Origin: Rouxiella badensis
GTDB lineage: Bacteria; Pseudomonadota; Gammaproteobacteria; Enterobacterales; Enterobacteriaceae
NCBI RefSeq assembly: GCF_002093665.1
Contig: NZ_MRWE01000041.1
Coordinates: 1 to 42,902 of the forward strand
Length of the DNA stretch: 42,902 nt
Direction of reading: 5' to 3'
Shown here: positions 1-42,902 of the stretch, in pieces
Layout: every line of letters starts with the position of its first letter
How positions within the stretch are numbered: the first letter of the stretch is position 1
The notes under the pieces: generated by a model
What the model saw: only the letters and a program-made list of their open reading frames with translations
What the model was told of the DNA's origin: nothing
Database searches by the model: none
Program-made: the position numbers and the translations under genes

Positions 1-59
1 TTTTGCCACCGAGGTGGCTGATATCGTCTTGTGAGTGCCCACACAGATTGTCTGATAAA

Positions 60-72
60 TTGTTAAAGAGCA
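60..72 (-). promoter_or_regulatory. rRNA operon boxA antitermination site
   Basis: On the minus strand this reads TGCTCTTTAACAA, the boxA sequence of enterobacterial rRNA leaders, bound as nascent RNA by NusB-NusE. The bases that follow (down to about position 30, including GTGTGGGCACTC) also match the conserved leader before 16S rRNA. A short hairpin (GCCACC/GGTGGC) lies at positions 5-18. The 16S gene must start beyond the left edge of the window. Confidence 0.93.
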
Positions 73-111
73 GTGAGTTACGCGCTTTCGCTTGCTAACT
101 CGAGGTGGCGT

Positions 112-139
112 ATATTACGCTTTCCTCATTTGATGTCAA
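112..139 (-). promoter_or_regulatory. rRNA operon promoter P2
   Basis: On the minus strand there is a perfect -35 TTGACA (134-139), a 16-bp spacer and -10 TAATAT (112-117). It lies about 120 bp downstream of P1 and just before boxA, the usual place of rrn P2. Confidence 0.85.
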
Positions 140-230
140 CCGTTTATTTTCGCGGTCATCATCATTTTTAATTCTTTCCGACTCGTTCACACCGCGTTGC
201 TGCTGCGTTGTTCCCTGTCGATGGAGCGGC

Positions 231-258
231 ATTATAGGGAGGCTGGCGGGAATGGCAA
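231..258 (-). promoter_or_regulatory. rRNA operon promoter P1 with UP element
   Basis: On the minus strand -35 TTGCCA (253-258), a 16-bp spacer and a consensus -10 TATAAT (231-236) are followed by a GC-rich discriminator (GCCGCTCC), the signature of a stringently controlled rrn P1. The AT-rich stretch upstream (about 259-298) fits an UP element. It begins directly after the gmhB stop codon, and no terminator separates them. Confidence 0.88.
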
Positions 259-308
259 GCGAATAAATACAGTTTTATTTCGTTTGCCTATTTTTCGCCC
301 GCAACGCT

Positions 309-875
309 CTATTTTAAGCCGTTTTTAATGGCTACAGGCAGTTGTGCCAGGCTATCGAGCACTAAATCCGCTAATTCTTCACCTTCTTGGGTGACCGGCT
401 TACCGCTACGGACTAGAATTTTAGTGCCTACGCCCGCTTTCATTGCTGCCTGAAGGTCTTCAATTTTGTCGCCTACCATATAAGAAGCGGCCATATCGAT
501 GTTCAGCTCTTCTTTAGCAGTAATGAACATGCCGGGTTCTGGCTTACGGCAGTCACAAACCTGTTTGTACTCTTCTACTATTGCATCAGGATGGTGAGGA
601 CAGAAATAGATGCCGTCCAAATCGACGCCGCGATCGGCCAGCGACCAGTCCATCCATTCCGTGAGAGTGAAAAATTGTTCTTCGGTGAATTTTCCGCGAG
701 CGATGCCCGACTGGTTGGTCACTAATACTAAGGCAAAGCCCATTTCCTTCAGTTTAAGGCAGGCTTCAATAGTGCCTTCAATGAACTCGAAGTCATCAAT
801 TTCATGGACGTAGCCGTGATCGACATTAAGGGTACCGTCGCGGTCTAAAAATATTGCTGGAACAGTTTGTGCCAC
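309..875 (-). CDS. gmhB: D-glycero-beta-D-manno-heptose 1,7-bisphosphate 7-phosphatase
   Basis: GmhB removes the C7 phosphate of heptose 1,7-bisphosphate in the cytosolic pathway to ADP-heptose, the precursor of the lipopolysaccharide inner core. The HAD phosphatase motif DRDGT is at residues 11-15 (nucleophile Asp11, acid/base Asp13). A Cys/His zinc cluster (CPHHP ... CDCRKP) lies mid-protein and [11 protein letters not shown] carries the late acidic HAD motif. I chose the GTG at 875 because AGGAGC stands just upstream and the N terminus then aligns with E. coli GmhB; the frame stays open to 917 but adds residues with no counterpart. The product is 188 residues. It lies beside the rRNA operon, as in E. 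coli, and diverges from metNIQ. Confidence 0.95.
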
Positions 876-947
876 GTATTTGCTCCTGATGGCTGGTTGA
901 CGGCGTAAGTATCGCATGTTTTAGGGGGCGGTGAGAATGCTATCTGG

Positions 948-976
948 TTGACTTGGACGTCTAGACGCCTTAGCAT
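948..976 (+). promoter_or_regulatory. metN promoter with two MetJ met boxes
   Basis: A -35 TTGACT (948-953) and a -10 TAGCAT (971-976) are separated by exactly 17 bp. That spacer contains two adjacent 8-mers, GGACGTCT (955-962) and AGACGCCT (963-970), each one mismatch from the met box consensus AGACGTCT. Tandem met boxes bind MetJ with S-adenosylmethionine. Their position between the hexamers predicts direct repression of metNIQ when methionine is plentiful. Confidence 0.85.
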
Positions 977-1052
977 CCACGCCAAGTTCTGGGATGAATT
1001 CCAGAGGGTTACTTTTTATACGTTACGGCAGTAAAGCCGATATAAGAAAAAT

Positions 1053-2084
1053 ATGATTAAACTTTCTAACATCACCAAAGTGTTCAAGCAGGGTCAGCGC
1101 AACATCACGGCGCTTTCCAACGTGAGCCTTCACGTGCCTGCAGGACAAATCTATGGCGTCATCGGTTCTTCCGGTGCCGGTAAAAGTACGCTGATTCGCT
1201 GCGTTAATCTGCTCGAACGCCCAACCGAAGGTAAAGTGCTGGTCGACGGTCAGGACCTGACTGCCTTCTCGGAGAAAGAGCTGACCCGCGCGCGTCGTCA
1301 GATTGGCATGATCTTCCAACACTTTAACCTGCTGTCTTCCCGGACCGTCTTCGGTAACGTTGCCCTGCCGCTTGAGCTGGACAACCTTCCTTCCAAAGAG
1401 ATTAAGCAGCGCGTTACCGAGTTGCTGACGCTGGTTGGGCTGGAAGATAAGCAGGACGCCTACCCTGCCAACCTGTCCGGCGGGCAGAAGCAACGTGTAG
1501 CTATTGCCCGTGCCCTGGCAAGCAACCCCAAAGTCTTGCTGTGCGACGAGGCCACCAGCGCTCTGGACCCGGCCACTACCCGCTCTATCCTCGAGCTGTT
1601 GAAAGACATTAACCGTCGCCTGGGGCTGACCATTTTGCTCATCACTCACGAGATGGACGTGGTGAAACGTATCTGCGATCAGGTTGCGGTGATAAGCAAC
1701 GGTCAGTTGATTGAGCAGGACAAGGTGAGTGAAATGTTCTCGCATCCGAAAACTCCGCTGGCACAGCAGTTTATTCAGTCAACGCTGCACCTGGATATTC
1801 CAGACGACTATGCGCTGCGCATGAAACCCGAGCACAGCGAAGGAAGTGTTCCTTTATTGCGTCTGGAATTTACCGGTCAATCGGTCGATGCGCCGCTGCT
1901 CTCTCATGCGGTTCGCAAATTTAACATCAATAACAACATTATTAGCGCGCAGATGGATTACGCCGGTGGCGTGAAGTTCGGCATCATGCTGACCGAGATG
2001 CACGGCAGCGTTGAAGATACACAGGCAGCGATTGAATTCCTGCACCAGAATCAAGTTAAGGTAGAGGTATTGGGTTATGTCTGA
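1053..2084 (+). CDS. metN: methionine ABC transporter ATP-binding protein MetN
   Basis: MetN is the ATPase of the MetNIQ importer for L- and D-methionine and works as a dimer on the inner face of the cytoplasmic membrane. The Walker A motif GSSGAGKST is at residues 38-46, the signature LSGGQKQR near 140, and Walker B is [12 protein letters not shown]. The last 80 or so residues form the C-terminal NIL/ACT-type domain ([13 protein letters not shown]) that binds methionine and mediates transinhibition. The length of 343 residues equals that of E. coli MetN. It is the first gene of the operon behind the met-box promoter, and its end overlaps the metI start by 8 bp, which suggests translational coupling. 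Confidence 0.97.
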
Positions 2085-2730
2085 GGCAATGATGTGGTTA
2101 CTTGGCCAGGGTGTTTGGCAGACCGTCATAATGACCCTGACTTCCGGCTTCTTTGGTTTCGTGCTGGGTCTGCCGATCGGTGTACTGCTGTACGTTACCC
2201 GTCCTGGCCAGATTGCTGAGAATAAAAAGCTGTACCGCGTGATGTCGGCACTGGTCAACATCTTCCGTTCGATTCCTTTCATTATCCTGCTGGTTTGGAT
2301 GATTCCATTCACCCGCATTATCGTGGGCACCTCGATTGGTCTGCAGGCCGCTATCGTGCCATTGACCGTGGGTGCAGCGCCGTTTATCGCCCGCATGGTT
2401 GAGAACGCAATGCTTGAGATCCCAAGCGGTCTGGTCGAAGCGGCCCGCGCAATGGGTGCAACGCCGATGCAAATCATCCGTAAAATCCTGCTGCCAGAAG
2501 CTATGCCGGGCCTGGTTAACGCGGCGACCATCACGCTGATTACGCTGGTAGGTTATTCAGCGATGGGCGGTGCGGTGGGTGCTGGCGGTTTGGGTCAGAT
2601 TGGTTATCAGTACGGTTATATTGGTTACGACGCCACGGTAATGAATACTGTATTAGTATTACTGGTTGTATTGGTGTACCTAATCCAACTCTGTGGTGAC
2701 CGCATTGCAAAAGCGGTTACTCATAAGTAA
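2077..2730 (+). CDS. metI: methionine ABC transporter permease MetI
   Basis: This is the membrane permease of the MetNIQ methionine importer. The 217-residue protein has about five hydrophobic helices. The EAA loop [20 protein letters not shown], which docks onto MetN, lies near residues 130-150. The start ATG lies inside the end of metN. The C terminus is short and basic, as in the family. After the stop a small inverted repeat separates it from metQ, but the three genes form one operon. Confidence 0.97.
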
Positions 2731-2739
2731 AGAAAAAAC

Positions 2740-2761
2740 GGCGGCAGGGCTTCACGCCGCC
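2740..2761 (+). other. metI-metQ intergenic hairpin
   Basis: GGCGGC (2740-2745) and GCCGCC (2756-2761) form a 6-bp GC stem with a 10-nt loop, with no T-run after it. In this position it more likely affects mRNA stability or the MetQ:MetI expression ratio than ends transcription. The function is inferred. Confidence 0.5.
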
Positions 2762-2801
2762 CATAATTAATCTCGATATAAAAATGTATAGAGGATAGGA
2801 C

Positions 2802-3617
2802 ATGTCCATTAAATTTAAATCTCTTGCAGTTGCGGGTGTACTTCTGGGATCGCTGGCCCTTGCAGGCTGTGGCCCGAAGAAAGAAGATCCTAATCACATC
2901 AAGGTAGGCGTTATCGTCGGTGCAGAACAGCAGGTTGCTGAAGTTGCGGCGAAAGTTGCCAAAGAGAAATACGGTCTGGACGTAGAGCTGGTGACCTTTA
3001 ACGACTACGTTCTGCCAAACGAAGCGCTGAGCAAAGGCGATATCGACGTCAACGCCTTCCAGCACAAGCCATACCTGGATCAACAAATTAAGGATCGCGG
3101 CTACAAGCTGGTTCCGGTCGGTAATACCTTCGTGTATCCGATTGCTGGCTACTCCAAGAAAATCAAATCCATTAACGATCTGAAAGACGGTGACCAAATT
3201 GCGCTGCCTAACGACCCGACTAACCTGGGCCGTTCACTGCTGCTGCTGCAGAAAGTGGGTCTGATCAAACTGAAAGACGGCGTGGGTCTGTTGCCAACCG
3301 TTCTGGACGTCACCGAGAATCCAAAAAATCTGAAACTGGTTGAACTGGAAGCGCCACAGCTGCCGCGTTCACTGGATGACAACAAAATTGCGCTGGCGGT
3401 GATCAATACCACCTATGCAAGCCAGATTGGCCTGACGCCAGAGAAAGACGGCATCTTCGTCGAAGACAAAGATTCACCTTACGTGAACCTGATTGTCGCG
3501 CGTGAAGATAATAAAGATGCTGAAAACGTGCAGAAGTTTGTTAAAGCCTACGAGTCTGACGAAGTATACCAGGCTGCTAACAAAGTCTTTAACGGCGGTG
3601 CGGTAAAAGGCTGGTAA
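2802..3617 (+). CDS. metQ: methionine-binding lipoprotein MetQ
   Basis: MetQ is the substrate-binding protein of the MetNIQ importer, capturing methionine in the periplasm while anchored by lipid. The N terminus is a lipoprotein signal with lipobox LAGC, giving Cys23 as the lipidated residue. The remainder is the NlpA/MetQ fold, including VTFNDYVLPNEAL and the motif INDLKDGDQIALPNDPTN. It has 271 residues, as in E. coli. An AGAGGATAGG ribosome site precedes the ATG. It is the last gene of the operon, and a clear terminator follows about 50 bp downstream. Confidence 0.97.
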   Translation: MSIKFKSLAVAGVLLGSLALAGCGPKKEDPNHIKVGVIVGAEQQVAEVAAKVAKEKYGLDVELVTFNDYVLPNEALSKGDIDVNAFQHKPYLDQQIKDRGYKLVPVGNTFVYPIAGYSKKIKSINDLKDGDQIALPNDPTNLGRSLLLLQKVGLIKLKDGVGLLPTVLDVTENPKNLKLVELEAPQLPRSLDDNKIALAVINTTYASQIGLTPEKDGIFVEDKDSPYVNLIVAREDNKDAENVQKFVKAYESDEVYQAANKVFNGGAVKGW

Positions 3618-3665
3618 TTACCGGTTAACGTCATAAATATATTCATAGTTACATAATATATTCCT

Positions 3666-3694
3666 AAGGCGGGCTTATGCCCGCCTTGTTATTT
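3666..3694 (+). terminator. rho-independent terminator after metQ
   Basis: AAGGCGGGC (3666-3674), loop TTAT and GCCCGCCTT (3679-3687) form a perfect 9-bp stem followed by the T-rich GTTATTT. It ends the metNIQ operon. Confidence 0.88.
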
Positions 3695-3877
3695 CCTCAA
3701 TACCTTGCTTCAATAACGCCTCTTTCTTTCACTATAAATATACCCAACAGCATTTAAAATGCGCTAGATGACAACCCTGCGACTCCCTGAGCGTTTATAT
3801 AACCAATAACAGGGCGCGAAAGGAAATCAAAGCCAGAGCATTTTGATCGATTCAGGGTATGGAGCAGAGGATATATC

Positions 3878-4282
3878 ATGCGCGCTTTACCTCTCTGTTT
3901 GTTAGCCCTTTTGCTAGCTGGATGTTCCGCGACTCACAGAACGCAGCCTGTTTTTAATGAACACCCGTATGTAGAGCAGTCAAAACCCGTCAAACCTAAG
4001 CCAGCACCCCGACCGGTGGCAGTGAAACTGTATAAAAACGCCGAGGCTCTGGTAGGTACGCCATTCCGCGATCTGGGTGAAGTGACCGGTACGTCTTGCC
4101 AGATAACGCGCCACGAAGCAGCGCCGAGCCTATCGACCGCGCGCAGAAAAATGCTGAATCACGCCTCCTCCATGAAGGCCAACGCCGTTCTGCTGCACCA
4201 GTGCCAGGTTGTCGCCGACACCGCAGGCTGTCATCGTCAGGCAATATGCCAAGGCTCCGCGCTCGACGTCAGCTTTAAATGA
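3878..4282 (+). CDS. rcsF: Rcs stress-response outer-membrane lipoprotein RcsF
   Basis: RcsF senses lipopolysaccharide and peptidoglycan damage and passes the signal to IgaA and the Rcs phosphorelay; it is displayed on the cell surface through BamA and OMP complexes. The lipobox LAGC places the lipidated residue at Cys16. A proline- and lysine-rich linker (residues 35-46) follows. The folded domain has four cysteines at 74, 109, 118 and 124, the same numbers as in E. coli, which form the two non-consecutive disulfides the protein needs. Length is 134 residues. The stop overlaps the trmO start by 4 bp. bamA, which encodes its partner, is about 19 kb away in this window. Confidence 0.95.
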   Translation: MRALPLCLLALLLAGCSATHRTQPVFNEHPYVEQSKPVKPKPAPRPVAVKLYKNAEALVGTPFRDLGEVTGTSCQITRHEAAPSLSTARRKMLNHASSMKANAVLLHQCQVVADTAGCHRQAICQGSALDVSFK

Positions 4283-4986
4283 CAGCATTTACCTTCAATG
4301 AAATAGGGAGAATTCACTCTCCCTATAAAGAAAAGTTTGCCGTACCTCGTCAACCCGGGCTGGTGCAAGACGGCGGTGGCGAGCTGCATCTGTTCCCGCC
4401 TTATAATCAGCCCGAGGCCGTGCGCGGACTGGAAGAGTTTAGCCATCTCTGGGTAATGTTTATATTCCACCAAACGATGGAAGGCGGATGGCGTCCTACC
4501 GTGCGCCCTCCTCGTCTGGGTGGCAATGCTCGCGTTGGCGTCTTCGCGACCCGTTCTACCTTCAGGCCTAACCCGCTCGGGATGTCGCTGGTCGAGCTGA
4601 AAGGCATCCGCTGTCAGGGTAAAGAGGTCATTCTGGAGCTGGGGAGTCTCGATTTGGTTGACGGCACGCCGGTGGTGGATATCAAACCCTATCTTCCCTT
4701 CGCCGAAAGTCAACCACAGGCCCTCGCAGGGTTTGCCCAGAACGCCCCCGAAGCCAACATGCCGGTGACTTTCTCAACGCTGGCAGAGACCCAATTGGCG
4801 GCGAATCTGACCCGCTATCCGCATCTGCGTCGTTTTATTACTCAGGTACTAGGCCAGGACCCGCGCCCCGCTTACCGTAAAGGTGAAGAGCTAGAGCGCG
4901 ACTATGCCGTTCGACTGTTGGATTTTAACGTGAGATGGCGCGTAGTTGCCGATCAAAATCAGGTAATCTCGCTCGACCAGCACTAA
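4279..4986 (+). CDS. trmO: tRNA (N6-threonylcarbamoyladenosine(37)-N6)-methyltransferase TrmO
   Basis: TrmO (formerly TsaA/YaeB) methylates t6A37 of tRNA-Thr with S-adenosylmethionine, giving m6t6A and better decoding of ACY codons. It has the single-sheeted beta-barrel TsaA-like domain: an N-terminal IGRIHSPYKEKFAVPRQPGL segment, then the conserved RPPRLGG and FATRSTFRPNPLGMS segments (residues about 77-100) that form the cofactor site. The product is 235 residues, the E. coli length. An ATGA overlap couples it to rcsF. Cytosolic. Confidence 0.95.
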   Translation: MTAFTFNEIGRIHSPYKEKFAVPRQPGLVQDGGGELHLFPPYNQPEAVRGLEEFSHLWVMFIFHQTMEGGWRPTVRPPRLGGNARVGVFATRSTFRPNPLGMSLVELKGIRCQGKEVILELGSLDLVDGTPVVDIKPYLPFAESQPQALAGFAQNAPEANMPVTFSTLAETQLAANLTRYPHLRRFITQVLGQDPRPAYRKGEELERDYAVRLLDFNVRWRVVADQNQVISLDQH

Positions 4987-5003
4987 AATTCGGTGGTTCT
5001 CTT

Positions 5004-5030
5004 TTGACTCTCGTCGGCGACTGGTAAACT
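5004..5030 (+). promoter_or_regulatory. candidate proS promoter
   Basis: TTGACT (5004-5009) and TAAACT (5025-5030) are separated by 15 bp, shorter than ideal. It lies directly after the trmO stop in a 170-bp gap that otherwise holds only a weak hairpin (GCAGG/CCTGC near 5106-5122). This is a prediction from hexamers only. Confidence 0.35.
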
Positions 5031-5156
5031 AGCTGACCGCAGGCTATTTCTGGGGTCATGATAGCGGCGGTTGACGACCGATTATTCGAATACTTTCACG
5101 TTCTGGCAGGCACCCGGCCTGCGGACGATTTGCAGTGCTAACGGAACCAACACATC

Positions 5157-6875
5157 ATGCGTACAACACAATATCTGCTCTCCACTCTGAAGGAGACGCC
5201 AGCCGACGCCGAAGTCATCAGCCACCAGCTGATGCTGCGCGCGGGAATGATCCGCAAACTGGCCTCAGGTCTTTATACCTGGCTGCCAACCGGTCTGCGT
5301 GTGCTTAAGAAAGTCGAAAACATCGTGCGCGAAGAGATGAACAACGCTTGCGCTATCGAAGTCTCCATGCCCGTCGTGCAACCCGCCGACCTGTGGCAGG
5401 AGAGCGGACGTTGGGAACAGTACGGTCCCGAGTTGCTGCGTTTTGTCGATCGCGGCGATCGCGCATTTGTACTCGGCCCTACGCATGAAGAAGTCATCAC
5501 TGACCTGATGCGCAATGAAATCAGCTCCTACAAGCAGCTGCCGCTGAATCTTTTCCAGATCCAGACCAAGTTCCGCGACGAAGTACGTCCGCGTTTCGGT
5601 GTGATGCGTTCTCGTGAATTCATCATGAAAGACGCCTACTCTTTCCACACCAGTCAGGAATCCCTGCAGGAAGGCTATGACGCAATGTACGAAGCCTACA
5701 GCAAAATCTTCACCCGCATGGGTCTGGATTTCCGTGCTGTAGAAGCTGACACCGGTTCTATCGGCGGTAACGCGTCTCACGAATTCCAGGTGCTGGCAGA
5801 GAGCGGTGAAGATGACGTGATTTTCTCTACCGAGTCTGACTACGCGGCCAACATCGAGAAAGCCGAAGCAGTAGCGCCGACCACACCACGTGGCGCCCCG
5901 ACTGAAGAAATGCGTCTGATCGACACGCCGAATGCCAAAACTATCGCCGAGCTGGTTGAGCAATTCCAACTGCCAATCGAGAAGACCGTTAAGACATTGA
6001 TGGTTCGCGCCACCGATGGTAGCGCACATCCGCTGGTTGCCCTACTGGTTCGCGGTGACCACGAGCTGAACGAAATCAAGGCCGAGAAACTGCCACAGGT
6101 TGCTTCTCCGCTGACCTTTGCCACCGAAGCAGAAATTCGTGCGCTGGTTAACGCAGGTCCAGGCTCGCTGGGTCCGGTTCACCTGCCGCTGCCAATCGTG
6201 ATTGACCGCACCGTTGCGGTAATGAGCGATTTCAGCGCCGGTGCCAATATCGACGGTAAACATTACCTGGGCGTTAACTGGGAACGTGACCTGCCGCTGC
6301 CGGAAGTGGCTGACCTGCGTAACGTAGTTGAAGGCGATCCAAGCCCGGACGGCAAAGGTACCCTGCTTATCAAGCGCGGTATCGAAGTTGGCCACATCTT
6401 CCAGCTGGGTACCAAGTACTCTGAAGCGTTGAAAGCGACCGTTCAAGGTGAAGACGGCAAGAACCAGGTTGTGACCATGGGCTGTTACGGTATCGGTGTG
6501 ACCCGCGTGGTTGCAGCGGCTATCGAGCAGAACCACGACGGTCGCGGCATCATCTGGCCAGACGCGATTGCCCCTTTCCAGGTGGCTATCCTGCCAATGA
6601 ACATGAGCAAGTCTTTCCGCGTGAAGGACGCCGCCGAAGCGCTGTACAACACCCTGCGTGCCAAAGGCGTTGACGTTATTCTCGACGACCGTAAAGAGCG
6701 TCCGGGCGTGATGTTCGCCGACATGGAACTGATCGGCGTGCCGCATCAGGTTGTTATCGGCGAACGTAACCTTGACGCTGAAGAGCTAGAATATAAAAAC
6801 CGCCGCAGCGGTGAAAAGCAGATGATTAAAATCAACGACATCGTTGATTACCTGCTGAGCCAGATCCCACGCTAA
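5157..6875 (+). CDS. proS: prolyl-tRNA synthetase
   Basis: ProS charges tRNA-Pro with proline and is a cytosolic class II synthetase. At 572 residues it is the bacterial ProS type with an inserted editing domain (INS, about residues 224-407) that hydrolyses Ala-tRNA-Pro. Class II motif 2 is seen in the segment [16 protein letters not shown], motif 3 in [17 protein letters not shown], and the C-terminal anticodon-binding domain begins near [12 protein letters not shown]. The N terminus [19 protein letters not shown] matches E. coli from the first residue. It converges with nlpE across a shared terminator; yaeF, which lies between them in E. coli, is absent here. Confidence 0.98.
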
Positions 6876-6923
6876 AAGCGCGGCGGGTACACCTTTAGGT
6901 TGCCCGCTGTGCCATCAATAACA

Positions 6924-6963
6924 AAACGCCCGCCGGTGCTCATTGCAACGGCGGGCGTTTTTT
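6924..6963. terminator. bidirectional terminator between proS and nlpE
   Basis: AAACGCCCGCC (6924-6934) and GGCGGGCGTTT (6950-6960) form an 11-bp stem. A T-run follows on the plus strand, and AAAA before the stem gives a T-run on the minus strand. It can end proS and the yaeQ-arfB-nlpE unit. A weaker stem (GCGGG/CCCGC, about 6886-6907) precedes it. Confidence 0.88.
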
Positions 6964-6983
6964 ATCGGGTCATCTCACCACGA

Positions 6984-7661
6984 TTACTGGCATTGCCTGT
7001 TGGCATCCAGGCTGATATTGCTGTCGGCCACCAGCAGTTTATGCCCTTTGCCTTCATCCCCGCCCGGCTCAACCTGGAAATGTCCGTCCATCGAGACAAA
7101 AACCAGTTGGTCAGGACTGTGACGCGCATCCATGTAGGCCTTTTGCAGACTGCTGCTGGTCGCCATCGGGATGACTTTACCGGTCGCGCAGTCGGTAAAG
7201 ACCACGTTATTGGCGTCGTAACGTACCATTCCGCTCAACGGCATCGGCGTTTGCGGCATATGCTGTTCGGCCGGCTTAAGCTGATACTTGAGGGTAGAAT
7301 GTATGACTTCGCCGTGGGTATCGAGCATCTCAAGGTTATCTCCCACCGGGCGGAAATAACGTTTCTCGCCGTTGGCCTCGGTCAGAACCAGCTTATCCGC
7401 GGTTCGGGCCCATTTGCCGTACTGAGCGAAGGCCTTATTGTCCTTCGGCTTGACCTCATAGACTTCGCGTAGAATATAGGTCCCGTCCTGCTGCAAGAAC
7501 AGCGAGGTCTCGATCCCGTCACAGTCTGCGCACGGCAGCACGCCCTTATAGCTCTGCTGCATGGCCTCAAAAGGTTGTTCTTGTGCAAAAATCTTGTTGT
7601 GACATCCGAATAGCGATAACAGGCTGAAGGTCAGCCCCATAGCAATCATTATTTTTTTCAC
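6984..7661 (-). CDS. nlpE: envelope stress lipoprotein NlpE (CpxA activator)
   Basis: NlpE is an outer-membrane lipoprotein that signals surface contact and lipoprotein-trafficking or disulfide stress to the sensor kinase CpxA. The GTG at 7661 is preceded by GGAG at 6-nt spacing. The signal peptide ends in LFGC, with lipidated Cys20. The N-terminal NlpE domain has the redox-active CADC motif at 44-47 within SYKGVLPCADC. Two further cysteines (FTDCATGK and the penultimate residue) can form the C-terminal disulfide known from E. coli. At 225 residues it is slightly shorter than E. coli NlpE (236) and ends almost at the last cysteine. Last gene of the minus-strand unit. Confidence 0.93.
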   Translation of the reverse strand: MKKIMIAMGLTFSLLSLFGCHNKIFAQEQPFEAMQQSYKGVLPCADCDGIETSLFLQQDGTYILREVYEVKPKDNKAFAQYGKWARTADKLVLTEANGEKRYFRPVGDNLEMLDTHGEVIHSTLKYQLKPAEQHMPQTPMPLSGMVRYDANNVVFTDCATGKVIPMATSSSLQKAYMDARHSPDQLVFVSMDGHFQVEPGGDEGKGHKLLVADSNISLDANRQCQ

Positions 7662-7709
7662 AGTTTTCTCCCACTGCGTTTTATCTTCACTCGGCCTCGA
7701 CGTTTCTCA

Positions 7710-8126
7710 TCAGGTCGAGCGGATTTTTCCTCTCAATGCTTTTGTAGCGCCTTTGCGTACTTTACTTTCAACCCGACGGATCTTGGAACCCCGCGTTGGT
7801 TTGGTTGCACGGCGTGGCTTTTCAACCACCATGGCCTGCTCGATTAATGAAGCCAGGCGCGCCAATGCGGCTTCGCGATTAAGTTCCTGGCTGCGATATT
7901 CCTGCGCTTTAATGACGACAACACCTTCGGCAGTAATTAAATGATGCTTAAACGCCAACAAACGTTGCTGATAATATTCGGGCAGGCTTGAGGCTTTAAT
8001 ATCGAAACGCAGGTGAATAGCGGTAGAGGTTTTATTAACGTTCTGCCCTCCCGCTCCCTGTGCGCGAATGGCCGTCAGTTCAATCTCGCTGTCGGGAATC
8101 TCGAGCCTGCCGGAGAGTATCAACAC
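7710..8126 (-). CDS. arfB: alternative ribosome-rescue factor B (peptidyl-tRNA hydrolase)
   Basis: ArfB (YaeJ) frees ribosomes stalled on mRNAs lacking a stop codon: its tail probes the empty mRNA channel and its GGQ loop hydrolyses peptidyl-tRNA. The class I release-factor motif [13 protein letters not shown] has GGQ at 26-28. The C-terminal 35 or so residues are strongly basic ([14 protein letters not shown]), as needed to enter the channel. I chose GTG at 8126 because the protein (138 residues) then aligns end to end with E. coli ArfB. The frame is open to 8165, but those codons lie inside yaeQ. The start is 2 bp after the yaeQ stop, implying translational coupling. Confidence 0.93.
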
Positions 8127-8128
8127 CC

Positions 8129-8692
8129 TTAAAGTTCCGCCTGTTTCCAGCCGCCGTCCAGCCACTCGTGGAAATGAATCTCCACGTTATTCTGGGCGTC
8201 AGATAACCAGATAGCACCGTCTTGTAACGTTGCCTGCAATACCATGCCACGCTGACCAAAAGAGACCAACTGGGTCAGTAATTCATCATCAATATAGCGC
8301 ACGCTCAGGTTCGAGTATTGGCTAACTTTGTTCTGAACCTGCGACCACCAGACCTTGGCAGCACGCTCACCATACGCATAAAGCACGACGTTGCGCGACT
8401 GATTACACGCCTTTTTCAGACGCTTCTCATCGGGCAAGCCCAATTCTACCCACAGCTCGATGCCGTTATGGTCATTTTTCAGCCAGATTTCCGGCTCATC
8501 TTCTGCGCTGAGTCCGCGCGTAAAGGTCAAACGTTCGTTGGCGTGGCAAATCCAGGCGAGTAAACGCAGCATCATGCGCTGCTCGGTTTCAGAGGGATGC
8601 TGTGCCAGCGTAAGATTGGCATCGTAGAAAAAATTACGATCCATATCGGCAATATTGACTGCGGCTTTATAAATTGTTGCTTTTAACGCCAT
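8129..8692 (-). CDS. yaeQ: YaeQ family protein (PD-(D/E)XK nuclease-like fold)
   Basis: YaeQ is a conserved proteobacterial cytosolic protein; structures of the family show a variant PD-(D/E)XK nuclease fold, but its role is unclear. The N terminus [20 protein letters not shown] matches E. coli YaeQ, and the conserved [20 protein letters not shown] and [20 protein letters not shown] segments follow. The product is 187 residues against 181 in E. coli, with the extra residues at the C terminus. AGAGG precedes the ATG. It is the first gene of yaeQ-arfB-nlpE and diverges from yaeP-rof. No function is assigned here. Confidence 0.93.
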
Positions 8693-8718
8693 GGTAAACC
8701 TCTAAGTAATGGACGCAC

Positions 8719-8746
8719 ATTGTACTTGATATCGACACAAGATAAA
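8719..8746 (-). promoter_or_regulatory. candidate yaeQ promoter
   Basis: On the minus strand -10 TACAAT (8719-8724, five of six) lies 16 bp from a poor -35 TTTATC (8741-8746). It would give a leader of about 20 nt for yaeQ. Confidence 0.35.
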
Positions 8747-8759
8747 GCTTGGACCTGTG

Positions 8760-8789
8760 CTGATAACTACAGCGTCTCTGTGCTATAGT
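8760..8789 (+). promoter_or_regulatory. predicted yaeP-rof promoter
   Basis: An extended -10, TGCTATAGT (hexamer 8784-8789), stands 18 bp after CTGATA (8760-8765, four of six). It predicts a start near 8796 and a leader of about 118 nt before yaeP. Confidence 0.55.
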
Positions 8790-8913
8790 CGTTTAATAAC
8801 GGAAGTTTATATTTCCCTGGCTGAAAGGATTTGGCTTATCGAGGGAAGCAGAAAGGAGCTTATTCGAAAAGATTCGTAAAGAGCCATTTCGAACAAGCTC
8901 TAAAGGAGGACCT

Positions 8914-9111
8914 ATGCAACAATACTCTGAATTAGTACGCCAAAAATATTCCGAGATAGGCAGTGGCTGTCTTGGTTATGTGCCCGATGCGTTGGGCTGT
9001 GTGCTAAAGGCATTAGACGATGTGGCGGCCAACGCCGAACTTCCGTCTTCCGTTCGAGAACAGGCGGCTTATGCCGCCGCTAACTTACTGGTGAGCGATT
9101 ATGTCGATTAA
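8914..9111 (+). CDS. yaeP: YaeP family small protein
   Basis: This is a 65-residue acidic cytosolic protein of unknown function (UPF0253, YaeP). The segment [15 protein letters not shown] and the ending [14 protein letters not shown] match E. coli YaeP almost exactly. A strong ribosome site, AAAGGAGG, stands 5 nt before the ATG. The end overlaps the rof start by 11 bp, so the two are translationally coupled, which may mean that YaeP works with or sets the level of Rof. There is no signal peptide or membrane segment. Confidence 0.93.
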
Positions 9112-9361
9112 TGATGAGTACCAACCCATCAATTGCGATGACTACGATAATCTCGAGCTTGCCTGTCAGGATCATCTGGTTCTGACGCTAAAGATGCGCA
9201 GCGGAGAGCTTGTCGAGGCTAAAGCCAAAGATTTGTTGATGCGAAAAAAAGTGGAATATCTGATTGTTGACTCGGGTGGACAACAGTTGGAACTGCGGCT
9301 TGACCATATCGAGAGCTTCAGTAATCCAAAAATTGGCACAGTCGTTGTCAGCGCAGAGTAG
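9101..9361 (+). CDS. rof: Rho-binding antiterminator Rof
   Basis: Rof (YaeO) binds the Rho hexamer and blocks its primary RNA-binding sites, so it inhibits Rho-dependent termination. The 86-residue protein begins with the conserved acidic segment [20 protein letters not shown] and continues as a small Sm-like barrel ([44 protein letters not shown]). The ATG at 9101 lies within the end of yaeP. A rho-independent terminator about 50 bp downstream ends the operon, fitting a gene whose product disables Rho. Confidence 0.95.
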
Positions 9362-9410
9362 TCGCAAGTAAAGAACAAGACTTTGCCCTACAGGGCCAAG
9401 CCAAAACGTT

Positions 9411-9440
9411 AACGGGCAATCTCAAGGTTGCCCGTTTTTT
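9411..9440 (+). terminator. rho-independent terminator after rof
   Basis: AACGGGCAA (9411-9419), loop of 8 nt and TTGCCCGTT (9428-9436) followed by a T-run. It converges with the cytochrome gene on the minus strand. Confidence 0.88.
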
Positions 9441-9451
9441 ATGGTCTGATA

Positions 9452-9778
9452 TCAGGGTTTTTGGCTGGCGTAGAAGGCCGACAAATCGCTGATATCCTGA
9501 TCGGAAAGCCCCGCAGTAAACGCCTGCATTACCCCCGCCTGCCCGCCGGTTCGTCCGCCATTTTTATAGCCATGAAGCGCAAGCGCGAGATAGGCCTCAT
9601 TTTGTCCGGCAAGATTAGGATAAAGCGCGTTGCTGGCCTTACCGGTTGCCCCATGACAAGCGGCACAGCTTGACGACTTAGCCTGACCGTCAGCAATATT
9701 TCCGTCAGCCAGCGCAGGCAGACTCAGGCTCGCCCACGCCAGAGCGGCGCTCAACGCGCCTTTAGTTAACCAATGCAT
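9452..9778 (-). CDS. periplasmic monohaem c-type cytochrome
   Basis: A small class I cytochrome c of 108 residues. The N terminus is a Sec signal peptide (hydrophobic core ALSAALAWASLSLPALA, cleavage expected near residue 24). The haem-attachment motif CAACH is at 38-42, in the context GQAKSSSCAACHGATGKA, and Met84 in GVMQAF is the likely sixth ligand, so it resembles cytochrome c-553/c5-type electron carriers. Two adjacent ATGs exist (9781 and 9778); GGGAG is better spaced for the second. It follows tilS by about 45 bp in the ldcC-yaeR-tilS unit. I know of no counterpart at this place in E. coli. Its redox partner is unknown. Confidence 0.85.
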   Translation of the reverse strand: MHWLTKGALSAALAWASLSLPALADGNIADGQAKSSSCAACHGATGKASNALYPNLAGQNEAYLALALHGYKNGGRTGGQAGVMQAFTAGLSDQDISDLSAFYASQKP

Positions 9779-9823
9779 CATTGCTCCCAAACCGGTTCAC
9801 CCCGGCGGTAATGTTAAGTCTTG

Positions 9824-11134
9824 TTATTTTTGCCAAAGCAGCGACCAGACAGCCTCTTGCGGACCTGTGGTCAATGCATCATGGGTAATAAATAGCCCCG
9901 CCGCAGCGATCGGCAGTTCGTTATAAAACACTAAAGGAATGCGGTCACGTTCCCAGGGTGGGACGTCGAGCTCCTGCCACAGTTTTTTCATCTGCCGCGA
10001 ACGGTCGCGGCCCACTTTATGCACCTCGCCACGGGCATAGAACCTTATGCTCATCGTCTCATCGTCACGCGGCTTGCGTATCGAAAGACCTTCATCCGTT
10101 TGGGACGCGAACGTCAAATGACCGAGATTGTCCGGAAGATTGAGTATGCCCTCTCCGGTCCAGGGAATGACCGTTTGTTTCAACGCCTGCATCGGTGGCA
10201 GCCAGTAAAGTCGCTGGCGAAAACGCCGCAGGCTGAAGGCACCGAGGCGCATCTGAGGTTCAGCGTCTGCGCGGCTGACCGCCACTTCGTCCCACATTCG
10301 CTGTAGCTGTTCACGTGAGGGCATTTTAGCGCCGCATCCCGCCAGCCATCGACGGAGCAACGCAAAGCGTCGGGACTCAGAGAGTGGCTCTAATCCGCTG
10401 ACCGACAGGCTGCCCTGCGCATCAGTCAGACTATCTAAGTCTTCCTGTAACAACTCATCGAGCAAAGACTCCTGCTCTGCGCAGAGGCCAGCGCTGCGTG
10501 CCGTAGCGGCAGCAAAATGCGGCCAGCGCTGATACAGCAGCGGCAGCACTTCCAGGCGCAAAAAGTTGCGATCGAAACGCGTGTCCTGATTACTGTCATC
10601 GTCTATCCAGCTCAGCTGATGCTGGCCAGCATAGGCCTCCAGCGCCTCGCGGGGGAGCGAAAGCAGAGGCCTTAGCAGTGGAAAACCGCCGACCTTCGCG
10701 CGTTCCCCCATCGACGACAGCCCGGCGGGTCCGCTGCCACGCTTGAGTGCCAGTATAAAGGTTTCGCACTGGTCATTGAGATGCTGTGCCGTCAGTAAGG
10801 TCTCGCCGCTGTGAAGATTTTGCGTCAGTGCCTGGTAACGCGCATTGCGCGCCGCGGCTTCTATTCCCCCCTGACTGGCATCCACCGTCACAAACAGCGG
10901 TAAAAACTCGACCTGCCAGCGCTGGCAATGAGCCTGACAGCTCGCGGTCCACCGGTTAGCAAAGGCGCTCAGCCCGTGATTAACGTGTATAGCCCGCAGC
11001 TGTAGGTCAGGCAGAATACTGGCCCGCAGCTGTACCAACGCGTGCAGAAGCACCGTCGAGTCGAGCCCGCCGCTGAATGCCACGCACAGGCGACGCCTGT
11101 CTCCCAGCTGTTTGACCAGATGTTCAGGCAGCAT
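9824..11134 (-). CDS. tilS: tRNA(Ile)-lysidine synthetase
   Basis: TilS converts the wobble C34 of tRNA-Ile(CAU) to lysidine with ATP and lysine, switching both codon reading and charging from Met to Ile; it is essential. The N-terminal PP-loop ATPase motif SGGLDST is at residues 21-27. The core continues through HLNDQCETFILALKRGSGPA and the conserved DDSNQDTRFDRNFLR. A TilS substrate-binding and C-terminal domain (SIRFYARGEVHKVGRDRSRQ, KLWQELDVPPWERDRIPL) follows. I chose ATG 11134 (436 residues) because it places the PP-loop as in E. coli TilS; a TTG at 11155 is the alternative. Confidence 0.95.
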   Translation of the reverse strand: MLPEHLVKQLGDRRRLCVAFSGGLDSTVLLHALVQLRASILPDLQLRAIHVNHGLSAFANRWTASCQAHCQRWQVEFLPLFVTVDASQGGIEAAARNARYQALTQNLHSGETLLTAQHLNDQCETFILALKRGSGPAGLSSMGERAKVGGFPLLRPLLSLPREALEAYAGQHQLSWIDDDSNQDTRFDRNFLRLEVLPLLYQRWPHFAAATARSAGLCAEQESLLDELLQEDLDSLTDAQGSLSVSGLEPLSESRRFALLRRWLAGCGAKMPSREQLQRMWDEVAVSRADAEPQMRLGAFSLRRFRQRLYWLPPMQALKQTVIPWTGEGILNLPDNLGHLTFASQTDEGLSIRKPRDDETMSIRFYARGEVHKVGRDRSRQMKKLWQELDVPPWERDRIPLVFYNELPIAAAGLFITHDALTTGPQEAVWSLLWQK

Positions 11135-11157
11135 GGCTGGCCGCGCTGTAGGCAAAC

Positions 11158-11550
11158 TTAATCGATTTCATAAAGTTCTAAAGGCAGATTATCGGGATCG
11201 GCGAAGAAGGTGAATTTCTTGCCGGTGTGCTCATCGATACGCACCGGTTCACAGGCTACGCCCGCCGCCAGAAGATGCGCGACAGACTGCTCAATATTTT
11301 CCACGCTAAACGCCAGATGACGCAGGCCACAGGCCTCGGGGCGACTCACGCGCGCTGGCGGCGAAGGAAAGCTGAACAGTTCAATTTGATAGTGCCCGTC
11401 GATGGCTAGATTGGCCATCCATGAGTCACGCGCCTCGCGATAAACCTCGGAAAGCAGCGTCAAGCCGAGTACCTCACAGTAAAACTTTTTGCTGACCTCA
11501 TAATCGCTGGCAATAATCGCGATGTGATGGATCCGGCGTAAATTAAGCAT
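11158..11550 (-). CDS. yaeR: VOC-family metalloenzyme YaeR (glyoxalase I-like)
   Basis: A 130-residue vicinal-oxygen-chelate protein similar to E. coli YaeR. It has the two beta-alpha-beta-beta-beta modules of the glyoxalase fold and candidate metal ligands His8/His9 in RRIHHIAI, Glu in IELFSFP, His in GLRHLAFSVE and Glu in LPLELYE. The substrate is not known. The ATG overlaps the end of ldcC by 8 bp, with GAGGTG just upstream, so translation is probably coupled. Gene order ldcC-yaeR-tilS is the same in E. coli. It is cytosolic, with no signal peptide. Confidence 0.92.
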   Translation of the reverse strand: MLNLRRIHHIAIIASDYEVSKKFYCEVLGLTLLSEVYREARDSWMANLAIDGHYQIELFSFPSPPARVSRPEACGLRHLAFSVENIEQSVAHLLAAGVACEPVRIDEHTGKKFTFFADPDNLPLELYEID

Positions 11551-13693
11551 CGAGCACCTCTTGTTTAAGTACCTTAACGAGATATTTTCCCTCTTCGGTC
11601 AGCTTCGCGCCGTGGATATCGGTCTCGAAGCCCGGGAAATGCTCACCTATAGAACACAGCATCAGCAGGAAATCCAACACCGCGCGGCTTTCCGTCGTAA
11701 TCATCTCGCCCGGCATGACCACCGGTACCCCCGGTGGATAAGGCAGTATCATATTGGCCGACACCTTACCCACCAGCTGTTCGAGTTCACACTCTTCAAT
11801 ATTGCCTCGTACCTGATGCTGGAACATCTCGTAAGGCGTCATTTTCATCTCCGGCAGCACGTCAAAAGCCTTGAGCATCAGCGTAGGAAGATCGTGTTCG
11901 ACGATCAGCTTGTGGATCCCCTGAGCAAGATCCTGAATGCGCATATGACGGTAAAAATCAGGATCTTCGGCATAAAGATCCGGCAGCATATTCTTCACCC
12001 GCAGATTGAGATCGTAAGCGCGTTTGAAGTCGGTGAGACCTCGCATCAGGCTCATCGACTTGGTTTTATCGATGCCGATGCTAAACAGGAACAGCAAATT
12101 ATAAGGACCTGTCTTCTCCACCACCACGCCGCGCTCATCGAGGTATTTAGCCACCAACGCGGCGGGAATGCCTTCTGCCTCTAGCTTGCCGGTTTCGTCC
12201 ATCCCCGGCGTGAGGATGGTGACCTTGATAGGGTCGAGATACATATGGTCCGGGTCAGCGTTGGCGAAACCGTGCCAGTTGTTATCCGGATTAAGCGGCC
12301 AGCATTCCGCCTCGTCAATCCCTTCCGGCTGCCAGATATCATAGAACCAGCCGTCCATTTCTTCACGCAGGCGCTGAATTTCTTTACGGAAATAGAGCGC
12401 CCTTTCCACTGACCGATTGATCAAACGACGGCCCGGGTTGCCTCGCAGCATCGCCGCTGCGGTTTCGGCAGAGGCCACAATTCCATAGTTTGGCGACGTG
12501 GTCGTGTGCATCATGTAGGCTTCATTAAAGGTATTTTCGTTATAATCCCCTTTAATGTGAATCATCGAAGCCTGGGAAAACGCCGCCAGCAGCTTGTGGG
12601 TCGACTGCGTTTCATAGATGACTTTCCCCGTGATTCGATCGCCGCTCATGCCGCTTTTCCCCGCATAGATCGGGTGGAAATTGGTGTAAGGCACCCAGGC
12701 GGAATCAAAGTGGATAGAGGCCACGTCGAGCGTCTGCTTGATAAAATCGGTGTTATAGAGCAGGCCATCATAGGTTGAGTTGGTGATGACCGCGTGCACC
12801 GGCCAGGTGGCATTTTCGGTCTGCGCCACCTTCTGCTCAATGCTCTCACGGGTGAACTCTCGCTGGGGAATACCGCCCAAAATTCCGTAGGCATTGCGCA
12901 GCGGGCGCAGATAGATTGGGATGATATTGGTCATCATCATCAGGTGTGCCAGTGACTTATGGCAGTTGCGGTCTATCAGCACCGTGCTGCCCGCTGGCGC
13001 AGAGTACATGCCGACAATCTTGTTGGCGGTCGATGTACCGTTGGTGACGATATAGCTCTGCTCGGCGCCGAAGGTGCGGGCGATATACTCTTCGGCCTCG
13101 AGATGTGGGCCGGTGTGGTCGAGCAGAGAACCCAGTTCGGTGACCGAGATAGAGACGTCCGCCTTCAGCGTTTTAGCACCAAAGAAGTCATAAAACAGCG
13201 TGCCGACCGGACTTTTTAGAAATGCAGTCCCTGCCATATGGCCAGGAGTACAGAAAGTATATTTCCCTTCCTCGACGTAATTAAACAGTGCCTTGGTCAG
13301 CGGAGGGGTAATCTGGTCAATATACTCATCGGTATACTGTCGAATGCGTTTAGCAATATCGTCTGCGGCATTGAGCGCGTACTCGAAGAAGTACAGCACC
13401 ATGCGCATGTCGTGTACGCTAACGTCCATCGTGGAGTGGGTATTGATAAACGCATAGAGCGGAAGATACTCATTCAGCTCGTTAATTTCTGAACACAGCG
13501 CTGAACTGTGCAAATCCCAATCGAAAATAACGCCACAGATACGCGCATTGCTTTCAATAAGCTTGAGCAAATCGGCTCTGTCGCGCGGGTAAATCGTCTT
13601 GAAGCCCAACTCGTTCAGGGCAGCATCCAGTTCACGGATGGGCTCATCTTTATAGTAAACCCCTTCCGGGCGCATGATGGCGAGAATATTCAT
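11543..13693 (-). CDS. ldcC: lysine decarboxylase, constitutive type
   Basis: This PLP-dependent enzyme decarboxylates lysine to cadaverine. Location between accA and yaeR identifies it as the LdcC type rather than acid-induced CadA. The three family domains are visible: an N-terminal flavodoxin-like wing (to about 130), the PLP core with ETQSTHKLLAA (Schiff-base lysine near 367, by alignment) and HFDSAWVPYT, and the C-terminal domain with PYPPGVPVVMPGE. It has 716 residues against 713 in E. coli. AGAAGGA precedes the ATG. In the core, PGHMAGTA has Ala where E. coli has Gly (GHMGGT), a mild change. It is cytosolic and forms decamers in the family. Confidence 0.95.
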   Translation of the reverse strand: MNILAIMRPEGVYYKDEPIRELDAALNELGFKTIYPRDRADLLKLIESNARICGVIFDWDLHSSALCSEINELNEYLPLYAFINTHSTMDVSVHDMRMVLYFFEYALNAADDIAKRIRQYTDEYIDQITPPLTKALFNYVEEGKYTFCTPGHMAGTAFLKSPVGTLFYDFFGAKTLKADVSISVTELGSLLDHTGPHLEAEEYIARTFGAEQSYIVTNGTSTANKIVGMYSAPAGSTVLIDRNCHKSLAHLMMMTNIIPIYLRPLRNAYGILGGIPQREFTRESIEQKVAQTENATWPVHAVITNSTYDGLLYNTDFIKQTLDVASIHFDSAWVPYTNFHPIYAGKSGMSGDRITGKVIYETQSTHKLLAAFSQASMIHIKGDYNENTFNEAYMMHTTTSPNYGIVASAETAAAMLRGNPGRRLINRSVERALYFRKEIQRLREEMDGWFYDIWQPEGIDEAECWPLNPDNNWHGFANADPDHMYLDPIKVTILTPGMDETGKLEAEGIPAALVAKYLDERGVVVEKTGPYNLLFLFSIGIDKTKSMSLMRGLTDFKRAYDLNLRVKNMLPDLYAEDPDFYRHMRIQDLAQGIHKLIVEHDLPTLMLKAFDVLPEMKMTPYEMFQHQVRGNIEECELEQLVGKVSANMILPYPPGVPVVMPGEMITTESRAVLDFLLMLCSIGEHFPGFETDIHGAKLTEEGKYLVKVLKQEVLDA

Positions 13694-13725
13694 CTGACAA
13701 ATCCTTCTGGTTTCCTAAAAGACAG

Positions 13726-13752
13726 GTTATAGACCCTAACACCTCGAGACAA
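13726..13752 (-). promoter_or_regulatory. candidate ldcC promoter
   Basis: On the minus strand TTGTCT (13747-13752) and TATAAC (13726-13731) are spaced by a short 15 bp. The site lies just behind the accA terminator, where a new promoter for ldcC would be needed. Confidence 0.3.
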
Positions 13753-13753
13753 T

Positions 13754-13782
13754 AAAAAAGGGCAGTCCTAAGACTGCCCTTT
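13754..13782 (-). terminator. rho-independent terminator after accA
   Basis: AAAGGGCAGTC (13757-13767) pairs with GACTGCCCTTT (13772-13782) around a 4-nt loop. On the minus strand the stem is followed by a T-run (13754-13759). It ends the long lpx-dnaE-accA transcript before ldcC. Confidence 0.88.
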
Positions 13783-13819
13783 AAATTTTAATTGCCTGGC
13801 AAATATCCACAGTATCCGT

Positions 13820-13907
13820 GATGTAAGTCGGCGGCAACGTCACGAATCCCCAGAAACTTACCTGAGTAAGTGACTGGGGTGAGCAGACGCAGCCAATCCC
13901 CTACATC
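13820..13907. repeat. 88-bp nested palindromic element behind accA
   Basis: The inner part is a symmetric imperfect palindrome: CCCCAG (13848-13853), AA, ACTTAC (13856-13861), loop CTGA, GTAAGT (13866-13871), GA, CTGGGG (13874-13879). An outer pair GATGTA (13820-13825) and TACATC (13902-13907) encloses it. It fills the space between the accA stop and its terminator. The composition is unlike a second terminator (no T-run). From memory, similar TTACCTGAGTAAGTGACTGGGG-like intergenic palindromes recur in Yersiniaceae genomes, which would make it a dispersed repeat; this is not verified. Confidence 0.6.
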
Positions 13908-13924
13908 GCGAAGACTGAAGGATA

Positions 13925-14884
13925 TTAGCAGTAGCCGTAAGTCATCAGTCGCTGATAACGACGGTCACGCAGTTCTTCGGTGTTCAACGCGTCGAGTTCT
14001 CTGAGGTCAGCTTCCAACTGAGCACGCAGTGATGCGGCCATAGCAGGAACGTCACGATGCGCGCCACCCAGTGGTTCAGGGATCACGGAGTCGATCAGCT
14101 TCAGCTCTTTCAAACGTGAAGCGATGATGCCCATAGCTTCCGCTGCCAGCGGCGCCTTGTCTGCGCTCTTCCACAGAATTGACGCACAGCCTTCTGGTGA
14201 AATCACCGAGTAGGTGCTGTATTGCAGCATGTTGACTTTGTCACCGACGCCGATAGCCAATGCACCACCTGAACCGCCTTCACCGATAACGGTACAGATA
14301 ACCGGTACGTTGAGACGGGACATTTCGCGCAGGTTACGAGCGATAGCTTCGGACTGACCACGTTCTTCAGCACCAACGCCTGGGTAAGCACCCGGGGTGT
14401 CGATGAAGGTGATGATAGGCAGTTTGAAGCGTTCGGCCATTTCCATCAGACGCAGCGCCTTGCGATAGCCTTCTGGAGCTGGCATACCGAAGTTACGACG
14501 GATCTTCTCTTTGGTTTCACGACCTTTTTGATGACCAATGATCATCACGGCACGCTCACCCAAACGTGCAATCCCACCTACGATAGCTTTATCGTCGGCA
14601 AACGCGCGATCGCCCGCAAGTTCATCAAAATCAGTAAAGATGTGCTTGATGTAGTCAAGAGTGTAAGGACGACGCGGATGGCGAGCCAACTGCGCAATCT
14701 GCCAGGCACCCAAATCTGAGAAAATTTTACGAGTCAGTTCGACGCTTTTCTCGCGAAGGCGCCCCACTTCTTCGTCCAGATTAATATCTAATTTTTCGTC
14801 TTGACGACTGACTGCAGTCAGCGAGTCAATTTTCGCTTCCAGCTCCGCAATCGGCTGTTCAAAATCAAGAAAATTCAGACTCAT
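13925..14884 (-). CDS. accA: acetyl-CoA carboxylase carboxyltransferase subunit alpha
   Basis: AccA with AccD forms the carboxyltransferase that moves CO2 from biotin (on AccB) to acetyl-CoA, giving malonyl-CoA, the first committed step of fatty-acid synthesis. It has 319 residues, the E. coli length. The N-terminal helix [20 protein letters not shown] and the crotonase-type core ([18 protein letters not shown], then [15 protein letters not shown] with oxyanion-hole glycines) are intact. It lies 12 bp after dnaE on the same strand, the last gene of the lpx-dnaE-accA run, followed by a palindromic element and a terminator. Confidence 0.98.
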
Positions 14885-14896
14885 AGCATTCCTATT

Positions 14897-17800
14897 TTAG
14901 TCAAATTCCAGTTCAACCTGTTCAGTACCTACCAGAGAACGTAAATCAAGCAACAGACGATCGGTTGGCGTAACACGCCATGTTGCACCAAATCTGAGCC
15001 GTGCCCGAGCGTTTTCTCGTTGATAATACAGATGAACTGGTATCGTCCCCGATCGATGAGGTTCCAACGATTCGCGCAGACGGTTCAAAAGCTGGTCATC
15101 AATTTGCCTGTCAGTCAGCGATATAGCAAGACCACGAGCGTATTTTTCACGCGCTTCACTGATGTCCATTAAATCACGGGCCATCATTTTAAGCCCGCCG
15201 TTGAAGTCATCAAAGCTGACCTGTCCCGTCGCTATCAGGATACGGTCTTTTTCCAACAAATGCTGAAATTTTTCCAAGGCTTCGGTAAACAACATCACTT
15301 CAAGACGGCCTGACCGGTCGTCCAACGTACAAATGCCAATGCGGTTACCCCGCTTGGTCATCATCACCTTCGCAGCCACAACCAAACCGACTGCGATGGT
15401 CATTTTTCCCCGTTCTGTCGGGTGCATATCTTTCAGGCGCTGGCCACCGCCATAACGCTCGATTTCTTTCAGGTACTGGGTGATCGGATGTCCGGTCAGA
15501 TACAGTCCCAGAGTCTCGCGTTCACCGTCCAATACCTTTTGTTCTTGCCAGGGCGTAACACTGGCATAAGACTTCTCGACCTGCTCCGGCTCTTCAGCCA
15601 GTACGCCGAACATGTCAGCCTGACCGATAGCCTCGGCCTTGGCGTGTTGATCTGCGGCCTTCAGCGCATCGCCCAACGAGTGCATCAATGCGGCGCGGTG
15701 CGGTCCGAGACGGTCAAACGCCCCGGACATGATCAGTTTCTCTAAAATGCGGCGATTGAGCTTTTTAGTGTCCGAACGTGCACAGAGATCAAACAGCTCT
15801 TTAAAATAGCCGCCCTGATTGCGAGCTTCAATGATAGCTTCAATTGGCCCTTCACCCACGCCTTTGATAGCGCCGATGCCGTAAACAATTTCCCCGTCGT
15901 CGTTGACGTGGAAGTGGTAGAGGCCGCTGTTGATGTCCGGAGGCAGAATTTTAAGCCCCATTCGCCAACATTCGTCGACTAACCCCACCACTTTATCGGT
16001 GTTATCCATATCGGCCGTCATTACCGCCGCCATGAATTCTGCCGGATAGTGCGCTTTTAACCACAGCGTCTGATACGAGACCAGGGCATAGGCAGCGGAG
16101 TGCGATTTGTTAAATCCATAACCAGCAAATTTCTCTACCAGATCGAAGATTTTCACCGCCAGTTCGCCGTCGATACCGCGTGATTTAGCGCCGTCTTCAA
16201 AACCGCCGCGCTGCTTGGCCATCTCGACCGGATTTTTTTTACCCATCGCACGACGCAGCATGTCTGCACCGCCGAGCGAGTAACCGGCCAGCACCTGGGC
16301 AATCTGCATCACCTGTTCCTGATACAAGATGATGCCATAGGTCGGCTCAAGTACCGGCTTCAGGGATTCGTGCTGCCACTGAATGTCCGGGTAAGACAGC
16401 TCTTCGCGCCCGTGTTTACGGTCGATAAAGTTGTCTACCATGCCCGACTGCAGCGGGCCGGGACGGAACAGTGCCACCAGGGCAATCATGTCTTCAAAGC
16501 TGTCGGGCTTCAGACGCTTGATAAGGTCCTTCATACCGCGGGATTCGAGCTGGAAAACCGCGGTAGTTTCCGAGCGTTGCAGCATGTCGAAACTTTTCTT
16601 ATCGTCTAACGGAATCGCTGCAATATCAAGAGGTTCAAGACCTGTTTTTGCACGACGCGCGTTGATCATATTCAACGCCCAGTCGATGATAGTCAGCGTT
16701 CGCAGCCCAAGGAAGTCAAATTTCACCAGCCCGGCATATTCCACGTCATTCTTGTCGAACTGAGTAACCGGGTTGTTGCCCTCTGCGTCGCAGTACAGCG
16801 GCGCAAAATCAGTGATCTTGGTCGGGGCGATAACGACACCGCCTGCGTGTTTACCGGCATTACGCGTCACACCTTCGAGCTTGCGCGCCATGTCGATCAG
16901 GGCTTTGACTTCTTCGTCGGCCTCATAAATCTCAGGCAGCTGTGGCTCTGCTGCGAAGGCTTTCTCGAGCGTCATGCCTGGATCCGGCGGTACCAGTTTT
17001 GAAATACGATCCACAAAACCGTATGGATGACCCAGTACACGGCCTACGTCGCGGATTACCGCTTTGGCCGCCATGGTACCGAAGGTGATTATCTGTGATA
17101 CCGCTTCACGTCCGTACATTTCGGCAACGTGTTCGATCACCAGATCGCGTTTTTCCATGCAGAAGTCGACGTCAAAGTCAGGCATCGAAACACGCTCAGG
17201 GTTCAGGAAGCGTTCGAACAGCAGGTCAAATTCCAGCGGATCGAGGTCGGTGATTTTCAGCGCATACGCGACCAGTGAACCTGCACCGGAACCACGGCCA
17301 GGACCCACCGGCACGCCGTTATCCTTGGACCACTGGATGAACTCCATCACTATCAGGAAGTAGCCCGGGAAGCCCATCTGGTTGATTACGCGCAGCTCGA
17401 CGTCGAGACGCTCGTCATACTCCGGGCGACGCTCGGCTCTCACCGCCGGATCAGGGAACAGGAACTCGAGACGCTCCTCGAGCCCTTTTTTCGAGCACAC
17501 TACCAGGAAGTCTTCCGTCGACATATCCCCGGTCGGGAACTGCGGCAGGAAGTATTCGCCTAGGCGAATGGTAACGTTACAGCGTTTCGCAATCTCGACG
17601 CTGTTCTGCAACGCCTCGGGGATGTCGGCAAACAGCTCGCACATCTCTTCTTCGCTGCGCATATACTGCTGCGCGGTGTAATTCCTGGGACGCTTAGGAT
17701 CATCAAGGGTGAAACCGTCGTGGATAGCCACGCGAATTTCATGCGCGTCGAAGTCGCTCTCTACCAGAAAACGTACGTCATTAGTGGCAACCACCGGCAA

Positions 17801-18379
17801 GCCGGTCTCGCCCGCCAGCGCGACTGCGGCGTGAAGATAGTTTTCTTCATCAGGACGGCCGGTGCGGATCAGCTCGAGATAGTAGCGATTTGGGAAGTAT
17901 TGCTGATAAAACTCAACGCATTGCTCAACCTGCGGTTGATTAGAACGGCTCAGGAATTTGCCGATATCGCCGTGACGCGCGCCAGAAAGCAGCAGCAGGC
18001 CTTCGTTAAGCTCTGCCAGCCATTCACGCTCGATAATCGGACCTGCCGCGCCATAGCCGCGCTGGTAAGCTCTGGAAATCAGCAGCGTCAGGTTTTGGTA
18101 GCCTTGATTGTTCATCGCCAACACGGTGAGCTGGGCTAACTCATCGCCCAGCATGTCGCTGTGTACGTTAAAATCGGCGCCAATCAGCGGCTTAATCCCG
18201 GCGCCGTGCGCCGAGCCATAAAATTTCACCAGCCCGCAGAGGTTGGTGAAATCGGTGATACCCAGCGCAGGCATGCCGAGAGCAGCCGCTCGTTTCACCA
18301 ACGGGCCAACCTTGGCTAATCCATCAACCATGGAATAGTCACTGTGCACGCGCAGATGAATAAAACGAGGTTCGGCCAT
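14897..18379 (-). CDS. dnaE: DNA polymerase III subunit alpha
   Basis: DnaE is the replicative polymerase of the chromosome. At 1160 residues it equals the E. coli protein. The N-terminal PHP domain begins with [20 protein letters not shown]. The polymerase core carries [18 protein letters not shown] and the catalytic PDFDVDF acidic pair (about residues 401 and 403), with the third Asp further on. Helix-hairpin-helix, OB-fold ([18 protein letters not shown]) and C-terminal tau-binding regions follow. The ATG is 66 bp after rnhB. The order lpxB-rnhB-dnaE-accA is conserved in enterobacteria and links replication, lipid A and fatty-acid synthesis in one transcript. Confidence 0.98.
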
Positions 18380-18445
18380 ATTCAGTTACCAGAAATCTAA
18401 GAGTTGCTGTGAAAAAACGGTGTTATCGGTCTATACGACGGCCGC

Positions 18446-19054
18446 TTAACGCGACAGTAGCGCATCTTCCAACGCACGTCGGACAGGGGCAAAACTGCGC
18501 CTGTGGTGAGTGGTCGCGCCCAGGCGTGCCAGCTGTTCGAGATGCGCCGCCGTTGGATAGCCCTTGTGTTTGGCAAAGCCATACTCAGGGAATTCCCTAT
18601 CCAGCTCAACCATTTCACGGTCGCGAGTAACCTTAGCCAATATAGACGCCGCACTGATTTCTGCAACACGGCTATCGCCTTTTACCACCGCCTGCGAAGG
18701 CATTGGCAGTTTCGGGCAACGGTTGCCGTCGATCAGGACGAATTCAGGCGCGATACCTAATCCCGCCACGGCGCGTTGCATTGCCAGCATGGTGGCATGC
18801 AGGATGTTGAGCGCATCAATCTCTTCTGGCTCAGCGCGGCCAAGGCTCCAGGCCAGCGCCTTTTCCTTGATTTCTTCAAACAGAAATTCACGGCGCTTTT
18901 CGCTGAGTTTTTTTGAATCGGCCAGACCGGCAATCGGTTTTGACGAGTCCAGAATGACCGCGGCGGTTACCACGGCACCAACCAGAGGGCCGCGTCCGAC
19001 TTCGTCCACGCCGGCGATGAGATTCGCCTGCGGGTATACAAAAATGTCTGTCAT
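18446..19054 (-). CDS. rnhB: ribonuclease HII
   Basis: RNase HII cuts the RNA strand of RNA-DNA hybrids and removes single ribonucleotides misinserted in DNA. The signature [15 protein letters not shown] contains catalytic Asp17 and Glu18; the third acidic residue is in [12 protein letters not shown], and the fourth region is [16 protein letters not shown]. The conserved [18 protein letters not shown] closes the fold. It has 202 residues. The start overlaps the lpxB stop by 4 bp (ATGA), a sign of coupling. Confidence 0.97.
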
Positions 19055-20199
19055 TTTCTTGCCAACTCCATCACCGCCTGCGCCGCCTGCTCGTCGGCAT
19101 CGCGACGAATGCTTTCATGCAGCGTCAGGAAAGTTTGTTTCAACTGGTGGCTCTTCTCACCGCCCGCCAGCAGCGGCAGCAGTGCAGCCGAAAGTTTGTC
19201 AGGTACGCACTCTTCCTGCAGCAGTTCGGTCACGATTTCACGACCGGCCAACAGGTTAGGCAAAGATACGTAAGGCGTTTTTACCAGACGCTTGGCCAGC
19301 CAAAAGGTAAACGGCTTCATTCGATAACCGACCACCATCGGACACTTGGCCAGCATGCATTCCAGCGCCGCGGTGCCGGATGCCAGCAGGGCTGCGTCGC
19401 TGGCTATCATCGCATTGCGTGCCTGCCCATCGAGCAGGTGTGCCGGTAAATCAGGGGCAATCTCGGCCTTGATACGCTCGAACTGTTCACGGCGTTTGGC
19501 GTTAACCAGCGGCACGACGATGTGCAAATCAGGGTAAGTTTGTCGCAATTGCAGCGCCGTTTTCAGGAAATCGGCGCTCAGCATTTCTACCTCGGCATGA
19601 CGGCTTCCCGGCAGCAACGCCAGACAGTGTACGTCACGAGGAATACCTAAAGTCTCACGCGCCAGCTGTTTGTCAGGATCCAACGGGATCGAGTCTGCCA
19701 TCGTGTGGCCGATAAAACGGCATGGGACATTAAATTTGTCATAAAACGCTTTTTCAAAAGGCAAGAACGCCAGCACCATGTCGGTGGCTTTACCAATTTT
19801 GAAAACGCGTTTTTGTCGCCAGGCCCAGACCGACGGGCTGACATAGTGAATAGTGCGCAAACCGCGCTTTTTGAGGCGGGCTTCGAGCCTGAGATTGAAA
19901 TCAGGCGCATCGATGCCGACAAACACATCAGGTTTAAGCTCGGCAAAGCGTCGCGTCAGCTCATTGCCGATTTCTAACAGGCGTGGCAGACGCCCAAGCA
20001 CTTCTACCACGCCCATCACTGCAAGCTCTTCCATTTCGAACCAGGCTTCACAACCTTCTGCCTGCATTAGAGGGCCAGCGACCCCCACAAAGCGCGCATC
20101 AGGATAGTGGCCCTTCAGAGCCCGGATCAAGCCCGCCCCCAGAATATCGCCGGATGTTTCGCCGGCAACCAGGCCGATTGTCAGAACGGGCTTTTCCAT
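19051..20199 (-). CDS. lpxB: lipid-A-disaccharide synthase
   Basis: LpxB joins UDP-2,3-diacylglucosamine and lipid X to form the beta-1,6 disaccharide core of lipid A at the inner face of the cytoplasmic membrane. It is a GT-B glycosyltransferase of family GT19. The motif [20 protein letters not shown] opens the protein, and [15 protein letters not shown] and [13 protein letters not shown] are family hallmarks. It has 382 residues, as in E. coli. It follows lpxA after 73 bp and overlaps rnhB by 4 bp. Confidence 0.97.
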
Positions 20200-20272
20200 T
20201 TTTTTCTTAAATCCAGTTGTGCTGCTAAATCAGCTCGCCGTGATGAGCGTTTCTTTAATTAACGGTGCTCTG

Positions 20273-21061
20273 TTAACGAATGATGCCGCGCGTGGAGCGG
20301 GCAAAGAAGTCGCTGAACGGCTGCACTGCCGGGAACTCCGCAGCAATAGCTGCAATTTCCGGCTGCGACTCTTCAAGCGTTTTACCGCTGCGATACAATA
20401 CCTTATAGGCGTTACGAATCGCGTGAAGAGAAGGCTTGTCAAAACCACGACGTTTCAACCCTTCGATATTGATACCGAACGGCGTCGCGTGGTTTCCTTG
20501 AGCGATAACAAAAGGAGGTACGTCCTGAGCAACGCCGGAACAGCCGCCAACCATGACGTGTGCACCAATGATGCACCACTGGTGCACGGCGGTCATGCCA
20601 CCGATGATGGCAAAGTCGTCAACCTGAACGTGACCGCCCAAGGTCGCATTATTAGCAAGAATACAACGATTGCCGACGATGCAGTCATGAGCAATATGGG
20701 CATTGACCATCAGCAGGTTATCGCTGCCTACTTTAGTCAGCCCGCCGCCTTGAACGGTACCACGGTGAATGGTGACGCTCTCACGAATATTGTTGCGATC
20801 GCCCACTTCAACACGTGTAGGTTCACCGGCATATTTCAGATCCTGGTTGATTTCACCGATGGAAACGAACTGAAAAATACGGTTGTCGCGACCAATTTTG
20901 GTCACGCCATTCACCACCACATGTGACTTGAGCTCGGTGCCCTCGCCAATTTCGACCTGAGAGCCGATATAGCAGAAAGGCCCGATATGAACGCCTGCAC
21001 CAATAACAGCACCCTCTTCAACGACAGCGCTAGGGTGAATAAAGGCGGTTTTATCAATCAC
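20273..21061 (-). CDS. lpxA: UDP-N-acetylglucosamine acyltransferase LpxA
   Basis: LpxA transfers R-3-hydroxymyristate from acyl carrier protein to the 3-OH of UDP-GlcNAc, the first step of lipid A synthesis. It is a left-handed beta-helix of hexapeptide repeats ([20 protein letters not shown] and onward). The catalytic base is His125 in NAHIAHDC, with His122 nearby, the same numbers as in E. coli. It has 262 residues. The start codon is GTG (GTGATTGATAAAACC), as in E. coli. It begins 3 bp after the fabZ stop; both use the same hydroxyacyl-ACP pool. Confidence 0.98.
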
Positions 21062-21064
21062 GGA

Positions 21065-21553
21065 TTATTTCTCCTGACTACGGGCGCACATCATCTCGGC
21101 TTCACATACTACGGCACCATCGACTTTCGCCACGCCGGTGAACCAGGTGACACCGCGACGAGTCTTCTTGAACTCGACTTCCAAAACCATGGTGTCGCCT
21201 GGAACCACTGGTTTTTTAAAGCGTGCACTGTCGATGCCAGCAAAGTAGTAAAGCTCGCCTGGCTCAAGTCTACCGACGCTTTTAAACGCCAGCAGGCCGG
21301 TAGCCTGCGCCATGGCTTCAAGGATCAGAACGCCAGGGAAAATGGGTTTGCTCGGGAAATGTCCCTGGAAGCAAGGCTCATTGAAAGAAACATTTTTAAT
21401 CGCACGCAGCGTTTTGTGGGGCGTGTATTCAACAACACGGTCTACCAGCAAGAACGGAAAACGGTGCGGAAGCAGCTCAAGTATTTCTCCAATACCAAAA
21501 CCTTCTACGCTAACTTCTTCATGAGAGTGATCGTTGTGAGTAGGAGTGCTCAA
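21065..21553 (-). CDS. fabZ: 3-hydroxyacyl-[acyl-carrier-protein] dehydratase FabZ
   Basis: FabZ dehydrates 3-hydroxyacyl-ACP in fatty-acid elongation and competes with LpxA and LpxD for hydroxymyristoyl-ACP. The hot-dog fold active site has His65 in [16 protein letters not shown] and Glu79. I chose TTG at 21553, with AGGA 8 nt upstream, since the reading TTG-AGC-ACT-CCT-ACT-CAC parallels the TTG start of E. coli fabZ. The product is 162 residues, with about 11 extra between the start and [18 protein letters not shown] (E. coli catalytic pair is 54/68). The stretch [16 protein letters not shown] and other positions differ more from E. coli than its neighbours do. An upstream ATG (21586) would lengthen it without a ribosome site. 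Confidence 0.92.
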
Positions 21554-21594
21554 AATACTCGTCCTGTCTAATATTACTGATATCATCAATAGCA

Positions 21595-21634
21595 CGGCCT
21601 GCGTGCCCCTCAAAGAGGAGCATTGTGCAGGCCG
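21595..21634. other. strong hairpin in the lpxD-fabZ gap
   Basis: CGGCCTGC (21595-21602) pairs with GCAGGCCG (21627-21634), and an inner CCTC/GAGG (21608-21611, 21615-21618) can pair too. There is no T-run on either side, so it is not a standard terminator. It lies about 40 nt before the fabZ TTG start and may be an mRNA processing or stability site. Confidence 0.55.
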
Positions 21635-21724
21635 CAAATAGGGACTAAGAATCGTAAAGACGATGAACAGTGAAACTGAAACATCACATTACTTATTGAT
21701 TTTTAGTAGTTAATTGTTGGTGAA

Positions 21725-22747
21725 TTAGTCTTCTTCGATTTTACGCTCTACGGCTTTTAAGCGTTTATTCATCTCGTCGATATTCATAACCAACGCGGCA
21801 GTCTTACGCCATGCTTTGTTCAGCTGTAACGGAATCCCGGAAGAGTATACCCCAGGTTCGGTAATTGGTCGCATGACCATTCCCATTCCAGTGACAACAG
21901 CCTTATCGCAAATTTCCATGTGGCCGTTTATGACGCTGGCACCGCCAATCTGGCAGTAACGCCCAATTTTTAGGCTACCCGCCATAATCACACCACCTGC
22001 AACCGCCGTATTGTCTCCAATCACGACGTTGTGTGCAATCTGACATTGATTATCAATGATGACACCGTTACCAATTTGCGTGTCATCAAGGGCACCACGG
22101 TCAATCGTGGTACAGGCACCGATCTCAACAGAATCGCCGATAATCACGGTACCAAGCTGAGGGATTTTAACCCAATTGCCGCGATCGTTCGCGTATCCGA
22201 AGCCATCTGCACCGATCACCGTACCTGATTGAATCAGACATTTCTGACCAATTTCGACGCGATGATAGATAGAGACATTCGCCCAAATGCGCGTTCCCGC
22301 ACCAATCTTGGCATTTTTTCCGATGAAACAGCCCGCGCCAATAATAACGCCGTCGCCTAATTCAACACCGGATTCGATCACTGCATTCGCGCCTACCGAT
22401 ACCCCTTGCCCAATTTTTGCTTCAGGAGAGATGACGGCGCTCGGAGCGATGTCTTGTGCAGGCGCAGGCGTAGTATCAAGAATTTGAGCCATGCGTGCAT
22501 AAGTCAGGTACGGGTTTTTAACCACTAATGCCGCACTTTGGCAAAAGGGCAGATCCGCTTCGGTCAACACTACAGCGCCTGCAAGGCAGGATGCTAACTG
22601 TTCACGGTAACGGCTGTTTGATAAAAACGTGATTTGCTCAGAGTGTGCGGAATGCATTGAAGCAATGCCGGTGATGGCGAGTTCGCCATCACCGTGCAAT
22701 TGTGCATCCAACTGCTGTGCGAGATCAGCCAGTCGAATTGAAGCCAT
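21725..22747 (-). CDS. lpxD: UDP-3-O-(3-hydroxymyristoyl)glucosamine N-acyltransferase LpxD
   Basis: LpxD adds the second hydroxymyristoyl chain, at N2, to UDP-3-O-acylglucosamine in lipid A synthesis. The N-terminal uridine-binding domain (to about residue 100) is followed by a hexapeptide beta-helix ([20 protein letters not shown] and later turns) and a C-terminal helix ending [13 protein letters not shown]. The catalytic His is in [12 protein letters not shown]. It has 340 residues against 341 in E. coli. The ATG comes 2 bp after the skp stop. A 171-bp gap with a strong hairpin separates it from fabZ. Confidence 0.97.
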
Positions 22748-22749
22748 GC

Positions 22750-23250
22750 TTATTTAACCTGTTTCAGCACTTCGTCAGTGATGTCTTTAGCATCGTTTGA
22801 TGCATAAGCCAGAGCGTTGGCGTCGATGACGATATCAAGACCGTCTTTTGCTGCAACAGTTTTAACAGCGTCCTGGATACGGCCCAGGATTTTGTTACGT
22901 TCTTCAGCCTGACGACGACGATTATCATTGTCAAAAGCCTGAGCTTTTGCAGAGAAATCTTCGCGGTTAGCCATAACTTGTTTTTCAAGTTTGGCGCGGT
23001 CAGCGGCTTTCATTGTTGAAGCGTTACGCTGCAGGTTCTGCATCTGAGACTGCAGAGCAGTTTCCTGTGCCTGAAGTGCGGTAGCGCGACCTTTGAATTC
23101 GTTTTCAAGCTGTTTAGCAACAGCTTCACGAGCAGGCATTTGTTGGAAAATTTGCTGAACGTTTACAACACCAATTTTATCAGCAGCCTGAACGCTAGCT
23201 GAAGCAGCCATAACTAATCCGAGGCCTGCGGCGTATAACCACTTTTTCAC
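22750..23250 (-). CDS. skp: periplasmic chaperone Skp (OmpH)
   Basis: Skp is a trimeric periplasmic chaperone that holds unfolded outer-membrane proteins on the way to the BAM complex. A Sec signal peptide ([18 protein letters not shown], cleavage after VQA at about residue 22) precedes [20 protein letters not shown]. The middle is a long charged coiled coil (about 50-125) forming the tentacles. It has 166 residues. The start is GTG with AGGAG at 6-nt spacing. It follows bamA after a 144-bp gap holding two hairpins and lies 2 bp before lpxD. Confidence 0.96.
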
Positions 23251-23304
23251 TATAAACTCCTTCCATCACCCGTTTGTGCCAGATGGCACAGTCAATTACG
23301 CAGA

Positions 23305-23335
23305 GGGCCTGAGAAGATTATTATCACTCAGGCCC
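23305..23335. other. hairpin in the bamA-skp gap
   Basis: GGGCCTGAG (23305-23313) and CTCAGGCCC (23327-23335) form a perfect 9-bp stem with a 13-nt loop. No T-run follows on the minus strand. It may cause partial termination or protect the bamA mRNA 3' end from exonucleases. Confidence 0.55.
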
Positions 23336-23358
23336 AAGCGATTCTGCTGATTAAGGCT

Positions 23359-23381
23359 TATACCCTGATACCTGGGGTATA
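23359..23381. other. second hairpin in the bamA-skp gap
   Basis: TATACCC (23359-23365) and GGGTATA (23375-23381) form a 7-bp stem, 13 bp from the bamA stop codon. Its role is unknown. Confidence 0.45.
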
Positions 23382-23394
23382 ATTCCGTAACAGA

Positions 23395-25818
23395 TTACCA
23401 CGTTTTACCGATGTTAAACTGGAACTGTTCTGCCTTATCACCTTCATATTTCTTAACCGGCTGTGCATAAGAGAATGACAGAGGTCCCAAAGGAGACTGC
23501 CATTGCAATGCCACACCGGAAGAAACACGGATATTACCTGGTTTACTGTAGTCAGGAACACCGGCAGCGATAGTCTCTGGGGTGTTCTCCCAGTTGGTAT
23601 CCCAAACGGTGCCGCTGTCAACGAACACAGAGGTACGCAGCGAGTTAGCGTATTTGTCACCGACAAATGGCGTAGGAACGATCAGCTCAGCGCTGAGAAG
23701 TCCCATCGCGTTACCGCCTACCGCATCACTAGAGTTGTCGATTGGACAATCTTTATATGAGGCTGCACCGGTTGCACAGTTGTAATAAGCCGCTTTAGGA
23801 CCGATGGTATTCGACTGGAAACCACGGACGCTGCTTGAACCACCGGCATAGAAGTTGTCGTAGAACGGCACTTCTTTGCCACCCAGGCCGTCGGCATAAC
23901 CGGCGCGGGCACGTCCCATCAGCACCCAGTTATGACTCTGCGTCAGAGGCAGGTAGCTGGTCGCATCGAAGGTGACTTTGTAGTATTCGTTGGTCGAACC
24001 TGGCACGGTAACTTTACCCGTCAGGCTGGCTTTACTCCCCGCCGTTGGGAAGAAGCCACGGTCAAGGTCGTTATAACCCCAGCCCAGCGTCAGGAAGAAG
24101 TCGTTGGCGCTGTAGGTTGCATCCGAAGTGTTTTCACCGGCCACAACGCTCGGGTTCACACCCACGCTGTTCAGGTAACGGAACATTGCCACCTGCGGTT
24201 CCATGTTCGACAGGTCGTTATGGACGTAGTCGAGACCCAGACGCAGGGAGTTGTTTTCGTTAACCGGGAAGCCCAGGTTGCCGCCGATACCGTAGCTCTT
24301 GTTGGTGTACTCGGACAGGTCTGCATCATCTGCTTTGAAGTCATTGTAGAAGATGCGACCGCCCAGGCTCACGCCATCAACCGTGAAATACGGGTTGGTC
24401 ACGGTCAGCTCGGTATAGGTCTGGTAGTCGTTTTTGGTGCCGGTAATGCCTGCCTGATAGCCGGTACCTAACCAGTTATCCTGCTGGACGCCCACCGTGA
24501 AGCTCACGCCGCTCTCGGAGCCATAGCCTACGCCAAAGTTGAAGGTACCGGTGTTACGCTCCTTCACTTTGTAAACTACGTCAACCTGATCGGTTGTCCC
24601 TGGCACACGTTGGGTTTCGACGTCAACCGTATCGAAATAACCCAGGCGGTTCAGACGATCTTTACCTTTATCGACCAGGTCGCTGCCGAGCCATGAGCCT
24701 TCCATCTGGCGCATTTCACGACGCAGCACGCTGTCTTTACTGGTGTCATTGCCTTCGAAACGAACGTGACGGACATAGTAACGGTTACCTGCGTCAACGT
24801 TGACGTGCAGGATAACTGTTTTGTCTTTGTCGTTGATTTCAGGCTGCGTGTTCACCGTAGGATACGCATATCCGTAACGGCCAAGCATCGCTTTGATGTC
24901 ATTTTCGATCTTGGTCACTTTGGCACCGCTGTAAAGCTCGCCATTGTTGATTTTGCTCAGGCTTTCGATTTCAGCCGAGTGACCCTGCATGTTGCCCGCA
25001 ACTTGCACACCGGTGACTTTGTACTGATCGCCTTCGTGGATGTTCAGGGTGATGTAGATCCCCTTCTTGTCCGGCGTCAAACTGACCTGAGTCGAGTCGA
25101 TGTTAAAGCGCGCGTAACCGCGATCGAGGTAGTAGCTGCGAAGGGTTTCCAGGTCACCGGAAAGCTTCTGCTTCTGATATTTACGATCCCCAATAACGTT
25201 CCACCACGGCACTTCGTCGCGCAGCTGGAACTGAGAAACTAATTGATCGGTGCTGAAAGCGTGATTACCGACGATGTTGATCTGCTGAATTTGCGCAGAG
25301 ACACCTTCGGTAAAGACCAGTTTCAGGTCGACGCGGTTGCGAGGCAGAGGCGTTACAACGGCTTTAACAGACGCGCTGTATTTACCTACGCTGTAGTAGA
25401 AGTCTTCCAGACCCTTTTCGATATTGGAGACCTGGGTACGGTCAAGCGCTTCGCCAACCCGGACGCCAGAGGCCTCAAGGTTTTGTTTCAGCATGTCATC
25501 TTTCACGGCTTTGTTGCCGGAGAAGGTGATGCTGGCGATAGTCGGGCGCTCTTTGACTTGAACAATCAGCGTGTCACCATCGCGCAGGACGCGAACGTCC
25601 TCAAAGTTGCCTGTGGCAAACAATGCACGAATGGTATTACTGATATCATCGTCGGTGACTGTATCCCCTACGCGAACCGGCATATTGAGTAACGCCGCAC
25701 CGACGGCAACGCGCTGCAGGCCTTCGAAATGAATATCCTTCACTACGAATCCATCTGCACCGTATACGGTTGCGCTGCCAAACAGCAGCGACGCTATGAG
25801 CAACTTTTTGATCGCCAT
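23395..25818 (-). CDS. bamA: outer-membrane protein assembly factor BamA
   Basis: BamA is the core of the BAM complex that folds and inserts beta-barrel proteins in the outer membrane; it is essential. A signal peptide (about 20 residues, ending VYGADGF) is followed by five POTRA domains (to about residue 420; the first starts [19 protein letters not shown]) and a 16-strand barrel ending in FQFNIGKTW, with the terminal aromatic typical of barrel proteins. The VRGF motif of loop 6 is present ([13 protein letters not shown]). It has 807 residues against 810 in E. coli. It lies between rseP and skp, its functional partners, and may also be read from an internal promoter in rseP. Confidence 0.98.
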
Positions 25819-25855
25819 CGTTGTTATGCGTTCTTCCTAACCTAATCCCCAGCCG

Positions 25856-27211
25856 TTAAAGACGGGAGAAATCATTGAAAAGTGCAAGCCCCATTAATAA
25901 CACCAGCAATACAGAGCCAATGCGATAACTGAAGTCCTGAACTCGCTCGGAAACTGGCCCACCCTTTAGCTTTTCTATTGCCAGAAACAGCAGGTGACCC
26001 CCATCTAACACCGGTAATGGGAACAGATTGATGATACCGAGATTGACACTTATCAATGCCAAAAACATCAGGTAATACACAAATCCATATTCAGCTGATA
26101 AACCTGCACCCTGTGCGATGGAAATAGGGCCACTCAAATTATTCAGCTTCACATCACCGGTTATTAACTTGCCCAGCATATTGACCGTTAATTTCATGAG
26201 TTGCCAGGTTTTATCCCCAGCTTCATAAAACGCCACAAACGGACCATACTGGCGAATCGTTTTATACTCGTCAGGCAGTGGAATAATTTTTGGGACCACG
26301 CCGGCAAAACCCTGCGCCTGTCCCTTACCCACTGATTTAGTGTCTGGTATTAGCGTTAAGTTCACAGGTTGCCCATTGCGCTCGATTTCCAACGCCATCG
26401 ACTTGCCCGGATTATCGCGTACCTGAATGGCAAAAGCTTGCCAACTTACTAAAACCTGACCATCAACTTTAACTATCCTGTCGCCCGCTTGCAAACCTGC
26501 CTTCTGCGCAGCGGAGTCAGCCTGCACCTGAGCCAGAATAGATTCTATCTGCGGACCACGGGGAATAATACCCAGTGATACAACAGGATCCTGCTTTTCC
26601 GGGTCGAAGTGCCACGCCGTGAGATCAAGCTGTTTTACAACAACTTGAGACGAGCCAAAGGGGGCAATCCCGACGGTAGTTTTCGCGTCTCCAATTTCGC
26701 CGATCAACGCCATGCGAACTGAATCCCAATCAGGCGTTTCGATACCATCAACGGACTTAAGTTCCATTCCGGGCAAAATATTGGACTGTGCGGCAATAGA
26801 ATGTGGGGCGATTTCGCCGACGACCGGGCGCAGGCTCGGGACGCCGATAATGAAGACCAGCCAGTAGGCGAAAACGGCAAAGATGAAGTTAGCGATGGGG
26901 CCGGCACTGATGATGGCCGCGCGCTGCCAGACGGTTTTGTTATTGAAGGACTGATGACGATATTCGGGGGCGACTGCCTCAACGCGCTCATCGAGCATTT
27001 TGACGTAGCCGCCCAGCGGGATCATGGCCAACACGTATTCCGTTCCCTGCTTGTCGGTGCGGCGGAAAATAGCGCGCCCAAAACCGACAGAGAAACGTTC
27101 AACGCGAACGCCACAGCGACGAGCAACCCAGAAATGGCCGAATTCGTGCACGGTGATTAGCACCCCCAATGCAACAATAAAGGCGGCCAGGCTCCAGAGT
27201 ATGTTCATCAT
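25856..27211 (-). CDS. rseP: regulated intramembrane protease RseP
   Basis: RseP is a site-2 zinc metalloprotease of the inner membrane. It cuts the anti-sigma factor RseA after DegS and so releases sigma E, and it also clears signal peptides. HEFGH at 22-26 gives two zinc ligands and the catalytic Glu23; the third ligand is in the LDG motif ([12 protein letters not shown], near 400). Two periplasmic PDZ domains lie between (the second with [14 protein letters not shown]). It has 451 residues. Of two adjacent ATGs (27211, 27208) the first aligns with E. coli. It sits directly upstream of bamA, whose misfolded clients trigger the pathway. Confidence 0.97.
26738..26765 (-). promoter_or_regulatory. 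candidate sigma-E promoter inside rseP, upstream of bamA
   Basis: On the minus strand a perfect sigma-E -35 GGAACTT (26759-26765) is followed after 16 bp by TCGAA (26738-26742), close to the -10 consensus TCAAA/TCTGA. It lies within the rseP coding sequence, about 920 bp upstream of bamA. sigma E is known to drive bamA and skp in E. coli, so the site is plausible, but the codons also encode conserved residues ([10 protein letters not shown]), so the match may be chance. Confidence 0.35.
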
Positions 27212-27251
27212 AATCCCAACTATTCCTTAAAAACTGCCGCAGGCATAAAGG

Positions 27252-28100
27252 TTAATACACCAACAGCATGAGACAAGCAAAAACCGGCACCGCAGCGGTC
27301 AGGCTGTCGATACGGTCCATGATGCCGCCATGGCCGGGTATTAAGTTACCGCTGTCTTTAATCCCTGCTTCACGTTTGAACATGCTTTCGGTCAGATCGC
27401 CAAGAACCGATGCCAACGTCGCAATGACGGAGCAAATCAACAGGGTTGCCGGTGCAACGTTCAACGGTACATAACGACCAAACAGCCATGATATCAAAGC
27501 CGAGGTCAACAGACCGCCAATCAACCCTTCCCAGGTTTTACCTGGCGAGACTTTCGGGGCCAGCTTGTGCTTACCAAACAGCTTGCCAAACATGTAGGCA
27601 CCAGAGTCGGCACCCCATACCAGCAGCATCACGTAGAGCAGCCACCAGGCGCCGTTGTAATGGTTTTCAGCATAGCCGTAAAGGCGCAGCGACAGCATAC
27701 CCCAGAAGAACGGAACAATGGTCAATAAACCGAAAATCAGCTTCAACGGACGTGAGTTACGCCACGCTGCGGCAGAACCAGGATACAAAACGACCAAAAT
27801 AAACGCTGCAATCCACCAGGCTAGCGACAGCCAGAGCGAGCCACTAATCTGAATCAGATGAACAGACTGCTGATAAGCCGGAAGACTTAGCATCATGGCG
27901 GCAAGCAGGAAGCCGCAGAGAATAGCTAACCACACGCGCTGGGTGCGTGATTTAAATCCGGCAAATTGGCCCCACTCCCACGCTGCTAACATGCAAACGA
28001 CGATAGTGACGACGGCAAAGCCGACGGGCGGCAGTAAAAATAGAGCGGCGATGACAATGGGAATCAAAATCAAAGCTGTGATAATGCGATACTTCAGCAA
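27252..28100 (-). CDS. cdsA: phosphatidate cytidylyltransferase
   Basis: CdsA makes CDP-diacylglycerol from phosphatidate and CTP at the inner membrane, the branch point to all phospholipids. It is a multispanning protein of 282 residues with many hydrophobic helices. The C-terminal signature is complete: SPGKTWEGLIGG, then LASVLGDLTESMFKREAGIK and IPGHGGIMDRIDS. The start codon is TTG (TTGCTGAAGTATCGC) with GGGAG at 5-nt spacing, as in E. coli cdsA. It lies between uppS and rseP with short gaps. Confidence 0.96.
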   Translation of the reverse strand: MLKYRIITALILIPIVIAALFLLPPVGFAVVTIVVCMLAAWEWGQFAGFKSRTQRVWLAILCGFLLAAMMLSLPAYQQSVHLIQISGSLWLSLAWWIAAFILVVLYPGSAAAWRNSRPLKLIFGLLTIVPFFWGMLSLRLYGYAENHYNGAWWLLYVMLLVWGADSGAYMFGKLFGKHKLAPKVSPGKTWEGLIGGLLTSALISWLFGRYVPLNVAPATLLICSVIATLASVLGDLTESMFKREAGIKDSGNLIPGHGGIMDRIDSLTAAVPVFACLMLLVY

Positions 28101-28109
28101 AAGTTCTCC

Positions 28110-28868
28110 CTAGGACGCATTGGCGCCGATAGGTGTAGTCCCCCCGAAGCGACGCTCGCGTTGTGCAAAAGCATTCAGCGCACCTTCAAAGACATTTTCA
28201 TCAAAATCCGGCCAGAGGACGTCGGTAAAGTAAAGCTCTGCATAGGCAATCTGCCACAGCAAAAAGTTACTGATACGATGTTCCCCACCGGTTCGGATAA
28301 CAAGATCGACGGGTGCCAGTTCGCTCATACAGACCGATGCACCTAACGCCTCTTCCGTGATTTGGTCCGCCCGCAGTGTACCAGCTTCAACCTGGCCTGC
28401 CAGCTTCTTTACGCCTTCAATAATATCCCATCGCCCACCGTAATTGGCAGCAATGTTTAGCGTAAGCCCATCGTTATTTTGTGTCAGCGTTTCCGATTTA
28501 CGGATCATGTCCTGCAAACGTGAGCTAAAACGGCTGACGTCGCCGATAACCCGTAAGCGGACATTGTGTTTATGCAAACTTTTTACTTCACTGCTTAACG
28601 CACGGACAAAAAGCTCCATCAAAGCAGAAACTTCCTGAATCGGGCGATTCCAGTTCTCACTACTGAAGGCATAAAGCGTGAGCGCATCAAGGTGATGGCT
28701 TGCAGCAAAGCTGACAGCCTTGCGAACGGACTTTACTCCCGCTTTATGACCAAAGACCCGCATTTTTCCCTGGCGTTTCGCCCAACGGCCATTTCCATCC
28801 ATAATAATGGCAACATGGCGCGGTAGCAGACAAGTTGTATCAGTCATTTGTTGATTCTCGAGCGACAT
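28110..28868 (-). CDS. uppS: undecaprenyl diphosphate synthase
   Basis: UppS (IspU) adds eight isopentenyl units in cis to farnesyl diphosphate, giving the C55 lipid carrier for peptidoglycan and O-antigen. The signature [18 protein letters not shown] has the essential Asp24. [20 protein letters not shown] and the late motif [19 protein letters not shown] with the diphosphate-binding arginines are intact. It has 252 residues. I kept the first ATG (28868), preceded by AAAGAG; a second in-frame ATG is seven codons on. The terminator behind dxr implies that uppS is first in a new transcript uppS-cdsA-rseP-bamA. Confidence 0.96.
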
Positions 28869-28887
28869 AACCCGTACTCTTTCCCTT

Positions 28888-28916
28888 CAGCTAGAATTAA
28901 CGACGTCACCTGTAAA
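28888..28916 (-). promoter_or_regulatory. candidate uppS promoter
   Basis: On the minus strand TTTACA (28911-28916) and TAGCTG (28888-28893) have a 17-bp spacer. The -10 is weak. It lies between the dxr terminator and uppS, where a promoter is expected. Confidence 0.35.
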
Positions 28917-28950
28917 CCCTGCATTCGCGTGCATGATGAAGCGTGCGCGT

Positions 28951-28982
28951 AAAAAAGCCGTGAACCCTATCAGGCACGGCTT
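28951..28982 (-). terminator. rho-independent terminator after dxr
   Basis: AAGCCGTG (28955-28962) and CACGGCTT (28975-28982) form an 8-bp stem with a 12-nt loop; on the minus strand the stem is followed by TTTTTT. It lies about 130 bp past the dxr stop. Confidence 0.8.
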
Positions 28983-29111
28983 CACCTGACTACCAACGTA
29001 CTTAAAAATGAGTAGTACGGCCATGAAACGCAATTTCGCGTCGTCAGGAGGCGCAGACTATATCATTTCAACGTTGTTCGAACAAACGACCTCATTCATT
29101 GACGTATAATT

Positions 29112-30308
29112 TTACAGAGTAAATGACTGTAATAACAATGATGCGGCCTCTCTCGCAGAGCGGTCTATTTCCAAAACCTCTTCTACGCAGCTTGGCTCTC
29201 CGGGCAAAGTTTTATCCATGACCCGATGATTGAGTTTGGCAATATCGGTAAAGCGAATTTTCCCCGCCAGGAATGCAGCAACCGAAATCTCATTAGCGGC
29301 ATTGAGCGCCGTGGTTGCAGCCTGACCAGTACGGCTGGCCTCGATGGCCAATTTTAGACACGGATAACGCTCGTAGTCTGGCTCGCTGAAAGTCAATGCG
29401 CCCATTTTGCAGAAATCCAGAGGCTCAACGCCCGCAGCAACACGCTGTGGATACGCCATGGCGTGGGCGATTGGCGTACGCATATCCGGCGAACCCAGTT
29501 GAGCTAATACGCTGCCGTCGATGTAGCGCACCATCGAGTGAATCATCGACTGTGGGTGAATGATGACTTCCATCTGCTCCGCCGAAGCGTTAAACAGCCA
29601 GCGAGCCTCAATATACTCCAGACCTTTGTTCATCATTGTGGCCGAGTCGACAGAAATTTTCCGACCCATTGACCAATTTGGATGCGCGCAGGCGCGTTCA
29701 GGCGTCACGTCGGCGAACTCTGACAGCGGCAGTTCACGGAAAGGCCCACCCGAACCGGTCAGAATAATGCGCGACACGCCGTTGTCTGGCAGAGATGCGT
29801 AACCCAGCTGTTGCTGAATAGTTTCCGGCAGGCTCTGAAAAATCGCGTTATGTTCGCTGTCGATGGGCAACAGCTGACTTTTATTTTCACGTACTGCATC
29901 CATGAAGATGCGACCGCAGGTCACCAGCGACTCTTTGTTTGCCAACAGAACGCGTTTACCGGCTTTGACGGCGGCAAGCGTCGGCAACAGGCCGGCGGCA
30001 CCGACGATGGCAGACATGACTTGATCAACCTCATCCAGCGCGGCCAGTTCGCAGGCGGCATTCACGCCCGACATGACCTGCGTCTTGCTCCCCTGCTCTT
30101 TTAGAATCTCTCTCAGCGCAGCGGCCGATCTTTCATCCGCCATTGAGGCGTACAAAGGAGAGAACTCGAGACACTGCTCGGCCATGACCTGAACATTGTT
30201 TCCTGCGACCAGCGCACGCACGGCAAAGGCCTCAGGGTTGGACCGCACGACGCAAAGCGTGCTAATGCCAACAGAACCTGTTGAGCCAAGGATAGTCAGT
30301 TGCTTCAT
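29112..30308 (-). CDS. dxr: 1-deoxy-D-xylulose 5-phosphate reductoisomerase
   Basis: Dxr (IspC) turns DXP into 2-C-methylerythritol 4-phosphate with NADPH, the second step of the MEP isoprenoid pathway that feeds UppS. The Rossmann motif [11 protein letters not shown] begins at residue 7. [13 protein letters not shown] holds the metal-binding Asp and Glu, and [20 protein letters not shown] lines the active site. I chose ATG 30308 (398 residues, the E. coli length) because [12 protein letters not shown] then matches from the first residue; an in-frame start at 30350 adds 14 residues with no counterpart. No strong ribosome site is seen. Confidence 0.96.
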
Positions 30309-30490
30309 GAAGGTACTCAATATAGCGAAAGTCATTATCGGAGGTGACACAGTCTGTTACTCATTCAGCCACTTGTCTATCAGATTCAAGCACCAAATTT
30401 CATGTGTCACAACGACGGGATAGGGCCCATTTTATTGATTAATACTTAATTTACAATTAACTGTAGGGCTTTTATAAGAAATGTTTTTTC

Positions 30491-30521
30491 AAAAAAATAA
30501 AGCGCCGCATTTGCGACGCTT
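30491..30521 (-). terminator. rho-independent terminator after frr
   Basis: On the minus strand AAGCGTCGC and GCGGCGCTT (stem 30500-30508 with 30513-30521, one G-T pair, 4-nt loop) are followed by TATTTTTTT. It separates frr from dxr. The 180-bp AT-rich stretch to dxr (30309-30490) shows no convincing promoter. Confidence 0.87.
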
Positions 30522-30542
30522 CAGGTAATACGCAGAGATAGA

Positions 30543-31100
30543 TTAGAAATCCATCAACTCGGCTTCTTTATCAGCCAGCGCTTTGTCTACCGCTTTGATA
30601 TAAGTATCAGTCATTTTCTGAATGTCGTCCTGGGAACGACGATCTTCGTCTTCGCTGATCTCTTTGTCTTTCAGGAGTGCTTTCACTTTATCGTTAGCGT
30701 CACGGCGAACGTTACGCACAGAAACACGACCCTGCTCGGCTTCACCGCGCACGATTTTGATCATGTCTTTACGACGCTCTTCCGTCAGCGGAGGCAGTGG
30801 AACACGGATAACGCTACCGGCAGACATCGGGTTCAGACCCAGGTCGGACGCCATGATAGCTTTCTCTACCGCTGCGCTAACGGAACGGTCGAATACGGTA
30901 ACAGCCAGGGTATGTGCATCTTCTGCAACAACGCTTGCCAACTGACGCAGCGGAGTGGAAGAGCCATAGTAGTCGACATGGATACCATCAAGAATGCTTG
31001 GCTGTGCACGACCGGTGCGGATTTTGCTGATGTTATTTTTGAATGCTTCTACGCATTTTGACATGCGGGTATCAGCATCTTTTCTGATTTCATTAATCAC
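30543..31100 (-). CDS. frr: ribosome recycling factor
   Basis: RRF works with EF-G to split the post-termination ribosome; it is essential and cytosolic. The 185-residue protein is a three-helix bundle with a beta domain. The hallmarks [10 protein letters not shown]-type segment (here [18 protein letters not shown]), [20 protein letters not shown] and the basic [20 protein letters not shown] are all present. The start is GTG with AAAGG at 7-nt spacing, as in E. coli frr. It lies between pyrH and dxr; a strong terminator follows. Confidence 0.97.
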
Positions 31101-31190
31101 GTTGCGAACCTTTGGAAACGGGTTACTTGGCAGACCATAACTTTATTATAGTCCGTGAATATTCAAAACGGTCTTCTAATAAACGACAGG

Positions 31191-31922
31191 TTACTCGCCG
31201 CTGGAGATGAGCGTACCTTCGTTCTCACCCATGACGACGCGGCGCAGAGCGCCTGGTTTGTTCATGTTGAAAACGCGAATCGGCAGGTTGTGGTCGCGAG
31301 CCAGCGTGAAGGCAGCAAGGTCCATGACTTTCAATTCTTTTTCAAGCACGTCCTGGTAAGTCAGGTGATCGAACATAGTCGCGTCCGGGTGTTTAACCGG
31401 ATCGGCAGAGAAGACGCCGTCAACTTTGGTGGCCTTGAGAACCACGTCAGCTTCGATTTCGATCCCGCGCAAACAGGCCGCAGAATCTGTAGTGAAGAAT
31501 GGATTGCCGGTACCGGCTGCAAAGATTACGACACGATTGTTACGCAGCAGGCTAATGGCTTCTGCCCAGCTGTAGTTGTCGCAAACGCCGTTAAGCGGAA
31601 TCGCAGACATGAGGCGCGCATTCACATAGGCACGGTGCAGTGCATCACGCATTGCCAGACCATTCATTACGGTGGCCAGCATTCCCATGTGGTCGCCTAC
31701 GACGCGATTCATTCCAGCTTGAGCAAGACCAGCACCGCGGAACAGGTTCCCGCCGCCAATCACAACACCCACCTGGATGCCCAGCTCAACCAGCTCTTTC
31801 ACTTCCTGTGCCATGCGATCCAAAACGCTCGCATCGATACCAAAACCTTCACTGCCCTGCAGGGCTTCGCCACTGAGTTTTAGCAGGATACGCTGATAAA
31901 CGGGTTTCGCATTGGTAGCCAT
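31191..31922 (-). CDS. pyrH: uridylate kinase
   Basis: PyrH phosphorylates UMP to UDP; it is a hexamer of the amino-acid kinase fold, activated by GTP and inhibited by [16 protein letters not shown] and [13 protein letters not shown] give the nucleotide-binding loops; [20 protein letters not shown] and [20 protein letters not shown] are typical. I chose ATG 31922 (243 residues) because AGGACA precedes it and [19 protein letters not shown] matches E. coli from residue 1. The frame is open to 32006, but no ribosome site supports that. It lies between tsf and frr. Confidence 0.97.
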
Positions 31923-31987
31923 GGTGTCTGTCCTAAGAAGCAATGTGTCGTAATGGGATGGTCGTTTTTTTTGCATCACAAGTCCTG

Positions 31988-32005
31988 TGATGTCATCAGA
32001 CATCA
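31988..32005. promoter_or_regulatory. dyad symmetry upstream of pyrH
   Basis: TGATGTC (31988-31994) and GACATCA (31999-32005) form a 7-bp inverted repeat around ATCA, about 65 bp before the pyrH start. A second, smaller one (GAGG ataa CCTC, near 32031-32042) lies further upstream. Either could be an operator or an mRNA hairpin; I do not recognise a regulator. Confidence 0.35.
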
Positions 32006-32065
32006 ACTTATCTGCCTGATTAAACTAGTAGAGGATAACCTCTGAGGTATTTTTTAAGGCCGGAT

Positions 32066-32094
32066 AAAACGGAACCGCCAGTTTCAGCGGTTCC
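32066..32094 (-). terminator. rho-independent terminator after tsf
   Basis: GGAACCGC (32071-32078) and GCGGTTCC (32087-32094) form a perfect 8-bp stem with an 8-nt loop. On the minus strand GTTTTAT follows. It lies 21 bp past the tsf stop. Confidence 0.85.
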
Positions 32095-32114
32095 ATTTTT
32101 ACATCAATCCAGCA

Positions 32115-32966
32115 TTAAGACTGTTTGCTCATTGCAGCAACTTCTGCAGCAAAGTCAGTCTCAGCTTTCTGGATGCCTTCACCCACTTCAAAGCGAATGA
32201 AGTTAGTCACGTCAGCGTTGTGCTCTTTCAGAACCTGAGCAACTGATTTGCTTGGGTCGATAACGAAAGGCTGACCCGTCAGAGAAACTTCGCCGGTGAA
32301 TTTCTTCATGCGGCCTTCAACCATTTTCTCTGCAATTTCTTTTGGCTTGCCAGACTGCATCGCGATGTCCAGCTGAACCTGGTACTCTTTTTCTACAACT
32401 TCAGCAGACACGTCTTCTGGCTTAACGAATTCTGGCTTGCTTGCAGCAACGTGCATAGCGATTTGCTTAACCAGGTCTTCTTCAGCGCCAGTAGCAGCAA
32501 CCAGAACACCGATGCGAGCACCGTGCAGGTAGCTACCCAGAACGTCGCCTTCCAGTGCAGCGATACGGCGAATGTTGATGTTCTCACCGATCTTAGCAAC
32601 CAGAGCAACACGCTCTTCTTCGAACTGAGCTTTCAGTACTTCAACGTCAGTGATTTTGCCTGCGAAAGCAGCATCCAGCACTTTGTCAGCGAAAGCCTGG
32701 AAACCACCATCTTTAGCAACGAAGTCAGTCTGGCAGTTAACTTCCAGGATCAGACCGTAGTTGCCTTCGACTTTAGTTTTGATCACGCCGTCAGCAGCTA
32801 CGTTGCCTGCTTTCTTAGCAGCTTTGATCGCGCCAGATTTACGCATGTTTTCAATTGACAGCTCGATGTCGCCGTTAGCTTCAACCAGCGCTTTCTTACA
32901 ATCCATCATGCCAGCGCCAGTACGTTCGCGCAGTTCTTTTACCAGGGCAGCGGTAATATCAGCCAT
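32115..32966 (-). CDS. tsf: elongation factor Ts
   Basis: EF-Ts exchanges GDP for GTP on EF-Tu. The N-terminal UBA-like module ([20 protein letters not shown]) and the core signature [13 protein letters not shown] are intact, followed by the two core subdomains with the coiled-coil arm. I chose ATG 32966 (283 residues, the E. coli length); AGGAA precedes it. The frame runs to 33038 without support. It is the second gene of rpsB-tsf; a GC-rich hairpin in the gap is expected to lower its expression relative to rpsB. Confidence 0.98.
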
Positions 32967-33038
32967 TGTAGTTTCCTCGATTATCCCAGTGCAAAAAGGC
33001 TTTTGCATTGAGATATTTCTCGCATTTAAGATAAGCAA

Positions 33039-33060
33039 AGGGGGCCAATTAAGGCCCCCT
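33039..33060 (-). other. rpsB-tsf intergenic hairpin (attenuator)
   Basis: AGGGGGCC (33039-33046) pairs with GGCCCCCT (33053-33060), loop AATTAA. On the minus strand the following sequence TTTGCTTATCTT is only partly T-rich, so termination is likely incomplete. An attenuator in this gap is known in E. coli. Confidence 0.65.
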
Positions 33061-33111
33061 AACCAACATATTCAATACCTGGTTAATAAGGGCTGCTGTG
33101 AGCCTTCCTTA

Positions 33112-34053
<942 letters not shown>

Positions 34054-34059
34054 GCGCGC

Positions 34060-34089
34060 TTTATACCATAAATCACGGTAAGAAACCAA
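34060..34089 (-). promoter_or_regulatory. rpsB promoter
   Basis: On the minus strand an extended -10 TGGTATAAA (hexamer 34060-34065) is followed by the GC-rich discriminator GCGCGCC, typical of stringently controlled ribosomal promoters. The -35 TTGGTT (34084-34089) is 18 bp upstream. Confidence 0.7.
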
Positions 34090-34126
34090 CTAAACTTACA
34101 CAAAGGCGCGGCGGTAGAATGATAAT

Positions 34127-34155
34127 TTGGCAGCTCAGAACTGGGCTGATACCAT
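34127..34155 (+). promoter_or_regulatory. map promoter
   Basis: TTGGCA (34127-34132), a 17-bp spacer and TACCAT (34150-34155) predict a start near 34162 and a leader of about 86 nt before map. It is divergent from the rpsB promoter, about 60 bp away. Confidence 0.55.
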
Positions 34156-34247
34156 AAGACCTAGCTAATTATTGACGACCCGCAGGCATAAATAAAGGCT
34201 GTTTAAACCAGGCTCGTCAAAAAACTCGACACCAGCAGGATTCTTTC

Positions 34248-35054
34248 ATGGCAATTTCAATCAAAACACCTCAAGACATCGAAAAAATGCGCGTGGCCGG
34301 ACGCCTCGCCGCAGAAGTGCTGGAGATAATCGAGCCACACGTCAAACCTGGCGTCACCACGGCTGAGCTTGACCGTATCTGCCACGAGCATATTACTGTG
34401 AAGCAGCAGGCAATTCCGGCCTGTCTGGGCTATCACGGCTTCCCGAAATCAGTGTGTATTTCCATTAATGAAGTCGTCTGCCACGGCATTCCTTCCGATG
34501 ACCGTGTTCTCAAAGACGGTGACATCGTGAACATCGACGTGACCGTGATTAAAGACGGCTTCCACGGTGACACCTCGACCATGTTTATCGCCGGCAAGCC
34601 GACCATTCTCGGCGAGCGCCTGTGCCGCGTGACCCAAGAGAGCCTGTATCTGGCGCTGAAGATGGTCAAGCCGGGTATTCGCCTGCGTTCACTAGGTAAG
34701 GCGATTCAGCAGTTCGTCGAAGGTGAGAAATTCTCCGTGGTGCGCGAATACTGCGGTCATGGCATCGGTGAAGGCTTCCACGAAGAGCCACAGGTGCTGC
34801 ACTATGATGCAGACGACGGCGGCGTGGTTCTCCAACCGGGCATGGCATTTACCATCGAGCCGATGGTAAACGCCGGTGACTATCGAATTCGCAGCATGAA
34901 AGACGGCTGGACCGTGAAAACCAAAGACCGCAGCCTGTCTGCGCAGTATGAGCACACGCTCGTCGTGACCGACAACGGTTGTGAAATCATGACCCTGCGT
35001 AAGGATGAGACTATCCCCAACGTCCTGACGCACGAAACCACGGCGGCGAACTAA
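34248..35054 (+). CDS. map: methionine aminopeptidase, type I
   Basis: Map removes the initiator methionine from nascent proteins and is essential. Of its five metal ligands, Asp97 and Asp108 are in VNIDVTVIKDGFHGDTSTMF; the His is in EYCGHGIGEGFHEEP, and the two Glu are in TIEPMVN and SAQYEHTLVV. It has 268 residues against 264 in E. coli. It is divergent from rpsB, an arrangement shared across enterobacteria, which places processing next to ribosome synthesis. A terminator and glnD follow. Confidence 0.97.
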   Translation: MAISIKTPQDIEKMRVAGRLAAEVLEIIEPHVKPGVTTAELDRICHEHITVKQQAIPACLGYHGFPKSVCISINEVVCHGIPSDDRVLKDGDIVNIDVTVIKDGFHGDTSTMFIAGKPTILGERLCRVTQESLYLALKMVKPGIRLRSLGKAIQQFVEGEKFSVVREYCGHGIGEGFHEEPQVLHYDADDGGVVLQPGMAFTIEPMVNAGDYRIRSMKDGWTVKTKDRSLSAQYEHTLVVTDNGCEIMTLRKDETIPNVLTHETTAAN

Positions 35055-35072
35055 TCCCGAAGAATGCATACA

Positions 35073-35098
35073 GGCCGGCTATTTTTGCCGGCTTTTTT
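35073..35098 (+). terminator. rho-independent terminator after map
   Basis: GCCGGC (35074-35079), loop TATTTTT and GCCGGC (35087-35092) followed by TTTTTT. It lies 19 bp past the map stop and upstream of the glnD start I chose. Confidence 0.75.
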
Positions 35099-35147
35099 AT
35101 CAGAGTGTCCTGTCGTCTTATTTTATAAATCCGTGGGCTACGCACTT

Positions 35148-37844
35148 ATGTCTGATTCGTTTCTGTCTAAAAACCTTATTCATCTGGCTTTGCCGCTGCC
35201 GGTCGAGATAACTCGCGCGTTTCCCGATAAGCCCCCTTCACCCTCCTCCTATGCCGATGAAGAGCTGAACCGTCAGTCTCTAAAACAGCACATGGATGAA
35301 TTCCAGCTTTGGCTGGCAGAGGCGTTTAACTGCGGGCAACGCGTTGAAGAGCTGGTTGCCGCGCGCGCGCTTTACATCGACCAGATGCTGCAACGCCTGT
35401 GGATTTTCTACGGCTTCGATAAAATCCCCGAGACGGCGATGGTGGCAGTTGGCGGCTACGGGCGCGGCGAGCTGCATCCGCTGTCGGATATCGACGTCTT
35501 GGTGCTGAGCCAGAAACGCCTCAACGACGACCAGGCGCAGCGCATCGGTGAACTGATTACCCTGCTGTGGGATCTCAAGCTCGAAGTGGGTCACAGCGTG
35601 CGCACGCTGGAAGAGTGCATGCTCGAAGGCCTTGCCGACCTCACCGTGGCAACCAACCTCATCGAGTCGCGTCTGGTCTGTGGCGACGTCGCCCTGTTCC
35701 TGAACATGCAAAAGCATATCTTTAGCGACGGATTTTGGCCCTCTCCGACCTTCTTTCGCGCAAAAATCGACGAACAGAACGAACGTCATCAACGTTATCA
35801 CGGCACCAGCTATAACCTTGAGCCGGATATTAAGAGCAGCCCAGGCGGACTGCGCGACATCCATACCCTGCTGTGGGTCGCTCGCCGCCACTTTGGCGCA
35901 ACGTCGCTCGACGAAATGGTCAGCTTCGGCTTCCTGACCAAGGCCGAACGCAACGAAATCAACGAATGCCAGAGCTTTCTGTGGCGTATTCGCTTCGCCC
36001 TGCACCTGATCCTTAACCGCTACGATAACCGCCTGCTGTTCGACCGCCAGCTCAACGTTGCCCAACTTTTGCAGTATCAGGGCGAAGGCAACGAGCCGGT
36101 CGAGCGGATGATGAAAGACTTCTATCGCATGACGCGCCGCGTCGGCGAGTTGAATCAGATGCTGCTGCAACTGTTTGACGAGGCGATTCTGGCCATTGGC
36201 CCGAACGAGAAACCGCGTCCGCTGGACGACAACTTCCAGCTGCGCGGTGACCTGATTGACGTACGCGACGAGACGCTGTTTGACCGCGAGCCGCAGGCGA
36301 TCATCAGTATGTTCTACCTGATGGTGCGCCACCGCGAGATAAAAGGCATTTACTCGACCACCGTGCGTCTGCTGCGCCGTACGCGCCGCCACCTTCAAAC
36401 GCCGCTGTGCATGATTCCCGAAGCTCGGGAGATTTTCATGGCAATCCTGCGCCACCCTGGCGCGGTCAGCCGTGCACTGGTGCCAATGCATCGCCACAGC
36501 GTGCTGTGGGCCTATATGCCACAGTGGGGGCTGATTGTCGGTCAGATGCAGTTCGACCTGTTCCACGCTTATACCGTCGATGAGCACACCGTACGCGTGC
36601 TGCAAAAACTCGAAAGCTTTGCTGATGAGAACACCCGTCCGCGTCATCCGCTTTGCGTCGATCTCTTTCCTCGTCTGCCGCAGCCTGAGCTGTTGCTGAT
36701 GGCCGCACTGTTCCACGACATCGCCAAAGGTCGCGGTGGCGATCACTCGGTGCTGGGTGCGCACGACGCACAGGAATTCGCCGAGCTGCACGGCCTGAGC
36801 TCGAACGACAGCCAGCTGGTTTCATGGCTGGTGCGCTGCCATCTGCTGATGTCGGTCACGGCTCAACGTCGTGATATTCAGGATCCGAACGAAATTCAGC
36901 AGTTCGCCGCTGAAATGCAGACCGAGAATCGCCTGCGTTACCTGGTCTGCCTGACCGTGGCCGATATCTGCGCCACCAACGAGACCCTATGGAACAGCTG
37001 GAAGCAAAGCCTGATACGCGAGCTCTATTTCGCGACAGAGAAACAGCTGCGTCGCGGCACCCAAAACACGCCGGACCTGCGCGAGCGCGTGCGCCATCAT
37101 CGTCTGCAAGCGTTGGCGCTCCTGCGCATGGACAACATCGACGAAGAGAAGCTGCACCATATCTGGAGCCGTTGCCGCTCCGACTATTTCCTGCGCCATA
37201 CGCCGAACCAGTTGGCCTGGCACGCGCGTCATCTGCTCGACCATGATTCGACCAAACCTCTGGTGCTGGTCAGCCATCAGGCTACGCGTGGCGGCACCGA
37301 GATCTTCATCTGGAGTCCGGACAAACCCTACCTGTTTGCCGCCGTGGCCGGTGAGCTTGACCGACGCAACCTGAGTATCCACGACGCGCAGATCTTCACC
37401 AACCGCGACGGGATGGCGATGGACACCTTTATTGTGCTGGAGCCGGACGGCAAGCCGCTGGCACAGGACCGTCACGAAACGACGCGCTTTGCGCTCGAGC
37501 AGGCGATGCTACAGGCTTATCAACCGCCACGCGCGCGCCGTCCGTCGTCAAAACTGCGTAATTTCAGCGTGCCGACCGAGGTCAGCTTCCTGCCGACGCA
37601 TACCGATCGCAAAACCTATATGGAACTGGTCGCGCTTGACCAACCCGGGCTGCTGGCGCGTGTCGGTGAGGTGTTCTCGGATCTTGGGCTGTCGCTGCAC
37701 GGTGCGAGAATCTCTACCATTGGCGAACGCGTAGAGGACTTGTTTATCCTCGCCAACAGCGAACGCCGGGCATTAGACAAGCAAACACGTCGAGAAATTG
37801 AGCGAAGATTAACTGAGGTGCTCAACCCGTTCGATAAAGTATGA
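35148..37844 (+). CDS. glnD: bifunctional uridylyltransferase/uridylyl-removing enzyme GlnD
   Basis: GlnD senses glutamine and adds UMP to, or removes it from, the PII proteins GlnB and GlnK, so it heads the nitrogen-control cascade. Domains in order: nucleotidyltransferase ([15 protein letters not shown], about residues 105-120), a linker with [20 protein letters not shown], an HD phosphohydrolase domain ([15 protein letters not shown]) for deuridylylation, and two C-terminal ACT domains ([40 protein letters not shown]) that bind glutamine. I chose ATG 35148 (898 residues; E. coli 890), as the frame upstream runs through the map terminator. The first 45 residues diverge from E. coli. Confidence 0.97.
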
Positions 37845-37901
37845 TACAAGTAACGCTTGGCTTTTTTTCTTTCAACATCACTATCAGATAAAGAGAACAG
37901 T

Positions 37902-38723
37902 ATGGAATTACAAACCGTCATTGAGCAGGCATTCGAACGCCGTGCAGACATCACTCCGGCTAACGTTGACAGCGAAACACGCGACGCCGTTAACCAGGTT
38001 ATCAGCAAGATCGACAGCGGCGAACTGCGCGTTGCCGAGAAGATTGATGGCGAATGGGTTACGCATCAGTGGCTGAAGAAGGCGGTACTGCTCTCTTTCA
38101 GAATCAATGACAATGAAGTGATGGAAGGCGCGGAAAACCGCTTCTACGACAAAGTTCCAATGAAATTTGCCGACTACGACGAAGCGCGCTTCAAGCGTGA
38201 AGGTTTCCGCGTAGTGCCTCCTGCTGCCGTACGTAAAGGTTCTTTCATCGCTCGCAACGTGGTGCTGATGCCTTCTTACGTTAACATCGGCGCCTACGTT
38301 GATGAAGGCACCATGGTTGATACCTGGGCCACCGTGGGTTCTTGCGCGCAGATCGGTAAAAACGTTCACCTGTCCGGCGGCGTAGGCATCGGCGGCGTTC
38401 TGGAGCCACTGCAGGCTAACCCGACCATCATCGGCGACAACTGCTTCATCGGCGCACGTTCAGAAATCGTTGAAGGCGTCATCGTTGAAGACGGCTGCGT
38501 AATCTCAATGGGCGTTTACATTGGTCAGAGCACCAAGATTTATGACCGCGAAACCGGCGAAGTTCACTACGGTCGTGTGCCAGCAGGTTCGGTGGTTGTT
38601 TCCGGCAACCTGCCTTCTAAAGACGGTAAATACAGCCTGTACTGTGCTGTTATCGTGAAAAAGGTTGATGCAAAAACCTTAGGCAAAACCGGTCTTAATG
38701 AGTTATTACGTTCTATCGACTAA
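37902..38723 (+). CDS. dapD: 2,3,4,5-tetrahydropyridine-2,6-dicarboxylate N-succinyltransferase
   Basis: DapD transfers succinyl from succinyl-CoA to tetrahydrodipicolinate in the lysine and diaminopimelate pathway, which supplies peptidoglycan. The N-terminal helical domain is followed by a left-handed beta-helix of hexapeptide repeats ([40 protein letters not shown]). It has 273 residues. ATG 37902 has AGAGA upstream and [14 protein letters not shown] aligns with E. coli; an in-frame start at 37857 has no support. It lies 57 bp after glnD and before a perfect terminator. Its substrate pathway shares lysine with LdcC in this window. Confidence 0.97.
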
Positions 38724-38730
38724 ACTGAAG

Positions 38731-38758
38731 AAGCGGGTTAATTAACCCGCTTTTTTTT
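38731..38758 (+). terminator. rho-independent terminator after dapD
   Basis: AAGCGGGTTAA (38731-38741) and TTAACCCGCTT (38742-38752) form a perfect palindrome whose middle bases make the loop, followed by eight T. Confidence 0.92.
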
Positions 38759-38818
38759 AAGGTATTTTCGGCGTTTCACGTATGAGCAATAAGTTTAAAA
38801 CAAAAGGATGGTGCTGCT

Positions 38819-39208
38819 ATGTATGACAACCTGAAAGGCCTGGGGATTAACAATCCTGATGACGTCGATCGTTATAATCTGCGTCAGGAAGCAAATAACG
38901 ACATTCTGAAGATTTATTTTCGCAAAGATAAAGGCGAGTTTTTTGCCAAGAGCGTGAAGTTTAAATACCCACGCCAGCGTAAAACCATTGCCGCCGACAA
39001 CGCGGGTCAGGGTTACAAAGAGATTAACGAGATTAGCCCAAACCTGCGCTACGTTATCGATGAACTGGATCAGATCTGCCAGCGTGAGCAGATTGAAGTC
39101 GACCTCAAGCGTAAAATCCTCGACGACCTGCGCCACCTCGAGTCCGTGGTTGCCAATAAGATTACCGAGATTGAGTCCGATTTGGAAAAACTGACCAGCG
39201 GCCGCTAA
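38819..39208 (+). CDS. yaeH: DUF3461 family protein YaeH
   Basis: A 129-residue cytosolic protein of unknown function, near-identical to E. coli YaeH in [20 protein letters not shown] and [10 protein letters not shown]. The C-terminal third ([20 protein letters not shown] and onward) is a charged helix with coiled-coil character. AAAAGGATGG precedes the ATG. It follows dapD beyond a terminator, so it probably has its own promoter, not identified. In E. coli the gene after yaeH is cdaR; here it is yqcA in the opposite direction, so synteny with E. coli ends here. Confidence 0.94.
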
Positions 39209-39255
39209 TCAGTTGCATTAGAGCCTGTAATGTTCAACGTTATCGATACCCTAAA

Positions 39256-39297
39256 ATTTCGAGCTGCAGGAAAACACGTTCATCTGCAGTTCGAAAT
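39256..39297. terminator. convergent terminator between yaeH and yqcA
   Basis: ATTTCGAGCTGCAG (39256-39269) pairs with CTGCAGTTCGAAAT (39284-39297), 14 bp with one G-T pair and a 14-nt loop. On the minus strand TTTTAGGG follows; on the plus strand TATTATG. It likely ends yqcA and perhaps yaeH. Confidence 0.6.
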
Positions 39298-39312
39298 ATT
39301 ATGGGCAGCGAA

Positions 39313-39762
39313 CTAACTCAATTGAGTGGCCCACTTTTCTACCCATGGCATAGCGACAATTTCTGGCTCCGGCTGCTCAATAGCATCGATCTCCAGCATC
39401 TCACCAATACGTTTTGCACCCTGCTCCTGGAGCAAATTGTCCATCTTGTGGCCACCGCCGCAGAAGAAATCATAGCTGCTGTCACCCAGCGCAATCATGC
39501 CGTAACGCAGTTCCGGCTGGTATCCGACTTGGTCGCGGATGGCATCAAACAACGGCGCGATGCTGTCAGGTAAATCGCCCTGACCCGTAGTAGAAGTAAT
39601 CACCAGCACGAAGTGATGGCGATAATATTGCCAGGCCTCAAGGGTACCCTCTTCAAAGACCTTTACCTGATGCCCGTGTTTTTTGAGCAAGGTTTCTGCT
39701 TCTTCAGCTACCAGCAACGCGTTTCCATACACAGTGCCTACGAAAATACCAATCTCAGCCAT
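39313..39762 (-). CDS. yqcA: flavodoxin YqcA
   Basis: A short-chain flavodoxin of 149 residues that binds FMN. The phosphate-binding loop is [15 protein letters not shown] (from residue 9), and the FMN loops [11 protein letters not shown] and [14 protein letters not shown] follow. Its electron-transfer partners are not known for certain; in E. coli YqcA belongs to the MioC-like group. GGGAG precedes the ATG. It lies 32 bp after truC and is the last gene of yqcC-truC-yqcA, the same trio and order as in E. coli, where it is at a different chromosomal place. Confidence 0.95.
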
Positions 39763-39794
39763 GACCCTAACTCCCTAACTTTAACCCAAAATTG

Positions 39795-40565
39795 TCAACT
39801 ATCCTGACTCGCCTGCGCAGGAAACTCAACCCTTTCCAGCTCGCTGACACAGCCCTTCCAGTCAAAACGCTCGACCAGCTGCTGCCAGCGAGGGTCCCAA
39901 GGGGCGGTCAACGACAGGGCTTCACCGGTGACAGGATGCGTCAGGCGCAGGTGGCTAGCGTGCAGCATCAGGCCTGGGCATTCGAAATGCTGCGCCATTC
40001 CGCGGTTCTGCTTCAAATCACCGTGTGCGGTATCACCAATAATCGGATGACGCAGATGGGACATATGGCGTCGCAGCTGGTGCTTGCGGCCCGTTTCCGG
40101 CGTCAACTCAACCAAGCTGTAGCGGGCGGTGTCATAACGGCCAATCGCAACAGGCATCTCGCGACGCGCTAACACCCGATAATGGCTTACCGCAGGCTGT
40201 GGGGCTTTTTCCCCTTCCGAAAATTTATCGGCAATCTTGTCAAGCTCTTCGGTAAGCGCATAGTCGACAGTGCCGTCTTCCAGCACATAACCACGCACGA
40301 CGGCGTGATAAACCTTAATCATCTGATGCTGTTCAAACTGCTGAGACAGCATTCGTGCAACGTCACTCGACAGCGCAAACAACAGCACGCCCGAGGTGGG
40401 TTTATCAAGACGGTGTACGGTAAATACGTGCTGACCAATCTGGTCACGCAGCGTCTGCATAACAAAAACGGTTTCATGCCGGTCTAGCCAACTACGATGA
40501 ACCAACATACCGGCGGGCTTGTTCACCGCTATCAGATGCTCGTCCTGATACAAAATTTCCAGCAT
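39795..40565 (-). CDS. truC: tRNA pseudouridine(65) synthase TruC
   Basis: TruC makes pseudouridine 65 in tRNA-Ile and tRNA-Asp. It is an RluA-family synthase: the catalytic Asp54 is in VHRLDKPTSGVLLFA, and the later motifs RYSLVELTPETGRKHQLRRH and HPIIGDTAHGD are intact. It has 256 residues, with no S4 domain. The ATG is 1 bp after the yqcC stop, so the pair is translationally coupled. Cytosolic. Confidence 0.96.
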   Translation of the reverse strand: MLEILYQDEHLIAVNKPAGMLVHRSWLDRHETVFVMQTLRDQIGQHVFTVHRLDKPTSGVLLFALSSDVARMLSQQFEQHQMIKVYHAVVRGYVLEDGTVDYALTEELDKIADKFSEGEKAPQPAVSHYRVLARREMPVAIGRYDTARYSLVELTPETGRKHQLRRHMSHLRHPIIGDTAHGDLKQNRGMAQHFECPGLMLHASHLRLTHPVTGEALSLTAPWDPRWQQLVERFDWKGCVSELERVEFPAQASQDS

Positions 40566-40566
40566 G

Positions 40567-40881
40567 TCAGTCTTCTATATTCAGTAAATCGTCGAGGCGC
40601 TGTAGCGCGTTATGCAGCTTTTCCATTCCCGGCATCGCCACTTCATAATAAGGCGTGATGGCAAAACGAGTCGGCAGGTTGGCCTCGGCGGCCAGCAGAG
40701 CATGCATACGGGGGATAAGCACCCACTGTAACCACTGCTCGGCGGACATGGTATCGACGGCGAACGGCTCTTTGCTATCAAACGCTTCGGGCTCTGGCGG
40801 CATAGGTTGCCACAAAGACAACTCACGCATAACTTGCTCAATATTAAGCAATATTTCGCGGACCTGGTTTTCTGTACTCAT
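40567..40881 (-). CDS. yqcC: YqcC family protein (TruC-associated, DUF446)
   Basis: A 104-residue protein of the DUF446/YqcC family with unknown function. The core FAVDTMSAEQWLQWVLIPRM and the segment FAITPYYEVAM are the family's conserved region; the ends are helical. It is known to co-occur with TruC, and here its stop nearly touches the truC start. ATG 40881 has AGAGAG upstream. It is first in the yqcC-truC-yqcA unit. No signal peptide or membrane segment. Confidence 0.93.
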   Translation of the reverse strand: MSTENQVREILLNIEQVMRELSLWQPMPPEPEAFDSKEPFAVDTMSAEQWLQWVLIPRMHALLAAEANLPTRFAITPYYEVAMPGMEKLHNALQRLDDLLNIED

Positions 40882-40939
40882 CAATCACTCTCTGCATTGC
40901 ATACGTGCGGGTTTTGGATAGCGCGCCGAAAAGGGGCAA

Positions 40940-40968
40940 AGCATAGCACTGAAGCCGCAACGCCCCAA
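40940..40968 (-). promoter_or_regulatory. candidate yqcC promoter
   Basis: On the minus strand an extended -10 TGCTATGCT (hexamer 40940-40945) lies 17 bp from TTGGGG (40963-40968). The leader would be about 50 nt. The opposite-strand promoter for the MFS gene in this 225-bp gap could not be placed with confidence. Confidence 0.45.
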
Positions 40969-41106
40969 GTTTCAACTCGCTGGACGAAACTCTCTCGTTG
41001 TCTCTACTAAGCATAGCCTCCATCAATCAACTATCAGTTTTTCATACTGGTACTGTGTGATTGCTACGGGCAAAATAGGCGCACTTTACATAAATTGACT
41101 TTAAAG

Positions 41107-42354
41107 ATGCCTGCAAACTCAATAATAACGCCCAAAAAACACGCCACGCCCATGAAAGCAATGATCGCTTCCGTGTCAGGCTATGCAATGGACGGCTTTG
41201 ACCTGTTGATCCTCGGATTCATGTTGCCCGCTATTTCAAGCGAGCTGGGGCTTACTGCATCACAGAGCGGTTCGCTGGTGACGTGGACGCTTATCGGCGC
41301 GGTGATTGGCGGCGTGATTTTTGGCCCGATCAGCGACCGCTTTGGACGCATACGCGTACTGACTTTCACAATTTTGATGTTCTCGTTGTTTACCGGCCTG
41401 TGCGCCGTTGCCCAGGGGTATTGGGACCTGCTGACCTATCGCACTCTGGCGGGCGTTGGGCTTGGCGGTGAATTTGGTATTGGTATGGCGCTAATCGCCG
41501 AAGCCTGGCCGATTGAGAAGCGTAATCGTGCCTCTGCTTACGTTGGCATGGGCTGGCAGCTGGGTGTGCTGATGGCCGCGATCCTGACACCGCTGCTGCT
41601 CGGTACTATTGGCTGGCGCGGCATGTTCCTGATAGGGCTTGTGCCCGCCCTCGCCTCCTTTCTTATCCGCCGTAGTATGGGCGAGCCCGAGGAATTCGTT
41701 AAGCAGTCCTCTAAGCAGCAGCAGGAGCCTTTATTGACTCGTTTAGCGCTGCTGTTCAAGGACCGTGCGACCCGTCGATGCAGTATTGGCATTCTGATCC
41801 TCTGTTCGGTGCAAAACTTCGGCTATTACGGATTAATGATTTGGATGCCAAGCTATCTGTCGAAAAACTTCGGTTTTTCGCTCACCAAATCCGGCATGTG
41901 GACCGCCGTCACCGTTATCGGCATGACCTTCGGTATCTGGTTGTTTGGCGCATTGTCAGACCGCTTTGCACGCTGGAAGATTTTCGTGATTTATCAGGTC
42001 GGTGCGGTGGTGATGGTGGTGTGTTATGCCCAACTGAAAGACCCGACGGCGATGCTGTTTGCCGGTGCCGTGATGGGGATGTTCGTGAACGGAATGATTG
42101 GTGGCTATGGGGGCCTGATTTCTGACAGCTACCCGGTCAATGCGCGCGCGACGGCACAGAACGTATTATTTAATCTTGGACGCGGCGTAGGCGGTTTTGG
42201 ACCACTGGTGATAGGTATGCTGGCGTCACAAATAGCCTTTACCGCAGCGATTACGCTGCTGGCGGCAATTTACCTGCTGGATATCTATGCGACGCTGTTC
42301 CTGCTGCCAAAAGCGCAAAGTAAGAAAGAAGACACGCTGGGTGCAATAGGCTAA
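41107..42354 (+). CDS. MFS transporter, aromatic-acid/sialate:H+ symporter-like
   Basis: A 415-residue inner-membrane protein of the major facilitator superfamily with 12 predicted helices. Helix 1 carries GYAMDGFDLLILGFMLP, an acidic DGFD motif as in the aromatic acid:H+ symporter (AAHS) and NanT-like groups. Motif A is GPISDRFGR between helices 2 and 3, repeated as GALSDRFAR in the second half. GLGGEFGIGMALIAEAWP also recalls sialate, shikimate and benzoate carriers, but the substrate cannot be named. I chose ATG 41107; TTG 41095 and ATG 41152 are alternatives, and none has a good ribosome site. It stands alone between yqcC and csrB and faces csrB tail to tail. Confidence 0.88.
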   Translation: MPANSIITPKKHATPMKAMIASVSGYAMDGFDLLILGFMLPAISSELGLTASQSGSLVTWTLIGAVIGGVIFGPISDRFGRIRVLTFTILMFSLFTGLCAVAQGYWDLLTYRTLAGVGLGGEFGIGMALIAEAWPIEKRNRASAYVGMGWQLGVLMAAILTPLLLGTIGWRGMFLIGLVPALASFLIRRSMGEPEEFVKQSSKQQQEPLLTRLALLFKDRATRRCSIGILILCSVQNFGYYGLMIWMPSYLSKNFGFSLTKSGMWTAVTVIGMTFGIWLFGALSDRFARWKIFVIYQVGAVVMVVCYAQLKDPTAMLFAGAVMGMFVNGMIGGYGGLISDSYPVNARATAQNVLFNLGRGVGGFGPLVIGMLASQIAFTAAITLLAAIYLLDIYATLFLLPKAQSKKEDTLGAIG

Positions 42355-42390
42355 TAGTGGCTTAGTGAGGGAAATTGGCAAGATAGAGAC

Positions 42391-42424
42391 AAAAAGTTGG
42401 GGGTACTGTTTTCACAGTACCCCC
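42391..42424 (-). terminator. csrB rho-independent terminator
   Basis: GGGGGTACTGT (42399-42409), loop of 4 nt and ACAGTACCCCC (42414-42424) form a perfect 11-bp stem. On the minus strand AAC and TTTTT follow. On the plus strand the tail GGTTCGTTTTAT is weaker, so it may only partly stop MFS transcripts. Confidence 0.9.
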
Positions 42425-42750
42425 GGTTCGTTTTATAGCAATCCAGCTACCTGTGTGCTCCCTGCTCGTTCCTTGAAAACTTGTCCTGCGGTCATCCTAA
42501 CCAGCCATCCGTTGCATCGTCCTACTTTCATCCTGACGTATCATCCTAGTCGTCCTGACTTTCATCCTTTAGTCTTCCTGACCCACCAAACTTCCTGTTT
42601 TGGCTCTCAATCTCCGTCCTGGAGGTGTCCCTTGTTTCGTCCTGAAACATCCTGGCATAATCCGATGCCGTCCTGACTCATCCTGAGCCTTTCCCCTACT
42701 TGATGAAACCGCCATCATCCTAATGTTCAGTTTCATGTCTTCCTTTCGAC
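42391..42750 (-). ncRNA. csrB: CsrB regulatory RNA (CsrA-sequestering)
   Basis: CsrB binds many CsrA dimers through GGA-containing hairpin loops and so relieves CsrA control of carbon storage, motility and biofilm. On the minus strand this 360-nt segment holds about 24 GGA trinucleotides, mostly as CAGGATG, CAGGACG or TAGGATG. The 5' end GTCGAAAGGAAGACA and AACATTAGGATGATG align with E. coli CsrB (GTCGACAGGGAGTCAG, AACATCAGGATGATG), and the 3' part AGCAGGGAGCA, AGCTGGATTGC and AAACGAACCGGG also match, followed by a terminator. E. coli CsrB is about 369 nt. The gene neighbourhood (yqcC) is as in E. coli apart from the interposed MFS gene. Ends are predicted. Confidence 0.93.
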
Positions 42751-42756
42751 ACAGCT

Positions 42757-42785
42757 AGAATCGTCGATTTTGCCCGCCGAGGCAA
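42757..42785 (-). promoter_or_regulatory. csrB promoter
   Basis: On the minus strand TTGCCT (42780-42785), a 17-bp spacer and GATTCT (42757-42762) place the start at the G at 42750, exactly where homology to E. coli CsrB begins. The weak -10 fits a promoter that needs an activator. Confidence 0.65.
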
Positions 42786-42799
42786 GGCTAGCACTCAGG

Positions 42800-42805
42800 C
42801 TTACA
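42800..42805 (-). promoter_or_regulatory. possible UvrY (GacA-type) half-site
   Basis: On the minus strand TGTAAG lies about 50 bp upstream of the csrB start. It matches one arm of the GacA/UvrY box TGTAAG-N6-CTTACA; the second arm is absent. BarA-UvrY activates csrB in E. coli. The rest of the region to the window edge (42806-42902) is AT-rich, with no gene seen. Confidence 0.3.
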
Positions 42806-42902
42806 GCAGGGTAGGACGTATAAACAGTAGGTCTTATTGAATCAACTTAATGATTTTAATTGATTTTTATAATTACAAAGAAAATTATTAGCAGTAAATA
42901 TA

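Follow-up and report, generated by a model that had tools for sequence, protein, structure and literature searches.

The stretch of DNA analysed here, referred to as the window, is a whole contig of 42,902 nucleotides from Rouxiella badensis, and its right-hand end belongs to a locus with the E. coli gene order syd - csrB - yqcC, into which an extra MFS gene is inserted between csrB and yqcC (Table 1). The genes yqcC, truC and yqcA come next, as in E. coli. The MFS gene also adjoins csrB in Serratia sp. M24T3, in all three Rahnella genomes, in Serratia inhibens, AwEntero and the Enterobacterales metagenome-assembled genome (MAG) L064, and it is found next to csrB in two further genomes (G021 and G030) as well. 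No MFS gene was seen beside csrB in three Chimaeribacter loci, eight Yersinia loci and E. coli K-12. By DNA similarity, csrB itself was not found within the examined flank in three Serratia loci and in most Xenorhabdus and Providencia loci. Among the matches listed for truC, the closest was that of Serratia sp. M24T3 (87%). Farther inside the window, yaeH (DUF3461) and dapD follow yqcA (37899-39762), a place that is occupied by gudP in E. coli. A t44 RNA was detected by Rfam at 33866-33980 on the minus strand (74 bits, cut-off 44); in E. coli, t44 precedes rpsB.

Table 1. Positions of the csrB gene and of the features surrounding it in the window.
Feature	Position	Strand	Basis
MFS transporter gene, convergent with csrB	41095..42354	+	Pfam MFS_1, 5.8e-59
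Open frame antisense to csrB, 103 aa, GTG start, judged non-coding	42365..42676	+	ORF list, family searches, relatives
csrB RNA	42391..42750 (Rfam-matched part 42389-42745)	-	RF00018 over the full model, GGA counts above shuffles, 12-copy alignment
Intrinsic terminator, 11 pairs, 4-nt loop, then T run	42399..42424	-	Terminator scan; helix 15
Unpaired AAAACGAACC right before the terminator, putative equivalent of the RNase E cleavage site	42425..42434	-	Sequence, consensus fold, alignment
Stretch with 24 GGA motifs, presumed CsrA sites	42442..42743	-	Conservation in the 12 copies, consensus fold
GATTCTA, -10-like block	42756..42762	-	Pattern GAT[CT][CT]TA near the start
IHF-like site AATCATTAAGTTG, -105 to -93, one consensus mismatch	42843..42855	-	Comparison with E. 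coli K-12 csrB

The syd gene was found at the end of another contig of the same genome, C13, whose last 19 nt towards csrB are identical to the first 19 nt of the minus strand of the window; the adjacency of the two contigs rests on this exact overlap and on synteny in relatives. MAG L064 carries csrB in tandem (2108-2466 and 2806-3164, 99.57% identical over 465 bp), both copies being preceded by a UvrY box, which may reflect a recent duplication or an assembly artefact. In a further genome, of the same order, five CsrB matches above the cut-off lie in a row with a spacing of about 700 nt (G044:C1:4533806-4536939). A tandem csrB of the L064 kind that had collapsed at the contig end is unlikely for the window, because csrB runs continuously into the MFS gene and the contig with syd ends in the 19-nt overlap.

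Family assignment, GGA motifs and secondary structure

The first-pass annotation of this DNA had proposed a CsrB RNA on the minus strand and an Rfam search as its check. In a scan of the whole window with Rfam, the CsrB model RF00018 was matched on that strand over its full length (model positions 1-356 of 356) with 242.3 bits as compared to a cut-off of 71, confirming both the RNA and its orientation. Across the genome, csrB was the only RF00018 match above the cut-off; a second one of 22.4 bits corresponds to the terminator hairpin read on the opposite strand. The annotation of E. coli K-12 lists csrB, and the eight E. coli records listed, out of 5375 matching, carry no feature beneath the match. 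A gene of this type is easily overlooked when gene calling is protein-based.

The minus strand between 42750 and 42391 contains 24 GGA motifs, in line with the two dozen or so reported over 360 nt in the first reading. AGGA occurs 17 times and AGGAYG 12 times, whereas dinucleotide shuffles (n = 1000) gave mean values of 16.2 for GGA, 5.2 for AGGA and 0.5 for AGGAYG. Only two of the 1000 shuffles reached at least 24 GGA, and none matched the count of AGGA or that of AGGAYG. The best other 360-nt stretch in the window holds 14 GGA (both strands, sampled in steps of 20 nt). The exact sequence CAGGATG, after which the context of the repeats had been described, is present only three times. The first G of the first motif lies at 42743 and that of the last at 42444, and 19 of the 24 motifs are conserved across all 12 aligned csrB copies. 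All six genus members have 24 GGA within the Rfam boundaries, and 24 or 25 with slightly wider ends. The additional statement that the repeat number sets how much CsrA can be sequestered goes too far, since transcription, decay and any second sponge matter as well; the count is 24 in all six genus members, while at the csrC place it ranges from 8 to none.

For the analysis of the secondary structure, 12 csrB copies were aligned, originating from six genus members, three Rahnella, AwEntero and, with two copies, MAG L064. The consensus structure obtained with RNAalifold comprises 87 pairs. In this structure, which was drawn from the very alignment used for testing it and is therefore biased in its favour, 98.1% of the cells are able to pair and 33 double-sided changes are present, as compared to 10.6 in shuffles. 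The covariation score was matched by none of 500 shuffles and also exceeded that of six slid structures, which yielded 0-8 cells with double-sided changes. One of the five covariation measures, the number of further pair types, was not above the shuffles (258 of 500 reach its value). The secondary structure of csrB is conserved and supported by covariation. The consensus fold leaves 20 of the 24 GGA unpaired in the RNA of the window, with 13 located in hairpin loops and 7 elsewhere; folding of the window RNA as a single sequence places 8 in hairpin loops and leaves 5 more unpaired, 13 in total. These figures supply the hairpin-loop count suggested along with the first reading. In single-sequence folding of 200 shuffles, the number of GGA in hairpin loops was 1.9 on average and 7 at most.

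Taken together, we consider the minus strand from 42750 to 42391 to be a csrB gene, carried by an enterobacterium close to Rahnella and Serratia and coding for a CsrA-sponge RNA of about 360 nt (probability about 0.97). A decayed, non-working csrB is thinkable insofar as its sister gene csrC shows signs of decay in this genome, so that the system as a whole might be decaying. However, csrB of the window is 90.7-93.5% identical to that of the five other genus members, as compared to only 83.5-86.2% for the surrounding 20 kb, the GGA motifs and pairs are kept, and the upstream box and the partner genes are present, which renders decay of csrB very improbable.

Still less credible is a genuine protein gene on the plus strand, the codons of which, read in reverse, would generate the GGA repeats. 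The first-pass annotation had already warned that the open frame on this strand could be mistaken for a gene. The frame of 103 codons from a GTG does exist, and the longest antisense frame is open over 85-98 aa in all four other genus members tested. Its starts differ within the genus, though, outside the genus five copies have longest frames of only 76, 35, 35, 39 and 39 aa and E. coli one of 45 aa, and no Pfam or NCBIfam match was obtained for 42365-42676. Moreover, the stretch is explained by the RNA model, the terminator and the upstream box of the minus strand, and the protein reading was rejected. A CsrC-type RNA in place of CsrB is next to impossible: CsrB and CsrC do belong to one Rfam clan, and in three members of the genus the csrB locus is weakly matched by the CsrC model (25.6, 21.5 and 21.3 bits), but the CsrB model reaches 242 bits over its whole length, no CsrC score exceeds that of CsrB at the locus, the synteny is that of csrB (syd/yqcC), and a separate csrC remnant is found at the csrC place.

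As an element, the csrB gene is already known, because CsrB of Rahnella aquatilis HX2 has been studied, as described in an excerpt of PMC5665550. The gene identified here is thus an ordinary further copy of an established RNA family, and what novelty there is lies in the apparent erosion of csrC. In open-licence papers, nothing was found on csrB or CsrA in Rouxiella.

Transcription signals, partner genes and proposed mode of action

Transcription of csrB probably starts at 42750 with GTCGA, the sequence also found at the start of E. coli csrB; the Rfam match begins 5 nt further in. This start and the terminator agree with the E. coli-like ends and the 11-bp terminator described in the first reading. 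Among the 12 sequences, one pair of the terminator helix is altered on both sides. A promoter had also been announced at the predicted start, which is confirmed only in part. The sigma-70 promoter scan yielded no site above threshold upstream of csrB, but the -10-like block is present, and 16 of 24 csrB loci, that of the window included, show its pattern close to the start. The IHF-like site departs from the IHF consensus at one position. E. coli K-12 csrB has a mismatch-free IHF site at an equal distance from the start.

As the window ends 152 bases above the csrB start, the UvrY palindrome lies outside of it. The palindrome TGTGAGAGATCTCTCACA was found on C13, where it starts 56 nt before the contig end, corresponding to -189 to -172 from the csrB start. 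An excerpt of PMC4682653 gives -183/-182 as the centre of the UvrY box of E. coli csrB. A UvrY box within 300 nt upstream was present in 21 of the 24 csrB loci, out of 30 in total, that belong to the genome of the window and its family; the three misses are the window, where the contig end cuts the box off, L025 and L028.

The genes csrA, barA, uvrY and csrD are all present in the genome. CsrA differs from its E. coli counterpart in one of 61 residues, and UvrY, BarA and CsrD are 86%, 65% and 51% identical, respectively. Not only the family and the structure of the RNA with the placement of its GGA motifs but also regulatory sites and partner genes have been located computationally.

For transcription, activation, CsrA binding and decay of this CsrB, E. 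coli and Rahnella serve as models. In E. coli, according to excerpts of PMC7652899 and PMC5027483, BarA-UvrY activates csrB, the GGA sites of the RNA sequester CsrA, and CsrD removes the RNA together with RNase E. In the species investigated here, phosphorylated UvrY would bind the palindrome about 180 bp upstream and switch csrB on, probably assisted by IHF bending of the DNA. The product would be an untranslated RNA of about 360 nt, in which the roughly two dozen GGA, most of them exposed in single strands or in the loops of hairpins, could bind CsrA dimers and keep CsrA off mRNAs.

Clearance of the RNA by CsrD and RNase E would be expected to proceed via the unpaired stretch right before the terminator. 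The excerpt of PMC5027483 describes a necessary RNase E cleavage site just ahead of the terminator in E. coli CsrB, and, together with that of PMC7652899, protection from this cut by CsrA bound at the last two sites before the terminator. The stretch AAAACGAACC is kept across the 12-copy alignment, except that two sequences lack one base and others carry single substitutions, and probably corresponds to the RNase E site of E. coli. The last two GGA before the terminator, at 42461 and 42444, are present in all 12 copies and may correspond to the CsrA guard sites of E. coli.

Probable erosion of csrC in the genus

The place of csrC, which is flanked by yihA and yihI like that of K-12, is occupied in the genome of the window (G000) by a remnant with 8 GGA (G000:C53:13771-14013, minus strand), scoring 23.9 bits against the RF00084 cut-off of 61. 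In six genomes of the genus (L155-L160) at most 8, 5, 0, 0, 0 and 0 GGA per 250 nt were counted at this place, and the four members with zero GGA show common aligned deletion edges with the terminator retained. At E 0.1, no CsrC match was obtained in the genus loci L158, L160 and L202. The highest GGA counts per 250 nt at the csrC place are 11-13 in Rahnella, 11 in AwEntero, 13 in MAG L064, 15-17 in Chimaeribacter, 16 in Serratia oryzae, 17 in Serratia inhibens and 18 in Yersinia; E. coli csrC has 14 GGA. The Rfam score alone says little on csrC decay, because the neighbours also remain under the cut-offs (RF00084, 33.7-49.4 bits in Rahnella, AwEntero and Chimaeribacter; RF02767, 54.3-267 bits in Serratia and Yersinia, cut-off 279). 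A low score was therefore rejected as proof of decay, for which the loss of GGA motifs and the deletion are the actual evidence.

Between the two remnant-bearing genomes, the csrC body is 78.7% identical (ungapped columns), as compared to 92.7% for csrB and 81.6% for engB. The difference of csrC minus csrB identity was -20.9 between G000 and G001, and pairing of these two with G029 gave -33.7 and -26.7; in control pairs without these three genomes it ranged from +6.3 to -17.1 among 30 listed of 78 pairs, the csrC ends of G001 and G029 having been fixed at 230 nt. These values are suggestive of, though no proof for, a relaxed constraint on csrC. A simple tree with one csrC deletion shared by G002-G005 alone fits poorly. 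The genome of the window groups with G004 and G005 (FastTree 0.998, UFBoot 82; 18,497 ungapped columns).

Absence of csrC at this place is recurrent in the order, because gaps with few GGA are also found at the csrC place in one Brenneria and two Pectobacterium genomes (197-237 nt, 2-3 GGA) and in four further genera (G009, G019, G027 and G031; 190-247 nt, 1-4 GGA; 25 of 30 loci examined).

On balance we favour, with some reserve, the view that the genus is losing CsrC, two members having worn remnants with 8 and 5 GGA and four sharing a deletion that leaves promoter-side and terminator scraps. CsrB alone would then titrate a nearly unchanged CsrA, without the compensation between two sponges. 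The six genomes look like intermediate stages of csrC loss, and CsrB probably is the main CsrA sponge remaining in the genus. If CsrC is truly failing, a comparison of close relatives that have a single sponge with those that have two would offer a natural test of the reason for which many gammaproteobacteria retain several Csr RNAs. In open-licence papers, nothing was found on loss of the csrC gene alongside csrB in Enterobacterales.

A further Csr RNA elsewhere in the genome was looked for by its upstream box and not found, although an unrelated second sponge may exist. The strict pattern TGTRAGNNNNNNCTYACA, to which this search was confined so that a looser box would escape it, occurs at two places, csrB and beside a gene that we take to be mnmE-like, as compared to one place for a control pattern; about one chance palindrome match per genome is thus expected. 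At the mnmE-like place, the GGA-rich stretch of the minus strand sits within an open frame of that strand. The palindrome there, TGTAAGCACTTACTCACA (G000:C55:16557-16574), is UvrY-like, and the same gene context is found in G004 and G005.

Comparison with known systems

The csrB gene of E. coli K-12 (NC_000913, b4408) shares with that of the window the position between syd and yqcC, the GTCGA start and the terminator, and its UvrY box and IHF site lie at similar distances. It differs in length (369 nt) and GGA number (22), in lacking an MFS gene in between, and in being accompanied by a csrC with 14 GGA. In E. coli strains other than K-12, 74% of a 523-nt query was matched at an identity of about 68%.

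The Serratia strain in which RsmB was described is presumably ATCC 39006. In an excerpt of PMC8450108, RsmB is presented as a CsrB homologue under control of the BarA/UvrY type and apparently as the single antagonistic RNA; it belongs to another lineage and is likened to the RNA of the window by description.

In Rahnella, csrB of three other species is 84-86% identical to that of the window. The yjhB gene next to csrB in Rahnella aquatilis HX2 is, we assume, an MFS gene. According to the excerpt of PMC5665550, HX2 CsrB is an RNA of 366 nt with 23 GGA and a terminator, is expressed in a BarA-dependent manner and adjoins yjhB. Although HX2 belongs to another genus, has 23 GGA as compared to 24 here and is likened by description, its CsrB resembles that of the window in size, terminator and MFS-type neighbour, and its BarA-dependent expression matches the control proposed here.
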